NCBI RefSeq assembly: GCF_003688725.1
Contig: NZ_REFP01000007.1
Location: 150,291-214,290, forward strand
DNA length: 64,000 nucleotides
Direction of reading: 5' to 3'
Source of the DNA: Thermoactinomyces vulgaris
GTDB lineage: Bacteria; Bacillota; Bacilli; Thermoactinomycetales; Thermoactinomycetaceae
Below are positions 1 through 64,000 of this stretch, piece after piece. A program made the translations under genes and the position numbers. Every line of letters begins with the position of its first letter. The first letter of the stretch is position 1. The notes beneath the pieces were generated by a model, which was given only the letters and a program-made list of their open reading frames with translations, was not told the DNA's origin and searched no databases.

Positions 1-177
1 CTCGTTCTTTTGTTCTTCCGCACTCAGATATGGATTGGACGGCCAGTCGATGTTTGTGACACTGGCGATCCAAACCCCCCGGAATTCACTTTGACTGGAA
101 GTGCGGGCTTCAGCCATCGGATACCATGTGAAAGCGATCATCAAAGATGAAAGCAATAACAGAACCAATCGCTTCAC
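1..177 (-). CDS. Glycoside-hydrolase-like protein, GHL10/DUF187 (YngK-type), N-terminal part
   Basis: The gene runs off the left edge, so only the first 59 codons are seen. It starts with GTG, preceded at about 7 nt by AGGAG. The product begins with a Lys/Arg-led hydrophobic stretch ending near MAEA, a likely secretion signal. After this comes EFRGVWIASVTNIDWPSNP, which closely resembles the conserved opening of the YngK/DUF187 'glycosyl hydrolase-like 10' family (FRGVW-I-V-NIDWP). Family members are exported or envelope-attached TIM-barrel proteins thought to act on glycans. The substrate is unknown here. Family assignment rests on this one motif. Confidence 0.75.
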   Translation of the reverse strand, partial: MKRLVLLLLSSLMIAFTWYPMAEARTSSQSEFRGVWIASVTNIDWPSNPYLSAEEQKNE

Positions 178-265
178 AATCCATCTCCTCTCAATTGTTT
201 GATAATGTTTCGCAAATTTATTATATCAAAATATTTCGACGTCTCGTCTTGAAATCTCTGAAAGA

Positions 266-303
266 CAAAATAAAAAAAACAAGCGAGTGTCACGTTCGCT
301 TGT
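266..303 (-). terminator. Rho-independent terminator after the lipoprotein gene
   Basis: An 8-bp inverted repeat (ACAAGCGA / TCGCTTGT, 279-303) is followed on the minus strand by a T-rich run (266-278). It sits just beyond the stop of the minus-strand lipoprotein gene. Confidence 0.75.
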
Positions 304-346
304 CCAAAATCAATCCAATAAGCCTTTTTGCCCTCAGGGTGCTTAT

Positions 347-1027
347 TTATTTCGGGTTTGATTCCAAACGGATCAAATCAAAGAGGGAAGATAAAGGTTT
401 ACCTGTGATTTGATCATGATAATCGGACGGAAAACCGTCAATGTTGATATGGAAGATTTGATCTTGCGTTTCCACTCGTTGTTTTTGCAGTTTCATGGAA
501 GGCATGACCAAATGGGCAATATTTTTTTTGTCCAATTTAATGGAATGCGGTGTAAACCGAAACGTGTGGTACCGGGTGTACGTGTCCGGGTGATTCAGAA
601 ATAAAATGTATTTTTGGTTATTCTCCGGTTGGGTGTAAAGAGGATGGATGATTTCAATTTTTTGGTCATCATTGGTTTGCAGTTGAAGCTTGTGGGCAAT
701 GCCGACTTCGATGTTCTTTTGCTCCAGTTTTCCTTTGAGCACCCGATCGACTTGAAATTTGTACACTTGCACTTCATGATAGGTGTTTTCGGAAGGGAGT
801 GCCGGATTTTTCGGATTCCGTGCCCCGTTTTCCACCCGGTCCATTCCCTTGTACTCGCCGAGGACGATGACGGGGGCTTGATCAATCATGGCCGGCAAAT
901 TGTTTGCCATAGCCAAATCGACATGCATGCCCATGTTCACTTCTTCTTTTTTGTCACCGGGCATACAGCCGGCAGCCAAGAGAAGAAAGACGGTTGTAAA
1001 CAGAAAAGAGATTTTTTTCCACTTCAA
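347..1027 (-). CDS. Putative secreted lipoprotein, function unknown
   Basis: The product is about 226 aa if translation starts at the TTG at 1027, which has AAAGGAGG some 8 nt upstream. An in-frame ATG at 1063 gives 238 aa but has no comparable ribosome site. The N-terminus MKWKK is followed by a hydrophobic core and a lipobox LAAGC (Cys21), so it is probably lipid-anchored on the outer face of the membrane. No catalytic motif is recognised. It lies 28 nt downstream of the matrixin-type protease gene on the same strand and is probably cotranscribed, so it may assist or anchor that protease; this is inference from position only. Confidence 0.8.
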   Translation of the reverse strand: MKWKKISFLFTTVFLLLAAGCMPGDKKEEVNMGMHVDLAMANNLPAMIDQAPVIVLGEYKGMDRVENGARNPKNPALPSENTYHEVQVYKFQVDRVLKGKLEQKNIEVGIAHKLQLQTNDDQKIEIIHPLYTQPENNQKYILFLNHPDTYTRYHTFRFTPHSIKLDKKNIAHLVMPSMKLQKQRVETQDQIFHINIDGFPSDYHDQITGKPLSSLFDLIRLESNPK

Positions 1028-1055
1028 TGAAAATCCTCCTTTAAGCCAGGAAGTT

Positions 1056-1580
1056 TCACTCATATAAATTGTTTACCCCGTTGATGTCGTCGGTCTGCGG
1101 GGTATATGTATGAAACCGGTCACGTTCCGTATTCATCAGGGATGTCCAATTGGTATGCGCCAAACCGAGAATGTGCCCGATTTCATGGCCCAGGACGCTT
1201 TGCCCAAATTGGGAGTCGTTATTGGACTCATAGTATGTATTCATTTTTGCCACCCAGGAATTGATGCAGGAACCCACGCCGGTTTGCCAGTAAGAATAGC
1301 CAAAATAACCATCTGTGCTGGAGTAATAAGAATCGACCACTCCGGTTGCGGAGGAATCGCCTTGCACAAAACGGCGTTTGTCCTGTGCTTCATTCCAGCT
1401 TTGAATCGCTTTTTTGGAAGCTTCCTGATGTTCATTCGTGATGTGTCCGCCCCAGCGATAGTATACATAATAATAATCACATAATTTGTCACCCGTAAAG
1501 CTGTATGCGAAAGTCATGGAAGGAAATATCCACACACATAAAGGGGTGATGAGGAAGAGAATGAGTGCTTTCTTTTTCAA
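1056..1580 (-). CDS. Secreted matrixin-family (metzincin) zinc metalloprotease
   Basis: The 174-aa product has an N-terminal signal (about residues 1-25, ending near TFAYS). It carries the full metzincin zinc motif HEIGHILGLAH: His132, His136 and His142 are ligands and Glu133 is catalytic. A downstream SLMN around Met149 fits the Met-turn. The protein is short and consists of little beyond the catalytic domain, without an obvious long propeptide. It should be an extracellular endopeptidase. The lipoprotein gene follows on the same strand. Family assignment is firm from the motif; the substrate is unknown. Confidence 0.88.
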   Translation of the reverse strand: MKKKALILFLITPLCVWIFPSMTFAYSFTGDKLCDYYYVYYRWGGHITNEHQEASKKAIQSWNEAQDKRRFVQGDSSATGVVDSYYSSTDGYFGYSYWQTGVGSCINSWVAKMNTYYESNNDSQFGQSVLGHEIGHILGLAHTNWTSLMNTERDRFHTYTPQTDDINGVNNLYE

Positions 1581-1690
1581 CTTGTTTCCCTCCTAATGTG
1601 GAATGCCCAGCTGCTGTAATCATCTACTAAGTTATAATACTTTTATATTTTTGTCTAACGCATGTATTTTTTATCAAAAGTATTTCTATT

Positions 1691-1718
1691 AAAAGAAAAC
1701 CCAGCCCTGAAGGACTGG
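1691..1718 (-). terminator. Terminator of the small cysteine-rich gene
   Basis: On the minus strand CCAGTCC-TTCA-GGGCTGG forms a 7-bp stem with one G-U pair, followed by GTTTTCTTTT. It sits 16 nt past the stop codon of the 26-codon gene, supporting that gene as a discrete transcription unit. Confidence 0.75.
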
Positions 1719-1733
1719 CCATGGGAGGATTTG

Positions 1734-1814
1734 TTATTTTTTACAGTCGCAATCCGGGCATTTGCAATCCGGAGTTCCGCATTTGTCGCATTTCGAGAGG
1801 ATGAGCGAAGGCAT
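1734..1814 (-). CDS. Tiny cysteine-rich peptide, metallothionein-like
   Basis: A 26-codon reading frame starts at an ATG 7 nt after a strong AAGGAGGT and ends at TAA before a good terminator. The peptide has six cysteines in its last 18 residues (KCDKCGTPDCKCPDCDCKK), arranged as CxxC, CxC and CxxCxC, with lysines and aspartates between. Such spacing is typical of soft-metal or zinc clusters, as in metallothioneins. No family is recognised, and no neighbouring metal transporter or regulator is seen. The gene stands alone between the metalloprotease and thiE. Reality of the gene is supported by the ribosome site and terminator; metal binding is inference. Confidence 0.6.
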   Translation of the reverse strand: MPSLILSKCDKCGTPDCKCPDCDCKK

Positions 1815-1961
1815 TGGCGCACCTCCTTCACGGAAAGTGGAAGTGAGATTGGAAGAGATTTGAGCGTTCTCTACCCAATTATATAATAATATTATTATAT
1901 GTGTAAATATAATTTTTAGAAATATAAGAATAATATCTTGTGTTTTTTTAATATTGTTGGT

Positions 1962-2597
1962 TTATCCGTTTTTCAAGTCTTCCGCGGCCTGTTGGGGTGA
2001 CCGGCTTTGTGCAATGGCGGAGATGACGGCGACCCCGTCTGCTCCTGCTTCCCGGACCTGCCGCGCATTTTGCCGGTTAATGCCGCCGATTCCCACAATG
2101 GGAAAGGTTTTCCCGACGACACGGCGGATGCGGGTAATCGTTTCAGGCCCGACGGGATGTCCGGCATCGGATTTGCTTTTTGTGGCAAACATGGGCCCGA
2201 CGCCGATATAATCGGCTCCGTTTTGTACAGCTTCCAGTGCTTCGGTTTCGGTTTTGGCGGAAACCCCGAGAATCCGCTCTTTGCCGATCAACTTTCTGAC
2301 ATGGAAAGCAGGCAGGTCTTCCTGGCCGATGTGCACTCCGTCCGCTTCCAGGATGAGGGCCAAATCGACACGGTCATTCACAATAAAAGGAATTTGGTGT
2401 TTTTGGCAAATGGCGCGCAGGCGAAATCCCAAATCCACGACTTGGTGCATGTGAAGATCCGGATGTTTTTCCCGGAACTGAAAGCAAGTGATGCCGCCTT
2501 GAATAGCCTCCTCCAGAATGCTTTCCGGTGAACGGCCGGAGCAATCCTGGCTGCCCATGATGAAATAAACCGACAGAACGTCGCCAGACCATTTCAT
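1962..2597 (-). CDS. thiE: Thiamine-phosphate synthase
   Basis: The 211-aa product condenses HMP-PP with thiazole phosphate to thiamine phosphate in the cytoplasm. Family blocks are present in order: QFREKH, FIVNDRVDLAL, DGVHIGQEDLP, GVSAKTETEAL, GADYIGVGPMFATKSK and GIGGI, matching the TIM-barrel ThiE phosphate and substrate loops. Length is normal. The ATG overlaps the stop of thiD (ATGA), so the two are translationally coupled. No TPP riboswitch is visible in front of thiD, so control may be indirect. Confidence 0.95.
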   Translation of the reverse strand: MKWSGDVLSVYFIMGSQDCSGRSPESILEEAIQGGITCFQFREKHPDLHMHQVVDLGFRLRAICQKHQIPFIVNDRVDLALILEADGVHIGQEDLPAFHVRKLIGKERILGVSAKTETEALEAVQNGADYIGVGPMFATKSKSDAGHPVGPETITRIRRVVGKTFPIVGIGGINRQNARQVREAGADGVAVISAIAQSRSPQQAAEDLKNG

Positions 2598-3403
2598 TGG
2601 TATTCCTCCTTCAGGCGGTGTGCAAAGTGGTTGGTTGGGCCGTTTCCTTTTCCGAGCATCAAAGGATTTCCGACTGCAGCAGTGATAAAATTCTTGGCTT
2701 GACGGACGGCTTCATGCAAAGACTCTCCTTTTGCCAAATAAGCGGTGATGGCTGCCGAAAAGGTGCAACCCGTTCCATGGGTGTTTTTGGTCTTGAAGCG
2801 AGGCGATGAAAAGGAGACAAAGTCTTTTCCGTCATACAACAAATCGATCGCCTCTTCTTCTTTGCCGTGTCCACCCTTGATGATCACTGCTTTGGCTCCT
2901 TCATCCACCAATTTCCGGGCTGCTTGTTTCCGGTCTTCCCAGCCGGTGATCCGTTGGCCTGCAAGAATTTCCGCTTCATGCAAATTGGGAGTGACAAGGG
3001 TTGCCAGCGGCAATAATTTTTTCTTCATCGCCACCCGGGCGTCTTCGGTGAGCAGTTGATGTCCGCTGGTGGAAACCATCACGGGGTCGATGACCAAGGG
3101 ACCGATTTGGTGTTCTTTGACTTTGGCCGCAACCACTTCGATGATTTCCGCATTGGCGAGCATGCCAGTCTTGGCTGCATCCACTCCGAGGTCTGTGACA
3201 ACGGAGTCGATCTGTTTGGCAACCAGATCGGGATCCACCACACCCACCTTTTGAACCCCGAGGGTGTTTTGGGCTGTGATGGCCGTAATTGAGCTCATCC
3301 CAAATACATAAAGCTCTTGAAATGTTTTTAAATCTGCTTGAATTCCGGCGCCCCCGCCGCTGTCGGAGCCGGCGATGGTGAGTGCGCGTGCAATCTGTTT
3401 CAT
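2594..3403 (-). CDS. thiD: Hydroxymethylpyrimidine / phosphomethylpyrimidine kinase
   Basis: The 269-aa product phosphorylates HMP and HMP-P to supply ThiE. GSDSGGGAGIQADLK near the N-terminus is the substrate-binding signature and GTGCTFSAAI near the C-terminus is the ribokinase-fold anion-hole motif. The ATG at 3403 has GAAGGAG in front; an in-frame upstream ATG would add 24 residues that do not look like the family. It is the first gene of a thiD-thiE pair. The HMP source and thiazole branch are not in this window. Confidence 0.95.
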   Translation of the reverse strand: MKQIARALTIAGSDSGGGAGIQADLKTFQELYVFGMSSITAITAQNTLGVQKVGVVDPDLVAKQIDSVVTDLGVDAAKTGMLANAEIIEVVAAKVKEHQIGPLVIDPVMVSTSGHQLLTEDARVAMKKKLLPLATLVTPNLHEAEILAGQRITGWEDRKQAARKLVDEGAKAVIIKGGHGKEEEAIDLLYDGKDFVSFSSPRFKTKNTHGTGCTFSAAITAYLAKGESLHEAVRQAKNFITAAVGNPLMLGKGNGPTNHFAHRLKEEYQ

Positions 3404-3570
3404 GGTGCTTCTCCTTCTGTCCTGATCTTTCCCATCGCATTGTAACACAAGGGAAACAAAAGAATAAAGCTGCAAAACCTGCCGGAAAGAGGGAGGGTTG
3501 CCCGTCCAAGAAAACGGAATGAACTTTCTTTCTTTTTATTGTAAAATCGATGAGGGAGGTGACTTGATTT

Positions 3571-4275
3571 ATGGCCAATGCGCATAAAAAAAAGAAAAAG
3601 ACCCGGATGAGCACCATTACCATGGTGACGGTTTTGGTTGTTTTTATCGGATTGGGTGTTTTTGCCATCATCAATTCTTTCGCGGGGAAGGATAATCCCG
3701 GCGAAGAGACGGCCCGTGTGCTTCCGGTTGAATACGACGGCCAGCCGGCGATTGGCGATGACAATGCCCCTGTCAAGTTGATGGAGTTTGGCGATTATAA
3801 GTGCCCGGTGTGCAAAGTGTTTCATGACACCGTTTATCCCAAATTGAAAAAAGAATATATCGATACCGGCAAAGTGCAGATGTATTTCACCAATTACCAG
3901 TTTATCGGGGAAGATTCGATCACAGCGGGAATGGCCGGAGAAGCCGTCTATCAACAAGATCCCGCAGCTTATTGGAAGTTTTATGACGCCATTTACAACC
4001 ATCAGAAAGATGAATCCGTGAAATGGGCCACTCCGGACTTTTTGGAACAATTGATTGAACAAAACATTCCCGAAGTGGATGCAAAAAAAGTGCGGGAAGA
4101 CTTGGATAACAAAACGTATTTAAATGAAGTGACGGCAGACAACAACAAAGCAAAAAAATTAAACATTGAATCGGTGCCGGCGGTTTTCGTCAACGGAAAA
4201 AAAGTGGAAAATGCACTGGATTATGAAGCCCTCAAAAAAATGATCGACAGCGAGCTGGCAAACAAGGAGAAGTGA
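3571..4275 (+). CDS. bdbD: Membrane-anchored DsbA-family thiol-disulfide oxidoreductase (BdbD-like)
   Basis: The 234-aa product has a Lys-rich start, one membrane anchor (about residues 14-36) and an extracytoplasmic thioredoxin-fold domain. The active site is CPVC (Cys78/Cys81), and SVPAVFVNG provides the cis-proline loop. It should oxidise thiols of exported proteins outside the membrane. The start has GAGGGAGGTGAC about 8 nt before ATG. The bdbC-like quinone partner follows 3 nt after the stop, the standard Bacillus redox pair. It is divergent from thiD. Confidence 0.92.
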   Translation: MANAHKKKKKTRMSTITMVTVLVVFIGLGVFAIINSFAGKDNPGEETARVLPVEYDGQPAIGDDNAPVKLMEFGDYKCPVCKVFHDTVYPKLKKEYIDTGKVQMYFTNYQFIGEDSITAGMAGEAVYQQDPAAYWKFYDAIYNHQKDESVKWATPDFLEQLIEQNIPEVDAKKVREDLDNKTYLNEVTADNNKAKKLNIESVPAVFVNGKKVENALDYEALKKMIDSELANKEK

Positions 4276-4278
4276 AGG

Positions 4279-4695
4279 ATGCGTCTGGTGAGAACGTACG
4301 GGATTTATTTTGCTTGGCTCGTTTCACTCATCGCGACATTGGGAAGCCTCTATTTCAGTGAAATATTGGGATTTATTCCCTGTACGTTGTGTTGGGTGCA
4401 ACGGATTTTGATGTATCCGCTGGTGATCCTTCTCGGCATTGCCTCCTACCGGAATGACCGGGGCATCATTCCTTATGTGTTGCCGCTTACCGTATTGGGG
4501 GCGGGCATTTCGCTTTTCCATTATCTCAAACAAAAAGTTCCGTTTCTCTCCGAAGTTGCTGCTTGTCGGGTTGGCGTTCCCTGTGAGCAAATGTATATCA
4601 ATTGGTTTGGTTTCGTCACCATTCCATTTTTGGCCTTGGTGGCTTTTCTGCTCATCACCGGGTTCCTGTGGGGGGCACGGAACCATTTTGAGTAA
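4279..4695 (+). CDS. bdbC: Disulfide formation protein, DsbB family (BdbC-like)
   Basis: The 138-aa integral membrane protein has about four transmembrane helices. Cys pairs at positions 35/38 (CTLC) and 96/102 match the two redox pairs of DsbB/BdbC proteins, which pass electrons from the BdbD-like partner to quinone. AAGGAG lies just upstream of the ATG inside the end of bdbD. The length equals that of Bacillus BdbC proteins. It should work with the preceding gene to reoxidise it. Confidence 0.92.
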   Translation: MRLVRTYGIYFAWLVSLIATLGSLYFSEILGFIPCTLCWVQRILMYPLVILLGIASYRNDRGIIPYVLPLTVLGAGISLFHYLKQKVPFLSEVAACRVGVPCEQMYINWFGFVTIPFLALVAFLLITGFLWGARNHFE

Positions 4696-4786
4696 ATTAG
4701 GCTGTTTTTTTAGGGATTTGTCCATTTCTTTCCTGTCTTTTGATACATAAAGTAGTGAGAGATAGGCAAATGAAAGGAGACAGCCT

Positions 4787-4960
4787 ATGAAACGGAAATT
4801 GGCGAGTGGTCCCTACGATCACTATGACGGTTTGGGATCGAAGTGGTTTTTGATCGCGATCCTGGTGATTCTGTTCATCCTCTTTGTTTGCTTTTGGGGA
4901 TTCTACGGATTCGGCGGTTTTGGCGGATTCGGCGGATATGGCGGCGGTTTCTTCTGGTGA
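4787..4960 (+). CDS. Small Gly/Phe-rich single-span membrane peptide
   Basis: The 57-codon gene is preceded by GAAAGGAG and followed by a strong terminator. The peptide has a polar start (MKRKLASGPYDHYDG), one hydrophobic helix (about residues 21-39) and a tail of repeating FGG/YGG units ending FFW. It recalls small Gly-rich membrane peptides of sporulating Bacillales such as the YjcZ group, but I cannot assign it to one. Location between bdbC and sspI says little about function. Existence is likely; role unknown. Confidence 0.65.
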   Translation: MKRKLASGPYDHYDGLGSKWFLIAILVILFILFVCFWGFYGFGGFGGFGGYGGGFFW

Positions 4961-4970
4961 GGAACAATGC

Positions 4971-5013
4971 AGAAGCCTGCTCTTTTTTTAAAGAACAGGC
5001 TTTTTTTATTTTG
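4971..5013 (+). terminator. Bidirectional terminator between the small membrane peptide and sspI
   Basis: AAGCCTG and CAGGCTT arms flank a T/A-rich loop and are followed by TTTTTTTATTTT. The position suits termination of the plus-strand peptide gene and possibly of sspI from the other side. Confidence 0.8.
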
Positions 5014-5018
5014 GGGCA

Positions 5019-5231
5019 TTATTGTTTGGAAAGGGATTCACGCAGGGTTTCAATCATTTCCTGGCGTTCTTCTTCCGTGCTGTTTTTCCAGATGACTTCA
5101 AATAAAACCCCCAGACCCGGAAGCAACTTTTCTTCACGTTGTTGAATGGAGTCAACAACCAATTCTTGCAGTTCTTCTTCATTCATGTTATGAATGTTGT
5201 GAATCACTGCACCACGGATGTCAAAATTCAT
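5019..5231 (-). CDS. sspI: Small acid-soluble spore protein I
   Basis: The 70-aa product (start MNFDIRGAVIHNIHN, then LPGLGVLFEVIWKNS) matches SspI of Bacillus closely in length and along most of its sequence. SspI is a minor spore-core protein made in the forespore. The ATG at 5231 has AAAGGAGG about 9 nt upstream; the open frame upstream of it is antisense to ktrA and not part of the gene. It is divergent from ktrA, with about 100 bp between. Regulation by a forespore sigma factor is expected from the family; I could not pick a convincing promoter. Confidence 0.93.
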   Translation of the reverse strand: MNFDIRGAVIHNIHNMNEEELQELVVDSIQQREEKLLPGLGVLFEVIWKNSTEEERQEMIETLRESLSKQ

Positions 5232-5331
5232 GTGTATAATCCTCCTTTTTGAATATAGATTGTGCGGATTATGGAACATTATCCAACAATGGATGAAAAA
5301 GTTGCGGCGCCAGCTTTTATGGGAGAAAGAG

Positions 5332-6003
5332 GTGGACAAACGATTGGAAATCAAAACTTTTGCTGTCATCGGGCTGGGGAGGTTTGGAGGGACGATGGCG
5401 CGCACTTTGCACGAGATGGGATACGAAGTTTTGGCCATCGATAAAGATGCTTCCCGTGTCCAAGAGATGTCGCAAATCGTCACCCATGCCGTCGAGGCGG
5501 ACACCACCGATGAAAATGCACTCAAATCCTTGGGGATTCGCAATTTTGACGTGGTCATCGTGGCCATTGGAAACGATATTCAGTCAAGCATCTTAACGAC
5601 TTTGCTGCTCAAAGAAATCGGCTGTAAACAGGTGGTGGTCAAAGCCATCAACGAATTGCATTGGAAGGTGTTGGACAAAATCGGGGCCGACCGGGTGGTC
5701 TTTCCGGAGAGAGACATGGGCGTTCGGGTGGTGCACAGTTTAATCTCCCCGAATATCCTGGATTATATTGAGTTATCCAATGACTACAGCATCATTGAAA
5801 TTATCGCCCGGGACTTTTTTTCCGGGAAGACGTTGCAAGAATTGGATATCCGGGCCCGGTTTGGTTGCAACGTGATGGCCATCAAAAAGGGAAACACCTT
5901 TAACATTGCGCCTTCGGCCACCGATGCGATTCATGAAGGAGACGTTCTGGTCGTGATCGGACACAACAAAGATTTGCAAAAATTACAGGAGCATGCCAAA
6001 TGA
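5332..6003 (+). CDS. ktrA: Potassium uptake regulator, RCK subunit KtrA
   Basis: The product is about 223 aa from the GTG at 5332, aligning with the usual KtrA start; longer upstream starts are not supported. The Rossmann fold begins FAVIGLGRFGG (nucleotide site) and continues with TLHEMGYEVLAIDKD and LGIRNFDVVIVAIG. The C-terminal RCK-C half contains DYIELSNDYSIIEI. It is a cytoplasmic, nucleotide-gated ring subunit controlling a KtrB-type K+ translocator, which is not in this window. The following methyltransferase overlaps its stop by 4 nt. Confidence 0.9.
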   Translation: MDKRLEIKTFAVIGLGRFGGTMARTLHEMGYEVLAIDKDASRVQEMSQIVTHAVEADTTDENALKSLGIRNFDVVIVAIGNDIQSSILTTLLLKEIGCKQVVVKAINELHWKVLDKIGADRVVFPERDMGVRVVHSLISPNILDYIELSNDYSIIEIIARDFFSGKTLQELDIRARFGCNVMAIKKGNTFNIAPSATDAIHEGDVLVVIGHNKDLQKLQEHAK

Positions 6004-6836
6004 AAAAGATGGAACGGATTACATCTTCGGAAAACCGACAGTGGAAACAATGGAAAAAGCTGAAAACCAAAAAAGGAAGAAAGCAGCAAGACGCATTACT
6101 GATCGAAGGGGAACATTTGCTTGAAGAAGCGTTGCGGGCAAAAATGGCTTTTCAAGCCGTGATTTTTTCCGAAGCTGCGAAGGACAAAACGGCAGATTGG
6201 TTGAAAAAGATCCCTGAGAATGTTCCGGTGTTTGAATTGCCTTCGTCTTTGTTTCAACAGCTGGCAGAGACCACGACTCCCCAGGGAATCATGGCGGTGG
6301 TCCGTTGCCCCCGTTGGTCGCTGGATGAAGTGTGGAAACAAACCAAAGGCGGGAACACTTTCTTGCTTTTGGATTCCATTCAGGATCCGGGAAACTTGGG
6401 CACATTGATCCGGACTGCCAAAGCAACGGGCATGGACGGGATCTTTTTGGGCAAAGGGACCGTGGATCCTTTCAATGGCAAAGTGATCCGGGCTTCGATG
6501 GGGGCCATTTTCAAAGTGCCGTTATGGCAGGAAGATTTAAGTGCGGTCATCCCCGTTTTAAAGGATCGGAACGTGACGGTTGTGAACGCTTCTCCGCATG
6601 CAACCCGCTCTTATTTTCATTATCCGTTTCCGTCCCGGGTTGCCATCTTGTTGGGAAATGAAGGGCGGGGGGTGGATCGCCGCTTGGAGGAATTTGTGGA
6701 TGACCATGTGACCATCCCCATGCCCGGCGGAACGGAATCACTGAATGTTTCCGTCACCGGCGCTTTACTCATGTATGAACGAATTCGCGAAGGCTCCTTG
6801 CGGGGAAATGGAGAGTTCGATTATAATATAAAATAA
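6000..6836 (+). CDS. TrmH/SpoU-family 23S rRNA or tRNA 2'-O-methyltransferase
   Basis: The 278-aa product has an N-terminal substrate-binding segment (ITSSENRQWKQWKKL, then LIEGEHLLEEAL) and a C-terminal SPOUT domain. SPOUT motifs include DSIQDPGNLGTLIRTAKATG, LLGNEGRGV and IPMPGGTESLNVSVTGALL, which build the AdoMet knot. It overlaps ktrA by ATGA. A pheS-adjacent SpoU methyltransferase is a common Bacillus arrangement (YsgA). The target RNA cannot be told from sequence. Transcription runs on towards the T-box leader. Confidence 0.92.
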   Translation: MKKMERITSSENRQWKQWKKLKTKKGRKQQDALLIEGEHLLEEALRAKMAFQAVIFSEAAKDKTADWLKKIPENVPVFELPSSLFQQLAETTTPQGIMAVVRCPRWSLDEVWKQTKGGNTFLLLDSIQDPGNLGTLIRTAKATGMDGIFLGKGTVDPFNGKVIRASMGAIFKVPLWQEDLSAVIPVLKDRNVTVVNASPHATRSYFHYPFPSRVAILLGNEGRGVDRRLEEFVDDHVTIPMPGGTESLNVSVTGALLMYERIREGSLRGNGEFDYNIK

Positions 6837-6861
6837 TTTTTCCGCAGAAAAATCATATCCA

Positions 6862-7097
6862 TAAACGGCTGTGAAGGAGACAAGTAGGCAGTACGACCTT
6901 TCAGGGAGGAAATGCCGTGACTGAAAGCATTTCTAAGGAACCGGCTGTTGAAATTCACTCCGGAGCTGACCCCTGAACGATGGAGTAGGGGGGACCGGTT
7001 GATGACCGTTATTGCAAAGAAGCGGAGAAGGATGTTTCCTTCTCAAAAAAGGGTGGTACCGCGGATCTCTCGTCCCTTTGGGCGTGAGGTCTTTTTT
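6862..7097 (+). ncRNA. T-box riboswitch (phenylalanine)
   Basis: The leader before pheS carries the T-box core AGGGTGGTACCGCG (7050-7063) that pairs with uncharged tRNA 3' ends. A terminator follows (7064-7097: GATCTCTCGTCCC / GGGCGTGAGGTC, then a T run). Stem I elements occupy about 6862-6990. A TTC triplet (6954-6956) in AAATTCAC is a good candidate specifier for tRNA-Phe, in keeping with the downstream genes; the exact specifier is inference. Starvation for charged tRNA-Phe should favour the antiterminator and expression of pheS-pheT. Confidence 0.93.
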
Positions 7098-7186
7098 GTT
7101 TATGGAATAATTTTCTATTTTATCTTTTCATTTGATACCATTTGTGGTGCCATTGACGACAGTTTTTACCGAAAGGAGATCGAACA

Positions 7187-8188
7187 ATGCGTGAGCGATT
7201 GGAAGTCTTGAAAGAAGAGGCGACTTCGGTCATTCATCAGGCGCAAAGCTTGGATGAATTACGTGAATTGAAAGTGAGGTATCTCGGAAAAAAGGGCGAA
7301 TTGACCGGAGTGCTCCGGGGTATGAAAGATCTTCCCCCCGAAGAGCGTCCGGTGATTGGAAGCATGGCCAATGAAGTCCGTGGATATCTGGAAGAGTTGA
7401 TTGCGGGAAAAGAGAAAGAATTGGAAGAAGCGGTTCTTCAGGAACAAATCAACCGGGAAGTGATTGATGTTTCTTTGCCCGGGATCAAACCCGAACCGGG
7501 GACGTTGCATCCTTTGCAACTGATCATTGAACAAATGGAAGACATTTTTGTCGGAATGGGCTTTGAAATTGCGGAGGGCCCTGAAGTGGAAACTGATCAA
7601 TTTAACTTTGAAATGTTGAACTTGCCGAAAGGGCATCCGGCCCGGGACATGCAGGACTCTTTTTACATCACTCCGGAAATTCTGCTTCGGACCCATACAT
7701 CCGCGGTACAGGTTCGAACCCTTTTGGAAAAAGAAGGACGGGTTCCGGTGCGGATTATTGCTCCTGGAAAGGTGTACCGGCGCGATGACGACGATGCCAC
7801 GCATTCGCATCAGTTTACGCAAATAGAGGGGCTTGTGGTGGACAGCGGGGTGTCCATGAGCGAATTAAACGGCGTGCTGTTGACCATTATCGAGAAAATG
7901 TTTGGCGAGGAAACCGAGATCCGTTTGCGTCCCAGCTACTTCCCGTTCACCGAACCGAGTGTCGAAGTGGACATTTATCATCCTGAAAAAGGGTGGGTTG
8001 AAATTTTGGGGGCCGGAATGGTTCATCCCTACGTGCTGGAAAAAGCGGGTTACAATCCGGAACGTTATTCCGGCTTTGCGTTTGGGATCGGTGTGGAACG
8101 GATTGCGATGTTGAAATATGACATTGACGACATTCGCCATTTCTACAACAACGATTTGCGTTTTTTGCGGCAATTTAAGAACGTCTGA
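7187..8188 (+). CDS. pheS: Phenylalanine--tRNA ligase alpha subunit
   Basis: The 333-aa product has an N-terminal coiled coil (about residues 1-85), then a class II synthetase core. Motifs seen include [33 protein letters not shown], the motif 2 region [15 protein letters not shown] and the motif 3 region [14 protein letters not shown]. It pairs with PheT to charge tRNA-Phe. GAAAGGAG precedes the ATG. The T-box leader lies upstream and pheT begins 17 nt after the stop. Confidence 0.97.
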
Positions 8189-8205
8189 AGAGGTGAATTG
8201 GAAGG

Positions 8206-10623
8206 ATGTTAGTATCTTATGAATGGTTGTCTCAATATGTTGACCTGGAAGGAATTTCGCCGGAAGATATCGCGGAGGAGATGAACCGGACCGGGATTGA
8301 GGTGGAAGTCATTTACACCCGGGATCCGGGAGTAAACGGCGTGGTTGTCGGTGAAGTGTTGGCGGTGGAGCCCCATCCGGAAGCAGACCGGTTGAATATT
8401 TGCACGGTGAATGTGGGGAAAGGGCAACTGTTGCAAATTGTTTGCGGGGCCAAAAACGTGGCGGCAGGCCAACGGGTTCCGGTTGCTTTGATCGGTGCCA
8501 AACTGCCGGGCGGAGTCCATATTAAAAAAGCCAAACTGCGCGGCGTGGAATCGCACGGGATGATTTGCTCGGCCAAAGAACTGGGATTTCCCGACAAAGT
8601 GCTGATGAAGGAGCAAACCGAAGGGATTTTTGTATTGGAACCGGATGCTCCGGTCGGGATGGATATTAAAGAATACTTGAGCATGGATGACCAAGTGATT
8701 GAATTGCAGTTGACCCCGAACCGTTCCGATTGTTTGGGAATGTGGGGAGTGGCCCATGAAGTGGCGGCGATTTTTGACCGGGAATTGCGCCTGCCGGTCA
8801 TCTCCGAACAAGTTCCGAGCGAAGCAGGAACCGGGGTGGAAGTTGTCGTAGAATCTGTTGAGGACTGTCCTTTTTATGCCGCGCAAGTGGTGGGCAATCT
8901 GGAAGTGGGACCCTCCCCGCAATGGATGCAAAACCGCTTGATTTCCGCCGGGATCCGGCCGATCAATAACATTGTCGACATTACCAACTATGTGATGTTG
9001 GAGACGGGACAGCCTTTGCATGCTTTTGATTTTGACAAAATCGCAAACGGCCAAATCCTGGTCCGTCGCGCCAACGATGGGGAAAAGATTGTGACGTTGG
9101 ACGATGTGGAGCGTGAATGTGACCCCGAAATGTTGTTGGTGACGGACGGACAAGAGCCGCTGGCGGTTGCGGGCGTGATGGGGGGAGCTTCTTCGGAGGT
9201 AACGAAAGAAACCAAAACCGTATTGCTGGAGGCTGCGTTCTTCAACCCGCTGACCGTCCGCCAAACTTCCAAAAATCTGGGGCTCCGGTCGGAAGCGAGC
9301 ACCCGTTTCGAAAAAGGGGTGGATCCGGAACAAATTCTTCCCGCGCTTTACCGGGCGGTACAATTGTTGCGCCAACTTTGCGGAGGGGTCGTTTCTTCGG
9401 ATGCGTCTGTGCATAAGGCGGGAGATGTTGAAGAAGTCACTATTTCCCTGCGCCATGAACGACTTGTCAATTTGTTGGGCGTGCAAATCAGTCCGGATGA
9501 AGTCATGGACATCTTCCGTCGGCTGAGATTGCCGGCTGCATTTGAAAACGATGTTTACCAGGTGCAAATTCCGACGCGGCGGCCCGATCTCATGATGGAA
9601 GTGGATTTGGTCGAAGAAGTGGCCCGATTGTACGGCTATGACCGGATTCCCGCGACATTGCCCTGGGGCCAGCAATTGCCGGGCGCCCTGACAAAGGAAC
9701 AAAAACTGCGCCGCGATGCCCGGCATATGTTGCGGGAACTCGGGTTAAACGAAGTGGTGACTTACAGTTTGACATCGGATGAGGCCGAGCAGGAAATCGC
9801 TTCGTTGTATGATCTTCAACCCATCCGTGTGGCCATGCCGATGAGTAAGGAACATGCGGTGCTGAGGACGACATTGTTGCCCCAATTGATCAAAGTGGCG
9901 GCATACAACGTCCATCGTGGAAATGAACGGGTTCAACTGTTTGAAGTGGGGAAAGTTTATTTGACGCAAGAAGAAACATTGACCGATTTGCCGGAAGAAC
10001 GGTTGCAACTGGCCGCGCTCATTGCCGGGCCGAAAGCCGCGTCCATCTGGAAAACCCCGCAAGTGGATGCGCAGAATTTTTATGAACTGAAAGGAATTTT
10101 GGAAAGCGTATTGGAACGGTTCGGAGTGCGGGATGCCGAGTATCAAGCGGCCGATTTGAACGGATTCCACCCGGGACGGACCGCACTGTGTGTGGTGGAG
10201 GATGAAGTGATCGGCGTATTGGGGCAACTGCATCCGAAATTGTCCAAGGAATATGATTTAAGTGAACCGGTTGTGCTCCAGCTGGATCTTGAAAAACTTC
10301 TTAAAAAGGATCTGCAAGTGATTTATGAACCGATTCCCCGCTATCCGGCCGTAACCCGTGACCTGGCCGTGACGGTGGATGAAAATGTGCCGGCCGGCCG
10401 GATCGAAGCAGGGATCCGGAAAGTGGCCGGAGAATTGCTTGAATCTGTAACCCTGTTTGATGTGTTTACCGGGGAGCAGATTGGGGAAGGTAAAAAAAGT
10501 GTGGCGTATTCTTTGGTTTTCCGGACGAATGAACGGACCTTGACCGATGAAGAAGTTCATCAAATCCATGAGCGAATTGTCCATTATCTGACCGAGCAAT
10601 TTGGCGCACAGCTCAGACAATGA
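8206..10623 (+). CDS. pheT: Phenylalanine--tRNA ligase beta subunit
   Basis: The 805-aa product has the standard bacterial PheT layout: an EMAP-like tRNA-binding domain (about 40-150, with GEVLAVEPHPEADRLN), B3/B4 editing domains, B5, the catalytically inactive synthetase-like core, and a C-terminal anticodon-binding FDX-ACB domain (about 710-805, YPAVTRDLAVTVDE). Length is normal. It lies in the T-box operon after pheS. The zapA reading frame begins in the region of its stop. Confidence 0.97.
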   Translation: MLVSYEWLSQYVDLEGISPEDIAEEMNRTGIEVEVIYTRDPGVNGVVVGEVLAVEPHPEADRLNICTVNVGKGQLLQIVCGAKNVAAGQRVPVALIGAKLPGGVHIKKAKLRGVESHGMICSAKELGFPDKVLMKEQTEGIFVLEPDAPVGMDIKEYLSMDDQVIELQLTPNRSDCLGMWGVAHEVAAIFDRELRLPVISEQVPSEAGTGVEVVVESVEDCPFYAAQVVGNLEVGPSPQWMQNRLISAGIRPINNIVDITNYVMLETGQPLHAFDFDKIANGQILVRRANDGEKIVTLDDVERECDPEMLLVTDGQEPLAVAGVMGGASSEVTKETKTVLLEAAFFNPLTVRQTSKNLGLRSEASTRFEKGVDPEQILPALYRAVQLLRQLCGGVVSSDASVHKAGDVEEVTISLRHERLVNLLGVQISPDEVMDIFRRLRLPAAFENDVYQVQIPTRRPDLMMEVDLVEEVARLYGYDRIPATLPWGQQLPGALTKEQKLRRDARHMLRELGLNEVVTYSLTSDEAEQEIASLYDLQPIRVAMPMSKEHAVLRTTLLPQLIKVAAYNVHRGNERVQLFEVGKVYLTQEETLTDLPEERLQLAALIAGPKAASIWKTPQVDAQNFYELKGILESVLERFGVRDAEYQAADLNGFHPGRTALCVVEDEVIGVLGQLHPKLSKEYDLSEPVVLQLDLEKLLKKDLQVIYEPIPRYPAVTRDLAVTVDENVPAGRIEAGIRKVAGELLESVTLFDVFTGEQIGEGKKSVAYSLVFRTNERTLTDEEVHQIHERIVHYLTEQFGAQLRQ

Positions 10624-10670
10624 GCATGGATCAACGAGGAAACCTTCACAGTGTGAAGGAGGACGGTGCA

Positions 10671-10919
10671 GTGAGAAATAAATTAAGTGTGGAAATCTAC
10701 GGAACCCAATATCAGCTGACGGGAAAAGCCAGTCCCAGCCATATGCGTCAGGTGGCAAGCCACGTCGATGAAAAAATGCGGCAAATCGCCGACAATAACC
10801 CGCGTTTGGACGTGGCCCGCCTGGCCGTCTTGTCGGCGGTCAATATTGCGGATGATTATTTAAAACTGAAACAGGAATACGATGAGATCATGCACTTGAT
10901 TGAAGACGAAGAGCCATGA
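10671..10919 (+). CDS. zapA: Cell division protein ZapA
   Basis: The 82-aa product from the GTG at 10671 has GAAGGAGG 8 nt upstream and begins VRNKLSVEIYGTQYQLTGKA, the ZapA beta-strand region. A long helix follows (MRQVASHVDEKMRQIA, LAVLSAVNIADDYLKLK). ZapA binds FtsZ and bundles protofilaments at midcell. Upstream in-frame ATGs add residues with no family counterpart. The order pheT-zapA-cvpA-polX-mutS2 is a conserved Bacillales neighbourhood. Confidence 0.9.
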   Translation: MRNKLSVEIYGTQYQLTGKASPSHMRQVASHVDEKMRQIADNNPRLDVARLAVLSAVNIADDYLKLKQEYDEIMHLIEDEEP

Positions 10920-10933
10920 GGTGAAAAAACAGC

Positions 10934-11467
10934 ATGAATGGTTTTGACATGATTGTCCTTCTTCTTCTTGCCGGTGCATTGATCCAAGGATACCGGCAGG
11001 GGTTTGTCATGCAAGTGACTTCGTTGCTCAGTTACATTTTGTCCCTCTGGATTGCTTTTCATTTTACCGATGAGCTCGCGCCGGTGCTGAGCAACTTGTG
11101 GAAACTGCCGGATTCCACGCAACAAGGATGGATGACATTGGTGCCGGTGGATAAAATGATCTACTCGGCAATGGCTTTCTTCATCCTGTTGATCGGTGCA
11201 CGCTGGGTATTGTCCATCTTCGCATCCCTTTTGAATCAGGTGGCCAGCTTTCCCGTTCTTCATTCCATCAATAAAGCGGGAGGGGCCATCCTCGGGCTGG
11301 CCAAGGTGATGCTGATCACGTTTATTATGGTCAACGTGCTTGCGGTTCTTCCCTGGAGCACCGGGCAGGAAGCGGTGGAGGGGTCGAAAGTGGCTCATGC
11401 GATCACCGGCTGGACGCCGGATTTGACCCGGGAACTGGATCGGTTGTTTCAAGGAAAGGCATTATAA
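10934..11467 (+). CDS. CvpA-family membrane protein
   Basis: The 177-aa membrane protein has about four predicted helices (near 5-25, 27-50, 75-95 and 110-135) and the CvpA-like opening DMIVLLLLAGALIQGYRQGF. It corresponds to the protein between zapA and polX in Bacillus (YshB position). CvpA proteins are linked to colicin V production in E. coli, but their biochemical role is not settled. A terminator follows. Confidence 0.85.
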   Translation: MNGFDMIVLLLLAGALIQGYRQGFVMQVTSLLSYILSLWIAFHFTDELAPVLSNLWKLPDSTQQGWMTLVPVDKMIYSAMAFFILLIGARWVLSIFASLLNQVASFPVLHSINKAGGAILGLAKVMLITFIMVNVLAVLPWSTGQEAVEGSKVAHAITGWTPDLTRELDRLFQGKAL

Positions 11468-11483
11468 TATGTTTAGTATGCAA

Positions 11484-11521
11484 CAGCTGTCGGGGAGGGA
11501 CGCCTGACAGCTGCTTTTTTT
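11484..11521 (+). terminator. Terminator after cvpA
   Basis: CAGCTGTC and GACAGCTG arms enclose a 14-nt loop and are followed by CTTTTTTT. polX begins about 30 nt downstream, so polX may have its own start or depend on readthrough. Confidence 0.85.
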
Positions 11522-11549
11522 GAAAGAAGGCAGAACGGGAGGGAATGCT

Positions 11550-13274
11550 TTGAACAATAAACAGATTGCCGGCACCTTGCATGCGTTGGCTGATTACATG
11601 GAGATCAAAGGGGAAAATGTTTTTAAGGTAAACGCCTTCCGCCGGGCAGCGCGAACGATTGAAAACAGCCGTTTTCAGATTGCGGAGGCGTTGGATCGTT
11701 TGCCTGAACTTCCCGGAATCGGCAAAGGAACGGCGGAAGTGATCCGTGAAATTGTCGCCACCGGCACTTCCCGTTATCTGGAAGAATTAAAAGCCGAATT
11801 GCCCCCGGAATTGCCGTTGTTGCTGAAATTGCCCGGATTGGGGCCGAAATCCATCCATACGTTGTATCACAAACTTTCGGTCACCAATTTGGACGAGTTG
11901 AAACAAGCGGCAGAGAAAAAACAAATCCAAACCCTTGCGGGATTCGGACCCAAAAAAGAAAAAAAGATCCTGGAAGCCATCGAACAATTTCAAAAGCGGC
12001 CCGAGCGTTTTCTGCTGCATGAAGCCATGGCGGTGGCCGCCGTCATCCAACAACGTTTGCAAGCCATTCCCGGGGTGGAGAAGGTGGAATTGGCCGGCAG
12101 CATCCGACGGTTTAAGGAAACGATCAAAGACATTGATTTTGTTTTGGCGACGAACCAACCCGCCGAAGTGGCGGAGCGGATTGCACAATTGCCTGAAGTG
12201 ACACAAGTTGTCGGGCAAGGGGAAACCAAAGTCAGTATTGTCGTGGATACAGAAGGCCTGGTGATGGGAGTCGACGTGCGCCTGGTGTCCCCGGACCAAT
12301 TTGGCAGTGCCCTCAGTCACTTCACCGGATCGAAAGAATTTAACATCCGCATCCGTCAGCGGGCGAAACAATATGGTTGGAAAGTGAGCGAATATGGCAT
12401 TTATGATGCCGAAACCGGCCAAACGGCAAAATTTGAAAAGGAATCCGATTTTTTTACCCACCTGCATCTTCCTTTCATTCCGCCGGAGTTGCGCGAAGAT
12501 CGCGGGGAAATGGAAAGAGCGGATCAGTCCTTGCTCCCTTCGCTCATCCGATTGGAGGATTATCGCGGGGATTTACATGCGCACACCCTGTACAGCGACG
12601 GGGCGCATTCCATTAAAGACATGGCACTGGCTGCCAAAGCCAAAGGGTACGAATACATGGCGGTGACGGATCATTCCCGGTCTTTGAAGGTTGCCGGCGG
12701 TTTGACAGTGGATGAAGTGTATGAGCAATGGGAGGAAATCGACCGGCTGAACCGGGAGGGATTGGGAATTCAGATTTTAAAAGGGGCGGAAGTCGACATC
12801 CTGGCAGACGGAACCCTGGATTATCCGGATGATTTGCTGAAACAGATGGATCTGGTGATTGCATCGGTGCACACACAATTCCGGCAGGATGAAGCGACCA
12901 TGACCCGCCGCATCATCCAGGCGATGGAAAATCCTTATGTCAATATCATTGCGCATCCGACCGGACGGTTGTTACTGCGGAGGGATGCTTATGACGTGGA
13001 TGTGGACCGGTTGTTTCAAGCCGCCCGGGAGACCGGCACCATTTTGGAGTTAAACGCCAATCCGCATCGCTTGGATTTAAATGACCGGTTGTTAAAGAAA
13101 GCCAAAGAAGAATACGGATTAAAATTTACGATCAACACTGATGCGCACGCCACCGCGGAGTATGATTCCATCATTTACGGAATTGCCACCGCCCGCCGGG
13201 GTTGGTTGGAAAAAGAAGATGTCATCAATGCATACCCGTTGGACCGGTTGAAAGCCGTGCTTAACAAGAATTAA
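11550..13274 (+). CDS. polX: DNA polymerase/3'-5' exonuclease PolX
   Basis: The product is about 574 aa from the TTG at 11550, which has GGGAGGG upstream. The N-terminal Pol-beta-like part has helix-hairpin-helix segments (LPGIGKGTAEVI, LPGLGPKSIHTL) and the nucleotidyltransferase site AGSIRRFKETIKDIDFVL with its Asp pair. The C-terminal PHP domain (about 335-575) begins DLHAHTLYSDGAHS and has VTDHS, GAEVDI and HPTGR metal ligands for the 3'-5' exonuclease. Family X enzymes of this type act in base-excision repair. It follows cvpA as in Bacillus. Confidence 0.94.
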   Translation: MNNKQIAGTLHALADYMEIKGENVFKVNAFRRAARTIENSRFQIAEALDRLPELPGIGKGTAEVIREIVATGTSRYLEELKAELPPELPLLLKLPGLGPKSIHTLYHKLSVTNLDELKQAAEKKQIQTLAGFGPKKEKKILEAIEQFQKRPERFLLHEAMAVAAVIQQRLQAIPGVEKVELAGSIRRFKETIKDIDFVLATNQPAEVAERIAQLPEVTQVVGQGETKVSIVVDTEGLVMGVDVRLVSPDQFGSALSHFTGSKEFNIRIRQRAKQYGWKVSEYGIYDAETGQTAKFEKESDFFTHLHLPFIPPELREDRGEMERADQSLLPSLIRLEDYRGDLHAHTLYSDGAHSIKDMALAAKAKGYEYMAVTDHSRSLKVAGGLTVDEVYEQWEEIDRLNREGLGIQILKGAEVDILADGTLDYPDDLLKQMDLVIASVHTQFRQDEATMTRRIIQAMENPYVNIIAHPTGRLLLRRDAYDVDVDRLFQAARETGTILELNANPHRLDLNDRLLKKAKEEYGLKFTINTDAHATAEYDSIIYGIATARRGWLEKEDVINAYPLDRLKAVLNKN

Positions 13275-13311
13275 CGGCCGGACGTGATTCGTCAACCGGA
13301 TTTTTTCGTTG

Positions 13312-13343
13312 AAAGCCGGACGGAAAAGATCCGGCTTTTTTTG
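13312..13343 (+). terminator. Terminator after polX
   Basis: AAGCCGGA / TCCGGCTT arms with a short loop are followed by a T run, about 40 nt after the polX stop. Confidence 0.8.
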
Positions 13344-13435
13344 TTTTGTGGATGTGGATGGAATCTGCATGATTTTGAACGGGACTTGGCATAATAACCA
13401 GTAAATATCAACCAGAAAAAGGGTTGTGAGCTTGT

Positions 13436-14449
13436 ATGGTCAATCGTGTAACTTTGAAATGGTTTGCGTCTTGCTTGATCGTCAGTCTCTGTGTGAGTGC
13501 ATGGTTGGCTCCGGTTTTTGCGGCGGATCAACAAAAGATTTCAGCGTCGTCGGCAACGGCATTTGGTGACACCATTCTCAAAAAAGGTGCCAGAGGCGGC
13601 GATGTTTATGAATTGCAGGGACGTTTAAAACTTTTGGGGTTTTACACCGGAGATGTGGATGGAGTATTTGGCCATCGCACTTATTTGGCCGTCCGGTTGT
13701 TCCAATATGAATTCGGCTTGAAGATTGACGGAGTGGTCGGTCCGAAGACAAAATTGAAACTTTGGCAATCGACAAAGCATTGGCGACCGGAAATGACCAA
13801 TAAGAAAGGACCGGTGCTAAAACGCGGGAACCGGGGCGGCGGTGTCTGGGAGTTGCAGGGACGTCTCAAGCATATCGGTTTTTACACTGGAAAATGGGAT
13901 GGCAATTTTGGAGAAAGAACGTATCGCGCCGTCCGGTTGTTCCAATATGAATTCGGCCTGAAAGTGGATGGCGTGGCGGGACCGAAGACAATGCAAAAAC
14001 TCAGGAAAGCAACCAAAAATTACGCCCCCGAAACCAAGTGGCAACAGCCGCAAGAGAGCAAGCAGGTTTCCATTCCAAAAAGCAGTTACGGTTTGTCAGA
14101 AAATGATATTCATCTGTTGGCGCAAGCCGTTTATGCGGAAGGGCGGGGCGAATCTTACATCGGACAGGTTGCCATTGCCGCGGTGATCTTGAACCGGCTG
14201 GAAAGCAGAGAATTTCCGGATACCATTTCCGGGATTATCTTTCAACCTTTGGCATTTGAAGCGGTGGCCGACGGGCAAATCTGGATGCAGCCGGATGAAA
14301 CGGCCAAAAAAGCAGTCAGGGATGCTTTAAATGGTTGGGATCCGACCGGAGGCGCATTGTATTACTTCAACCCGGAACGGGCAACTTCCAAATGGATTTG
14401 GAACCGTCCGCAAATCAAAAAAATCGGGAAACATATTTTCACACGCTGA
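13436..14449 (+). CDS. sleB: Spore cortex-lytic enzyme SleB-like, with two peptidoglycan-binding domains
   Basis: The 337-aa product has a signal peptide ending near VFA (residue 29), two PG_binding_1 domains (about 45-110 and 125-190) and a C-terminal Hydrolase_2 (SleB catalytic) domain (about 230-337). Catalytic-domain hallmarks are AQAVYAEGRGESYIGQVAIA, with the conserved Glu of that block, and GALYYFNP near the end. SleB depolymerises spore cortex during germination. Usual SleB proteins have one PG-binding domain; here it is duplicated, with a 30-bp stretch identical between copies. ypeB, the common partner, does not follow. Confidence 0.9.
   Translation: MVNRVTLKWFASCLIVSLCVSAWLAPVFAADQQKISASSATAFGDTILKKGARGGDVYELQGRLKLLGFYTGDVDGVFGHRTYLAVRLFQYEFGLKIDGVVGPKTKLKLWQSTKHWRPEMTNKKGPVLKRGNRGGGVWELQGRLKHIGFYTGKWDGNFGERTYRAVRLFQYEFGLKVDGVAGPKTMQKLRKATKNYAPETKWQQPQESKQVSIPKSSYGLSENDIHLLAQAVYAEGRGESYIGQVAIAAVILNRLESREFPDTISGIIFQPLAFEAVADGQIWMQPDETAKKAVRDALNGWDPTGGALYYFNPERATSKWIWNRPQIKKIGKHIFTR
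13688..13957 (+). repeat. Internal tandem duplication in sleB (PG-binding domains)
   Basis: Positions 13688-13717 and 13928-13957 are identical over 30 bp (encoding AVRLFQYEFG), 240 bp apart. The rest of each 240-bp unit is also alike, for example DGVVGPKT versus DGVAGPKT. This marks a fairly recent domain duplication or gene-conversion event. Confidence 0.9.
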
Positions 14450-14488
14450 AAAACCATCGGGCTGATTTCGATCGGCTCGATGGTTTTT
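14449..14488 (+). terminator. Terminator after sleB
   Basis: AAAACCATCG and CGATGGTTTTT arms surround an 18-nt loop immediately after the sleB stop. mutS2 begins about 60 nt later. Confidence 0.85.
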
Positions 14489-14547
14489 CGTTAACAGGAA
14501 ATGCTATAATAAAGAATGATTTTGAAAAGAAAGAGGAGTTGTCCGGC

Positions 14548-16902
14548 GTGGAGCAGTGGACGCTGAAATCGTTGGAATATGACCAAGTTAAAGAGATGGT
14601 GAAAAGCGAGGCCGCAACGGTCTTGGGAAAAGAAAAAGTCAGCCAATTAACCCCTTCCGGCCAAAGGGATCAGGTGAAACACCGCCTGCAAGCCACACAA
14701 GAAGGCATGGACTTGATCCGGCTGAAAGGGGACCTTCCGCTGGGAGGGGTCCGGGATATACGCGCAGCGGTCCGGCGGGCTGAAAAGAGCGGTGTCTTGA
14801 CCGAATCGGAATGTCTGGACATCGCCGGTACCATTTCGGCCGGACGCAAGGTGAAGTCCTTTTTGCGGCAAGTGGAAGATGAAGAGGCGCCGCTTCCCAT
14901 TCTGCGTGGTTTGACCGAGCTGGTTGAAAGTTTGGAATGGGTCGAAGAAGAAATCCTGAAAAGCATTGATGAACAGGGAGTTGTCAAAGACCAGGCCAGT
15001 CCCGGATTGGGGAAAATCCGGAGCCGCATCGGGGAAGCGAAAAAGCAAATTCAACAAACATTACAAGAAATCTTGCGCAATCCGCATTATACGAAGATGA
15101 TGCAGGAAGCCATCATCACCCAGCGGTTCGACCGGTATGTCATCCCCGTCAAGCAGGAGTACCGTTCCCGGTTCCCGGGAATTGTCCATGACCAATCCTC
15201 ATCGGGGGCGACGTTATTTATCGAACCGGAAGCGGTGGTGTCATGGAACAACCGGTTGCGTCAGCTCGAGTTGCAAGAGAAACAGGAAGTTGAAAAAGTA
15301 TTGAAAAAGCTGACGGAGAAAATTGCCCCCGAAGTGGAGAGCTTAAAAAGAAATCTGGAAATTTTGGCCAGCCTGGATTGTATCATGGCTTGTGCCCGGT
15401 TCGGATATCGGGTGAAGGGGATTTGCCCGGAGATTTCCGAATCGTTACTGCACCTGAAAAAAGCCCGCCATCCCTTGATTAAAGGAGAAAATGTGGTTCC
15501 CATCGAAGTTTCGATCGGGGATGATTACCATGCCATTATTATTACCGGCCCCAACACCGGAGGAAAGACGGTGACACTGAAAACGGTCGGTTTGTTTGCT
15601 TTAATGACACAATCCGGAATTCCCGTTCCCGCTGAAGAAGACAGCATCATGCCGGTGTTTGGCGGGGTGTATGCCGATATCGGGGATGAACAGAGCATTG
15701 AACAAAATTTGAGTACCTTTTCCGGACACCTCACCAAGATTATCCGCATTTTAAAACAGGTGGATGAAAAAAGCCTTGTATTGTTCGATGAATTGGGCGC
15801 AGGAACCGACCCGACAGAAGGGGCGGCGCTGGCCATTTCCATTTTGGAATATGTGATCCAAAAAGGGTCGTTTGTCATGGCGACCACCCACTACAGTGAA
15901 TTAAAACTGTTTGCCCATCATCATCCGAAAACCGTCAATGCCAGCATGGAATTTGATGTGGAGACATTGAAACCGACCTACCGCTTGTTGATCGGGGTTC
16001 CCGGCCGCAGCAACGCGTTTAACATCTCCCGCCGTTTGGGATTGCCGGAAGAAATCATTGAGCGGGCCAAAGCACATCTGTCCAGTGATGAAAAAAGCTT
16101 GGAAGAAATGATTTCTTCTTTGACCACTGAGCAGAAGCTGGCTCGGGAAAAGCACAAGGAAGCGGATGCATTGCAGAAAGAAGCAGAAGCTTTGTATGCG
16201 GATATCCGGGAAAAATGGGAACAGTTTGAGGAAGAAAAAGCCGCTCTCAAGGAAAAAGCGCGTCGAGAGGCGCAAAGGATCATTGCCGATGCCGAGCGAG
16301 AAGCGGAAGAGGTCTTGAAGCAATTGCGGGCATGGGCCAAAGCCCGGCCGGGGGATTTAAAAGAGCATGAATTGAATGAAGCAAAAGCCAGGCTGAAAAA
16401 TGCCGTGCCGGATTGGGAATTGCCGCAAAAGCCGAGGAAAAACACCGGCAAAGCCGAGAAACTGAACGTGGGGGATGAAGTTCGCGTTTTGTCTGTGAAT
16501 CAGAACGGAACCATCACCGAGGATATGGGCGACGGATATTATCAAGTGCAAGTCGGCTTTTTGAAGATGAAAATGCATCGAGACCAGCTGGAAAAGCGTT
16601 CTTCGCCAAAACCGGCTGACGTGAAAATAAAGCCGACGGTCAACCGGATGTCTGCCAATGTGAAACCCGAGTGCGATTTGCGGGGCAAGCTGGTGGAAGA
16701 GGCATTGCTGGAAATCGACAATTATTTGGATAAAGCCCTGTTGGCGGGCTATAAAGAAATTCATCTCATTCACGGCAAGGGGACAGGTGCACTTCGCCAA
16801 GGAGTGCAAAAGTTTTTGCGCAGCCACCGGCATGTGAAAAGTTTTCGTTTGGGCAACCATAATGAAGGCGGATCCGGCGTGACGGTGGTCGAATTGAAGT
16901 AA
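14548..16902 (+). CDS. mutS2: MutS2 family ATPase/endonuclease
   Basis: The product is about 784 aa from the GTG at 14548 (VEQWTLKSLEY), with GAGGAG upstream, matching the family start and length. It has the MutS core/clamp region, a Walker A ITGPNTGGKTVTLKT, the Walker B area LVLFDELGAGTDPTEGAALA, a long coiled coil (about 520-630) and a C-terminal Smr nuclease domain (DLRGKLVEEAL, then HGKGTGALRQGV). MutS2 suppresses recombination and, in Bacillus, also rescues collided ribosomes. The order follows polX as in relatives, with sleB inserted between. Confidence 0.95.
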   Translation: MEQWTLKSLEYDQVKEMVKSEAATVLGKEKVSQLTPSGQRDQVKHRLQATQEGMDLIRLKGDLPLGGVRDIRAAVRRAEKSGVLTESECLDIAGTISAGRKVKSFLRQVEDEEAPLPILRGLTELVESLEWVEEEILKSIDEQGVVKDQASPGLGKIRSRIGEAKKQIQQTLQEILRNPHYTKMMQEAIITQRFDRYVIPVKQEYRSRFPGIVHDQSSSGATLFIEPEAVVSWNNRLRQLELQEKQEVEKVLKKLTEKIAPEVESLKRNLEILASLDCIMACARFGYRVKGICPEISESLLHLKKARHPLIKGENVVPIEVSIGDDYHAIIITGPNTGGKTVTLKTVGLFALMTQSGIPVPAEEDSIMPVFGGVYADIGDEQSIEQNLSTFSGHLTKIIRILKQVDEKSLVLFDELGAGTDPTEGAALAISILEYVIQKGSFVMATTHYSELKLFAHHHPKTVNASMEFDVETLKPTYRLLIGVPGRSNAFNISRRLGLPEEIIERAKAHLSSDEKSLEEMISSLTTEQKLAREKHKEADALQKEAEALYADIREKWEQFEEEKAALKEKARREAQRIIADAEREAEEVLKQLRAWAKARPGDLKEHELNEAKARLKNAVPDWELPQKPRKNTGKAEKLNVGDEVRVLSVNQNGTITEDMGDGYYQVQVGFLKMKMHRDQLEKRSSPKPADVKIKPTVNRMSANVKPECDLRGKLVEEALLEIDNYLDKALLAGYKEIHLIHGKGTGALRQGVQKFLRSHRHVKSFRLGNHNEGGSGVTVVELK

Positions 16903-16924
16903 AGATTGCATATGGAGGAAACCG

Positions 16925-17008
16925 ATGAAACACTTGCCATGGATCTTGGGAACCATTTCTTTGCTTTTTTTCATAGCAGGGGTTATTTTCTTTATGTTTT
17001 ATGCATGA
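16925..17008 (+). CDS. 27-aa single-span membrane peptide
   Basis: A 27-codon frame follows mutS2 by 22 nt and has TGGAGG 7 nt before its ATG. The peptide is almost all hydrophobic (MKHLPWILGTISLLFFIAGV, then IFFMFYA) and would form one transmembrane helix. It ends just before a strong terminator shared with the protease gene. It is probably cotranscribed with mutS2. No family is recognised. Confidence 0.5.
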   Translation: MKHLPWILGTISLLFFIAGVIFFMFYA

Positions 17009-17009
17009 A

Positions 17010-17036
17010 AAGAAGGAGGGAATCCCCTCCTTCTTT
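17010..17036. terminator. Bidirectional terminator between mutS2 operon and protease gene
   Basis: AGAAGGAGG and CCTCCTTCT arms enclose a short loop with T-rich flanks on both sides. It can stop the plus-strand mutS2 transcript and the minus-strand protease transcript. Confidence 0.85.
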
Positions 17037-17037
17037 A

Positions 17038-18192
17038 TTAATAATTGACGGCTTTGTAAGCATTGATTCTTCCGTGTTGGAAGTAAGTTCCGGTGCCGCT
17101 GATTTTATCGGCTGTATTTTCAATGGCAGCCCGGATTTGCGAGTTGCTGCGGCCCTGGCTGGCCAACAAAGCGGCAAGTCCTGCCACATGCGGTGTGGCC
17201 ATGGAGGTTCCGCTCAAGGATGCATAACTGCTGTTGAGGTAGGTGGAGTAGATGTTGGAACCCGGAGCGGCTACATCCACCCAGCTTCCGTAGTTGGAGA
17301 AGTAAGACAGGCTGTCATTGGAATCGGTGGAAGCGACAGCAATGGCTTGAGAGTAATAAGCCGGATAGTTGGGAGTGGAGCTGCTGCTGTTTCCTGCAGC
17401 GGCAACGACGACAGCTCCGCTGTTCCAAGCTTGTTGAACGGCGCTTTGCAAGGCCGAGCTTCCGGAAGTGCCACCCAAGCTCAAGCTGATGACATCTGCC
17501 CCGTTTTGGGCGGCATAAGCGATTCCGTTGGCAACGGCTGCCATGGTTCCGCTTCCGCTGTTATTCAGCACGCGAACCGGCATGATGGAGGCGTTGGGAG
17601 CCATTCCTGCAATTCCCGTTCCGTTATTGGTCACGGCAGCGGCAATTCCTGCGCAGTGGGTTCCATGTCCGTTCCCGTCTTGGGGATTGCTGTCGTTATC
17701 GACAAAGTCATACCCTTGGACGATTTTTCCCTGCAAATCCGGATGATTGGTTTGGACTCCGGTGTCCACGATGGCAATCACCGTGCTGCTGCTGCTGCGG
17801 GTGACATCCCAAGCTTGGGGAGCTTGGACTTTTTGCGGTCCCCATTGGCGACTGGTAAGGTCATTGGGTGTCCACATGATGTGAACGTAATGGTTGGGTT
17901 CAACATATTCCACATTGGGATTGTTTTTGTATTTTTCGATCATTTTTTCAACCGAACCATCAAACTTAACCACTTCAAAACCCAAATATTTGGATTTTTC
18001 GATCGACTTGGCCCCGTATTGTGCGTGAATCGATTGGGTGGATTGGGCGGAGATGCCATCTTTAAACTTCACAATCAACTCACCCGGCACATAGTCATCG
18101 GTTGAGGCAGGGCTGGCGGCAAACATGGTTCCGGGCACTGCAAGAAGGACAACCAATAACAGTGCCGTGGCAACACTCAGGAAACGTTTCAT
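17038..18192 (-). CDS. Secreted thermitase-like subtilisin serine protease
   Basis: The 384-aa preproprotein starts at the ATG at 18192 with GGAGGAG upstream. A signal peptide (about 1-26) is followed by an I9-type propeptide (about 33-104, PGELIVKFKDGISAQ to EYVEPNHYVHI) and the S8 catalytic domain (about 106-384). The triad is Asp143 (IVDTGV), His176 (GHGTHC) and Ser330 (SGTSMATPH), with oxyanion Asn268. Many segments match thermitase of Thermoactinomyces vulgaris, such as GTGIAG, NYPAYYS and TADKISGTGTY. It should be an extracellular, heat-stable endopeptidase. It is monocistronic. Confidence 0.96.
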   Translation of the reverse strand: MKRFLSVATALLLVVLLAVPGTMFAASPASTDDYVPGELIVKFKDGISAQSTQSIHAQYGAKSIEKSKYLGFEVVKFDGSVEKMIEKYKNNPNVEYVEPNHYVHIMWTPNDLTSRQWGPQKVQAPQAWDVTRSSSSTVIAIVDTGVQTNHPDLQGKIVQGYDFVDNDSNPQDGNGHGTHCAGIAAAVTNNGTGIAGMAPNASIMPVRVLNNSGSGTMAAVANGIAYAAQNGADVISLSLGGTSGSSALQSAVQQAWNSGAVVVAAAGNSSSSTPNYPAYYSQAIAVASTDSNDSLSYFSNYGSWVDVAAPGSNIYSTYLNSSYASLSGTSMATPHVAGLAALLASQGRSNSQIRAAIENTADKISGTGTYFQHGRINAYKAVNY

Positions 18193-18354
18193 TTTTTCTC
18201 CTCCTGTTTCTTGATGAGATCCCCTTATCTGATTTTTCAGCAAAACAACAAAACAAAAAGGTAAGTGGTGGCAACCCTCCTTTTTATTTTATCCATAAAT
18301 AATTTTCTACAAAAAAGTAATATATCCTCCTTTAATTTTTAACAATTTGGAATT

Positions 18355-18390
18355 TAAAAAAAGAGCTGACCATCATCGCATCATCAGCTC
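18355..18390 (-). terminator. Terminator of the 73-aa gene
   Basis: On the minus strand GAGCTGA and TCAGCTC arms with a 14-nt loop are followed by TTTTTTT, 19 nt past the stop of the small gene. Confidence 0.85.
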
Positions 18391-18408
18391 CTGAAACGGG
18401 TTGTCGGT

Positions 18409-18630
18409 TCACGGCTCCCTTCCGGGATGGCTGGTTACCGCTTTTTCGTGATCTTCCGCAAACTGTTGTATCTCTTTTTGTAATTGATGTAAATACGCCA
18501 TGGTATCCCGTTGTCTCACCGGATCTGTTTCCGTTTGGGAAAGCAGATGTAAAGCCCGTTGGTAACTGGATGCCAATAAGTGATAATAAGTTTTTTTGGG
18601 TGAAATGTTTTTGATGACGGATGTATTCAT
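18409..18630 (-). CDS. Hypothetical 73-aa helical protein
   Basis: A short gene with AAGGAG 9 nt before its ATG and a strong terminator. The product is hydrophilic and predicted mostly helical (KTYYHLLASSYQRALHLLSQ, MAYLHQLQKEIQQFAEDHEK), without signal peptide, membrane segment or cysteines. I do not recognise a family. It is flanked by the protease gene and a 330-bp gap. It is likely a real cytoplasmic protein of unknown role. Confidence 0.65.
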   Translation of the reverse strand: MNTSVIKNISPKKTYYHLLASSYQRALHLLSQTETDPVRQRDTMAYLHQLQKEIQQFAEDHEKAVTSHPGREP

Positions 18631-18963
18631 TGAAACCTTCTCCTTGCCGTAAAATCCCCGACATTCATATCATACCAGATTTGAAAATGAACCACTGATT
18701 TCCCGGGAAATTACAAAATTGAAAAAAGATCGGTTTCCCCGAACCGAAAAAAGTGATTTTCTCCTGCATGTATTTATCCAGACAGTTGAGTTTTCCGGAG
18801 AAACATGGTCCGTATCGTTGATGTTTTTGTCACAAAGTGGCGTCTGCCGGCTTCGAACTGTTCAGCGCATTTTTGATTGCCGGTTTTGCTTGCACCTTGG
18901 GCACTGCCGTCATATGATGGTATATAGTGATTCAAGATCAGAAAAATAAAAGAGTGAGTGTGC
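18631..18963. other. Gene-poor gap with an orphan terminator-like hairpin
   Basis: No convincing gene is seen in these 333 bp. At 18722-18750 the minus strand reads CGGTT-CGGGG-AACCG-class arms followed by ATCTTTTTTC, a good terminator with no gene directly in front of it. Upstream of it on the same strand is a 24-codon frame (MPKVQAKPAIKNALNSS and on) that may be the tail of a lost gene; this is speculative. The right end should hold the promoter of the exporter-like gene. Confidence 0.4.
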
Positions 18964-19986
18964 ATGATAATCGGATACCGAACCATTAAAACGGCGATCG
19001 GCATTGCGTTATCCATTTCCATTGCGCAATGGATGGGACTGCAATATTATACGGCAGCCGGAATCATTACGATGATTTGCATTAAAACGACAAAGAAGCA
19101 ATCTTATCAAACGGCATGGGAACGTTTTTTCGGCTCTTTGGCGGGATTGGGGATTTCAGCCGTCTTTTTTGAATGGATTGGTTATCATACCTGGACGTTG
19201 ACCTTATTGTTGCTCGTGTTGATTCCGATGAATGTTTATTTAAATATTAAAGACGGGATTGTATCCAGTGCGGTGGTTATCCTGCATCTTTATTTGTTGA
19301 AAGATGTCAATGTGGAGATCATCGTCAATGAAATCATGTTATTGGTGATCGGAATCGGCATGGCGGTTCTGCTCAATGCATACATTCCCAGTGCGGAAAA
19401 AGAGCTGAAAGCGTACCGGCACAAAATCGAAGAAAATTTTAAGATTATCTTGCGGGAATTTGCCGCTTATCTCCGTGAACCCGAGCGGTATTGGGACGGG
19501 AAACAAATCACGGAGACGGCGCAATGGTTAAAGGAAGCCAAAGAGCTGGCTGTCAGGGATATCGAAAATCAATTCAACGGATCAGCTCTTGATTATTACC
19601 AGTATTTTGAAATGAGAGAGCGACAGTTTGAAGTTTTGGAACGGATTGCGCTGACCGTTTCCACTTTAAACAACAGCAGTGAACAGGGGCAAATGATTGC
19701 CGGATTTCTGGAGGATGTAGCGGATGCCATTCATTACGGCGATTCCTCACAAGTGTTCCTAGACCGGTTGCAAGAGATCAGGGAAAGTTTTCATAATTCT
19801 CCTTTGCCTGCGACAAAAGAAGAATTTGAAACGCATGCCGCTTATCTGTATTTTATCAATGAAATGCGCCGCTACTTGATGATTAAGAAGAAATTATGGA
19901 AGGAAAAAGGAGAGAAAAAACAAAAAGAAAAAAGGCCTTTTCGCCTGTTCCCGGTGGTCAGGTGGAAGAAAAAGTCACAAGGCTAG
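18964..19986 (+). CDS. Aromatic acid exporter family (ArAE_1/DUF939-like) membrane protein
   Basis: The product is about 340 aa. Its N-terminal half has four to six membrane helices (GYRTIKTAIGIALSISIAQ, AAGIITMI, then a TLLLLVLIP segment and a VVILHLYLL segment) and the C-terminal half is a soluble helical domain (about 150-340) ending in a very basic tail. This layout and the opening RTIKTAIGIALS fit the YqjA/DUF939 branch of the FUSC/aromatic acid exporters. Substrates are unknown. ATG at 18964 is preferred over the GTG two codons earlier because of spacing to the purine-rich site. Its stop overlaps the convergent small gene by 4 nt. Confidence 0.8.
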   Translation: MIIGYRTIKTAIGIALSISIAQWMGLQYYTAAGIITMICIKTTKKQSYQTAWERFFGSLAGLGISAVFFEWIGYHTWTLTLLLLVLIPMNVYLNIKDGIVSSAVVILHLYLLKDVNVEIIVNEIMLLVIGIGMAVLLNAYIPSAEKELKAYRHKIEENFKIILREFAAYLREPERYWDGKQITETAQWLKEAKELAVRDIENQFNGSALDYYQYFEMRERQFEVLERIALTVSTLNNSSEQGQMIAGFLEDVADAIHYGDSSQVFLDRLQEIRESFHNSPLPATKEEFETHAAYLYFINEMRRYLMIKKKLWKEKGEKKQKEKRPFRLFPVVRWKKKSQG

Positions 19987-20177
19987 CGTCTGCGGGGACG
20001 GATATTGATCCGGATGTTGCGGGGTTTGACAGCCGGAGGTGGCGGTTCTTGCTCTTCCTCTTCTTCCGGGTCCTCAAAAAAATGTGACATAAACAACCAT
20101 TCAGGTTGAATCATTCCCATGGCCACCTGGGTGTAGGGAAGATATTTCGGCCAGGTATCGGACGGCTTTTTTTCCAC
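19983..20177 (-). CDS. Hypothetical 64-aa acidic/proline-rich protein
   Basis: It starts with GTG after AGGGAGGGG at good spacing. The product has a short aromatic part (DTWPKYLPYTQVAMGMIQPE, then WLFMSHFFEDP) followed by EEEEEQEPPPP and an Arg-rich end (NIRINIRPRRR). The strong charge segregation and the lack of cysteines or membrane segments suggest a structural or binding role, for instance in the spore, but that is a guess. It is convergent with the exporter-like gene, overlapping 4 nt. Confidence 0.5.
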   Translation of the reverse strand: MEKKPSDTWPKYLPYTQVAMGMIQPEWLFMSHFFEDPEEEEEQEPPPPAVKPRNIRINIRPRRR

Positions 20178-20266
20178 CGGGGCAACCCCTCCCTGGGTTC
20201 TGTCTCTTTAAAATGATTCATCTACCGTAACCTATGTGAGACAAAAGGGGATTTATGATTAAAAAT

Positions 20267-20302
20267 AAAAAAAGACGGGGGATATCTCCCGTCTTTTTTT
20301 TA
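20267..20302. terminator. Terminator of the RNA methyltransferase gene
   Basis: AAAAAGACGGG and CCCGTCTTTTT arms with a 6-8 nt loop. A/T runs on both sides allow use in either direction; it immediately follows the minus-strand methyltransferase stop. Confidence 0.85.
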
Positions 20303-21691
20303 TTTCAATGTGCGATCCCAGCGTAACCATTTGGGATAATGGTTTTTCAATAAACGGCCGGAAACTTTTCCCCAGCCCAGCGGATATCCGTCCACCGTGA
20401 CCAGCGTCCAGCCTTTGGCCAGATCGCTCGGCAAGGCTTCTCCCTGCAAATACAGAAGAAGATCGGGATCATCCGCTTGAAAATCACAGGTTTGTTTCAC
20501 CTGTTCCGGAAGGCTGGAGAGTGCCAAGGCGTGGGAAGGCACAAAATGGCTGCGTTTGGCCTGCCCCAGGTATCTGCCGGGCCTTTCCACCCGCAAACCT
20601 TTTAATGAAGGGAGATCCGGGTGTACTTGATAAAGATGATCGCCGTACATGGTGAAAGTCCCTTCTGAAAGATCCGTTTGGTTGTAAGTTTCCTGAATGA
20701 AGGATTTCCACACTTTTGCCGCCGGTTGTGGAACGGGCGGGTATTTGCCGGGCCGGGCTTTTCTGCTTTCCTGATCTTCTTTTTTTTCCAAAAGCACGAC
20801 AAAGTGGCCTTCTCCTTTCAAGTGATGAGGCCAAAGGCGGCATGCTTGATTTAATGCGGGCACCCGGTTGCCTGCCCAATCGGGACGTGCCGGTTGATAG
20901 TGGGGAGCCGCTTGGATCGATTTGATCTCAAAACCTGGATGATTTTCTAAAAAGGATGCGATGACTTGCTCATTCTCCGTCGGGTTGAACGTACATGTCG
21001 AATAGACCAACCGGCCGCCCGGACGCAACATCGGGGCAGCGGCAGTGAGAATTTCATATTGTAATTCCGCGCATTTCTCAACCGCTTTCAGGCTCCAGCG
21101 GGTGGCGGTTTCAGGGTCTTTCCGGAACATGCCTTCTCCAGAACAAGGGGCATCAATCAAAATGCCGTCGAAATATTGGGGGAAACGGGCTGCCAGATGG
21201 GCGGGGGTTTCATTCAGAATGACGGCATTGGTAACTCCGCAGCGTTCCAGGTTTTCCACCAAGGCTTTGATCCGTTTGCCGTCAATTTCATTGGCAACCA
21301 GGACCCCTTCTCCTTGCATCTGGGAGGCCAGCTGTGTGGTTTTTCCTCCCGGAGCGGCGCACAAATCCAAAATTTTTTCTCCCGGCTTGGCGGAAAGGGC
21401 TTCTGCCGGAGCCATCGCGCTGGCATCTTGAATGTAGTATAAACCGGCTGCATGGTAAACGTGTTTCCCCGGACGGTCCCGTTCGTGGTCATAATAAAAA
21501 GCCGGCGGGCACCATGGAACCGGTTCCAGCCGGAAAGGAACTTTTTCCGGGAAGGAGAGGTGTCCGGTTTTCAACGTGTTGACACGTAAACTGCGAACCG
21601 GAGCTGATTCATAAGTTTTGAGGAATGCCGGATATTCATCGTCCAACAGGGATTTCATCAGTTCCAAGAAGTCTTGCGGAAGAGATTGCAC
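20300..21691 (-). CDS. RNA cytosine-C5 methyltransferase, NOL1/NOP2/Sun family (RsmF/YebU-like)
   Basis: The 463-aa product has an N-terminal RNA-binding segment (RSLRVNTLK), the AdoMet motif LDLCAAPGGKTTQLA, then DAPCSGEGMFRKDPE with motif IV Cys and STCTFNPTENE with the catalytic motif VI Cys. A C-terminal PUA-like extension (about 330-463) is typical of RsmF-type enzymes. It should methylate a cytosine of 16S rRNA. It is a single gene with its own terminator. The precise target position cannot be deduced here. Confidence 0.9.
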   Translation of the reverse strand: MQSLPQDFLELMKSLLDDEYPAFLKTYESAPVRSLRVNTLKTGHLSFPEKVPFRLEPVPWCPPAFYYDHERDRPGKHVYHAAGLYYIQDASAMAPAEALSAKPGEKILDLCAAPGGKTTQLASQMQGEGVLVANEIDGKRIKALVENLERCGVTNAVILNETPAHLAARFPQYFDGILIDAPCSGEGMFRKDPETATRWSLKAVEKCAELQYEILTAAAPMLRPGGRLVYSTCTFNPTENEQVIASFLENHPGFEIKSIQAAPHYQPARPDWAGNRVPALNQACRLWPHHLKGEGHFVVLLEKKEDQESRKARPGKYPPVPQPAAKVWKSFIQETYNQTDLSEGTFTMYGDHLYQVHPDLPSLKGLRVERPGRYLGQAKRSHFVPSHALALSSLPEQVKQTCDFQADDPDLLLYLQGEALPSDLAKGWTLVTVDGYPLGWGKVSGRLLKNHYPKWLRWDRTLK

Positions 21692-21773
21692 AGTATTTCC
21701 TCCTTAAAGTTAAGCTCCATCCAAAAAATCAGGCACTATTATACCACAGATGAAAAATCCGGTGATGAAAATA

Positions 21774-21817
21774 GCATCCCCCGGTAAAGGAAACTCATTC
21801 TTCCAAAGGGGGGATGC
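21774..21817. terminator. Long hairpin downstream of the HTH-TPR gene
   Basis: GCATCCCCC (21774-21782) and GGGGGATGC (21809-21817) form a 9-bp GC-rich stem, with an inner GGAA/TTCC pair. On the minus strand TATTTTC follows. It is probably the terminator of the regulator gene, though its U-tract is weak. Confidence 0.55.
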
Positions 21818-21837
21818 CGCAGTGAAGGAAATTGCAT

Positions 21838-23166
21838 TTACACTTCCATGACTTCCAGATCCCGTAACCGGAGTTGTTGCAATTCACCCAGCATTTTTAT
21901 GTATTTTTCTTTTTCTCCTAATTTATTCCAGCATTCGGATAAATTGAGCAAGGCCTTTTCCATGAGCCGGGTAAAGTTGCAGGAACTGGCGATGTGCAAG
22001 GCTTCTTCGTAAGGATCGACGGCTTTCGGATATTGTCCGTTTTCAATGTAATAATCGCCCAAAGCCATTAACGATTCACAGTAGCGATGGGAGTCATTAT
22101 ATTTTTTTCCGCGTTCCACAGCCGTTGACAAGCTGAGGTATGCTTCGCGGCTTTTGTTCATCTTGCTGTATAATTTCCCGAGCCGGGTCAGGGTTGACAC
22201 GAGTAAAACTTTTTTGTCTTTCAGCTTGTTTTCCAAGCGGAGAGCCAGTTGATAACAATTTTCGGCAGTCTGATAGTCATTGGCGTTTTGCAGGATGTTT
22301 CCCCAAACAGTCAACAATTCGACCGCCTGTTCGTGTGCGCCGTTTGTACGCGCGATATGTAGTCCTTCCCGGGCGTATTTTAAGGCTTCATCATATTTTT
22401 TCTTTTTATTTAACAAAGCAGCTTTTAATTCATACATATATAGTTTGACTTTCAGGCTGTTGATTTGTCCGATTCTTTCCCATAATTCATTCAATATTTG
22501 CAAAGCTTCATCAGTCCGGTACAGTTTTTCCAGATATGTGGCTTTGGCAATCATTAAATAATCATAAAGATCGGAAGGGTTTTCTCCCGGTTGAAAGGCG
22601 TTCAGCCCTTGTTCGTTATAATCCAGCGCTTTATATAAATGATCCCGGAGGTAATATATTTGCCCCAGTTCATACAGGCAAGCCGATTTGATATGGGGGT
22701 CGGAGGCGTGATTTTTCTTTTCGATGGCATGGATGGATTGGAGAAAAAAATGTTCCGCTTTTTTTAGTTTATTTTTCTTCACATAGCACAAGCCTTTTAA
22801 ATAATAAATCTTGTCTAAATAATATTCTTTTCCTTGGGATTGCAATTTGCGGAGCTGTTCCAAAGCTGCATCGCAATCCAAACGTATACAGGTTTCAATT
22901 AAAAAGAGCAAGTTTTCCGTTTTATTGCGCTCGCCGTTTTCCTGACGAATCAGGGAGGGAAGTTGGGAAACGTCAAATCCGAGTTTTTGGCAATAATAAA
23001 GCCGGTTCTGCGGTTTGACGGTGGGAACGCCGCGCTCAATGCTGGAGATGGTGGCGAATGAAATTTGATCATCCTCCAAATCCACCAGTCTGAGTCCCCG
23101 CTTTTTGCGGACTTTTCGCAAAGCTTCTCCCAAAACTTTTAAATCAAGTTCGTTCAAAAAGATCAC
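21838..23166 (-). CDS. HTH-TPR regulator, RNPP/NprR-like architecture
   Basis: The 442-aa product has an N-terminal XRE-type helix-turn-helix (about 10-65: LGEALRKVRKKRGLRLVDLE, then ISFATISSIERGVPTV) and about eight TPR-like helix pairs to residue 430, for example YYLKGLCYVKKNKLKKAEHF and LGDYYIENGQYPKAVDPYEE. This architecture is that of peptide-receptor regulators such as NprR and PlcR, and also of other tetratricopeptide transcription factors. No clear cognate pro-peptide gene follows. It is monocistronic. The function as a transcription factor is likely; peptide sensing is only inference. Confidence 0.8.
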   Translation of the reverse strand: MIFLNELDLKVLGEALRKVRKKRGLRLVDLEDDQISFATISSIERGVPTVKPQNRLYYCQKLGFDVSQLPSLIRQENGERNKTENLLFLIETCIRLDCDAALEQLRKLQSQGKEYYLDKIYYLKGLCYVKKNKLKKAEHFFLQSIHAIEKKNHASDPHIKSACLYELGQIYYLRDHLYKALDYNEQGLNAFQPGENPSDLYDYLMIAKATYLEKLYRTDEALQILNELWERIGQINSLKVKLYMYELKAALLNKKKKYDEALKYAREGLHIARTNGAHEQAVELLTVWGNILQNANDYQTAENCYQLALRLENKLKDKKVLLVSTLTRLGKLYSKMNKSREAYLSLSTAVERGKKYNDSHRYCESLMALGDYYIENGQYPKAVDPYEEALHIASSCNFTRLMEKALLNLSECWNKLGEKEKYIKMLGELQQLRLRDLEVMEV

Positions 23167-23386
23167 CTCTTGCCTCTATCATATTTTGAAATATCATATT
23201 TGTCTATATATTTTCTTCGCAGGGGTATAAATTTTTAAGGTTTAATCAATGGCTTTTTTATTCGATGGAGGAGTTCATGCGGTTTTTGCGGGATGGCACT
23301 CATTTAAAAATCATGGAACTTTAATGAAATAAACGATGTTGTAACGAATCCGGGCTTCATCCGTGATGTGCCGGAAAGACCGCTTG
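23167..23386. other. Intergenic region upstream of the HTH-TPR gene
   Basis: Only AT-rich sequence is seen next to the regulator start, with no recognisable gene or structured RNA. It should contain the regulator's promoter on the minus strand. Confidence 0.3.
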
Positions 23387-23640
23387 TCACCCGGACAGAT
23401 GAAAGCCCCGCAAGATGGAATCCTTGGTTTCCTCGCTCAGGAGGTAATGTTGGACTTCCCCTTCGGAGATCCACTGATAAGCTGAATGAGCTTCGCTTAA
23501 TCGGATGCGGGACGGATCATCGTGCAGCTCAAACGCTCCGTATCGGTTGATTTTTAGATCCGGGAATCCAGTCATCCGGGTTAAAAAATCTTTGGATTCC
23601 GCCGGGGTCTAACTCTTTCGGAGCCGGGCAATAATGGAGA
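23387..23640 (-). pseudogene. Degraded Nudix hydrolase remnant
   Basis: The minus-strand frame 23387-23575 encodes FELHDDPSRIRLSEAHSAYQ-WIS and a helical end, which resembles the C-terminal third of NudB/dihydroneopterin-triphosphate-type Nudix proteins (F-L----I-LSEEH-AY-W). The Nudix box (GX5EX7REUXEEXGU) and most of the N-terminal half are missing. A separate upstream frame segment reading VCIQSP, then RRNPKIF may be a piece of the first strand. It looks like a gene with an internal deletion. The assignment rests on a short similarity. Confidence 0.4.
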
Positions 23641-23673
23641 CTGGATGCAGACAATCGAAAAGGTGGATTTCGG

Positions 23674-25167
23674 ATGAGTGAGCTCAAAACCCAGTGGTGG
23701 GAGCATGCATCGCTTCATAAGGATTTGGAACGAAACACCGAAATGTTGAATGAGATTTTGGGAGTCGGTCAAAGTTTTGATATGATTTGCCGTCCGATGA
23801 CTTATGGAAAAAAAGCATGCGCCTTCTATTTTGTGGACGGTTTTGTGAAGGATGAAATCATGAATTACATCATGGACCGCCTCGCCGATTTGAGGGCGGA
23901 AGATTTGAAGACCGATGCTTTGCAACGGCTGTTGAAGAGGGAAATCGCCTATGTGGAAGCGGAATTGACCGATCAGGTGAAGCAAATCGTCACTTCGGTG
24001 TTGTCCGGTGCCACCGCCATGTTGATTGAAGGCGAATCGTCAGCCGTCATCATTGATGCCCGGACTTATCCGGCACGCGGTCCCGAGGAGCCGGATATTG
24101 AGAGAGTGGTCAGGGGCGCCAGAGACGGGTTTGTCGAAACGCTGATTTTTAACACGGCTTTGACACGCCGGCATGTGCGGGATCCCGGATTGCGGATGGA
24201 ACACATGCAAGTCGGGCGACGGTCAAAAACCGATGTCTGCCTTTCGTATGTGGAAGATTTGGCGGATCCCCGCGTGGTGAATGAGTTGCGGGAGGCGATT
24301 CAAAAGATTGATACAGACAGTTTGCACATGGCGGAAAAAACATTGGAAGAGCATTTGTTTAAACGTTATTGGAATCCTTATCCGATGGTGCGCTTTACGG
24401 AGCGCCCCGATGTGGCGGCGGTTCACCTGATGGAAGGGCATGTGCTGATTTATGTGGATACGTCTCCCAGTGTGATGATCACCCCATCCACATTTTTTCA
24501 TCATCTGCAGCATGCAGAGGAGTACCGGCAACAACCGGTGGTCGGTGCATTTTTACGCTTGATCCGGTTTCTGGCGATGGGTGTTTCGATTTTTTTGTTG
24601 CCGCTTTGGTATTTGCTTTCCACGCGTCCCGAATCCCTTCCTTCTTTTCTTCAATTTCTTGCCGTGCAAAACACCGCGGACATTCCGCTTTTTGTTCAAA
24701 TTCTCATTGCGGAGACCGGGGTGGAAATTTTGCGGATGGCTTCCATCCACACCCCTTCTCCGCTGGCGACAGCGATGGGATTGATAGCCGGCGTTTTATT
24801 GGGAGAGATCGGGATCAAAATCGGATGGTTCATTCCGGAAGTGGTTCTGTATGTTTCATTGGCAGTGATCGGAACGTTTGCGTCCCCCAGTTATGAGATG
24901 GGGATGGCAAACAAAATGGTCCGCTTCGGATTGTTGGTCGCAGCGGCACTCTTTGGATGGGCCGGATTTATCATTGCCTGCATCGCCTGGATTGTCTGGC
25001 TGGCACGGATTGAAGTATTGGTAACCCCTTATTTATGGCCGTTGATTCCGTTTAACGGAAAGGCCATGCTGGATATTTTGATCCGGACACCCATGCCCAA
25101 CAAAACGAAAAGACCCAGCGGCATTGCTCCGCAAGATCCGGATCGGCAGGCAAAGACGGAAACATGA
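23674..25167 (+). CDS. spoVAF: Stage V sporulation protein AF (GerA-family)
   Basis: The 497-aa product has a soluble N-terminal GerA-type domain (about 1-290) with family features SVLSGATAMLIEG, EPDIERVVRGARDGFVETL and NTALTRRHVRDPGL. Several membrane helices follow (about 295-460), then a Pro/Lys-rich tail. The segments WNPYPMVRFTERPDVAA and TPSTFFHHLQHAEEYRQ match SpoVAF rather than nutrient-receptor GerAA proteins. SpoVAF sits in the inner spore membrane and modulates Ca-DPA or ion release in germination. It usually closes a spoVA operon, but here it is alone. Confidence 0.88.
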   Translation: MSELKTQWWEHASLHKDLERNTEMLNEILGVGQSFDMICRPMTYGKKACAFYFVDGFVKDEIMNYIMDRLADLRAEDLKTDALQRLLKREIAYVEAELTDQVKQIVTSVLSGATAMLIEGESSAVIIDARTYPARGPEEPDIERVVRGARDGFVETLIFNTALTRRHVRDPGLRMEHMQVGRRSKTDVCLSYVEDLADPRVVNELREAIQKIDTDSLHMAEKTLEEHLFKRYWNPYPMVRFTERPDVAAVHLMEGHVLIYVDTSPSVMITPSTFFHHLQHAEEYRQQPVVGAFLRLIRFLAMGVSIFLLPLWYLLSTRPESLPSFLQFLAVQNTADIPLFVQILIAETGVEILRMASIHTPSPLATAMGLIAGVLLGEIGIKIGWFIPEVVLYVSLAVIGTFASPSYEMGMANKMVRFGLLVAAALFGWAGFIIACIAWIVWLARIEVLVTPYLWPLIPFNGKAMLDILIRTPMPNKTKRPSGIAPQDPDRQAKTET

Positions 25168-25199
25168 CGGGGGTTTTGGCTCAAACACAAAGAAATTTT

Positions 25200-25228
25200 G
25201 CAAGGCAGGGGGACGCCTTGCCTTTTTT
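25200..25228 (+). terminator. Terminator after spoVAF
   Basis: GCAAGGC and GCCTTGC arms with an 8-nt loop are followed by CTTTTTT, about 33 nt past the spoVAF stop. Confidence 0.88.
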
Positions 25229-25347
25229 ATGGCAAAAAAACACACAGATATCGAATATTTCCAAAAAACTAATCTTTAAAAATAACGTGAAATTAGATAA
25301 AATAACTTTTAGTTAATTATTTTTTATTATAAAAATATATAAAATTA

Positions 25348-25365
25348 TGAATGACTATTCAGTCG
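25348..25365. promoter_or_regulatory. FadR-type operator upstream of lcfA
   Basis: TGAATGACTATTCAGTCG is close to the Bacillus FadR palindrome (TGAATGA-TA-TCATTCA). It lies 17 nt before the lcfA start, inside an extremely AT-rich promoter region. Binding by the FadR encoded downstream would repress lcfA unless long-chain acyl-CoA is present. The right half-site is imperfect. Confidence 0.75.
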
Positions 25366-25382
25366 AAAAAGGAGGAGTTCAG

Positions 25383-27086
25383 ATGGCTGAAAAAGAAAAA
25401 ATATGGCTTCGTCATTATCCTCCGGAAGTTCCAGCAACTTTGGACTATCCTGAAGTTCCGTTAACACAGTTTCTGCTTGATGCCGCAAAAGATTATCCAG
25501 AGCGGGATGCCTTTGATTTTATGGGGAAAAGTATGACGTTTCGGGAGTTGTTGGATGAAGTTTATCGGTTTGCCGCCGCTTTGAAAGAATTGGGAGTGCA
25601 AAAAGGGGAATGTGTGGGCATCATGCTCCCAAACACGCCTCAGGGAATCATTGCTTATTATGCGGTCTTGATGGTCGGCGGAATTGTGGTTCAAATTAAT
25701 CCGTTATATATGAAAACAGAACTGAAGCACCAATTGGCTGACTCCGGGGCCACAACGATTGTCTGCCTGGATTTGGTGTGGCCGAGGGTGCAGGAAGTAA
25801 AACCGGAAACAAAACTGAAACGGGTGATCGTAACCCGGTTGTGCGATTATCTGCCTGTTCCGAAAAACTGGCTGTTTCAGCTTAAATCCAAACTTGCGGG
25901 CGAAAGTGTAAGCGTTAACTATGGCGGGGACACGTATTCTTTTGTTTCTCTTTTGAAAAAGTCGGATCCCGAGCCGATGGAGCCGGTTTTTGAGTCAGTG
26001 GATGACATTGCGTTGCTCCAATATACCGGAGGGACGACAGGGTTTGCGAAAGGGGCGATGTTGACCCATCGCAATCTGGTGGCAAACTGTTGCCAGGCCG
26101 AAGCGTGGTTGTATAAGACCAAACGAACCGAGCCGCAATCCTTTGTCGGGGCTTTGCCGTTTTTTCATGTGTATGGCATGACCACCGTGATGAACCTGGG
26201 AATGAAAATGGCAGCAAAAATCATTTTGATTCCTAAGTTTGACACGGATCTCGTGTTGAAAAAGATTCAAGAACACAAACCCACCTTTTTCCCCGGGGCT
26301 CCCACGATGTATGTGGGGCTGATCAATCATCCCAAGATCAGTCAATACGATTTGTCCTCGGTGGATGCTTGCTTGAGCGGTTCGGCACCGCTTCCGCTGG
26401 AGGTTCAGGAAAAGTTTGAAGAGTTGTCCGGTGGCTTGTTGGTGGAAGGATACGGAATGACGGAAACTTCCCCGGTAACCCATGCCAATTTGTTGTGGGA
26501 CCGCAAAAAAAGCGGAACCATCGGTTTGCCTTGGCCGGATACCGATGCGAGAATTGTTGACATTGAAACAGGAGAAGTGCTTCCTCCCGGACATGAGGGG
26601 GAATTGCAAGTCAAAGGTCCGCAAGTGATGAAAGGGTATTGGAACCGTCCGGATGAAACGGAGAAAGTGTTGAAAGACGGATGGATGTGTACAGGGGATA
26701 TTGCCAAAATGGATGAAGACGGTTATTTCTATATTCTTGACCGGAAGAAAGATGTCATCATTGCAGGCGGGTTTAACATTTATCCCCGGGAAGTCGAAGA
26801 TATCCTGTACGAACATGAAGCGGTCAAAGAAGCAGCGGTCATCGGCGTGAAAGATGATTACCGGGGCGAGACGGTGAAAGCATTCATCGTTTTAAAAGAA
26901 GGGTATTCGGTGACCGAAAAGGAATTGGACCGGTTCTGCCGCGAACGGCTGGCCAAATTTAAAGTCCCCCGCTTGTATGAGTTCCGCAAGGAATTGCCCA
27001 AAAGCTCCATCGGAAAAGTGTTGCGGCGGGTGTTGATGGATGAAGAAAAAGAACGGTCTTCCCAATTAACCAAGAAAAATGCATAA
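25383..27086 (+). CDS. lcfA: Long-chain fatty acid--CoA ligase
   Basis: The product is about 567 aa from the ATG at 25383, which has AAAGGAGG upstream; an in-frame ATG 12 codons earlier falls in the operator. It has the AMP-forming enzyme signatures LLQYTGGTTGFAKGAMLTH, VEGYGMTETSP, the hinge motif GWMCTGDIAKMDEDGYFYI, DRKKDVIIAGGFNIYPREVE and a C-terminal catalytic Lys region SSIGKVLRR. It activates fatty acids at the membrane for beta-oxidation. Together with fadR, etfB and etfA it forms a fatty-acid degradation locus as in Bacillus. Confidence 0.95.
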   Translation: MAEKEKIWLRHYPPEVPATLDYPEVPLTQFLLDAAKDYPERDAFDFMGKSMTFRELLDEVYRFAAALKELGVQKGECVGIMLPNTPQGIIAYYAVLMVGGIVVQINPLYMKTELKHQLADSGATTIVCLDLVWPRVQEVKPETKLKRVIVTRLCDYLPVPKNWLFQLKSKLAGESVSVNYGGDTYSFVSLLKKSDPEPMEPVFESVDDIALLQYTGGTTGFAKGAMLTHRNLVANCCQAEAWLYKTKRTEPQSFVGALPFFHVYGMTTVMNLGMKMAAKIILIPKFDTDLVLKKIQEHKPTFFPGAPTMYVGLINHPKISQYDLSSVDACLSGSAPLPLEVQEKFEELSGGLLVEGYGMTETSPVTHANLLWDRKKSGTIGLPWPDTDARIVDIETGEVLPPGHEGELQVKGPQVMKGYWNRPDETEKVLKDGWMCTGDIAKMDEDGYFYILDRKKDVIIAGGFNIYPREVEDILYEHEAVKEAAVIGVKDDYRGETVKAFIVLKEGYSVTEKELDRFCRERLAKFKVPRLYEFRKELPKSSIGKVLRRVLMDEEKERSSQLTKKNA

Positions 27087-27147
27087 ATTTATCTTGAAAA
27101 TTTCTATAATAGGATTAATTTGATATAATAAAATCTGTTCAAATCAA

Positions 27148-27176
27148 TTGACAATTGAAAGCGGTTATCCTAAACT
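27148..27176 (+). promoter_or_regulatory. Sigma-A-type promoter of fadR-etfBA
   Basis: TTGACA (27148-27153) and TAAACT (27171-27176) are separated by exactly 17 nt. The FadR operator begins 7 nt after the -10 element, overlapping the expected transcription start. Confidence 0.65.
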
Positions 27177-27182
27177 AAAAAT

Positions 27183-27200
27183 TGAATGAATAGTCATTCA
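27183..27200. promoter_or_regulatory. Perfect FadR palindrome upstream of fadR
   Basis: TGAATGAATAGTCATTCA is an exact inverted repeat (7-bp arms, TGAATGA/TCATTCA) matching the known Bacillus FadR box. It lies 26 nt before the fadR start and over the promoter's start site, implying autoregulation and control of etfBA. Confidence 0.88.
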
Positions 27201-27225
27201 TAAAAGCCGGAGAGGATATGGAAAG

Positions 27226-27810
27226 ATGGCAAAAAGAACCGGGGAAAAATATGAAGCAATCATTGATGCTGCAGTAAGAGTGATTGCCGAATATGGTTAT
27301 CATAATGCCCAGATATCTAAAATTGCCCGTGAAGCCAAGGTGGCTGACGGTACCATCTATCTTTATTTTGAAAACAAGGATGATGTCTTGGTTTCACTGT
27401 TTGATGAAAAAATGGGTTCTTTTATCAGCCAGGCCGAAAAAGAATTGAGCCAAATCACATCCCCTGAAGAGCAACTGTACCATTTGATCAAACTCCATTT
27501 CGAAAACTTGGAAAAAGACCGCAAATTGGCACTGGTTACCCAAATCGAACTGAGGCAGTCCAATCCGGAAGTGCGAAAAGGAATCAACAATATTTTAAAA
27601 AGGTACTTGGATATCATTGACAATGTCATTTTAAACGGTAAAAAGACAGGTGTGTTTCACGAAGATCTGGATGTGCGGATTGCCCGCAGAATGGTGTTTG
27701 GAACCTTGGATGAAACGGTGACATCTTGGATTATGAATGGTTTTAAATACAGCCTGTTGGACCAGATCAACGAGATTCACCGTTTATTCATTCATGGGAT
27801 GAAGAAATAA
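27226..27810 (+). CDS. fadR: Fatty acid metabolism repressor, TetR family
   Basis: The 194-aa product has an N-terminal TetR helix-turn-helix (EAIIDAAVRVIAEYGYHNAQ, then IAREAKVADGTIYLYFENKD) and a C-terminal ligand domain. Sequence and context match FadR (YsiA) of Bacillus, which dissociates from DNA upon binding long-chain acyl-CoA. Two operator copies flank the locus (before lcfA and before fadR). etfB follows 30 nt downstream. Confidence 0.93.
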   Translation: MAKRTGEKYEAIIDAAVRVIAEYGYHNAQISKIAREAKVADGTIYLYFENKDDVLVSLFDEKMGSFISQAEKELSQITSPEEQLYHLIKLHFENLEKDRKLALVTQIELRQSNPEVRKGINNILKRYLDIIDNVILNGKKTGVFHEDLDVRIARRMVFGTLDETVTSWIMNGFKYSLLDQINEIHRLFIHGMKK

Positions 27811-27840
27811 AAAACAGCCGACAACAAGGGGGAGTGGAAG

Positions 27841-28620
27841 ATGAACATTCTCGTTTGTCTCAAGCAGACGTTTGACACCGAAGAAAAAATCACGATTGAA
27901 AATGGTCAGATCAGTGAGGATGGCGTCGAGTTTGTGATCAACCCTTATGATGAATATGCGGTGGAAGAAGCCGTCCGCCTGAAAGAAGAACACGGCGGGG
28001 AAGTGACGGTCATCACCATTGGTCCGGAACGGGCTGAACAAGCACTTCGCACCGCCATGGCCATGGGGGCGGACAAAGGAGTCATTGTCGATACCGAAGA
28101 TCTGGATGTAGAACTGGATGAACATTCCGTTGCTCAAATCCTGGCTGCGACGATCGAAGAAGAAGACCTGGAATATGACCTTATTTTGTGTGGATACATG
28201 GCTGTGGATGACGGGTCTGCCCAAGTGGGGCCCAGACTGGCTGAATTGCTCGGGATTCCCCATATTTCCACCATTACCAAATTGGAAATTGAGGGCGAAA
28301 AAGTTTCAGTGGAAAAAGACGTGGAAGGGGATGTTGAATACATCGAATCAACCCTCCCGATTTTGGTGACGGCACAGCAAGGATTGAATGATCCTCGTTA
28401 TCCTTCGCTTCCCGGAATCATGAAAGCCAAAAAGAAACCGCTTTCCCGTTTGGATTTGGATGATTTGGACCTGGAAGAAGAAGAAATTCAGGCCAAAACC
28501 GAAACGACGGAAGTATTCCTGCCGCCCAAAAAACAAGCAGGAAAAATTTTGGAAGGCGAGTTGGAAGATCAGGTAAAAGAATTGGTTCAATTGTTGCACT
28601 CTGAAGCAAAGGTGATTTAA
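27841..28620 (+). CDS. etfB: Electron transfer flavoprotein beta subunit
   Basis: The 259-aa product carries the family start MNILVCLKQTFDTEEKI, the nucleotide-binding stretch YDLILCGYMAVDDGSAQVGP and the recognition loop before LPILVTAQQGLNDPRYPSLP. With EtfA it carries electrons from acyl-CoA dehydrogenases to the quinone pool. It has a strong GGGGGAG ribosome site. etfA begins 19 nt after its stop. FadR control is expected through the upstream operator. Confidence 0.95.
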   Translation: MNILVCLKQTFDTEEKITIENGQISEDGVEFVINPYDEYAVEEAVRLKEEHGGEVTVITIGPERAEQALRTAMAMGADKGVIVDTEDLDVELDEHSVAQILAATIEEEDLEYDLILCGYMAVDDGSAQVGPRLAELLGIPHISTITKLEIEGEKVSVEKDVEGDVEYIESTLPILVTAQQGLNDPRYPSLPGIMKAKKKPLSRLDLDDLDLEEEEIQAKTETTEVFLPPKKQAGKILEGELEDQVKELVQLLHSEAKVI

Positions 28621-28639
28621 CAGCGAGGAGGAGCGAATC

Positions 28640-29626
28640 ATGAGCAAACATGTATTGGTTCTTGCAGACGTGCGTGAGGGGAAACTCAGAAATGTGACAT
28701 TTGAATCGCTGGCAGCGGCAAAACAGGTGGCAGAAGGCGGGACGGTAACCGCCACGGTATTCGGAAGTTTTGCCAAAGATTTGGCCGAACCGCTGGCTCA
28801 TCATGGCGCCGATAAAGTGATCGTTGTGGAAAACGGCGAATTGGATCAATATACTACAGATGCATATTTCCAAGCCTTTAAAAAAGTGATTGAGCATGTC
28901 AACCCGGATGTGATTTTTACCGGCCACACGGCGGTGGGAAAAGATTTGTGCCCGCGGATTGCGGCCCGTTTGGGTTACGGGTTGATCAGCGATTGCACCA
29001 ATATTGAGGTGGAAGATGGAAACATTGTCTTCACCCGCCCCATCTACGCTGGGAAAGCGTTTGTGAAAAAAGTGGTGAAAGACGGCGTGATCTTTGCAAC
29101 ATTCCGTCCCAACAATATTCCTCAGGAAGAGCCGGATACCAGCCGCACGCCGGATGTTGAGGCGCTCAGCGTGGATCTGGATAAAGATTTATTGCGGACC
29201 ATTGTTAAAAATGTGGTTAAAAAAGCTTCGGATGGCGTGGATTTGACCGAAGCACGCGTGGTCGTCTCCGGCGGTCGCGGGGTGAAAAGCGAGGAAGGAT
29301 TCAAACCCTTGTACGAGCTGGCGGATGTATTGGGAGGAGCCGTCGGCGCTTCCCGGGGGGCTTGCGATTCCGGATATTGTGACTATGCGTTGCAAATCGG
29401 CCAAACCGGTAAAGTGGTGACCCCCGATTTGTACATTGCCTGCGGAATTTCAGGAGCGATCCAGCACCTGGCAGGGATGTCCAACTCCAAAGTCATCGTT
29501 GCAATCAACAAAGACCCGGAAGCTCCGATTTTCCAAGTGGCGGATTACGGCATCGTCGGCGACTTGTTTGAAGTGGTTCCGATGCTGACGGAAGAGTTTA
29601 AAAAGTTGTTGGGTGAACAACAATAA
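28640..29626 (+). CDS. etfA: Electron transfer flavoprotein alpha subunit
   Basis: The 328-aa product has an N-terminal domain ([19 protein letters not shown]) and the C-terminal FAD-binding domain with [52 protein letters not shown] and [20 protein letters not shown], the classic FAD signature. It forms a heterodimer with EtfB. A terminator follows, closing the fadR-etfB-etfA unit. Confidence 0.96.
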
Positions 29627-29645
29627 GAAAAGATTGGTTTTAAAA

Positions 29646-29677
29646 AGAAGAGCACACGGGTGGTGCTCTTCTTTTTT
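29646..29677 (+). terminator. Terminator after etfA
   Basis: AAGAGCAC and GTGCTCTT arms around a short loop are followed by CTTTTTT. Confidence 0.88.
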
Positions 29678-29796
29678 GGTTTACTTACAAAATGACTTGG
29701 TACTTTTTTTTCTAAAGTGGTATACTACACTGTGAAAGCCAAAGATATTTTTGGTTTGGATCATGATGCGCAAGCAAAATAAGGAGGCAGTAACTT

Positions 29797-30120
29797 ATGG
29801 CAATCGTGGAAATTACCGATGAAAATTTTGATAAAGAAGTACAAAGCAAAGAAGCCGGGACCGTTTTGGTTGACTTTTGGGCTCCGTGGTGCGGTCCGTG
29901 CCGCATGTTGGCACCCGAATTGGAAAAAGTGGATGAAGAAATGGGCGACCAATTGAAAATTGCCAAAGTGAATGTGGACAACAGCCCTGAAACGGCCGGG
30001 AAGTTTGGAGTCATGAGTGTGCCGACTTTGATGGTGTTCAAAGACGGGGAAATGGTTTCCAAAATGGTCGGGGCTCAACCGAAAGAACAATTGGTAGCCT
30101 GGTTGAAAGAATATGTTTGA
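29797..30120 (+). CDS. trxA: Thioredoxin
   Basis: The 107-aa product has the canonical active site WCGPC (Cys32/Cys35) and the cis-Pro loop SVPTLMVFKDG. It is a cytoplasmic disulfide reductant. AAGGAGG precedes the ATG. It has its own terminator, and a location after etfA is as in Bacillus. Confidence 0.97.
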   Translation: MAIVEITDENFDKEVQSKEAGTVLVDFWAPWCGPCRMLAPELEKVDEEMGDQLKIAKVNVDNSPETAGKFGVMSVPTLMVFKDGEMVSKMVGAQPKEQLVAWLKEYV

Positions 30121-30132
30121 TGGATGTTCATC

Positions 30133-30165
30133 AGGCGATGCCGGTTGGCATCGCCTTTTGTTTTT
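30133..30165 (+). terminator. Terminator after trxA
   Basis: GGCGATGCC and GGCATCGCC form a perfect 9-bp stem with a 4-nt loop, followed by TTTTGTTTTT. Confidence 0.92.
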
Positions 30166-30183
30166 ATGATCTTAAACGGCCTC

Positions 30184-30951
30184 TCAATCAGCCGGATTGA
30201 ATTCCGGTTCAATTTTGTCTTTGTATCTTTTGACATAAACGGATAAAGCAAACAGTGACGGGAAGGTGATTGTAAGTTGTGCTACCAAACTTGCAATCCA
30301 TAAGATAACAGGATGTGAGTCCGAAAATCCAAACACCATGTAAATGGCGATGATGAGCAAAGATCCCGCCAACCAGAAAATAATTGAAAGAGCAAGGTAG
30401 GACCCAAATGCAGTCAGAAGAGAAAGAAAAATTTTTGTGAAAGCTTTTTTCAGCATAACAAAGGCATGTTTAATCGATTGCCAGCTCTTCATTCCGTCTT
30501 TTAAAACCAGAACCGAAGATTGAACAGACAAATAAGACAACAAAGCAATCAAGCCAATTGAAAGCAATATGGCTGCCAAAACTGCCAACGGAGGAAAAAA
30601 TAAAAAGAGAAAAACCGCTAAAAAAGTAACCAGCACAGCCGGAATGGACAATAAATAAATACATAAACCGAGTCTTAAAATTTTCCAGTAATTCGGCAAC
30701 ATTTCCTGAAGCAAAACTTGAACGGAAGCTTCACTTTTATAGTGAGCGGAAATGGTCACCGACATAATTCCCCCGCTAAGGGCAGGAGTTAATATGATTA
30801 AAATGATGATAAATACAAAGGCCCAGGCTGTTGGTTCTTTGGTTACCGGATCGATATTCACATTGATAAAAAATGTAAAGACCGCTAAGAGCAAGGAGAC
30901 AATCAGATAAGACAGATAAAGGTTTTTTTGGACTTGGTCTTTTAAAAACAT
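30184..30951 (-). CDS. Multi-span membrane protein of unknown function
   Basis: The 255-aa protein has about six hydrophobic spans (near 12-30, 42-62, 93-115, 118-140, 168-195 and 215-235) and a Lys-rich C-terminus. The middle LKDGMKSWQSIKHAFVMLKK between spans looks like an amphipathic segment typical of small DUF membrane proteins in Bacillales, but I cannot name the family. It is transcribed alone, divergent from uvrC. The codon use is more AT-rich than in its neighbours, which may hint at transfer. Confidence 0.7.
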   Translation of the reverse strand: MFLKDQVQKNLYLSYLIVSLLLAVFTFFINVNIDPVTKEPTAWAFVFIIILIILTPALSGGIMSVTISAHYKSEASVQVLLQEMLPNYWKILRLGLCIYLLSIPAVLVTFLAVFLFLFFPPLAVLAAILLSIGLIALLSYLSVQSSVLVLKDGMKSWQSIKHAFVMLKKAFTKIFLSLLTAFGSYLALSIIFWLAGSLLIIAIYMVFGFSDSHPVILWIASLVAQLTITFPSLFALSVYVKRYKDKIEPEFNPAD

Positions 30952-31188
30952 ATCAAATCACCTACATAAATTTATGTATTTATTGAGACAGTACAGATCT
31001 TTATACTAAAATATGTTGTGTATTTTTTCAAGTTTTATTTCGAATTTTATGAATGATCTGTGCGGAAGATGCGCAATCTTTTTTCGTGAGGAGCGAATGG
31101 TAATATGCTAAACTATAAATAGTTAACTTGGCAAACAGAAAAATGTTTATGGATATAAATGAAATTAAATCCAGGAGGGGGGACTTGT

Positions 31189-32955
31189 TTGGAGATAAAA
31201 GACAAACTGTCTCTGTTGCCGGAAAAACCCGGTTGTTACTTGATGTTAAATCAAGACCAGGAAGTGATTTACGTCGGCAAGGCGAAAAATTTGCGAAACC
31301 GGGTTCGTTCTTATTTTACGGGGAGCCATGACGGAAAAACCCAACGCTTGGTGATGGATATCGCCGATTTTGAGTACATTGTCACGTCCAATCACGTGGA
31401 GGCTTTGATTCTGGAGTTGAATTTGATCAAAAAACACCGCCCGAAATATAACGTGATGTTAAAAGATGACAAATCGTACCCTTACATCCGGCTGACCAAA
31501 GAAAAACATCCCCGCCTGGAAGTGACCCGGAACTTAAAAAAGGATGGTTCCAAATACTTCGGACCTTATCCCCATGCCGGAGCGGCTCAACACACCAAAA
31601 AGTTATTGGACCGCTTGTTTCCGCTGCGCAAGTGCAAAACCATCCCCAAACGGGTATGCCTGTATTACCATATGGGACAATGTCTGGCTCCTTGTGAAAT
31701 GGATGTGGATCCGGACGATTACGAGAAAATAACGAAGGAAATCGTCCGCTTTTTAAACGGGGGAGTTACGGAACTGAAAAAAGAATTGCAAAGAAAAATG
31801 GAAGAAGCAGCGGAAAACTTGGAGTTCGAACAAGCCAAAGAGTACCGGGACCTGCTCTTGGATATTGACTCAACCATTGAAAAACAAAACATTGTCCTTC
31901 CCGCTCAACAGAATTTGGACATCTTCGGCTATGCGGCGGAAAAGGGCTGGATGTGTGTCCAGGTGTTTTTTGTGCGCCAGGGAAAATTGATTGAACGGGA
32001 AGTATCGGTGTTTCCGCACTACCACGAGGCAGAAGAAGATTTTGTTTCTTTTGTCGCCCAGTTTTATCACGAAATGCCTACACTCCCGAAAGAAATTCAT
32101 TTGCCCCGAGGAGTGGATCCGGATATTCTCACAAAAATGCTTCCGGAAGTTCACATTCATGTTCCCCGGCGCGGCAACAAAAAGAATCTGGTGAACATGG
32201 CCACCGAAAATGCGGAGATTGCCTTGAAAGAACGTTTCCAATTGTTGGAGCGGGACGAGCAAAAAACGTGGAATGCGTTGGAAGGTTTGAGCCGGGCGCT
32301 TGGCATCGGGTTGCCCCGCCGGATTGAAGCATTTGACAACTCCAATATCCAAGGGACCGATCCGGTGTCGGCGATGGTATGTTTTATCGATGGAAAACCG
32401 GCCAAAAAAGAATACCGCAAATACCGGATCCGGACCGTTTCCGGCCCCAATGACGTGGAAACCATGCGGGAAGTGATCCGGCGCCGTTATACGCGCGTTT
32501 TGAAAGAAAACCGTCCGTTGCCGGATTTGGTCTTGGTGGACGGCGGAAAAGCGCAAATCCATGCGGCCGTGGATGTGTTGGAAAACGAATTGGGATTGTT
32601 TATCCCGGTCGGCGGCATGGTGAAAGATGACAAACACCAAACAGCCAAACTGATGGCCGGGGATCCGGTGGAGGAAGTGAAGCTGGAGCGGGGAAGCGAC
32701 ACTTTTTTCCTGATCCAGCGCATTCAGGAAGAAGTACACCGCTTTGCCATCACGTTTCACCGGCAGGTTCGCGGCAAAAGCATGTTCCAATCCGAATTGG
32801 ATAAAATCCAGGGAGTCGGGCCGAAACGAAAGCAACTGCTTTATCAACATTTTGGATCCATTGAAAACATGAAAAAAGCTTCCATTGAAGAGTTTCGGAA
32901 GGCGGGTATTGGCGATCAGCTGGCCCGGACCATTCTGAAGGAGTTAAACCAATAA
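31189..32955 (+). CDS. uvrC: Excinuclease ABC subunit C
   Basis: The product is about 588 aa from the TTG at 31189 behind AGGAGG; an ATG 10 codons upstream is possible but lacks a ribosome site. Domains: GIY-YIG nuclease (about 1-95, KPGCYLM, then [19 protein letters not shown]), Cys-containing region, UVR motif (about 195-235), the RNase-H-like 3' nuclease ([30 protein letters not shown]) and C-terminal helix-hairpin-helix ([12 protein letters not shown]). It makes both incisions in UvrABC nucleotide excision repair. A terminator follows. Confidence 0.96.
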
Positions 32956-32990
32956 GATCCTCGCCGTCGGGAGGGTGAGGATCTTTTTTA
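32952..32990 (+). terminator. Terminator after uvrC
   Basis: AAGATCCTC and GAGGATCTT arms with a GC-rich loop are followed by TTTT. The stem begins at the uvrC stop. Confidence 0.85.
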
Positions 32991-33027
32991 CCAATCGATC
33001 ATTTGATGATGTAAGGGGGACTTCTTG

Positions 33028-33525
33028 GTGCGTGACATTCATGAGAAAATTGAAGCCATGGATCCTGTTTATTTTCTTCGTCAATATTCAAGGGGACAAG
33101 CTGTTTCGAAACAAATGGTGCAGTTGATTTATGAATTAAAAGAAAGGTATTCTTTTTCCAACGGGGTCATCAACGTTTTACTCGAATTTTGCATGTTGGA
33201 AAATAACTATAAGATCATCCGTGCCGATGTGCTCAACCTGGCTGAAGACTTATTCCGGAGAAACATTTCCACGGGAAAAGAAGCATTGCATTATTTGAAA
33301 AGTTTGCAAAAGCGGAAACACCCGTCTTCATCCCCTGATGTTTCGCGCACCTCCAACCCGGAAAGCCGGGAATACAATATGGAATATGTGGAGACCAATA
33401 TTGCTTTGCTTGCCAGACAGCTGCATGAGTTGCGGAAGGAAATCAAAGAATCCTTTTTGAACATGGATCAACAATTGGATCAAATTGAATCACATCTGAA
33501 ACGATTGTCTAATCTGATGAAATAA
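33028..33525 (+). CDS. DnaB (replication initiation) C-terminal-domain-like protein
   Basis: The product is about 165 aa, starting at GTG 33028 or the TTG just before it, behind AAGGGGG. The first 90 residues (PVYFLRQYSRGQAVSKQMVQ, LKERYSFSNGVINVLLEFCM, NLAEDLFRRNISTGKEALHY) resemble the DnaB_2/DnaD-like domain of Bacillus DnaB, which binds ssDNA. The C-terminal part is a coiled coil (LARQLHELRKEIKESFLNMD and on). It lacks the N-terminal DnaB domains, so it is a stand-alone domain. It may act as a DNA-binding accessory protein; the function is not known. Confidence 0.65.
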   Translation: MRDIHEKIEAMDPVYFLRQYSRGQAVSKQMVQLIYELKERYSFSNGVINVLLEFCMLENNYKIIRADVLNLAEDLFRRNISTGKEALHYLKSLQKRKHPSSSPDVSRTSNPESREYNMEYVETNIALLARQLHELRKEIKESFLNMDQQLDQIESHLKRLSNLMK

Positions 33526-33729
33526 AAAGGAAAAAGATGAAAAAGGCCTGCAGGGGTCTTTTTTCTTTTTGGGGTGAATCGGTTATAATCCTTGATTGGT
33601 CTGGTGCTTGGCAGGAAGTCTTCCCGACCGAAAAGAACAAGAGTTTACGAAGAAAGTATACAGGGCGTCATTTTCGATACAGATCCTTATGTTTGTTTCA
33701 GAAGAAAATCGGGGAAAGGAGAAATGCGT

Positions 33730-34491
33730 ATGAGGGAAAAATCCGGGGAACAAAACCTCGTGGCCGATTGGGTTTGGCAGGTTTATTTGACAAGGAAATT
33801 AAAAAAACACTTTGCCCGTGTGTATGTCCGATGCAGCGAACAAATCAACGTTTCGATTCCTACATTATATATGGCCAATCATGCAAGCTGGTGGGATCTT
33901 TACCTGGCCATGTGGATCAGCCGGAATTACTTGCGGCAAGATGCTTATTTTTTGCTCAATGAACAGGAAACCGACACGTATGGATGGCTGGGGAAGGAAG
34001 AGGTGCTCTCTTTTGACGGGGATTCCTATCAACAAATTCAAGAAGCTTTGGAACACGGTGCAGAGATCCTGGATGGAAGATTTGGCTCGCTTTGGGTTTT
34101 CGGGCAGGGAGAAGTGAAACATCCGGATTTTCGCCCGCTTCGTTTTTTGCCGGGACTGGGCTCATTGCTTGAAAAGGTGAAACATGTGCAAGTGGTGCCG
34201 GTTGCGTTTTATTATTCCATGACCGGACCCTCTCCGGAAGCTTGCATCCAATTGTCTGCACCGATTGTGCCTTCCACTTTTGAACAGGGAAACCGCCGGG
34301 CATGGATTGCCGCCTGCAGCAAGGAACTCACCTATCATCTGGATATGGTCAAGGAACAGGTCATTTCCGAAAATCTTGGCGATTTTGAGTGTGTACTGGC
34401 AGGAATCATGGCCGGGGACCATCCGTGGCCGCCGGTAGAAGATTGGAAAAAGCAAATTGAACAATGGATACAGAAAATAAAGAAAGGGTGA
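33730..34491 (+). CDS. PlsC-like acyltransferase
   Basis: The product is about 253 aa from the ATG at 33730, with AAAGGAG at 8 nt; an ATG two codons earlier is too close. The NHASWWD motif (His51, Asp56) is the HX4D active site of glycerolipid acyltransferases, and LWVFGQGE corresponds to the block that contains the acyl-acceptor Glu/Gly region. No membrane span is obvious. The desaturase-like gene begins 8 nt after its stop, so the two form an operon. An acyltransferase next to a carotenoid desaturase recalls the last steps of glycosylated C30 carotenoid esters (CrtO-type role), though no glycosyltransferase or synthase is nearby. Confidence 0.78.
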   Translation: MREKSGEQNLVADWVWQVYLTRKLKKHFARVYVRCSEQINVSIPTLYMANHASWWDLYLAMWISRNYLRQDAYFLLNEQETDTYGWLGKEEVLSFDGDSYQQIQEALEHGAEILDGRFGSLWVFGQGEVKHPDFRPLRFLPGLGSLLEKVKHVQVVPVAFYYSMTGPSPEACIQLSAPIVPSTFEQGNRRAWIAACSKELTYHLDMVKEQVISENLGDFECVLAGIMAGDHPWPPVEDWKKQIEQWIQKIKKG

Positions 34492-34499
34492 CACACTCC

Positions 34500-36056
34500 A
34501 TGAAAAAGGGAATTGTCATTGGAGGCGGGATTGCCGGACTGGTGGCCGCGATCCGGCTGGCGGCATATGGCTATGAAATCACCTTGCTGGAAAAGCAAAA
34601 AGAGTTGGGAGGGCGATGTCGTTCTTTTCAGCTGAATTCTTACTTTTTTGATGGGGAATTCGTGCCGGTCATGATGCCGGAAGTGATCGGGGAAGTTTAC
34701 CGGGAAGCAGGAGAGGAAATGGATCCCGACTTGCGTTTTATTCCGCTTCCGGTCAACAGCCGCCATTTTTTTTATAATAAAACGGTCATTGATTTGTCGG
34801 CCGATCCGGATTATATGATGGAACAATTGACAGCTTTTTCCCAGGAAGAGCAAAACCGTTTTTTTGATTATTTGTCCGAAGTGCAGCAGATGTATGAAGT
34901 GATTGAAGATTATGTGATACGAAAACCCAACCGCAGTTGGACCGATTTTTTCCGGAACAAAGCGATTTGGCGTGGTTTGAAAGCCCGCCCGTTTGAATCG
35001 CTGGATGCTTTTCACCGCCGCTACTTCAAGGACCACCGGCTGATCGCCATGATGAACCGGTATGCACTGTACGTGGGTTCTTCTCCTTATCAGGCGCCTG
35101 CAGCGTTGGCGATCTTAAGTTATCTGGAGATGGTGCACGGGTTAAGCTATGTCGAAGGCGGGAACCGGCGTTTGGTGGAAGCGTTGGTCCGGTTGGCCGA
35201 AAAGGTGGGGGTGATGATACATACCTCTTGCGAGGTGGAAGAGATCCTGGTCAAAGAAGGACAAGCGTCAGGGGTCAAGGCGGGCGGAGAAAAATGGGAA
35301 GCGGATTTTGTCATCAGCAATGTGGACGTGCAAGTAACGAAAAAATACTTCCTGGGAAGGAAAGAAGACAAACCGGAGCGGATGAGCAGTTCCGGGATTT
35401 TGTGGTTGCTCGGGGTAAAGCAAAGCTATCCGCAATTGTTGCACCACAACTATTTTTATCCGGATGATGTCGGCCGGCAGTATATCGATATTTTTGAACA
35501 ACAAAGATGGCCGGAGTCTCCTCTTATCTATGTCGGAAATTCCAGTGTGTCCGAACCGGACCGCGCACCGGAAGGAGCCGGCAATCTCACGGTGATGGTG
35601 CCGGTGCCCTCAGGAAGCCGGGAGAATATGGAAACCTACCGGGAACGATTGTTGTTTTTGCTGGATAAAGTATGGGGATTGAAAGATTTGAAAGATCACA
35701 TCGAAACGGAGCAAATCATGGGGCCGGCTGAGCTGGAGGAATTAACCGGTGCCAAGGGCGGAGCCTTAAACGGCCGGGCTTTTCACGGTTTCCGGTCTTT
35801 GATCCGTCCGCCCATGAAAGATAAAAAAGTGCAATGCCTGTATTACACGGGATCCACGACGTATCCGGGCCACGGAGGAGTTTCTGCCTCGGCTTTAAGC
35901 GGGCTTCATGTGGCACGGATTCTTCGCGATGATCATGAATACTTCATCGGATTGGAGGAAAAGCGGAAAGCAAAGCAATTAAAGAAAGAAGCCCGTCGTG
36001 CCTCCAAAATAAAAACTGCTGACAAGGCACCGGTTTCCAGTCAGCAGAAGGAATGA
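34500..36056 (+). CDS. CrtI/CrtN-family FAD-dependent desaturase or oxidase
   Basis: The 518-aa product begins with a dinucleotide-binding fold (MKKGIVIGGGIAGLVAAIRL, Gly8-x-Gly10-x-x-Gly13; LLEKQKELGGRCRS). It has the phytoene-desaturase-family blocks YVEGGNRRLVEALVRLAE and, near the end, YTGSTTYPGHGGVSASALSG, which matches the family's C-terminal G-S/T-T-PGGG/HGG-P signature. Members include carotenoid desaturases (CrtI/CrtN) and CrtP-like oxidases. The C-terminus is a Lys-rich tail (about 485-518). It forms a pair with the preceding acyltransferase. Which polyene it uses cannot be told, as no squalene or phytoene synthase is in the window. Confidence 0.82.
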   Translation: MKKGIVIGGGIAGLVAAIRLAAYGYEITLLEKQKELGGRCRSFQLNSYFFDGEFVPVMMPEVIGEVYREAGEEMDPDLRFIPLPVNSRHFFYNKTVIDLSADPDYMMEQLTAFSQEEQNRFFDYLSEVQQMYEVIEDYVIRKPNRSWTDFFRNKAIWRGLKARPFESLDAFHRRYFKDHRLIAMMNRYALYVGSSPYQAPAALAILSYLEMVHGLSYVEGGNRRLVEALVRLAEKVGVMIHTSCEVEEILVKEGQASGVKAGGEKWEADFVISNVDVQVTKKYFLGRKEDKPERMSSSGILWLLGVKQSYPQLLHHNYFYPDDVGRQYIDIFEQQRWPESPLIYVGNSSVSEPDRAPEGAGNLTVMVPVPSGSRENMETYRERLLFLLDKVWGLKDLKDHIETEQIMGPAELEELTGAKGGALNGRAFHGFRSLIRPPMKDKKVQCLYYTGSTTYPGHGGVSASALSGLHVARILRDDHEYFIGLEEKRKAKQLKKEARRASKIKTADKAPVSSQQKE

Positions 36057-36060
36057 ACGA

Positions 36061-36234
36061 TTAATCCTTTTGAGGATTTTTTTCTTCTTCTTTTTCCTTG
36101 CCGTTTAAGGCATCGCGGAAAGATTTCAACGTTTGTCCGGTGGCCCTTCCCAGCTCGGGCAGCTTTTTGGGCCCGAACATTAACAAGGCAACAACCAGAA
36201 TAATGATCAGTCCGGGTAATCCGATGTTTGCCAT
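36061..36234 (-). CDS. tatA: Sec-independent translocase subunit TatA/E
   Basis: The 57-aa product has one N-terminal membrane helix ([15 protein letters not shown]), then the [11 protein letters not shown] hinge and amphipathic helix and a charged tail, as in TatA/TatE. TAAAGGAG lies 9 nt before the ATG. It is convergent with the desaturase gene, 4 nt apart. No tatC is next to it, so it must work with one encoded elsewhere. Confidence 0.92.
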
Positions 36235-36427
36235 GAACTTTCACTCCTTTATGTTGTTTATTATAATCTTTCAAGCGGGCTTGTACCAGTGATGCATTTT
36301 GGTCAGCCGTTTCCCGTGAAGATTTTTCTTTGATTTAAAGAAAAAAGTGTTTGAATGGATTGAATCCGGAACCCGGTTATGGTAAGATCGTAAAAAATCA
36401 GGACAATGAATAAATATTGCTCGCTGA

Positions 36428-36686
36428 TCATGTGGACTAGAGGCGCGGCTTTTATGAGTACTTGTCCGGAGTGTCGGGACACAAGGATGGACAAGGAAAG
36501 GAAAATGCCGCCGAAGCTTGTGGGAGATCCCGATTGAACACAAGCTGGTGTTGTGCTCGAACAGGGGCAACACTGTCACAGAAGCCACGGCTTTTGTGGA
36601 GAGCTAATCCGCAGGGAATATGCGGGCTGGAGCGTTGGAAACCAAGGCGACAGCAAGCTATCTCTGCTGTGGCCTTCTGTTTTTTC
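36428..36686 (+). ncRNA. Lysine riboswitch with intrinsic terminator
   Basis: The leader of lysC contains L-box signatures in order: ACTAGAGGCGCGGC (36436-36449), GAGTA, AAGGAAAATGCCGCCGAAGC (about 36495-36515), the GTGTTG / GGGCAACACTGTCACAGAAG arm (to about 36585) and GTGGAGAGCTA (about 36596-36606). A terminator follows: AAGGC-ACAGCA / TGCTGT-GCCTT (36644-36676) with one mismatch, then CTGTTTTTTCT. Lysine binding should stabilise the aptamer and favour termination before aspartokinase. Confidence 0.94.
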
Positions 36687-36726
36687 TGAGCGAGTTTAGT
36701 CCAGCTGAGGAAAGAGGAGAGGAACC

Positions 36727-37986
36727 ATGGGGATCGTTGTGCAAAAGTTTGGCGGTACTTCGGTGGGCGATGTGGGAAGAATCCATAAAGTGGCTGACCG
36801 GATTGCTGAAACCGCAAGGCAGGGACATCAGTGTGTCATCGTGGTGTCTGCGATGGGAAAATCCACAGATGAGCTTGTTCATCTGGCCAATGAGATTAGT
36901 GCACATCCGGAACCGAGAGAAATGGATATGCTCTTGGCCACAGGAGAACAAGTCAGCATCGCTTTGTTGACGATGGCGCTTAAAGAACGGGGATTGAAAG
37001 CAAGATCCATGACGGGGTGGCAAGCTGGAATCCAAACGGATGATGCGCATGGTAAAGCGAGGGTGACAGAAGTCCGCACCGAAGCCGTTCTTGAATGCCT
37101 GAAACAGGGTGAAGTCGTTGTGGTCGCAGGATTTCAGGGGATTTCCCCAGATCATGAGATCACCACTTTGGGACGCGGCGGTTCCGATACAACGGCGGTT
37201 GTTTTGGCGGCAGCCCTGGGGGCGGATTGTTGCGAAATTTACACGGATGTCACCGGGGTATTTACAGCTGACCCGCGGGTGGTGCCCGCCGCCCGGAAAA
37301 TGGATGAAATCACTTATGAAGAAATGCTCGAACTGGCACACTTGGGAGCCGGCGTTCTTCATCCGCGTTCGGTGGAAACGGCGCTCCATCATCAAGTCCG
37401 GTTGGTGGTCCGTTCCAGCTTTGTGGATGAACCCGGAACATGGGTGAAAGGGGAGAAAACCGTGGAAAACGAATTAAACGTACGGGGCATCGCTCATGAT
37501 CTCGATGTAGCAAGAATCAAAGTGCTGGGCCTGCCCAACCGCGAAAATATGTTGTCGCAATTATTCGGACTCATCGGTGAAGCGAATATCAATGTAGATA
37601 TTATTGTGCAAAGTGAACATGACCATAAGGAGATCGATGTGGCTTTCAGTGTGCAAGAATCTGAAAAGGATGCAACGATTGAATTATTAGAATCGGCAAA
37701 AGATTCCCTGGGTTATGCCCAGTTGATTTCCGAGTCCGGTCTTGCCAAGGTGTCTGCAGTGGGGATGGGCATGATGACGAAGCCGGGGGTGGCCGCGAAA
37801 ATGTTTGCCACGCTGAGTGAAGCCGGAATCCGGGTGAAAATGGTTTCGACATCTGAAATCAAAATTTCTTGTGTGGTGGACAGGGAAGTGGCATTAAAAG
37901 CCGTGCGCCGGCTTCATACGGCTTTCGGGTTGGATCAAACCGAAGGGAAAGAACCCGTTCTGCAGGGAGTGGCCAAAGAGAGTTGA
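36727..37986 (+). CDS. lysC: Aspartokinase (lysine-regulated type)
   Basis: The 419-aa product has the N-terminal kinase domain ([39 protein letters not shown]) and two C-terminal ACT domains (about 265-400; [16 protein letters not shown]). It makes aspartyl phosphate for lysine, threonine and methionine. GAAAGAGGAG precedes the ATG. The lysine riboswitch in front shows that this is the lysine-controlled isoenzyme. A terminator lies across its stop codon. Confidence 0.95.
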
Positions 37987-38008
37987 TCTTGATCGGCTCT
38001 CTTTTTTC
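37975..38008 (+). terminator. Terminator overlapping the lysC stop
   Basis: AAAGAGAG and CTCTCTTT arms, with an inner GATC/GATC pair, are followed by TTTT. The lysC stop codon is inside the hairpin. Confidence 0.8.
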
Positions 38009-38214
38009 ATGAACGGATGACCCGTGCAAAGGGTTACTCTGTTTTTTATAGAATAATATTTAATATGCAGTTTTTTCTTCATCATGAAATAAGAACACAG
38101 CGGAAGAGGATGGGTTTGCGCTGTGACCGGAAATTGACTTTGTTTTCCGAAAAATAGCAATTGAAAAAGAGATGAAAATGTTTCAGTTTTATGCAGGTTG
38201 GGGGGGGGAGAGGA
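38009..38214. other. Intergenic region between lysC and the ABC permease genes
   Basis: About 206 bp without a gene. A 7-bp inverted repeat CACAGCG / CGCTGTG (about 38096-38126) is the only structure seen; it has no T tail. The permease promoter should lie here. Confidence 0.35.
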
Positions 38215-39147
38215 TTGCTGAAATACATCCTTCAGCGCTTCATCCAGATGATCATTACGCTATGGGTGATTGCAACGGTTACCTTTTTTATGATGAAAGC
38301 AATTCCCGGAGATCCGTTTTCGGATGAAAAGAAACTGCCGGAGCAGGTATTGGCCAATTTGCGCGCCCATTACCAGTTGGATGACCCCATTCCGGTTCAA
38401 TATTTGAACTATATGAAGCGATTATTGCAATTGGATTTGGGCCCTTCCATCAAATTTGAAACCCGTTCAGTCAATGACATGATCCAAGAAGGGTTTCCGG
38501 TATCCTTCCAATTGGGAATCCAGGCATTGGTTTGCGCAATCATTGCCGGTTTGTTGCTGGGGGTTGTTGCCGCACTCAAACAGAACCGGACGGCAGACTA
38601 TTTTGCTATGGTGCTTGCTGTGCTCGGCATTTCCATCCCGAGTTTTGTGTTGGGGCCTTTATTGCAAAAGTATCTTGCCGTGGAGTGGGAACTGTTGCCG
38701 GTGGCCACCTGGGAAGGGTTTGCCTCGACGATCATGCCGACACTGGCACTGGCGGCTTTGCCGCTTGCCACCATTACGAGGTTGATGCGCTCCAGCATGG
38801 TGGAAGTGTTGACGCAAGATTATATACGCACGGCCCGGGCCAAGGGATTGCCACCCGTTTATGTGATTTCCCGCCACACGATCCGAAATGCCATTTTGCC
38901 CGTGGTGACCGTGATTGGTCCTCTTGCGGTCGGCATTTTGACGGGAAGTTTTGTGATTGAAAATATCTTTTCCATTCCGGGGATCGGCAAATATTTTGTG
39001 GAAAGCATTCATAATCGCGATTATCCGTTGATCATGGGGGTTACGTTGTTTTATTCCGTTTTGCTGGTGGGAATCAATTTTCTTGTGGATTTGGCCTACG
39101 GACTGATTGATCCGCGTATCCAACTGGGCAAAAAGGAGGGGAAATGA
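38215..39147 (+). CDS. Oligopeptide/dipeptide ABC transporter permease, OppB/DppB-like
   Basis: The product is about 310 aa from the TTG at 38215, behind GGGGGGAGAGG. The start KYILQRFIQMIITLWVIATV gives the first helix. A periplasmic-side loop follows, then the BPD_transp_1 domain with the EAA motif region YIRTARAKGLPPVYVISRHT and LTGSFVIENIFSIPGIGKYF. About six membrane helices are seen. It pairs with the OppC-like permease that begins 1 nt after its stop. No substrate-binding protein precedes it, which is unusual. Confidence 0.9.
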   Translation: MLKYILQRFIQMIITLWVIATVTFFMMKAIPGDPFSDEKKLPEQVLANLRAHYQLDDPIPVQYLNYMKRLLQLDLGPSIKFETRSVNDMIQEGFPVSFQLGIQALVCAIIAGLLLGVVAALKQNRTADYFAMVLAVLGISIPSFVLGPLLQKYLAVEWELLPVATWEGFASTIMPTLALAALPLATITRLMRSSMVEVLTQDYIRTARAKGLPPVYVISRHTIRNAILPVVTVIGPLAVGILTGSFVIENIFSIPGIGKYFVESIHNRDYPLIMGVTLFYSVLLVGINFLVDLAYGLIDPRIQLGKKEGK

Positions 39148-39148
39148 C

Positions 39149-40072
39149 ATGCAACCATCAGTGAATCCCCGGTTTCAACCTGCCCGGCGCCATCCGGCGT
39201 CCATCGAAAAAATCCGTCGTCCCACCCAAACTTATTGGCAGGATGTATGGGGGCGGCTCCGTAAAAATTATCTGGCCATCACCGGACTGGCCGCCATCTT
39301 GCTGATTGCACTGATTGCAGTCATCGGTCCGGTCGTTTCCCCTTATGATGTTCACCAACAGGATTTGGAACACGGGCGGAACCTTCCTCCTTCCAAAGAA
39401 CACTGGTTTGGAACCGATGATTTGGGACGGGATGTGTTTGTGCGGGTGTGTGAAGGAGGAAAAATCTCCCTCACCATCGGCTTGGCCGCGGCACTCATTG
39501 ATTTGGTGATCGGTGTGATTTACGGAGGAATTGCCGGTTATCGCGGGGGACGCACGGATGAAATCATGATGCGGGTGGTGGATGTTTTATGGGGACTGCC
39601 ACATCTGTTGACGGTGATTTTATTGATGGTGGTGATGCCGCCGGGTGTGACAACCATCATTATTGCATTGACGGTGACCGGCTGGCTCAATATGGCGCGT
39701 CTGGTGCGGGGGCAGATTTTACAGTTGAAGGAGCAGGAATTTGTGCTTGCCGCCAAAACCCTGGGGGCAAGAACGCCGAGACTGCTTTTTAAGCATCTGA
39801 TCCCCAATGCGCTCGGCCCCATCATCATCATGTTGACCTTAACGGTTCCTTCTGCCATTTTTTCAGAAGCATTTTTGAGTTTCCTCGGTTTGGGGGTCCA
39901 ATCTCCCGTTGCCAGCTGGGGGACGATGATTGATGACTCGCTCATCACGATTCTGTCCGGAGAATGGTGGCGCCTTTTGTTCCCGGCAGTGTTTCTTTGT
40001 TTGACCATGCTGGCTTTTAATGTTTTCGGAGACGGTTTGCGTGATGCCCTTGATCCGAAAATGAGGAAGTAG
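39149..40072 (+). CDS. Oligopeptide/dipeptide ABC transporter permease, OppC/DppC-like
   Basis: The 307-aa product has a polar N-terminal tail, a first helix (LAITGLAAILLIALIAVIGP) and the OppC N-terminal motif HWFGTDDLGRDVFVRVCEGG. The EAA loop is FVLAAKTLGARTPRLLFKHL. AAAAGGAGGGG lies upstream within the end of the oppB-like gene. It is the second permease of the transporter; the ATPase follows 23 nt later. Confidence 0.92.
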   Translation: MQPSVNPRFQPARRHPASIEKIRRPTQTYWQDVWGRLRKNYLAITGLAAILLIALIAVIGPVVSPYDVHQQDLEHGRNLPPSKEHWFGTDDLGRDVFVRVCEGGKISLTIGLAAALIDLVIGVIYGGIAGYRGGRTDEIMMRVVDVLWGLPHLLTVILLMVVMPPGVTTIIIALTVTGWLNMARLVRGQILQLKEQEFVLAAKTLGARTPRLLFKHLIPNALGPIIIMLTLTVPSAIFSEAFLSFLGLGVQSPVASWGTMIDDSLITILSGEWWRLLFPAVFLCLTMLAFNVFGDGLRDALDPKMRK

Positions 40073-40095
40073 CAAAGGACAAAGGAGGGTTTGAG

Positions 40096-41109
40096 TTGGA
40101 AACCATCTTGAAAGTCGAGGATCTCCATGTATCTTTCCGGATTCCCGGAGGGGAAGTGCAGGCCGTCAGGGGCGTGAGTTTTTCGTTAAATCAAAAAGAA
40201 ACGCTGGCCATCGTCGGTGAATCCGGAAGCGGAAAAAGCGTGACGGCCTTATCCATCATGCGGCTGATCCCGTCTCCTCCCGGAAGGATCAAACAGGGAA
40301 AAATCTTTTTGGGGCCGAAGGAATTGACGAATTTGCCGGAGGAAGAATGGTATCAGATTCGCGGCTCCCGGATTGCAATGATTTTTCAGGATCCGATGAC
40401 CTCGTTGAATCCAACCATGACCATCGGGTATCAGCTCATGGAAGGCATTCGCTGGCATGAGCAGTGCGGTTATCGTGAAGCCTGTCAAAAAGCCTTGGAG
40501 ATTTTGGAATGGGTGGGGATTTCCCATCCGGAAAGAAGAATGAAGCAATATCCGCACGAATTCAGCGGCGGGATGCGGCAGCGGGTCATGATTGCCATCG
40601 CCCTGTCCTGTTCTCCGGAAATATTGATTGCCGATGAACCGACCACGGCGTTGGATGTCACCATTCAGGCGCAAATATTGGATTTGATGAAAAGCATCCA
40701 ACAACAGACCGGCACCTCCATTTTGCTGATTACGCATGATTTGGGGATTGTTGCGGAAACGGCGGACCGGGTTGCGGTGATGTACGGGGGACAGATCGTG
40801 GAGACCGGAACCGTGCGGGAAATATTCCATCAACCGCATCATCCTTACACCTGGGGACTCATTCAATCCATGCCCCGGTTGGATCGGTCCAAAGAACAAG
40901 CACTCCGGCCGGTTCCCGGATCCCCTCCGGATTTGTTCCTTCCTCCCCGGGGATGTCCGTTTGCGGATCGCTGCTCCCATGCGATGAATATCTGTTTTGA
41001 AGAAATGCCGGAAGTCACTCCGGTCACCCATACGCATCAAGTGCGCTGTTGGTTGGAAGACCCCCAGGCGCCGCCGGCGGATTTTTCCAAGATGGTTGAC
41101 AATTTATAG
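40096..41109 (+). CDS. Oligopeptide/dipeptide ABC transporter ATPase, OppD/DppD-like
   Basis: The 337-aa product starts at TTG 40096 behind AAAGGAGG. It has Walker A GESGSGKS, the ABC signature FSGGMRQRVMIA, Walker B ILIADEPTTALD and the H-loop LLITHD. The C-terminal oligopeptide extension has the Cys-rich RGCPFADRCSHA and ends at VRCWL. An OppF-type partner ATPase is absent; metX control elements follow directly. It may form a homodimer or use a distant partner. Confidence 0.92.
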   Translation: METILKVEDLHVSFRIPGGEVQAVRGVSFSLNQKETLAIVGESGSGKSVTALSIMRLIPSPPGRIKQGKIFLGPKELTNLPEEEWYQIRGSRIAMIFQDPMTSLNPTMTIGYQLMEGIRWHEQCGYREACQKALEILEWVGISHPERRMKQYPHEFSGGMRQRVMIAIALSCSPEILIADEPTTALDVTIQAQILDLMKSIQQQTGTSILLITHDLGIVAETADRVAVMYGGQIVETGTVREIFHQPHHPYTWGLIQSMPRLDRSKEQALRPVPGSPPDLFLPPRGCPFADRCSHAMNICFEEMPEVTPVTHTHQVRCWLEDPQAPPADFSKMVDNL

Positions 41110-41151
41110 AATTATCTCTATAATTGATTGGAAAACCATATAAGAAACTGC

Positions 41152-41325
41152 TTCTTATCCAGAGTGGTGGAGGGACTGGCCCGATGAAACCCGGCAACCT
41201 CGCTAGTTATTAGCGGATGGTGCCAATTCCTGCAGGATTTGATTCCTGAGAGATGAGAAGAGGTTGACGGAACGTGCGACGGATCGTGAAGCCCTCTTCG
41301 CTCAAGGAGAGGGCTTCATCTTTTT
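41152..41325 (+). ncRNA. SAM-I riboswitch (S-box) with terminator
   Basis: The aptamer starts CTTATCCAGAGTGGTGGAGG and contains GGCCCGATGAAACCCGGCAA, TGGTGCCAATTCCTGC and CTGAGAGATGAGAAGAGG (to about 41266), all conserved S-box blocks. The terminator is TGAAGCCCTCT / AGAGGGCTTCA followed by TCTTTTT (41287-41325). Bound S-adenosylmethionine should cause termination ahead of metX. Confidence 0.96.
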
Positions 41326-41352
41326 ATCCAGGAGCTTTTGGGGGAATGAAAA

Positions 41353-42417
41353 ATGACTTTACAGTTGGTCAAGATAAAAGATACGGTGTCGATCGGACCT
41401 TTTGAATTGGAATGCGGGGAAATTTTGCCGGAAGTGACGCTGGCTTATGAGAAAGTGGGCCGGATCGGATCAGACCAGGTCATTTTGGTTTGCCATGCAT
41501 TGACCGGGGATGCCCATGCAGTGGGAGATGAGTCGGATCCGGGATGGTGGGACGGACTGATTGGCACGGGCAAATATATTGACTTGACCGAATACACCGT
41601 GATCACGATGAATGTGCTCGGAGGATGCGGAGGAAGCACCGGCCCGGCTTCGACGGACCCGCGCACCGGAAAACCATATGGAAGCCGGTTTCCAAAGGTG
41701 ACCATTCGCGACATGGTGCGGGCGCAATATGAAGCGCTTTTGAAGCTGGGCGTCCATCGTTTGAAAGCAGTGATCGGCGGATCGATGGGCGGGATGCTGA
41801 CTTTGGAGTTTGCCGTGATGTACCCGGATTTCATGGAAAAGTGCATCCCGATTGCAACCGCCGCCTCGCTGTCGGCCATGTCCATGGCTTATAACACGAT
41901 CGGGCGCAGAGCGATTGTCAGTGATCCGGATTGGCAGGGAGGGAATTATTACCCGTCAAAAGGTCCGGTTCGGGGATTGTCCATTGCCCGGATGATCGGA
42001 ATGGTGACATACCGTACAGATCTTTTGTTTGAAGAACGTTTTTCCCGGCAGAATCCGGAAAATGCGCGGGAAATGGTGGACAGTTATTTGCATTATCAAG
42101 GCCGCAAGCTGGTCAACCGGTTTGATGCCAATACGTATCTCAGGTTTCTCGATGCCATGGATCATCATGATTTGGGACGCGGACGGGGCGGCGTGGAAGA
42201 AGCGGTTAAGAAAATTCATGCCGAAGTTTTGAACATCGGAATCGAGGAAGACATTTATTTTCCCGTCTGGCAACAGCGCGATTTCCACCAAATTTGTCTG
42301 AAAAAAGGGGTCAAGTCTGTTTATCATGAGTTTTCTTCCGATTACGGGCATGATGCTTTCCTTGTCGAGTTCAACCGGTTCGGTCCGCAGATTCACCGGT
42401 TTTTAAACGGAGGATAA
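41353..42417 (+). CDS. metX: Homoserine O-acetyltransferase
   Basis: The 354-aa alpha/beta hydrolase-fold product has the nucleophile elbow GGSMGG (Ser144), a later Asp in the IEEDIYFP block and the catalytic His in YGHDAFL. CHALTGDAH and WWDGLIGTGKYIDL are MetX family blocks. It acetylates homoserine for methionine synthesis, in keeping with the SAM riboswitch. MetX-fold enzymes can use succinyl-CoA instead; that cannot be settled here. It is monocistronic. Confidence 0.94.
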   Translation: MTLQLVKIKDTVSIGPFELECGEILPEVTLAYEKVGRIGSDQVILVCHALTGDAHAVGDESDPGWWDGLIGTGKYIDLTEYTVITMNVLGGCGGSTGPASTDPRTGKPYGSRFPKVTIRDMVRAQYEALLKLGVHRLKAVIGGSMGGMLTLEFAVMYPDFMEKCIPIATAASLSAMSMAYNTIGRRAIVSDPDWQGGNYYPSKGPVRGLSIARMIGMVTYRTDLLFEERFSRQNPENAREMVDSYLHYQGRKLVNRFDANTYLRFLDAMDHHDLGRGRGGVEEAVKKIHAEVLNIGIEEDIYFPVWQQRDFHQICLKKGVKSVYHEFSSDYGHDAFLVEFNRFGPQIHRFLNGG

Positions 42418-42561
42418 AATTTGACCGTTCCTTGACGGCGGAAACAATATGGGAGTAAAATATATAGCGAGTTGAAACCCTTTTCTATTTTCTTAAAAAT
42501 TATTGATAGACTTTTCAATTCATTCACTGATTGCGATTATGTCCTAGATTGGAGGCAAATG

Positions 42562-43212
42562 ATGAGCACACAACGCAGCTTTTTCAACCGTCGGATTCAC
42601 TCGTTGTTGGGCGTAATACCGGTGGGCTTTTTTTTAGTTGAGCATTTATTCACCAACTACTACGCCACACGAGGGGCAGATGCGTTTGTGGAAAAAGTCG
42701 AATGGCTTTGGGGTTTACCGTTTTTGCTTGTACTTGAAATTTTCTTTATTTTTCTGCCTCTCTTATATCACGGCATTTACGGATTGTACATTGTGTTCCA
42801 GGCGAAAAACAACGTGGGAAACTTTGGTACATTCCGTAACTGGATGTTCGTTTTGCAACGGGTAACCGGTGTTGTGACATTGGTTTATGTCATCTGGCAT
42901 GTGTGGGAAACCAGGGTAAAGGTTGCTTTGTATGACATGACGTCTGAACAATTGGCTCAGCTCATGGCAGACATTATGCAAAATCCGGTTGTTTTCGCTC
43001 TGTATATCATCGGGGTCCTTTGCGCCGTTTTCCATTTCAGCAATGGAATGTGGGCATTCCTTGTCAGCTGGGGTGTGACGGTGGGACCGCGTGCCCAGCT
43101 TGTTTCCACATGGGTGTGGAGCGCAGTTTTTGTGATTGTTTCTTATTTGGGAATTTCAGCACTATTCGCGTTTGCCAGACCTGAATTTATTCAACAATTG
43201 GCACAGCATTAG
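42562..43212 (+). CDS. sdhC: Succinate dehydrogenase cytochrome b558 subunit
   Basis: The 216-aa membrane protein has five helices and binds two b-type hemes, passing electrons from SdhAB to menaquinone. Starting at the second of two tandem ATGs (42562), with GGAGG 6 nt upstream, puts histidines exactly at 13, 28, 70 and 113, the heme ligand positions known for Bacillus subtilis SdhC. This confirms both identity and start. sdhA follows 16 nt after the stop. Confidence 0.95.
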   Translation: MSTQRSFFNRRIHSLLGVIPVGFFLVEHLFTNYYATRGADAFVEKVEWLWGLPFLLVLEIFFIFLPLLYHGIYGLYIVFQAKNNVGNFGTFRNWMFVLQRVTGVVTLVYVIWHVWETRVKVALYDMTSEQLAQLMADIMQNPVVFALYIIGVLCAVFHFSNGMWAFLVSWGVTVGPRAQLVSTWVWSAVFVIVSYLGISALFAFARPEFIQQLAQH

Positions 43213-43228
43213 AAGGGAGCACTTGCCA

Positions 43229-44989
43229 ATGAATGAAAAAATAATCGTTGTGGGCGGTGGTTTGGCTGGTTTGATGGCAACCATCAAAGCGGCTGAAGCC
43301 GGTGCCGATGTACAACTCTTTTCGCTTGTTCCTGTGAAACGCTCTCACTCTGTATGTGCACAAGGCGGTATCAACGGTGCTGTCAATACCAAGGGTGAAG
43401 GAGATTCCCCGTGGGAACATTTTGACGACACGGTTTACGGCGGAGACTTCTTGGCCAACCAGCCGCCGGTAAAAGCAATGTGTGAAGCAGCCCCGGGAAT
43501 TATTTATATGATGGATCGCATGGGTGTCCCGTTTAACCGGACCCCGGAAGGATTGATCGATTTCCGCCGGTTCGGGGGGACCAAACATCACCGGACGGCA
43601 TATGCCGGAGCCACCACCGGACAACAGTTGCTTTATGCGCTGGATGAGCAAGTCCGCCGGTTTGAGGTGGAAGGGAAAGTCACCAAATTCGAGCATTGGG
43701 AATTTGTCCGGATTGTTCAAGATGATGAAGGGCGTTGCCGGGGGATTGTCGCCCAAAACCTGAGGAGCAGCGAATTTGTCACTTTCTTGGCCGATGCAGT
43801 GATCCTGGCAACCGGTGGCCCGGGAATCATCTTCGGGAAATCGACCAACTCGATGATCAATACCGGAACGGCTGCCAGTGCGGTGTATCAACAAGGGGCT
43901 TATTATGCCAACGGTGAATTTATTCAAATTCATCCCACGGCCATTCCGGGAGATGACAAGTTGCGTTTGATGTCGGAATCGGCAAGGGGTGAAGGCGGAC
44001 GCGTCTGGACCTATAAAGACGGGAAGCCGTGGTATTTCCTGGAAGAATGGTATCCCGCATACGGAAACCTGGTTCCGAGGGATATCGCAACACGCGCCAT
44101 TTTTAAAGTTTGTGTTGATATGAAATTGGGAATCAACGGCGAAAACATGGTTTACCTGGATCTGTCTCACAAAGATCCGCACGAATTGGATATCAAACTC
44201 GGTGGAATCATTGAGATCTACGAAAAATTCGTCGGAGAAGACCCGAGAAAAGTCCCCATGAAAATTTTCCCTGCCGTACACTACTCCATGGGAGGCTTGT
44301 GGGTTGATTTTGATCAAATGACCAATATTCCCGGACTGTTTGCCGCCGGAGAGTGTGATTACCAATATCACGGAGCCAACCGCCTGGGGGCGAACTCCTT
44401 GCTCTCCAGTATCTATGGTGGAATGGTGGCCGGGCCGAAAGCCATTGAGTATGTGCGCGGACTGAATCACAGCGTTGAAGACATGTCCGTGGATCAGTTC
44501 GAATCGCAACGCAAAGCGGAAGAAGAAAAATATGAAAGCATCCTGAAAATGGACAGCGGCAATGAAAATGCCTATCTCTTGCACAAAGAGTTGGGTGAAT
44601 GGATGACGGATAATGTCACGGTAGTCCGGTACAATGACCGTCTGAAGAAAACCGACGAGAAAATCCAGGAGCTGATGGAACGTTATCAAAACATCAATAT
44701 GGTGGATACCAGCAAATGGAGCAACCAGGCCGGACCGTTCACCCGCCATTTGTGGAACATGTTGCAATTGGCCCGTGTGATCACGCTGGGTGCTTACAAC
44801 CGGAATGAGAGCCGCGGTGCCCATTATAAACCGGAATTCCCCGACCGGAACGACGAAGAATGGTTGAAAACCACCAAAGCGAAATTTACACCGGAAGGCC
44901 CTGTGTTTGAATATGAACCGGTTGATGTTTCTTTGATTAAGCCTCGCCCGCGTCGTTATGATGTGGATAAAGGAGGTGCGAAAAAATGA
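43229..44989 (+). CDS. sdhA: Succinate dehydrogenase flavoprotein subunit
   Basis: The 586-aa product has the FAD fold (KIIVVGGGLAGLMATIKAAE), the covalent-FAD histidine region KRSHSVCAQGGINGAVN, active-site segments (HPTAIPGDDKLRLMSESARG, then GEGGR) and HYSMGGLWVD. It oxidises succinate in the TCA cycle and respiratory complex II. AGAAGGGAG precedes the ATG at 43229. It overlaps sdhB by ATGA. Confidence 0.97.
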   Translation: MNEKIIVVGGGLAGLMATIKAAEAGADVQLFSLVPVKRSHSVCAQGGINGAVNTKGEGDSPWEHFDDTVYGGDFLANQPPVKAMCEAAPGIIYMMDRMGVPFNRTPEGLIDFRRFGGTKHHRTAYAGATTGQQLLYALDEQVRRFEVEGKVTKFEHWEFVRIVQDDEGRCRGIVAQNLRSSEFVTFLADAVILATGGPGIIFGKSTNSMINTGTAASAVYQQGAYYANGEFIQIHPTAIPGDDKLRLMSESARGEGGRVWTYKDGKPWYFLEEWYPAYGNLVPRDIATRAIFKVCVDMKLGINGENMVYLDLSHKDPHELDIKLGGIIEIYEKFVGEDPRKVPMKIFPAVHYSMGGLWVDFDQMTNIPGLFAAGECDYQYHGANRLGANSLLSSIYGGMVAGPKAIEYVRGLNHSVEDMSVDQFESQRKAEEEKYESILKMDSGNENAYLLHKELGEWMTDNVTVVRYNDRLKKTDEKIQELMERYQNINMVDTSKWSNQAGPFTRHLWNMLQLARVITLGAYNRNESRGAHYKPEFPDRNDEEWLKTTKAKFTPEGPVFEYEPVDVSLIKPRPRRYDVDKGGAKK

Positions 44990-45738
44990 GTGAACAAAAA
45001 ACAGTGCACCTCATCATAACACGCCAAGACGGACCTGATGATAAACCTTATGAAGAAGAGTTTAAAATTCCTTATCGCAAAAACATGAATATCATTTCCG
45101 CATTGATGGAAATCCAACGAAATCCTGTAAACAGCGAAGGAAAAGCCGTTTCTCCGGTTCAATGGGAGTCCAACTGTCTGGAGGAAGTGTGCGGAGCTTG
45201 TTCGATGGTAATTAACGGAAAGCCACGCCAAGCTTGTACCGCACTCATTGACAAATTGGAGCAACCCATCCGGGTTCAACCGATGAAAACATTCCCGGTG
45301 ATTCGGGACTTGATTGTGGACCGCAGCCGGATGTTTAATGCCTTGAAAAAGGTGAAAGCATGGATTCCGATTGACGGAACTCACGATCTCGGCCCGGGAC
45401 CGCGGATGAGCGAAAATGAACAGCAATGGCGTTATGAATTGTCAAAATGCATGACCTGCGGGGTTTGTCTGGAAGCCTGCCCGAATGTTAACAGCCAATC
45501 GGATTTCATGGGACCCTTTGTGGTGGGACAAGTGCAATTATTTAACTCACATCCGACAGGGGCCATGAACAAGGAAGAACGTCTCGAAGCCCTCTTGGAC
45601 AAAGGCGGCTTGCAAGAGTGCGGAAACTCGCAAAACTGCGTGCAAGCTTGTCCGAAAGGCATCCCGCTGACAACAGCGATTGCCAAATCAAACCGCGATG
45701 CGACAAAATATTTGTTTAAAAAGTGGTTGTCCATTTAA
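44986..45738 (+). CDS. sdhB: Succinate dehydrogenase iron-sulfur subunit
   Basis: The 250-aa product has an N-terminal [2Fe-2S] ferredoxin domain (NCLEEVCGACSMVINGKPRQAC) and a C-terminal domain for the 4Fe and 3Fe clusters (CMTCGVCLEACPN; CVQACPKGIPL). The start overlaps sdhA by 4 nt, with AAGGAGGTG upstream. It links SdhA to the heme subunit. A strong terminator ends the operon. Confidence 0.97.
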   Translation: MSEQKTVHLIITRQDGPDDKPYEEEFKIPYRKNMNIISALMEIQRNPVNSEGKAVSPVQWESNCLEEVCGACSMVINGKPRQACTALIDKLEQPIRVQPMKTFPVIRDLIVDRSRMFNALKKVKAWIPIDGTHDLGPGPRMSENEQQWRYELSKCMTCGVCLEACPNVNSQSDFMGPFVVGQVQLFNSHPTGAMNKEERLEALLDKGGLQECGNSQNCVQACPKGIPLTTAIAKSNRDATKYLFKKWLSI

Positions 45739-45740
45739 AC

Positions 45741-45784
45741 AAAAAAGAACCGCTGGAAAGATTCCAGCGGTTCTTTTTTTAAAA
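45741..45784. terminator. Bidirectional terminator between sdhB and the DUF1002 gene
   Basis: GAACCGCTGGAA and TTCCAGCGGTTC form a perfect 12-bp stem with a 4-nt loop and A/T runs on both sides. It serves both convergent genes. Confidence 0.95.
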
Positions 45785-45785
45785 A

Positions 45786-46697
45786 TTATTGCCGTGAAGA
45801 GGCAGAGGTGAAGAATTCACCAATTGCTTTAAAGAGATTGCCCAACCATTCAAAAATGGTGTCGATGATTCCTTGCGTGGTTTCCGAGTTTAAAATGTCT
45901 TTGATATCTCCACGCAAGCTTTCAAATTGCTGGCTCAATTGATCCCAGTCGATGCCCAATTTATCGAAGTTTTGGGCGTATTGAACCAGATTGTTGATGG
46001 TTTGCTGATTCAAGTTGATATCAAAATCATTGGAAACGTTGATAATGATATCCCGGAATTCTTCCGGAGTTTTTGGTTTTTCTTCAGAGACTTGCTTTTT
46101 CACTTCGTTGATGAATTGAACAGCTTTGTTGGGATCGCCGATCTCTTGGGAGAGCTCTTGCGTCCGGACAATTTCTTCGTTAGCCACTTGTTTTTTATTT
46201 TCATCAATTTTTTCTCCGGTTGCTGCTTCAAAAGCTTTGATAATCCCGGTCAAACCTGCGGTGCCGGAAACTTCAAACGGAGCGGTGACATAAATGTCCG
46301 CATCTTTGATTCCGGCTGTAATGGCAGCATTGGCATACATGCTGGGGGTAATGGTGGTGATTTTGTTGGTTTTCACCGAGATACCTTCCCCGGAAGAAGT
46401 AAGTACAATTTTTGCCGAGGAGATGGCCCGGCGTCCGATGACATCCGCCCCCAAATATTTTCCAAGGTATTGATGTTCTTCTTCGTTGGTTACATCAATG
46501 ATGGTGACAGTATCCGCGTTTTCACTGACACCCATTTCTTTCAAAATTTGATCACGTTGGGTTCCGGTCAAATCTTTCCCCAAGGTGACGACGGTTTCTC
46601 CTTTAATGGCATCGGCGGAAGCCGGTTGCGGTACAATCAAGGAGAAAGCCGTCATTGCCACAAGGGCAAGGATGCTCCACAATTTAATATTTTTCAT
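45786..46697 (-). CDS. Secreted DUF1002 protein (YpuA-like)
   Basis: The product is about 303 aa from the ATG at 46697. GGGGGA is 12-13 nt away, so a start 8 codons upstream (46721) remains possible. A signal peptide (about 1-28, ending near ASA) precedes the DUF1002 region: VVTLGKDLTGTQRDQILKEM, EHQYLGKYLGADVIGRRAIS and NAAITAGIKDADIYVTAPFE are typical of YpuA-family proteins. The last part is helical. The role of the family is unknown, possibly in the cell envelope. It is convergent with the sdh operon. Confidence 0.88.
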   Translation of the reverse strand: MKNIKLWSILALVAMTAFSLIVPQPASADAIKGETVVTLGKDLTGTQRDQILKEMGVSENADTVTIIDVTNEEEHQYLGKYLGADVIGRRAISSAKIVLTSSGEGISVKTNKITTITPSMYANAAITAGIKDADIYVTAPFEVSGTAGLTGIIKAFEAATGEKIDENKKQVANEEIVRTQELSQEIGDPNKAVQFINEVKKQVSEEKPKTPEEFRDIIINVSNDFDINLNQQTINNLVQYAQNFDKLGIDWDQLSQQFESLRGDIKDILNSETTQGIIDTIFEWLGNLFKAIGEFFTSASSRQ

Positions 46698-46893
46698 CCG
46701 TAATGAAATCCCCCTTTTCATGAAAAGAAACATGTGACAATCCAGATGTTTCCTTCATTTTCCATTGAGGTAAAGTGGCTCAAGCTTATTTTAACTTGTT
46801 CCGTGGATTCTGTGAACAGTAAAAAGCAGGCAGGAAATCAAAATTTATCATTTATTTTGCTGAAAAATCAGAAAAATAATGCGGGATTGGGAA

Positions 46894-46941
46894 GAAGCGT
46901 TTGCCGGCAGGACGGACATATTTTCAAACGGCAAACGCTTC
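46894..46941. repeat. Perfect 13-bp inverted repeat downstream of the fumarase gene
   Basis: GAAGCGTTTGCCG (46894-46906) and CGGCAAACGCTTC (46929-46941) enclose a 22-nt loop, 18 nt past the fumarase stop on the minus strand. There is no strong T tail next to the stem; a T-rich stretch lies about 20 nt further. It may be a terminator or an RNA-stability element. Confidence 0.8.
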
Positions 46942-46958
46942 CTGTGTCATACATCCGG

Positions 46959-48491
46959 TTAAAAGACCGGATCTTTCAGTTCAGCCAGTTTTTCCAGAGA
47001 AGTTTTATCCACGTCTTCATGCAAACTGTTGCCATGGGCATCCATGGTGACGATGGCGGCAAAGCCTTTCACCTGGAGATGCCACATTGCTTCCGGAACG
47101 CCAAATTCCATAAAGTCGACGCCGTCCACGCTGGTGATGCAGTCGGCATAATATTGGGCCGCTCCGCCGATGGCGTTGAGGTAAACCGCCCCGTGTTCTT
47201 TTAAGGCTTGCAAGGTTTTCTTGCCCATGCCGCCTTTTCCGATGATGGCGCGAATGCCGAATTTCTTGATGATATCCCCTTGATACGGTTCTTCGCGGAT
47301 GCTGGTGGTGGGGCCGGCGGCTTTGACATGCCAGTTGCCGTCCTGATCTTTGAGCATGACCGGACCGCAGTGGTAAATGACGCTGCCGTTTAAATCGACC
47401 GGAGCGTCGTGATCCATCAAGTGTTTGTGGATGGCGTCACGGCCGGTGTAGATCGGACCGTTGATGATGACGATGTCCCCCACTTTCAGCTGACGGACCT
47501 GTTCTTCGGTGATCGGGGTGTGAAGTTCCACGGTGCGTGTGTTTGCAGAAGAAACGGCATGGTTTTCTTCTTTCACTTGGAGATCCACTTTTTCATCGGA
47601 TTGGTACAGCCAGCGGGTGATTTTTCCGGTTTTGGGATCGATGGTGACACCCTGGCGACGGAAAGCCCAACAGTTATATGCGACCGATACATAAAAGCTG
47701 GCAGGAATCCGGTGCATGGCGCCGATTTTACAGCCCAACAAAGTCACCTCTCCGCCGAAGCCCATGGTTCCAATGGACAACGTGTTGGCTTTTTCGAGAA
47801 TATATTCTTCCAATTCAGCCAGTTTTGGATTCGGGTTGGTGTCATCCAAATGACGGAACAATTGTTTTTTGGCCAATTCATAGCCGGTGGTCCGGTCGCC
47901 GCCAATCCCGACGCCAATAAAGCCGGCACTGCATCCTTGCCCTTGGGCTTGGTAAACCGAATGCAAAATACACTTGCGGATTCCGTCCAAATCGCGTCCG
48001 GTCCGTCCCAAACCTTCCAATTCACAAGGCAAACTATATTGAATATTCTTGTTTTCGCAGCCGCCGCCTTTTAATATCAGGCGTACTTCCACTTCGTCTT
48101 TTTCCCATTGTTCATAGTGAATGACCGGAACGCCTTCTCCCAGGTTGTTTCCGCTGTTTTCCCCGGTGAGGGAGTCCACGGAGTTCGGACGCAAAATCCC
48201 TTTTTGCGTGGCTTCGACAATCGCTACCCGGATGGCTTTGCTCATTTCAATCTGATTGGCGCCGACGGGAACTTTGATTTTAAAAGTCGGCATGCCGGTG
48301 TCCTGGCAAATCGGGGAAACGTTTTCTTCAGCCATTTGAATGTTGTCGCAAATGGTGGATAAAGCCAAAGCGGAACGCGTCCCCGCATTTTCCAGTTCTC
48401 TGGATTTTTTAATGGCTTTGCGCACATCTGCCGGAAGATTGGTGGATGTTTCGGTGATCAGTTGTAATATGGACTCTTTGAACGCTTGCAT
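46959..48491 (-). CDS. Class I (iron-sulfur) fumarate hydratase, single-chain
   Basis: The 510-aa product starts at ATG 48491 behind AAGAAGGGG. The N-terminal alpha-type domain has SPICQDTGMPTFKIKVP, GGGCENKNIQYSLPCE and GCSAGFIGVGIGGDRT, and the C-terminal beta-type domain has GPIYTGRDAIHKHLMDHD and GKGGMGKKTLQALKEHGAVY. These hold the [4Fe-4S] cysteines and the swapped catalytic loop. It interconverts fumarate and malate, so it serves the same cycle as the sdh operon next door. Many Bacillales use class II FumC instead, so an oxygen-sensitive class I enzyme is notable. Confidence 0.93.
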   Translation of the reverse strand: MQAFKESILQLITETSTNLPADVRKAIKKSRELENAGTRSALALSTICDNIQMAEENVSPICQDTGMPTFKIKVPVGANQIEMSKAIRVAIVEATQKGILRPNSVDSLTGENSGNNLGEGVPVIHYEQWEKDEVEVRLILKGGGCENKNIQYSLPCELEGLGRTGRDLDGIRKCILHSVYQAQGQGCSAGFIGVGIGGDRTTGYELAKKQLFRHLDDTNPNPKLAELEEYILEKANTLSIGTMGFGGEVTLLGCKIGAMHRIPASFYVSVAYNCWAFRRQGVTIDPKTGKITRWLYQSDEKVDLQVKEENHAVSSANTRTVELHTPITEEQVRQLKVGDIVIINGPIYTGRDAIHKHLMDHDAPVDLNGSVIYHCGPVMLKDQDGNWHVKAAGPTTSIREEPYQGDIIKKFGIRAIIGKGGMGKKTLQALKEHGAVYLNAIGGAAQYYADCITSVDGVDFMEFGVPEAMWHLQVKGFAAIVTMDAHGNSLHEDVDKTSLEKLAELKDPVF

Positions 48492-48663
48492 GTAAACCCC
48501 TTCTTCTTTTATGAATTGGTAACGCATGATCTGAATGATGAAAGCGCTGTGAGAACAAAGCGCAGAATCATAAGGCATAAGAACAGAATCTTCTATTCAA
48601 TATCTATTATAACGATATTTAAAACATTTCTCAGCATGATAAAAAGAGAGGGTTTTTCTCCAT

Positions 48664-48693
48664 AAATAAAGCCGAGGGGAAGTCCCTTCGGCA
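48664..48693 (-). terminator. Terminator of the zinc-ribbon gene
   Basis: GCCGA-GGGA / TCCC-TCGGC arms with a 2-nt loop are followed on the minus strand by TTTATTT, about 17 nt past the stop. Confidence 0.7.
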
Positions 48694-48709
48694 TTTGTAA
48701 ACAGCAAAT

Positions 48710-48961
48710 TCAGTTTGCCGGATCCAATGCGTTTTGCGCTGATTTGACAAACCGTTCTTCTTTGTCAATCATTCCGCAGACACCGCATTGGACACGGTAT
48801 TTTTCGCCGCGGTACCGAATTTGAAAAGGATCGTCTTCCGGCACGGTCTCAATGATTTCACCGGTCAGCCGATCCTTTTTGACGGAATGCACCACTTGTT
48901 CAATGATATTAAAACGACTCCGGTTTGTGCCGCAAGCCGGACATCGATATGGAAATGACAT
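48710..48961 (-). CDS. Small zinc-ribbon-like protein
   Basis: The 83-aa product has two CxxC knuckles (CPACGTNRSRF at residues 7-10 and QCGVCGMID near 59-62), fitting a single zinc ribbon with a 50-residue insert. No signal or membrane segment is seen. It has its own terminator. It may be a nucleic-acid or protein-binding accessory; I cannot name it. Confidence 0.75.
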   Translation of the reverse strand: MSFPYRCPACGTNRSRFNIIEQVVHSVKKDRLTGEIIETVPEDDPFQIRYRGEKYRVQCGVCGMIDKEERFVKSAQNALDPAN

Positions 48962-49007
48962 CGTTGGACACCTCCGGTGCCATTAATGTCCCCTGCTTTT
49001 TTAAAAA

Positions 49008-49325
49008 TTATTCGTCACAGTCGATCCATTCGTCCGCCCATTTTTGAATGGCGTCAATGACAGGGGTGAGTGCTTTTCCTTTCTCGGTCAAAGCATACTC
49101 GATCCGCACCGGCGTTTCCGCATAAACTCTCCGTTCCACCAATCCTTTGGCCTCAAGTTCTTTCAATCGTTCGGCAAGCATCCGCTCGCTCATCAAAGGA
49201 ATTTGCTCGCGAATATCCCGAAAGCGGCTTGTTTTTTCAATCAAAACACGAATGATAAGGCCTGTCCATTTTTTGGAAATAATTTCAACAGCCATTTCAA
49301 ATTTCGGACAAATACAGCGGTCCAT
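49008..49325 (-). CDS. HxlR-family transcriptional regulator
   Basis: The 105-aa winged-helix product has the family start CPKFEMAVEIISKKW, then TSRFRDIREQIPLMSERMLA and YALTEKGKALTPVIDAIQKW. N-terminal Cys4 and Cys6 lie at the usual position for redox- or electrophile-sensing HxlR proteins. GAGAGG precedes the ATG. No divergent target enzyme is next to it, so its regulon is unclear. Confidence 0.92.
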   Translation of the reverse strand: MDRCICPKFEMAVEIISKKWTGLIIRVLIEKTSRFRDIREQIPLMSERMLAERLKELEAKGLVERRVYAETPVRIEYALTEKGKALTPVIDAIQKWADEWIDCDE

Positions 49326-49385
49326 AGCTTTTCACCTCTCTTATTATCTTAGCAAATGATCCGGATGTTGGCACCTTTCTCAAGA

Positions 49386-49414
49386 AAATAGATTGGTCTT
49401 GTCGACCAATCTAT
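49386..49414 (-). terminator. Terminator of the HExxH protein gene
   Basis: ATAGATTGGTC and GACCAATCTAT arms with a 4-nt loop are followed on the minus strand by TTTTCTTG. The stem begins at the gene's end. Confidence 0.8.
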
Positions 49415-50121
49415 GTGCCGCCCAAATGATAAACCGATTGAATTCTTTCTTTTTCTTTTTGGAAAGATTCGCGGATTTGCCCAAAGCTCCATCCCTTTTC
49501 TTTGAAATAAAGCAAATAATCCAGTAACAGAGGGGACCAGTTGAGGTCAAACACTTGTTGGACAAACGCATGGGCGGCGATTTCCCGCAACCGGCTCAAT
49601 CGTTTGCGAATGGCGAAAGGGCCTTTCTGCTTGATGGTAACACGGGGCAATTCATCATCGGTCCGCCCGATTTTGGTTTCTTCCAAGTGATGAAACCATT
49701 CATGGTATAAATGCAGCAAGAAAAGATCTTCTTCCGTTACCGGGATGTTGAGTTCTTCGAAGAACCGCTGGATTTGATGCATGGATTTGCGGTAAATGCG
49801 GATGGTTTTGGTTTTCTTGTTATATTCGGCGCGAATGGCGGGTTTTTCCGGATGCCGGTCCAAAAAGCGCACGGTGATTCCTTGTCTTATGAGCAGATTG
49901 ATCATATCCTTGAGCGATTGTTTTTGTTCCGCCCATTTGCCGGATGCAAGGATTCCTTTTTGAATGGCCTGGTCAATCAACAAAGGAACTTCGGATGGAG
50001 ACAGATGGGGAAAATACTCATCTTGCTCCAGTTCCAAAACAAACAAACATTTCGGAGGCAGTGTCGGACACCGCTCATCCAAATTCATCAAGGTTTTGTC
50101 CGGATTCGCCACGCGGCTCAT
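49411..50121 (-). CDS. Putative zinc peptidase with HExxH motif, unknown family
   Basis: The 236-aa cytoplasmic-looking product contains LYHEWFHHLEE (His140, Glu141, His144), an HExxH zinc site, followed 36 residues later by RLREIAAHAFVQQVF, where Glu180 may be a third ligand. This spacing and the E-x-x-AHAF block recall the ImmA/IrrE-like group (HExxH followed by E-x-x-A-x-x-FA), but overall similarity is not clear. No signal peptide is present. The GGGGAG ribosome site supports the ATG at 50121. It is on the same strand as the phosphatase-family gene. Peptidase activity is inference from the motif. Confidence 0.7.
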   Translation of the reverse strand: MSRVANPDKTLMNLDERCPTLPPKCLFVLELEQDEYFPHLSPSEVPLLIDQAIQKGILASGKWAEQKQSLKDMINLLIRQGITVRFLDRHPEKPAIRAEYNKKTKTIRIYRKSMHQIQRFFEELNIPVTEEDLFLLHLYHEWFHHLEETKIGRTDDELPRVTIKQKGPFAIRKRLSRLREIAAHAFVQQVFDLNWSPLLLDYLLYFKEKGWSFGQIRESFQKEKERIQSVYHLGGT

Positions 50122-50193
50122 ATTGGTTTCTCCCCGATATTTTTATTTTACAGTTACTTTTATGCGATACCGGGCTTGACTCATTCCAACCAA

Positions 50194-51780
50194 TCAGAGA
50201 TTTGTTTCTTTCGAGATTAATTGAAGGATCCAGTCTTTGATGTCGATAAAGCGCAGCGTTTCGGGCTTGGAGTTTGTCCCGCAAATAATCATGGGCACTT
50301 CCGAATCCAGATAATGCAGGGAACCGTGAGATCCGCCTTTATGTGTCGGAGAGCCTTCCCCCGTCAACTCATATCCCGGCGAAGCAGTGACTATGATCAC
50401 CCGGTCCCAAGTATTCATGACACCGGATAAACGGAATAACACATCAGGAAAAATGCCGTAGCGGATCCGGTTTGATTCATCCGGTTTCAGGTCCAGGACG
50501 GACAGGTCTCCCTCCAGCTTCCAGGTTTGGCCGTATTCGTCCGCATACGGGCCTTCTTTTTGAAACCGGCAACGGGCTTCCGGGACATTACCGCTGATGA
50601 CGTGAATCCAATCTTTTTCTTGCCAGGCAATCAGGTCCAGTTTGGGTTCCTTTTTCAATGCCTGAACCACTTCGTTCATCTTAAGGTCGGGGTCTGTTAA
50701 ATAAATGTAAGCCATCCGTTCATTGACGCATAACACCAGTTGGTCTTCTTTTCGCGGCGTTTTTTGCCGGATGGGCATGATTTTGTAGTCACTGAGAAGT
50801 TTTCGCAAATCGATGTAAGCGGCTTGATGATTGGGAAGAATCGGGGTTTGTCCGCTGTCGCCCATGACAATCCAAGTGACTTGCCGGATGGCTTCTTCCC
50901 AGGAACCGAAGGCATCCAAAACCTTTTGCAGTTCTTTGTCCGCTTTTTCAATCCCCTTGATTTGCGACGGGCCTTCCCGATGAACCGCATCGTCATTGGT
51001 GGGGAAATAGGCAATGGTAAACGCCGGCAAATTGCCCTTTTTAATAAGCGAAGCCAGTTCCTTTCGCGAAAAGGAGTCATTAAACCCGAAACGTCTCCAA
51101 AGCGAATCATATTTACCAGACTTCGAGATTTTGGACATGGCACCAAATGAAAAAAGAAACGGGGCTTTGGTCTGAATGCGACTGGGCAAAAGGGCGGTCC
51201 ATCGCGCCAACAAAGGAGGAAACAACGTTCTTTGATAATTACCCCGGTAAATCAATCCGTTGATGGATGCGGTGGGCAAGTCCGTTTCTTCATGAATGGT
51301 TTTCACCTTTTGGCTGATGTATTTTTGGTTCAGATTCAAGAGGCTGTCTTGCAACACGGTTTTCAAGCCGAAAATAAACGTTTCTTTGAAACCCGTGCCA
51401 AAGTTGACGATGCGGTTTTCTTTTTTGTGAAAATAAACCAGGCCGTAAATATGATGTTCATTGGGGGTTGCTCCCGTGAGCAAGGTTGTGTCGATGCTCA
51501 CGGACATGGTTGGAAAGCTGGTCACCACCTTGGGATGATATTGCCCGTTTTCCACCAAATATTTCATTGCCGGTGCTTTGCCAAAATCCAGCACTTCTTT
51601 CAATGGAATGTGCATCAAAGAATCAATGATGATCAAAACCACCGGCTTTTGCGCCGGGGAATATTTCAAGGATTGCATTTCCTGCTGTTGCTTACGACGC
51701 TCTTTGGAACCGGAAAGCCCCGATCCGACAGCCAGGATGACAATGAAAAGTGCAATGAGGATTATTCCCATGAGGATCAT
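50194..51780 (-). CDS. Membrane-anchored alkaline phosphatase/phosphodiesterase superfamily protein
   Basis: The product is about 528 aa from the ATG at 51780, behind AAAGGAA. An N-terminal membrane anchor (MILMGIILIALFIVILAVGS) precedes an extracytoplasmic type I phosphodiesterase/nucleotide pyrophosphatase-like domain. VVLIIIDSLMHIP carries the first metal Asp, and SFPTMSVSIDTTLLTGATPN the Thr/Ser nucleophile region. WIVMGDSGQTP and THKGGSHGSLHYLDSEVPMI give later metal ligands (Asp/His). The substrate is unknown. The HExxH gene follows on the same strand. Confidence 0.85.
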   Translation of the reverse strand: MILMGIILIALFIVILAVGSGLSGSKERRKQQQEMQSLKYSPAQKPVVLIIIDSLMHIPLKEVLDFGKAPAMKYLVENGQYHPKVVTSFPTMSVSIDTTLLTGATPNEHHIYGLVYFHKKENRIVNFGTGFKETFIFGLKTVLQDSLLNLNQKYISQKVKTIHEETDLPTASINGLIYRGNYQRTLFPPLLARWTALLPSRIQTKAPFLFSFGAMSKISKSGKYDSLWRRFGFNDSFSRKELASLIKKGNLPAFTIAYFPTNDDAVHREGPSQIKGIEKADKELQKVLDAFGSWEEAIRQVTWIVMGDSGQTPILPNHQAAYIDLRKLLSDYKIMPIRQKTPRKEDQLVLCVNERMAYIYLTDPDLKMNEVVQALKKEPKLDLIAWQEKDWIHVISGNVPEARCRFQKEGPYADEYGQTWKLEGDLSVLDLKPDESNRIRYGIFPDVLFRLSGVMNTWDRVIIVTASPGYELTGEGSPTHKGGSHGSLHYLDSEVPMIICGTNSKPETLRFIDIKDWILQLISKETNL

Positions 51781-51935
51781 TCCGTGGTTTCCTTTCTCTT
51801 GGTTGTTTGCAAGTAGTTTGGCTCGGACTCGGGGCAATTATGCCCGGGTTTGACGGTGGGGAAAAAAACATTGTACCTTAAAAGAGTGAGGATTTTAACA
51901 TTTCAGGCGTAAGTCAGAAAGGGGATCGCGCAAAA

Positions 51936-53132
51936 ATGCATACGCTTTCAAAAGTGCCGGAAACGGAAATCAGGGAACGGATTGCCCGTTTTCAATCCAT
52001 GCTTCAAGAGAAGGAAACAGACGGTGCTTTGATCACCCAGAACATCGATCTTTATTACTTGACCGGGACGATGCAAAACGGGGTCTTGTATGTGCCACAA
52101 AAAGGAGAACCCTGTTTTTATGTAAAAAAAAGTGTAACCCGAGCCGAATTTGAGACGGTTCTTCCTGTGCAACCTTTGGGAAGATTACGCGAGTTGGGCG
52201 GGAAAATCGAATCGGCCTTCGGGCCGGTCAAACGGTTGGGGCTGGAATGGGATGTACTTCCTTACGGCCTCGCCCAAAGATATATCGGTTTGTTTCCCGG
52301 GGCCGAACCGGTGGACATCTCCTTTGATTTAAGGCTCCAAAGAGCGGTCAAGTCCGAATATGAACTCCGGCAAATGCGCCAGGCGGCCTCCCATGTCAAA
52401 GAAATCGTGGAATCCCTTCCCCGTTTGATCCGGGAAGGCAAAACCGAATTGGAACTGTCGGCAGAAATTGAATACACCTTGCGGTTAAAAGGAAGCATCG
52501 GATTGTTCCGGATGCGGGGATACAACCAGGAACTTTGCCTGGGAATGGTGGCTTCCGGTTCCGCTGCGGCCACGCCCACTTATTTTGACGGACCTGCCGG
52601 CGGATTGGGTGCGCAACTGGCCAGTCCGCAAGGGGCGAGTGCCAAACCGATTAAAGCCAATGAACCGATTCTGGTGGACATTGCCACAACAGTGGAAGGT
52701 TATCTGATTGACCAAACGCGGCTGGCAGTGATCGGAGATTTGGATGACGATTTAAAGCAGGCTTACAAGGTGGCCGTTTCCATCATCAGAGAAGCCGAAG
52801 AGATGGGAAAACCCGGGGTTTCCTGGAAGTCATTGTATCTCCGTTCGCTGGAAATGGCAAAGGAAGCCGGTTTGGCGGAGCATTTCATGGGATTTGGGCC
52901 GGATCAGGCCAAGTTCCTGGGACATGGCGTCGGTCTGGAAATGGACGAACTTCCCGTTTTGGCAAAGGGATTTGACCAGCCGCTGCAAGAAGGAATGGTG
53001 ATCGCCATTGAACCGAAGTTTACCTTCCCGGGACGCGGGGTCGTCGGCATTGAAAACACATATCTGGTGACCAAAAATGGATTGGAATCGTTGACCACCG
53101 CCCCGGAAGACATCATCCACATTCCGGAATAA
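51936..53132 (+). CDS. M24-family (Xaa-Pro) aminopeptidase
   Basis: The 398-aa product has a creatinase-like N-terminal domain (about 1-150) and a pita-bread domain with two metals. Ligands are both Asp of VDIATTVEGYLIDQTR, His in LGHGVGLEMDELP, Glu in IEPKF and Glu in GIENTY, the full D-D-H-E-E set. It should release N-terminal residues before proline from peptides in the cytoplasm. AAAGGGGA precedes the ATG. It is a single gene divergent from the phosphatase-like gene. Confidence 0.92.
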   Translation: MHTLSKVPETEIRERIARFQSMLQEKETDGALITQNIDLYYLTGTMQNGVLYVPQKGEPCFYVKKSVTRAEFETVLPVQPLGRLRELGGKIESAFGPVKRLGLEWDVLPYGLAQRYIGLFPGAEPVDISFDLRLQRAVKSEYELRQMRQAASHVKEIVESLPRLIREGKTELELSAEIEYTLRLKGSIGLFRMRGYNQELCLGMVASGSAAATPTYFDGPAGGLGAQLASPQGASAKPIKANEPILVDIATTVEGYLIDQTRLAVIGDLDDDLKQAYKVAVSIIREAEEMGKPGVSWKSLYLRSLEMAKEAGLAEHFMGFGPDQAKFLGHGVGLEMDELPVLAKGFDQPLQEGMVIAIEPKFTFPGRGVVGIENTYLVTKNGLESLTTAPEDIIHIPE

Positions 53133-53274
53133 AATTTTTCCCTCTCCCGTTTTTCATCCCTTCCTTCCGAAGTTTCCGGAACCGTTACAGGGGATGTTGA
53201 ATATGATGATGGAGAAAAGTGACGCAGCGCTTTGAAAATAACAGGATACGCGCCTAAATAGCGGATAAATACTC

Positions 53275-53302
53275 ACCATTAGCGGAACCCCGACATAATA
53301 TA
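53275..53302 (+). promoter_or_regulatory. Candidate sigma-K promoter of gerE
   Basis: ACC (53275-53277) and CATAATATA (53294-53302) are 16 nt apart, fitting the sigma-K pattern AC - 16 - CATAnnnTA. It lies 60 nt before gerE, which sigma-K transcribes in Bacillus. Confidence 0.6.
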
Positions 53303-53361
53303 ACTTGACTGGTCCCTGACCCTTGTAAATCAAGTGCTCGAGCAAGGAAGGGTGGCATCAT

Positions 53362-53580
53362 TTGAGTAACCGAAGAGGCAACTCCTTGTTGACCAACCGG
53401 GAGAGGGAAGTGTTTGAGCTTTTGGTGCAAGACAAGACAACCAAAGAAATCGCCCAACAACTGTTTATCAGCGAAAAAACCGTTCGTAACCATATCAGCA
53501 ATGTGATGCAGAAGTTAAATGTAAAAGGGCGTTCCCAAGCTGTCGTCGAGTTGGTCCGGTTGGGCGAATTGAAAATTTAA
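53362..53580 (+). CDS. gerE: Spore-coat gene regulator GerE (LuxR-type)
   Basis: The 72-aa product is a lone LuxR/GerE helix-turn-helix: LLTNREREVFELLVQDKTTK, EIAQQLFISEKTVRNHISN and VMQKLNVKGRSQAVVELVRL match GerE almost residue for residue. It acts in the mother cell late in sporulation on coat genes. It starts at TTG behind GGAAGGGTGG. Its last ~87 bp and terminator are repeated at 59470-59604 (see repeat entries); this copy is intact. Confidence 0.96.
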   Translation: MSNRRGNSLLTNREREVFELLVQDKTTKEIAQQLFISEKTVRNHISNVMQKLNVKGRSQAVVELVRLGELKI

Positions 53581-53624
53581 TGGGATGATCCCTGCCTTTA
53601 TGCATGTGGCAGGGGTTTTTGTTG
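53494..53624 (+). repeat. Direct repeat copy 1: 3' end of gerE plus terminator
   Basis: These 131 bp recur at 59470-59604 in the same orientation with two substitutions and a 4-bp insertion. The copy spans the last 29 codons of gerE, its stop and its terminator. It forms the left boundary of a ~5.85-kb block of foreign-looking, mostly broken genes. Confidence 0.95.
53590..53620 (+). terminator. Terminator after gerE
   Basis: CCCTGCC and GGCAGGG arms with an 11-nt loop are followed by GTTTTT. Confidence 0.9.
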
Positions 53625-53920
53625 TATGGAAGGGGGATTCAAGCCCCTTTTTCCCCTCAAGACAGAAAAAATGCTGATTTACGATAAGGATGAGTAGGAA
53701 GGATCGCCGATATTTTCCAATAAATACAATCGAATAAATACTATATTTTATATCTAAAGTAAAATTACCCATTTATAAGGAATATTTATTTAAAATATAA
53801 AGTTTGCAATATAAATGTAATCGAAACCATCTTGCAATTGTTCAGAGGCAGAGGTAAATTTATTTCGTAAATCTGAAAATATTGTTACAAAAGAAAGGCG
53901 ATTCTTTGAAGGAAAGAGGG
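53625..53920. other. AT-rich junction region after gerE
   Basis: About 296 bp without a gene, markedly more AT-rich than the flanking chromosome, especially 53720-53890. This is where the chromosome gives way to the accessory block. No terminal repeat or integrase is recognised. Confidence 0.4.
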
Positions 53921-54113
53921 ATGAGTTTGCAGTTCTTCTATTCCGGGCGTTACTTGCCTCATCGCAGAATGGTCTTTCTGGCCGTCATTCTCACCCTGAT
54001 CCTCACCTTGTGGCCAGACTGGGTTTACTAGGCATTGGCTGCACCGGATCCCAAACCGGTCGAAATCGAAGCGTTGAGCACGGAAAATTCCAAAACATTC
54101 CTCAAGCCAGACC
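53921..54113 (+). pseudogene. 5' remnant of an RHS/wall-associated-type secreted protein
   Basis: An ATG with GGAAAGAGGG upstream opens a signal-peptide-like frame (RRMVFLAVILTLILTLWPDW, then VY) that hits TAG at 54029-54031. Reading through the TAG in the same frame gives ALAAPDPKPVEIEALSTENS and KTFLKPD. ALAA suits a signal cleavage site, and the segment EALSTENSKTF resembles the start of RHS/WapA-like proteins (R-T-E-NSKTF-N-DG). At about 54113 the sequence switches to an NRPS adenylation domain. It is therefore a truncated, stop-containing gene head. Family assignment is tentative. Confidence 0.45.
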
Positions 54114-57100
54114 TATGTATTGGAAGGAAATAAAAAAGGAGTCAAGGGAAAATCCGACACCATTAGCAGGTCCTGAAAACTTGGCTTATATTATTTATAC
54201 CTCTGGCACAACAGGGAAACCAAAGGGAGTTTTAATTGAGCATCGTTCTGTAGTGAACCTGTTGGAAGCGTTACGGGAGAAGATTTATCAAGATGCACAC
54301 GACTCTTTGCAAGTTGCGTTGAATGGTCCGTTTGTATTTGACACTTCGGTGAAACAAATAATCCAGATGCTCGATGGCCATACTTTGCACCTTTTGTCCC
54401 CGAAAATTCGATTTGAAACGGAGAGATTGTTTCAGTATTTGCGGGAATACAAAGTGAATGTGATTGATTGTACGCCCTCACAGTTGGCAGTGTGGATTCA
54501 AGCCGGATTTTTGGAATTGGAGGAACGTCCCAACTATGTTTTGGTGGGGGGAGAGGCCATATGTCCCGATATGTGGCGGCAACTACACAATGATGAGAAA
54601 ACCGTTTTTTATAATTTATATGGTCCGACCGAATGTACAGTTGATGCGACAGTCTGTTGCATCCGGGAGAAACGGCTTCCATCCATTGGCTATCCCATTG
54701 CCAATACACAGGTGTTCGTTTTAGATGAAAAATTGAGAATAGTGCCATTCGGCGCCACGGGGGAACTTTATATAGGGGGAGCTGGACTGGCGCGCGGTTA
54801 TCTTAATGATCCAAAATTGACCAATGAACGTTTTGTTCCCCATCCTTATTCCAACAAACCGGGTGACCGTTTTGGTAAGATTTCAGGAAGATGGGTCACT
54901 CGAGTATATAGGAAGAAATGATCATCAGGTGAAGGTGCGGGGGCACCGTGTGGAGCTTGGTGAAATTGAAGCGGCATTGTGTCTGCATCCATCCATTCAG
55001 GAAGCCGTTGTGATAGGGATTGATGATGGCAACCAAGAGGAAAAACGTTTAGCCGCATATTTTGTGCCAAAAGTGGGACGGAACCTGGAATTGCAGGAAT
55101 TAAGGAGCTTTTTGAAACAATGTTTGCCAGATTACATGGTACCAGCCACTTTCACGAAATTGGAGAAGGTGCCGTTAACCACTAACGGAAAGATCGACTA
55201 CAGGGCTTTACCGTCACCCGAAGAGAACAAATTGGCCGCGAATGCGAATTTTGTCCCCCCTAGCACACCTGAAGAAAGGATCTTATGCGAAATTTGGCAA
55301 AAAGTGATCGGTGTCGATCAAGTGGGAATACATGACAACTTTTTTGCGTTGGGTGGAGATTCGATTATGATTATCCAAGCGGTTTCGCTCGCCAAACGAT
55401 CCAATCTTCACCTTACTCCAGGACAATTCTTCCAATACCAGACGGTATCTGAGCTGGTTAAAATCATGGGAAGCACTTCCCAGGTCAAGGCGCAACAAGA
55501 AGCAGTGTCCGGGGAAGTCATGTTCATTCCGATTCAACACCGGTTTTTTTGAGCGTTCAATCCCCGAGCTGCACCATTGGAACCAATCGGTGCTACTCAA
55601 AGTATTGAAGCCATTGAAAATGAGCGTGTTAACGACGGCTTTCAAGAAGCTGCTCGAACATCATGACGCTCTTAGGCTTCGGTTCCACAAGGAAGAGGGG
55701 GGATGGAAGCAAAGCAATGCGCCAAAGGAGTTGCACCAAATTGTTGAATATGTGGATGTATCCAAGTTTTCAGAAGAGCAGAGATTGAAAAAAGTTGAAG
55801 AAATCGGGGAAAGAACGCAGAGAAAGCTGAATCTTTCGGAAGGTCCCCTAATAAGGGCAGTTTATTTCGATCACGGAAGCGGTGGATCATCCCGTCTGCT
55901 GATCGTAGTACATCACTTGGTCATGGATGGGGTCTCCTGGAGAATCCTTCTTGAGGATTTAGAAATGCTTGTTTGTGGATTGGAGACTGGACAGACCCCA
56001 GCATTGCCGGAGAAAACCACTTCATACCAAGAATGGGCACAAGCCCTTTACCAATATGCGAAGGAAGAGTCGCTGTTGACAGAATTGGCTTATTGGTGAG
56101 AACAATTGGACACAGAAGTTCCGGCACTTCCTGTCGACTGGAAGGACCAATCCAATTTGGTTCGTTCGGTGCAACGTCTTAATGTCGAATTGGATCAAAA
56201 TGAAACGGATTGGCTCATCCAAACCATTCATTCAAATCGGGTCCAGATGAATGAATTGCTATTGGCCGCTTTATTCCTGACGATTTCCGAATGGACCGGG
56301 CAATCAAAGGTGCTTATCGATCTTGAAGGGCATGGCCGTGAAGAGCAGTTGGTTGGCAAATTTGATTTATCTAGAACGGTTGGGTGGTTCACCACAGTTT
56401 ACCCCATCCTGTTGGAAGCCGATCCTGGTCAAATGCCCTTGGCGGTATTGAAAAAATAAGGGAACAATTGCGTTCTGTTCCTAATAAGGGATTTGGTTTT
56501 TATGGTAAGGAATTAAAGAGAAAGCATCATGCGGAAATCAGCTTTAACTATTTAGGGCATTTTGAGAATGTGAATCGAGAAACTTCCTTATTTGAGTCTA
56601 TACTGGAACCGCACGGGAATATGCATGCGCCAAGTTCACCCCGTATGTATTTGTTGGATGTCAATGCGATGATCGTGCAGGAAAAATTGAGGGTTGTTTG
56701 GAGTTACAATCAAAATATCCATCGAAAAGAACGGATTCAAGCGCTTGCGGATTATTTGATCGCACAATTAAAAGTGCTTTGCCATGAGATGCAGGAAAAA
56801 AAGGTGTTGGCTGTATCAGATTTTCCGTTGGCCACACTAACGGAAGAACGATTGGAACGTTTGCTGGATACGCATGGAACATTTGAACTGGTATTTGACC
56901 TGTCCCCGTTCTGTTCGGCATGATCTATTCGGGAAGACCAGCTTCTTTGGATCGGTCCGACCAAATTGTTGGCCGATTTGTCAATATGTTGCCTTTTCGA
57001 ATGAATGTTGCTCAAAGGGGGAATTTCTTCGATTGGATTAAAAAACAGCAAGGAAAACATTTTGACATTCTTCAAAATCAACACATTCCCTTGGGGCAAA

Positions 57101-57423
57101 TTATTGTATGGAATAAATTGGGTCAGGAGAAAAAGTTGCTCAATAACTGTCTCGTATTTGAAAATGTCCAACAGAATGAAATACTTTTGGAAGGATTTCG
57201 CTCTGGGAAATTAACGAATCCCATTTTTGTGCCGGATTCGGACATTCCGCTTAAAGCAATTGTCATCCCAGATCAGCCGTTGAAATTGATGATTTCTTAT
57301 CTGGACCAATATTTCGAAAAGAGTAAAATGATCCGGATTATCGAAGATTTCAAAGATTTAACCGAGCACGTGGCTCATGCGAGAGATTGGGAAATTGCAA
57401 AGTTTCCACTCCCCCAAGCGTGA
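54114..57423 (+). pseudogene. Broken nonribosomal peptide synthetase module: A-PCP-E and partial C
   Basis: Adenylation domain from motif A3 (LAYIIYTSGTTGKPKG) through A5 (NLYGPTE) and A6 (GELYIGGAGLARGYL); frame change near 54880; then A8-A10 (YIGRNDHQVKVRGHRVELGE; NGKIDYRALP) and carrier protein (FFALGGDSI). Frame change near 55550. Epimerization domain with HHLVMDGVSW, EGHGRE, TVGWFTTVYP and FNYLG; in-frame TGA at 56097; frame change in an A run near 56450. Frame change near 56905 into a C-domain C-terminal half (YSGRPASL). A1-A2, most of the C domain and any thioesterase are missing. Four frame changes and one stop make it non-functional as a synthetase. Confidence 0.93.
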
Positions 57424-57509
57424 TTGTATATTGAGGTATGTTGGTACAAAATGAAAATCAGCATACCTCTCCCCATATAATAATAAATATTATATAGAAT
57501 GAGGATGAT

Positions 57510-58748
57510 ATGATGTCGATCTCTAATAACAATACACAAAAACTATACTGGGTTAGTTTACTTAGTGGATTTAATCTATTAGAGCCCATTATGACATTCT
57601 TTTATTTGTCGGTTGGTTTGAATTATACAAATATTTTTGTTGTTTTGCTTTGCTTTAGCGTATCGATTTTGATTTTTGAAATACCAACAGGGGTATTTGC
57701 TGACCGATATGGCGCCAAGAAGTCGCTTTTAGCTGGAACTTTGGTTAAAGCCTTGTCACTTATTTTGTTATTACTGGCAACTAATGAGTGGTATGTTTAT
57801 GCGAGCCAAGTTTTGTCCGGGATGTCTGCCGCTTTCTTTTCAGGAACTGTGGAAGCCATTCTTTATGAATCGTTAAAAGAAGATCGCCGGGAAGAAGATA
57901 TGGCGAAAGTTTACGGAAAAATTGAAGGGGCCGGCATGCTTCCCAAAATGGTGGGGCTTATACTGGGAGCATGGTTGGCAAAAGATTTGACTCTGCTGCA
58001 ATTCCATATCCTGATCGGGCTGAATTTGTTGTTTGTTTTGCTTCAAATCTTTTTCGTTCTTCGAATTATCGAGCCAGCCAGCTTGGATAATTATCGTGAT
58101 CACCCGTGGAGCCATGTGAAAAAAGGGACGAGGGAAATTATAGAGAACCCCAATTTGCTGTTCCTCTTTGCCAATGTCACCATCATTTTTATTGGAACAA
58201 ATATATTTACAAATTTTGAGCAGCCATGGTTTAAGAGATTGGGATTTCCGGTTGAGGCTTTGGGGATTGTTTTTGCTATTGGTTATCTTCTTTCTTATTT
58301 GGTTTCCACCTATGTCGGTTGGCTGACGAAAAAGGTGTCGGAAGTGGCTTGGATGTATATATCCGGTGCTTTGATCATCGCTTCTTATGTTTCTACAGTG
58401 ATATTCGATCATTCGTTGGCTGTTTTTATTATGTCTGGTCTGATGATTCGAGCGGCCAGATCCATTCGCTGGCCGATTTCTTCCAATATTGGAAACCAAT
58501 ATATCTCAACGGGAAGCCGTGCGACCACGTTATCTATGTTGAGTATTCTTGATTCCGTTTTTGATGTCATTTTTATAGGTTCGTTGGCTGTTGTTTCCAA
58601 GTGGGGGATTTCGGAGATTTTTTGGGGCTGTGCGGTTATCTCTTTACTTGGAATCCTGTTCCCTGTCCGCAAAAAAAAGAATCCATCAAAGGTTGAAGTA
58701 AAGTCTGAACCTAACGGAAGCGATGAGAAAGTAGAGGTACAATCATAA
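57510..58748 (+). CDS. MFS transporter (drug/antibiotic efflux type)
   Basis: The 412-aa product has about 12 membrane helices and the MFS loop 2-3 motif GVFADRYGAKKSLLAG. The frame is fully open with GAGGATGAT before tandem ATGs, in contrast to the decayed genes around it. The C-terminus is a hydrophilic charged tail (about 385-412: KKKNPSK, EPNGSDEKVEVQS). Position directly after NRPS remnants suggests it once exported the peptide product and may give self-resistance; this is inference. A diverged copy of its tail is found at 60849-60977. Base composition is AT-rich relative to the core genes. Confidence 0.88.
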   Translation: MMSISNNNTQKLYWVSLLSGFNLLEPIMTFFYLSVGLNYTNIFVVLLCFSVSILIFEIPTGVFADRYGAKKSLLAGTLVKALSLILLLLATNEWYVYASQVLSGMSAAFFSGTVEAILYESLKEDRREEDMAKVYGKIEGAGMLPKMVGLILGAWLAKDLTLLQFHILIGLNLLFVLLQIFFVLRIIEPASLDNYRDHPWSHVKKGTREIIENPNLLFLFANVTIIFIGTNIFTNFEQPWFKRLGFPVEALGIVFAIGYLLSYLVSTYVGWLTKKVSEVAWMYISGALIIASYVSTVIFDHSLAVFIMSGLMIRAARSIRWPISSNIGNQYISTGSRATTLSMLSILDSVFDVIFIGSLAVVSKWGISEIFWGCAVISLLGILFPVRKKKNPSKVEVKSEPNGSDEKVEVQS

Positions 58749-58951
58749 CCAAGGGGCAGAAGTTACTTCAAATGATATCTAGATTCATTAGGTTTCATGT
58801 AAATAATGTCTAAATAGTATTGCGGAAAAACCAGCATTCTTGTGATGAATTAATATTAGCTTTGAAAAAGAAAGAGTACCTACCTCCTGTAATATACGGG
58901 GTGTCAGGTTGCGCGCACTGATCGCTCATTTTTACCAAGGAGGTACTTAAT
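58749..58951. other. Non-coding stretch, probable 5' (left-end) part of an IS110-type element
   Basis: About 200 bp without a gene. From about 58877 it contains an imperfect inverted repeat AGTACCTACCTCC / GGAGGTACT ending at the ribosome site of the dead transposase. In IS110 elements the non-coding end before the transposase encodes a structured guide (bridge) RNA; whether this remnant kept one is unknown. Confidence 0.4.
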
Positions 58952-59370
58952 ACGAATTTTAACCAAAACGAAAAAATAGATCATATTCATTTTGGCTGCT
59001 CATTGTAGGAGTGGACAAAGGGCAAAGAAAAACATATCGCGCGAGCAGTGGATGACCGAGGAATTGAACTAAGAAAACCCTTGTCCTTTACCAATACGAG
59101 AAAAGGATTTGAGCAGCCTTTGTTTTGGATCTGAACGATCCAAAAATCTTATTCCAAACAACACGTGTTGTTTGGAATGGAGCCAACGGGCACTATTGGT
59201 TGAACCTAGCTTACTTTTTGAAACGCCACCAAATCAAAGTAGTCGTGGTCAATCCGTTTCATGTTCATCGTATGAAGGAACTTGAGGAAAATTCTCCAAC
59301 CAAAAACGATGTTAAAGATGCCTTATGTCATTGCTCGGCTAATTCAAGGGGCACGCGGGCGGATCACGGG
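58952..59370 (+). pseudogene. IS110-family transposase remnant
   Basis: Behind AAGGAGGTACTTAAT the start codon position reads ACG, followed by TNFNQNEKID, which resembles the N-terminus of IS110 transposases (MNFNQNEKI). In shifted frames come KEKHIARAVDDRGIELRKPL, SFTNTRKGF, GANGHYWLNLAYFLKRHQIK, VVVVNPFHVHRMKELE and NSPTKNDVKDAL, all characteristic of the RuvC-like N-terminal domain, including the GHYW and SPTKND-KDA blocks. Frame shifts and a stop break it, and the C-terminal catalytic-Ser domain is gone. It is inactive. After DAL the sequence becomes unrecognisable. Confidence 0.88.
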
Positions 59371-59469
59371 AGCGGTTAAGACTTTTCTCGCTTCTAATGA
59401 AGCAGGTGAGTGGGGGAAAGAAATTTTTCGGATTAACCCATGATGGTTCGATTTCGGCAAAAGGTACGC

Positions 59470-59604
59470 ATCAGTAATGTGATGCAGAAGTTAAATGTAA
59501 AAGGGCGTTCCTAAGCTGTCGTCGAGTTGGTCCGGTTGGGCGAATTGAAAATTTAATGGGATGATCCCTGCCTTTATGCATGTGGCAGGGGTTTGTTTTT
59601 GTTG
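59470..59604 (+). repeat. Direct repeat copy 2: gerE 3' fragment with nonsense mutation
   Basis: This is a 135-bp copy of 53494-53624. It differs by C/T at the 7th base region, CCC to CCT (making TAA in frame after GRS) and a GTTT insertion in the terminator T run. It lacks the start and DNA-binding helices, so it is a gerE pseudogene fragment. The endonuclease V gene lies immediately right of it. Confidence 0.95.
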
Positions 59605-59611
59605 AATAATT

Positions 59612-60304
59612 TCAGAAGGAAAGGCGGTTTTTTAAAGCCCTGCGAACGGTTTGGTCGGATTTCCGTGTTGTTTCCGGCAGGCGGTAATGCGGAGAAAGCT
59701 TTAAAATCCAGTCGCAGGCTGTCGATAAGGAGATACGGTGACCAATCGAAACATAGATCGGTTTTACATTGTTCTGAGTCCGCAATACGTTGCCAATCAC
59801 CTCACCGTGATCGGTCAGGGGAGCATGGCTGCCCCTTTGAATTCCCGGCTGTCCGGCTTCACCCGTCAATCTTGTTTTGGCACAGCCGATCGTGGGGACA
59901 TCAAATAAAACGCCTAAGTGGCTTGCGATCCCAAATCGTCTCGGATGGGCGATCCCTTGTCCGTCACAAACAATCAAATCCGGTGCGATGGTTAATGTTT
60001 TTAATGCTTTGGCAAGGGGAGGGATCTCCCTGAACGAAAATAAACCCGGAATATAAGGGAAGCGGGCAACGTCTTCGGCGATCGCTGTTTCTGCGACATC
60101 CAGTGATCCGGCATCCAGCACCACAGCAGCGGCAACCAGTTGCCCGGATTTTTCATCATATGCGACATCCACACCGGCAACATACCTGACTGCATCCAGT
60201 TGGTCTTTTTTTATCACTTTGGAGGCCAAATGCTTTTGGATCCGTAACGCTTCGGATTCGTCTAAATCCCAGGAATGGATCATGCGGGGTTCCAATCTTT
60301 TCAC
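59612..60304 (-). CDS. nfi: Deoxyinosine 3' endonuclease (endonuclease V)
   Basis: The 230-aa product has the family motifs VAGVDVAY (Asp46), the DLIVCDGQGIAHPRRFGIAS block and CAKTRLTG, and ends with the IYVSIGHRISLSTACDWILK block. It nicks DNA one base 3' of deoxyinosine or acts on inosine RNA. GTG at 60304 overlaps the stop of a small upstream frame (GTGA); TTG three codons in, 7 nt after AAAGGG, is an alternative start. It is monocistronic or follows the small frame. It lies just beyond the gerE repeat. Confidence 0.93.
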   Translation of the reverse strand: MKRLEPRMIHSWDLDESEALRIQKHLASKVIKKDQLDAVRYVAGVDVAYDEKSGQLVAAAVVLDAGSLDVAETAIAEDVARFPYIPGLFSFREIPPLAKALKTLTIAPDLIVCDGQGIAHPRRFGIASHLGVLFDVPTIGCAKTRLTGEAGQPGIQRGSHAPLTDHGEVIGNVLRTQNNVKPIYVSIGHRISLSTACDWILKLSPHYRLPETTRKSDQTVRRALKNRLSF

Positions 60305-60462
60305 CCTTTGTGTTTGTGGTATAGACCATAAATTTTAATGGTTTTGTGACAAAAAGTACAGACCGGCGATCCATATGAAGAAACGAAAGAACCTGCCATG
60401 TGCGTGCAATCCGGTACATATGTGATATATCGTGGTTCAATGGTCGAGGAGAAAATAAGCAA
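60301..60462 (-). CDS. Possible small CxxC peptide upstream of nfi
   Basis: A minus-strand frame ends in YGSPVCTFCHKTIKIYGLYH and KHKG, and its TGA overlaps the nfi GTG as GTGA, the usual sign of translational coupling. CTHMAG and CTFCH could bind zinc. No good start with a ribosome site is seen: TTG at 60462 is the best option, and an internal ATG gives only 32 residues. It may be a real small gene whose head was lost, or chance. Confidence 0.3.
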   Translation of the reverse strand: MLIFSSTIEPRYITYVPDCTHMAGSFVSSYGSPVCTFCHKTIKIYGLYHKHKG

Positions 60463-60553
60463 GTGAACAGTTGGCAAAATGGCCACGGAAGCACCAGTTT
60501 GGCCGGTTCCATGTATACCTTGACCGTCAGCTGGTATGTGGTGAAGGAAACCG

Positions 60554-60757
60554 GTGCGGGCAGATCTTGGGGGGCGGATCATGGGGTTTATGACCACGTT
60601 TTCGATCGGTTTGACACCGGTATCCCACGGCGTGTTTACCATTTTTTTGAATGAGGGATTGCCTGTTTCCTTGATGCTGATTATTTGCGGAAGTTGCATT
60701 GCGCTCTTTCAAGGGCTGATTATCGCTGTCATAAAAGGGATTCGTGCAGTGGATTAA
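60554..60757 (+). pseudogene. C-terminal remnant of an MFS transporter
   Basis: The frame encodes DLGGRIMGFMTTFSIGLTPV and SLMLIICGSCIALFQGLII, with two hydrophobic helices. This resembles the last two helices of macrolide-efflux-type MFS proteins (GR-MG----S-GL-P). The N-terminal ten helices are absent and the upstream sequence is out of frame. It differs from the intact exporter at 57510, so it comes from another gene. Confidence 0.5.
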
Positions 60758-60848
60758 TGGGTCTTTAACGTGTTATGCCCGCAAGAACGGGGGCCGGTGC
60801 GAACCCATTCCCTGTAATGAGAAAACGATATCGAATGAGGAAGATACA

Positions 60849-60977
60849 ATGCCGATTTCAGATACAATACTCAAAAACTTTACTGGATCACCGGTCCGCA
60901 AGAAAGCGCGTTTGTCAAAGGATGAAGCCGGTTTGGAAGCTGAAAGAAGCGTTGAGAAAGCAGAAGTTCAATCTTGA
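60849..60977 (+). pseudogene. Diverged copy of the MFS exporter's C-terminal tail
   Basis: A 42-codon frame with GAGGA upstream ends SPVRKKARLSK, then ERSVEKAEVQS. The intact exporter ends FPVRKKKNPSK, then GSDEKVEVQS. The DNA is also alike (GTCCGCAA, TCAAAGG-TGAAG, GAAGCG-TGAGAAAG). The first ~14 residues are unrelated. It is best read as the surviving 3' end of a second, related exporter gene. It may or may not be translated. Confidence 0.5.
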
Positions 60978-60986
60978 GCAGATAAA

Positions 60987-61026
60987 GAAAGACCCTTGCT
61001 GCACAGGAAGTGGCAGGGGTCTTTCT
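60987..61026 (+). terminator. Terminator upstream of proS
   Basis: AAAGACCC-TGC and GCA-GGGTCTTT arms with a 13-nt loop, then CTT. The loop and right arm closely resemble the hairpin after proS (62618-62643). Confidence 0.75.
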
Positions 61027-61170
61027 TGCAGGATGCGTGGAATTTTTAATTCTCAGGAATGAAAGAATGGAAATAAAACAAACGCGTTGAAGAAAGAAAT
61101 GAAATATAGTAACATGAATCCACTCGGGCAGAAAATTATGAATTGAAGTACCGGAAGGGGATGATGTCGG

Positions 61171-62604
61171 ATGAGTTCCAAGAAGACTGTGTCGCAGAGC
61201 GAAGATTTTTCGGGATGGTACATAGAGACGATCAAAAAAGCGGATTTAATGGATTATTCGCCGGTCCGGGGGTGCATTGTTTTTAAACCGGCCGGATATG
61301 CGCTTTGGGAAGCGATTCAAAAAGAACTGGATGCCCGGCTGAAAGAAACGGGCCATGAAAATGCCTACTTCCCCTTGTTTATCCCGCAAAGTTTTTTCGA
61401 GAAAGAAAAGGAGCATGTGGAAGGGTTTAATCCGGAATTGCCTTGGGTGACGGAAGCCGGGGGTGATCCGCTGGAGGAAAAGCTGGCGATCCGCCCGACC
61501 TCGGAAACCATGATCGGACACATGTTTTCCAAATGGGTGAAATCGTACCGGGATTTGCCTTTGCTCATGAACCAGTGGTGCAACGTGGTCCGTTGGGAAA
61601 AACGCACGTTGCCGTTTTTGAGGACGAGCGAGTTTTTGTGGCAGGAAGGGCATACCGCTCATGCCACTGAACAGGAAGCCAAAGAAGAAACGTTTAAAAT
61701 CTTGGATTTATATGCGGAGTTTATTGAAAGCGTTTTGGCGATTCCCGTTGTCCGCGGAGAGAAAACACCTTCGGAAAAGTTTGCAGGGGCAGTCCACACT
61801 TATTCCGTGGAAGCCATGATGAAAGACGGAAAGGCGCTCCAAGCAGGAACTTCCCATTATATGGGGCAACGCTTTGCGAAAAGTTTTGATATCCAATTTA
61901 CGGATGCAAACAACCAATTGGCGTATGCATACACTACTTCCTGGGGAGTGAGCACCCGCTTGATCGGGGCATTGATTATGGTTCACGGCGACGATCAAGG
62001 ATTGGTGCTGCCGCCGCGCATTGCCCCGACACAGGTCATCATCATCCCGATCGGTGCAAAAGGCGAACGGGAGCGTGTGCTGTCTTATGCCGCACAAATC
62101 CTGGATCGATTCAAAGCGAAAGGAATCCGGGTGAAACTGGACGACCGGGATAACTACAGTCCCGGATGGAAATTTAACGAATATGAAGCGAAAGGCATCC
62201 CGCTTCGCATGGAAATCGGGCCCCGGGATGTAAATCAAGATCAGGTCGTGCTCGCACGAAGGGACACGTTGGAAAAAATCACGGTTCCTGCCGCACAAGT
62301 TTTGGAGACGGTCGATCGTCTGTTCAATGAGATTCAGGAGAACTTGTATCAACAAGCGAAAGCCAATTTTGACCGGAACACCCACATGGCGGAAACCCTT
62401 GAAGCATTGACGGATATTATCCAAACCAAGCGCGGTTTTGTCTTGTCCGGCTGGTGCGGCGATGACCGTTGTGAAGCCAAAGTGAAAGAAGAAAGCGGTG
62501 CCGTCAGCCGCAACATTCCTTTTGATCCCCCGGAAACCATGAAAACATGTGTCGCATGCGGAGAGAAAGCCAAATACACCGTCTGGTTTGCCAAGTCTTA
62601 TTAA
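61171..62604 (+). CDS. proS: Prolyl-tRNA synthetase, archaeal/eukaryal (type 3) form
   Basis: The 477-aa product lacks the editing insert of bacterial ProRS and has the short class II core. Blocks seen: FPLFIPQSFFEKEKEHVEGF, LAIRPTSETMIG (motif for Pro), NQWCNVVRWEKRT (motif 2), QEGHTAHAT, and a C-terminal zinc-like domain (GWCGDDRCEAK; CVACGEKAKYTVWFAKSY, ending in Tyr). This matches the ProS-type-3 family found in some Firmicutes. It charges tRNA-Pro. It is flanked by two similar terminators and is monocistronic. Confidence 0.95.
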   Translation: MSSKKTVSQSEDFSGWYIETIKKADLMDYSPVRGCIVFKPAGYALWEAIQKELDARLKETGHENAYFPLFIPQSFFEKEKEHVEGFNPELPWVTEAGGDPLEEKLAIRPTSETMIGHMFSKWVKSYRDLPLLMNQWCNVVRWEKRTLPFLRTSEFLWQEGHTAHATEQEAKEETFKILDLYAEFIESVLAIPVVRGEKTPSEKFAGAVHTYSVEAMMKDGKALQAGTSHYMGQRFAKSFDIQFTDANNQLAYAYTTSWGVSTRLIGALIMVHGDDQGLVLPPRIAPTQVIIIPIGAKGERERVLSYAAQILDRFKAKGIRVKLDDRDNYSPGWKFNEYEAKGIPLRMEIGPRDVNQDQVVLARRDTLEKITVPAAQVLETVDRLFNEIQENLYQQAKANFDRNTHMAETLEALTDIIQTKRGFVLSGWCGDDRCEAKVKEESGAVSRNIPFDPPETMKTCVACGEKAKYTVWFAKSY

Positions 62605-62617
62605 TGAACGGAATGCA

Positions 62618-62643
62618 CCCTGCTGCAAATAAAGTGGCAGGGG
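62618..62643 (+). terminator. Hairpin after proS
   Basis: CCCTGC and GCAGGG arms with a 14-nt loop, followed by GATTTCTT. The short T tract suggests a weaker terminator. Confidence 0.6.
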
Positions 62644-62681
62644 ATTTCTTATGAAATGGGAAGGAACGGGGGAGATGTGCC

Positions 62682-64000
62682 ATGAACGAAAAAAGACCGA
62701 GGCTCGTCATTGCCGGAACGGGGAGCGGAGTGGGCAAAACGACGGTGACCCTTGGTTTGATGGCGGCGTTTCAAAAGCGGGGGCTCAAGGTGCAGGGATT
62801 TAAGGCCGGGCCGGATTATATTGATCCGGGTTACCATACGGCGATCACCGGGCGCCCTTCCCGCAATCTGGATACTTGGATGGTGCCGGCGGAGGACATG
62901 GTGGAGATTTTTCTCAATGGCAGCCGGGATGCCGATCTTTCCATCGTAGAAGGGGTCATGGGACTGTATGACGGCAAAGATCCTTTGAGCGACAAGGGGA
63001 GCACGGCGGAGATAGCCATTTTGTTGCAAAGCCCGGTGATCCTGGTGGTGGATGTTTACAGTTTGGCGCGCAGTGCGGCGGCGGTGGTGAAGGGTTATCA
63101 GGGGTTGAATCCGTCTGTGCCCGTGGCCGGAGTGATTGCCAACCGGGCCGGAGGGGAAGGACATTTTCAGCTTGTCAAATCTGCAATTGAAAAAGAGTGC
63201 GGCATTCCGGTTTTCGGTTGGCTTCCCCCGGATCCGTCCGTTGACATCCCGGAACGCCATTTGGGTTTAATCCCTGCCCTTGAACGGGGGGAAATGGTTC
63301 CCCTGTTTGACCGGTTGGCAGAGCTCATGGAAAAAGGAGTGGATTTGGACGGTTTAAAGAAGGTTGCCGGGAATGCCCCTTTGCTTGCCGGTCCCGGGCG
63401 TCGGCTTTTTTCACAAAAACGGATGGAACCACATCCCGTCATCATCGCGGTGGCAAAAGATGCGGCTTTTCATTTTTATTATCCGGAAAATCTGGAGTTG
63501 CTGAAGCAGTACGGAGCCCGGTTGCGGTTTTTCAGCCCGCTCAAAGGCGAACCGGTGCCGGAAGAAGCCGATGGCTTGATCGTGGGTGGCGGGTTCCCGG
63601 AAGAGTTTGTCCGGGAATTATCTGCAAATGAGGAAGTGAAACGTTCTTTCCGGGAAAACATCACAAGAGGCATGCCGGCTTATGCCGAGTGCGGCGGATA
63701 CATGTATCTGACCGAGGCGATCATCGATCGAAAAGGGAAACTTCATCCGATGACGGGCGTGATCCCGGCTGTGGTCCGGATGAGTGACCGGCTGACGGCG
63801 CTGGGGTACCGGGAAGTGGAAGCCGTGACGGACAATCTGCTGCTCAAGCAAGGGGAGAAAGCGCGTGGACATGAATTTCATTATTCCACGCTGGCGATAC
63901 GAAAAGAGCAGGATGCTTGGGCTTATGAAATCAGCGGGCATGCCGGCAAACACCGGGAAGGATATGCACGGAGAAATCTTTTGGCCGGGTATACCCATCT
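62682..64000 (+). CDS. cbiA: Cobyrinate a,c-diamide synthase, incomplete at right edge
   Basis: About 439 residues are seen before the window ends; family proteins are about 460. The P-loop is GTGSGVGKTTVTLG, followed by GFKAGPDYIDPGYH and GVMGLYDG of the dethiobiotin-synthase-like amidoligase domain. The C-terminal glutaminase domain has GLIVGGGFPEEF, the nucleophile Cys in AECGGYMYL, and ARGHEFHYS. It amidates cobyrinate in B12 synthesis (CbiA/CobB). GGGGGAG precedes the ATG. Other cob genes may follow outside the window. Confidence 0.95.
   Translation, partial: MNEKRPRLVIAGTGSGVGKTTVTLGLMAAFQKRGLKVQGFKAGPDYIDPGYHTAITGRPSRNLDTWMVPAEDMVEIFLNGSRDADLSIVEGVMGLYDGKDPLSDKGSTAEIAILLQSPVILVVDVYSLARSAAAVVKGYQGLNPSVPVAGVIANRAGGEGHFQLVKSAIEKECGIPVFGWLPPDPSVDIPERHLGLIPALERGEMVPLFDRLAELMEKGVDLDGLKKVAGNAPLLAGPGRRLFSQKRMEPHPVIIAVAKDAAFHFYYPENLELLKQYGARLRFFSPLKGEPVPEEADGLIVGGGFPEEFVRELSANEEVKRSFRENITRGMPAYAECGGYMYLTEAIIDRKGKLHPMTGVIPAVVRMSDRLTALGYREVEAVTDNLLLKQGEKARGHEFHYSTLAIRKEQDAWAYEISGHAGKHREGYARRNLLAGYTH

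Follow-up and report, generated by a model that had tools for sequence, protein, structure and literature searches.

The closest described system is gin, which interrupts gerE in Bacillus cereus ATCC10987 and is excised during sporulation (Abe et al. 2017, PMC5595907). In the parts of that paper drawn on here, experiment showed that rejoining the gerE halves, with exchange predicted at an AA dinucleotide, gives an intact GerE; the directionality factor of gin, GirX, is a 42-aa protein with no motif; and gin is reported for the B. cereus group, a single gerE prophage being noted for B. glycinifermentans (PMC5595907). A search of titles and abstract openings of open-licence papers returned no report of gerE elements in Thermoactinomycetaceae, nor of scars such as those described below. 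Islands in tRNA genes and phages that use icd restore the 3' end of their target on integrating.

The window analysed here, 64,000 nt of Thermoactinomyces vulgaris DNA, carries an intact gerE (53362-53580, + strand; 72 aa, GerE/LuxR helix-turn-helix; Pfam GerE E=6.6e-25) that is host-type throughout, the protein of the congener G018 being 97% identical to its product. A terminator-like stem-loop follows (53590-53624, +; CCCTGCC..GGCAGGG and a T tract); it rests on reading by eye, as a pattern-based terminator scan (loops up to 8) listed nothing at 53300-53700. The first-pass annotation had reported that the gerE 3' end and terminator recur downstream as a direct repeat, and repeat search and pairwise alignment bore this out: 53494-53623 matches 59470-59603 on the same strand, the copies differing by two substitutions and a 4-bp insertion. 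The right copy, which lacks the 5' part of gerE as had been stated, comprises a host-type 3' fragment from codon 45 to the stop (59470-59556, +) and a second terminator (59566-59604, +) with the insertion in its T tract. Both substitutions are C in the left copy and T in the right, one at 53499/59475 and one at 53536/59512; the latter, which turns CAA into TAA (59512-59514) and is the nonsense change already remarked on, is decay. A 130-bp match at 97% far exceeds what chance would give, and these two copies are the only gerE matches in the 2.56-Mb genome (E≤0.001). In ten relatives gerE is split at the very point where the repeat begins (53494/59470). To the right of the scar lies the convergent nfi (endonuclease V; 59612-60304, − strand; Pfam Endonuclease_5 E=4.9e-75), presumed to be host DNA. 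The first-pass annotation had suggested looking for strains in which gerE is followed directly by nfi. No such arrangement was found; G018, the sole congener compared, has no nfi match, and its contig ends about 2.4 kb past gerE.

Pfam searches upheld the first-pass description of what lies between the copies. All on the + strand, it comprises a spacer and the head of an RHS-type gene, which has an in-frame TAG stop and breaks off near 54113 (53625-54113); a non-ribosomal peptide synthetase (NRPS) remnant with AMP-binding, AMP-binding_C, PCP and Condensation domains in several broken frames (54114-57423); an intact MFS transporter gene (57510-58748; 412 aa; MFS_1 E=5.3e-32); and the remnant of an IS110-family transposase (58833-59442; DEDD_Tnp_IS110 E=1.5e-11 for 59125-59379). 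Parts of this block are common to another genus. The RHS head (53630-54113) is 97.5% identical to G019 (469/481, ungapped), where it likewise lies directly 3' of gerE and continues into an RHS-repeat gene, and the MFS part (57254-58986) is 99% identical to contig C68 of the same genome; the NRPS-MFS and RHS parts are thus 97.5-99% identical to G019, although its gerE is only 79-86% identical. The IS110 remnant (58833-59355) is 90% identical to one place in a further genome, G021. A search for the recombinase gave no close match in the genome (E≤1e-30) and no tblastn match in the window (E≤1e-3), and the block holds no convincing left half-site (attL), attR being the sole end found. The identity of the window element rests on one end because neither recombinase nor attL is left in the window.

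That end has a clear attachment-site anatomy. The attP half-site (P arm) GCAAAAGGTACGC forms the right end of the element (59457-59469, +) and abuts the attR core ATCAGT-AA (59470-59477, +), with an element-type T at 59475 and the predicted crossover at the AA of 59476-59477. Intact gerE holds the unmarked target core ATCAGC-AA (53494-53501, +), whose AA (53500-53501) provides the first two bases of Asn codon 47; the integration site is at the Ile-Ser-Asn codons, the right copy running from codon 45 with the attP arm before it. The window's P arm is identical in three of the four scars of G019 and similar at the right junctions in genomes with a split gerE, and most element right ends in relatives are close to TTTGCAAAGGTACGC joined to ATCAGT-AA and then to gerE 3' DNA. 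For all 14 elements read at both ends, reconstructed attP was palindromic about the AA: the dyad was best there in 14/14, whereas shuffling the arms (500 runs) gave 0.6 on average and never more than 4/14; these counts cover elements with both ends in the fetched DNA and leave out the one-ended elements of Gottfriedia and Perspicuibacillus. Because the right copy in the window has both the P arm and the element's T, the substitution at 53499/59475 is a footprint of recombination. In 2 of the 14 elements both ends have identical bases at the six positions preceding the AA, so that no footprint shows there. The earlier proposal that a mobile element used a site within gerE and left the right copy as a dead junction is thus supported.

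Ten of 23 family genomes have a gerE divided at the Ile-Ser-Asn codons by elements of 5-49 kb, each of which encodes a large serine recombinase of about 488 aa (54-100% identical). An integrase had been anticipated in complete versions of the block, and a serine recombinase indeed lies inside the element in 10/10 split genomes. Two gerE pieces occur in 13 family genomes, and split gerE, the arrangement given for gin in the portion of its report used here (PMC5595907), is the commonest such state (10/13), rather than the tRNA-type regeneration first proposed for this layout. Joining the halves at the AA gives the GerE frame in 14/14 elements, the aligned reading beginning at codon 1, 2 or 7. 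Genomes that keep an intact recombinase (n=21, a set that leaves out G101, with its recombinase cut by a contig end and a gerE 5' half only, and the decayed G019) have gerE as halves only in 20 cases, and the remaining one shows both states. The presence of split and joined gerE in G254, whose split element is a prophage, is an assembly hint of excision in this one relative. Intact gerE accompanied by a scar was found in five genomes, all five lacking an intact close recombinase.

At the level of individual loci, a gerE half was present at 26 of 33 named recombinase loci, and L119 combines intact gerE with a truncated recombinase. Of the other six, L112, L116, L118 and L120 match the recombinase only in part; at L111 and L113, which match along the whole recombinase query, gerE was not found within the fetched 10 kb. 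Sigma-E/K-type sites showed no excess in front of the recombinase genes: 2 of 15 regions had one, against an average of 0.61 and at most 3 in mononucleotide shuffles. The best phage match was Caldibacillus phage CBP1 (49%), the record of which stops at the integrase stop codon and has a first ORF other than gerE, so that it yielded no attP.

Across 398 Bacilli genomes, the right-end pattern occurred at 25 places in 22 genomes; 24 of these places read as gerE from codon 45, and the reversed-pattern control gave 0 among the matches listed. G019 holds four scars, and G039, G125 and Sporolactobacillus shoreicorticis each have more than one gerE 3' copy; in G039 the copies are 132/132 identical from the AA onward. 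Measured from the core, the repeat ends at +134 in the window genome (G000), +138 in G039, about +174 in G019 and about +330 in G125, where ordinary flanking genes are duplicated as well. These differing ends weaken the candidate of a conserved cassette that finishes exactly at the terminator. The scars of G009 and G119 are eroded or short.

A two-copy layout of this kind could also arise if the element carried a gerE 3' end with terminator, rebuilding gerE on the left while its right side kept a dead copy, in the manner of tRNA genes and icd; we regard this as possible but doubtful. Intact gerE beside a scar in five genomes agrees with it, as does the RHS head directly 3' of gerE in both G000 and G019; the repeat stops just past the terminator in G000 and G039, and the multiple scars or 3' copies in G019, G039, G125 and S. 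shoreicorticis fit serial insertions. However, the left 3' half is host-type, with 2/87 differences from the right copy versus 18/87 from the gerE of G019, which does not support the first-pass reading of the left gerE as a hybrid with an incoming 3' end. An element-derived 3' end, as at tRNA genes and icd, is thus not seen in the left copy, though gene conversion could hide one, and such regeneration would therefore need added gene conversion or a same-species donor. Furthermore, an attP in which gerE 3' DNA replaces one arm would be equivalent to attR, and large serine recombinases are not normally known to join attR to attB; the right end of the repeat is also variable, with whole flanking genes included in G125.

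Homologous recombination of a G019-like segment bounded by gerE 3' DNA into gerE, duplicating the host 3' half with no recombinase acting in this lineage, would account for two copies that are host-type from core to terminator and for a block nearly identical to G019. We consider it unlikely, since the switch from element to host falls at the AA (core positions 6 to 9), where donor and host have few consecutive bases in common, and G039, identical from the AA onward, is alike. Chance, assembly error and IS110-mediated duplication are together extremely improbable: the IS110 remnant adjoins the right copy, but equivalent junctions in relatives lie beside recombinase genes rather than IS110, and on that ground it was rejected as the cause. 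The copies differ in sequence and sit within one contig, and with the repeat search, the alignment and the genome-wide gerE search a chance repeat and an assembly error were likewise rejected.

The block in the window is very probably a dead gin-like element whose host has regained gerE. The right repeat would be the attR of a large-serine-recombinase element that integrated in gerE at the AA of Asn codon 47, running from the element's attP arm into the native 3' half of the host gerE with its terminator, and the 6-kb block would be the leftover of that element and its cargo after loss of the recombinase. Relatives show the living form, in which the element splits gerE and encodes the recombinase, and the halves when joined at the AA give an intact GerE; by analogy with gin, excision in these relatives is probably sporulation-specific. 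In the window lineage the element could presumably no longer leave, and the host would have recovered gerE when a further, host-type copy of the 3' half became joined to the 5' half on the upstream side of the remnant. Candidate rescue routes are recombination with an uninterrupted gerE allele, recombination with a circle carrying gerE 3' DNA, or integration of a tandem composite that afterwards lost its left member, with gene conversion then acting on the left 3' half. We infer that recombinase loss and gerE rescue are linked.

More tentatively, there may be a Bacilli-wide cycle in which integration splits gerE and excision at sporulation repairs it, whereas a lineage with a dead recombinase persists only if gerE is rebuilt from another 3' copy, and datable scars accumulate; composites bearing a gerE 3' end may make such rebuilding routine and this developmental regulator gene similar to a tRNA attachment site. 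The same gerE codons are occupied across many genera with a common att palindrome, and the remnants show the fate of dead elements. These loci offer natural experiments on the burden and benefit of split sporulation genes for their hosts, as well as att sites for a large serine recombinase family.

Compared with tRNA and icd islands, the window likewise has an intact target on one side, a 3' fragment opposite and cargo between; it differs in that its left 3' end is host-type and that the recombinase-bearing relatives split the gene with no regeneration. As far as the cited accounts extend, skin, vfbin, SP-beta (spsM) and yin likewise interrupt a sporulation gene that a recombinase rejoins, but their target genes are other than gerE (PMC5595907, PMC10747680). 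As gin is portrayed in the parts of its paper drawn on here, it agrees with the present elements in target gene, in the Ile-Ser-Asn codons, in the serine recombinase and in exchange predicted at the AA within an inverted repeat; gin has no phage genes, whereas the split relatives include at least one prophage (G254), and the window, for its part, has an intact gerE next to a scar and has lost the recombinase together with one end of the element.

The two gerE 3' segments at 53494-53623 and 59470-59603 proved to be direct copies separated by two substitutions and a 4-bp insertion, as the first-pass annotation had described, and a genome-wide search revealed no gerE match in the window's genome beyond these two. 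The interval content it had reported was likewise confirmed, comprising an RHS-type head with a stop, broken NRPS sequence, an IS110 remnant and an MFS gene that is itself intact. The left copy, which is the 3' part of intact gerE, carries the core ATCAGC-AA, and the right copy (scar) carries the arm GCAAAAGGTACGC with the core ATCAGT-AA, so the first substitution is element-derived; the same arm occurs in three of the four scars of G019, a genome of another genus. Decay of the right copy is thus limited to the nonsense change and the insertion.

Querying the 23 genomes of the Thermoactinomycetaceae with gerE DNA revealed a second, partial gerE downstream on the same contig and strand in 13 of them. 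gerE is split in ten (G001, G002, G003, G006, G007, G012, G014, G015, G016 and G020), which include Laceyella sacchari and Shimazuella kribbensis; here the first copy keeps the gerE reading frame only as far as ..NHISNVM, and 5-49 kb separate it from the remainder of the gene. Three (the window's genome, G000, together with G009 and G019) have an intact first gerE plus an extra second copy, and the remaining ten have a single intact copy. This split gerE of its relatives explains the breakpoint of the window's repeat. All ten split intervals contain a recombinase of ~488 aa (identity to the G003 protein 54-100%), matching the expectation that complete versions of the block would hold an integrase; its Resolvase, Recombinase and zinc-ribbon domains are those of large serine recombinases. 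The ten single-copy family genomes gave no recombinase match above 33% identity at E 1e-30.

Scanning named genomes with the recombinase alignment as query yielded 33 loci, among which the fetched stretches held a gerE half in 26 and intact gerE in one (20 genera); recombinase and gerE occur together in Brevibacillus, Aneurinibacillus, Cytobacillus, Heyndrickxia, Lederbergia and Sporolactobacillus, among others. Close recombinase matches were found in 21 of 398 sampled Bacilli genomes, one being decayed and one cut by a contig end. The pattern of attR, the right element junction, occurred with at most one mismatch at 25 places in 22 of these 398 genomes, and the reversed pattern, as a control, gave 0 among the matches listed; at 24 of these 25, tblastn alignments to gerE begin near codon 45, and a contig end falls at the remaining one (G254). 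The gerE 3' end also lay beside the recombinase in two of 14 loci from a viral collection (L189 and L198).

At most right junctions an arm close to TTTGCAAAGGTACGC immediately precedes the core, and at left junctions its mirror image follows the core. In attP, the element's own site, reconstructed for the 14 elements whose two ends were read, the best dyad lay exactly on the AA (core positions 7-8) in 14 of 14, these elements being related and not 14 independent tests; 8 to 13 of 18 dyad positions matched, and shuffled arms placed the dyad on AA in a mean of 0.6 of 14 (maximum 4 in 500 runs). Twelve of the 14 elements have different six-base sequences left of AA at their two ends. Taken together, the element ends define an att system. 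Some elements have a sequence resembling the left attP arm (for example GTACCTTTTGCAAA) immediately ahead of their recombinase gene (before 582 in L211, 897 in L092 and 10001 in L104), possibly a binding site for self-control. In L100 and L106 (Gottfriedia and Perspicuibacillus) the recombinase adjoins the gerE 5' half on the opposite strand, and thus sits at the other end of these elements.

gerE was present only as halves in 20 of the 21 genomes with an intact recombinase (ten from the family and 11 more from the class sample), and in the 14 elements read at both ends the halves, when joined, all read through to the GerE stop. In the exception, G254, a 41-kb contig with terminase, portal, head, tape-measure and lysis genes spans attL to attR and another contig carries joined gerE, which suggests that the DNA sequenced contained the element in both forms, integrated and excised; three contigs (C25, C1 and C6; L205, L206 and L208-L210) converge on gerE, and they comprise a left flank, the prophage-like element and the joined gerE. 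None of the five genomes with intact gerE and a scar (G000, G009, G019, G039 and G119) has an intact close recombinase, and decayed recombinase pieces adjoin the scars of G019. On the sequences compared, gerE state and recombinase presence go together.

The spacer and RHS head, directly 3' of gerE in both the window and G019, are 97.5% identical, and the window's NRPS end and MFS gene are 99% identical to another, 7-kb contig of G019, whereas gerE itself is 85.6% identical over codons 1-44 and 79.3% from codon 45 to the stop; the attR arms are also alike, and DNA of this element therefore passed between the two lineages. The first-pass annotation had proposed a hybrid left gerE with an element-brought 3' end, for which a donor-type half would be expected; the half found is instead host-type (2/87 differences from the right copy, 18/87 from G019), and this proposal was not upheld. 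Either the element would have brought its own gerE 3' end, with gene conversion then making the left half host-type, or gerE would have been rebuilt using an uninterrupted allele or a circle with gerE 3' DNA. G125 has two attR copies spaced 12.8 kb apart. Behind the left copy come sigma-factor and kinase-like genes, which are also found downstream of gerE in its congener G177; behind the right copy come remnants of these genes and after them, in agreement with G177, genes for a racemase, a GerM-like protein and RNase PH. The duplicated part can therefore extend into ordinary flanking DNA, which speaks against a fixed 3' cassette. A dehydrogenase-type operon (acetoin type, by eye) lies between these copies (L202, reverse complement, 6530-14335). 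Element insertion and gerE rescue may stack, since Sporolactobacillus shoreicorticis has a dead 3' copy behind its split gerE and G039 has one further partial copy.

The G000 and Sporolactobacillus scars contain stops, and G009 and G119 have eroded scars. Not all scars are visibly dead, which runs against a simple rule, because that of G039 is perfect (132/132 identical, starting at AA) and two in G019 are in frame up to the gerE end. On contig C55 of G019 (L075, 880-1890 and 18270-18850), two scars each have, immediately beyond the terminator, a decayed recombinase whose sequence begins near residue 158-169; this recurring junction would fit the duplication of a unit. The short sequence TGACCCCATACGCTT, common to three G019 contigs (L048 at 9672, L075 at 19058-19078 and the end of L159), may be an IS end at which assembly of a longer array was interrupted. 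In G018, of the window's genus, the DNA behind intact gerE includes CAAATGGTACGTAT, which may be a decayed right arm, together with a piece judged by eye to be RibD-like and a CRISPR-like repeat array (L056, 1990-2010 and 2480-2900).

The published element gin, the gerE-intervening element of Bacillus cereus ATCC10987, sits in gerE at Ile-Ser-Asn 47-49, its exchange lies within CATCTCAAA and is predicted at the AA of that sequence, it is acted on by the recombinase GirC and the directionality factor GirX, and it is excised in sporulating and not in vegetative cells (PMC5595907). The gerE elements of the window's relatives match gin in target, codons and dyad.
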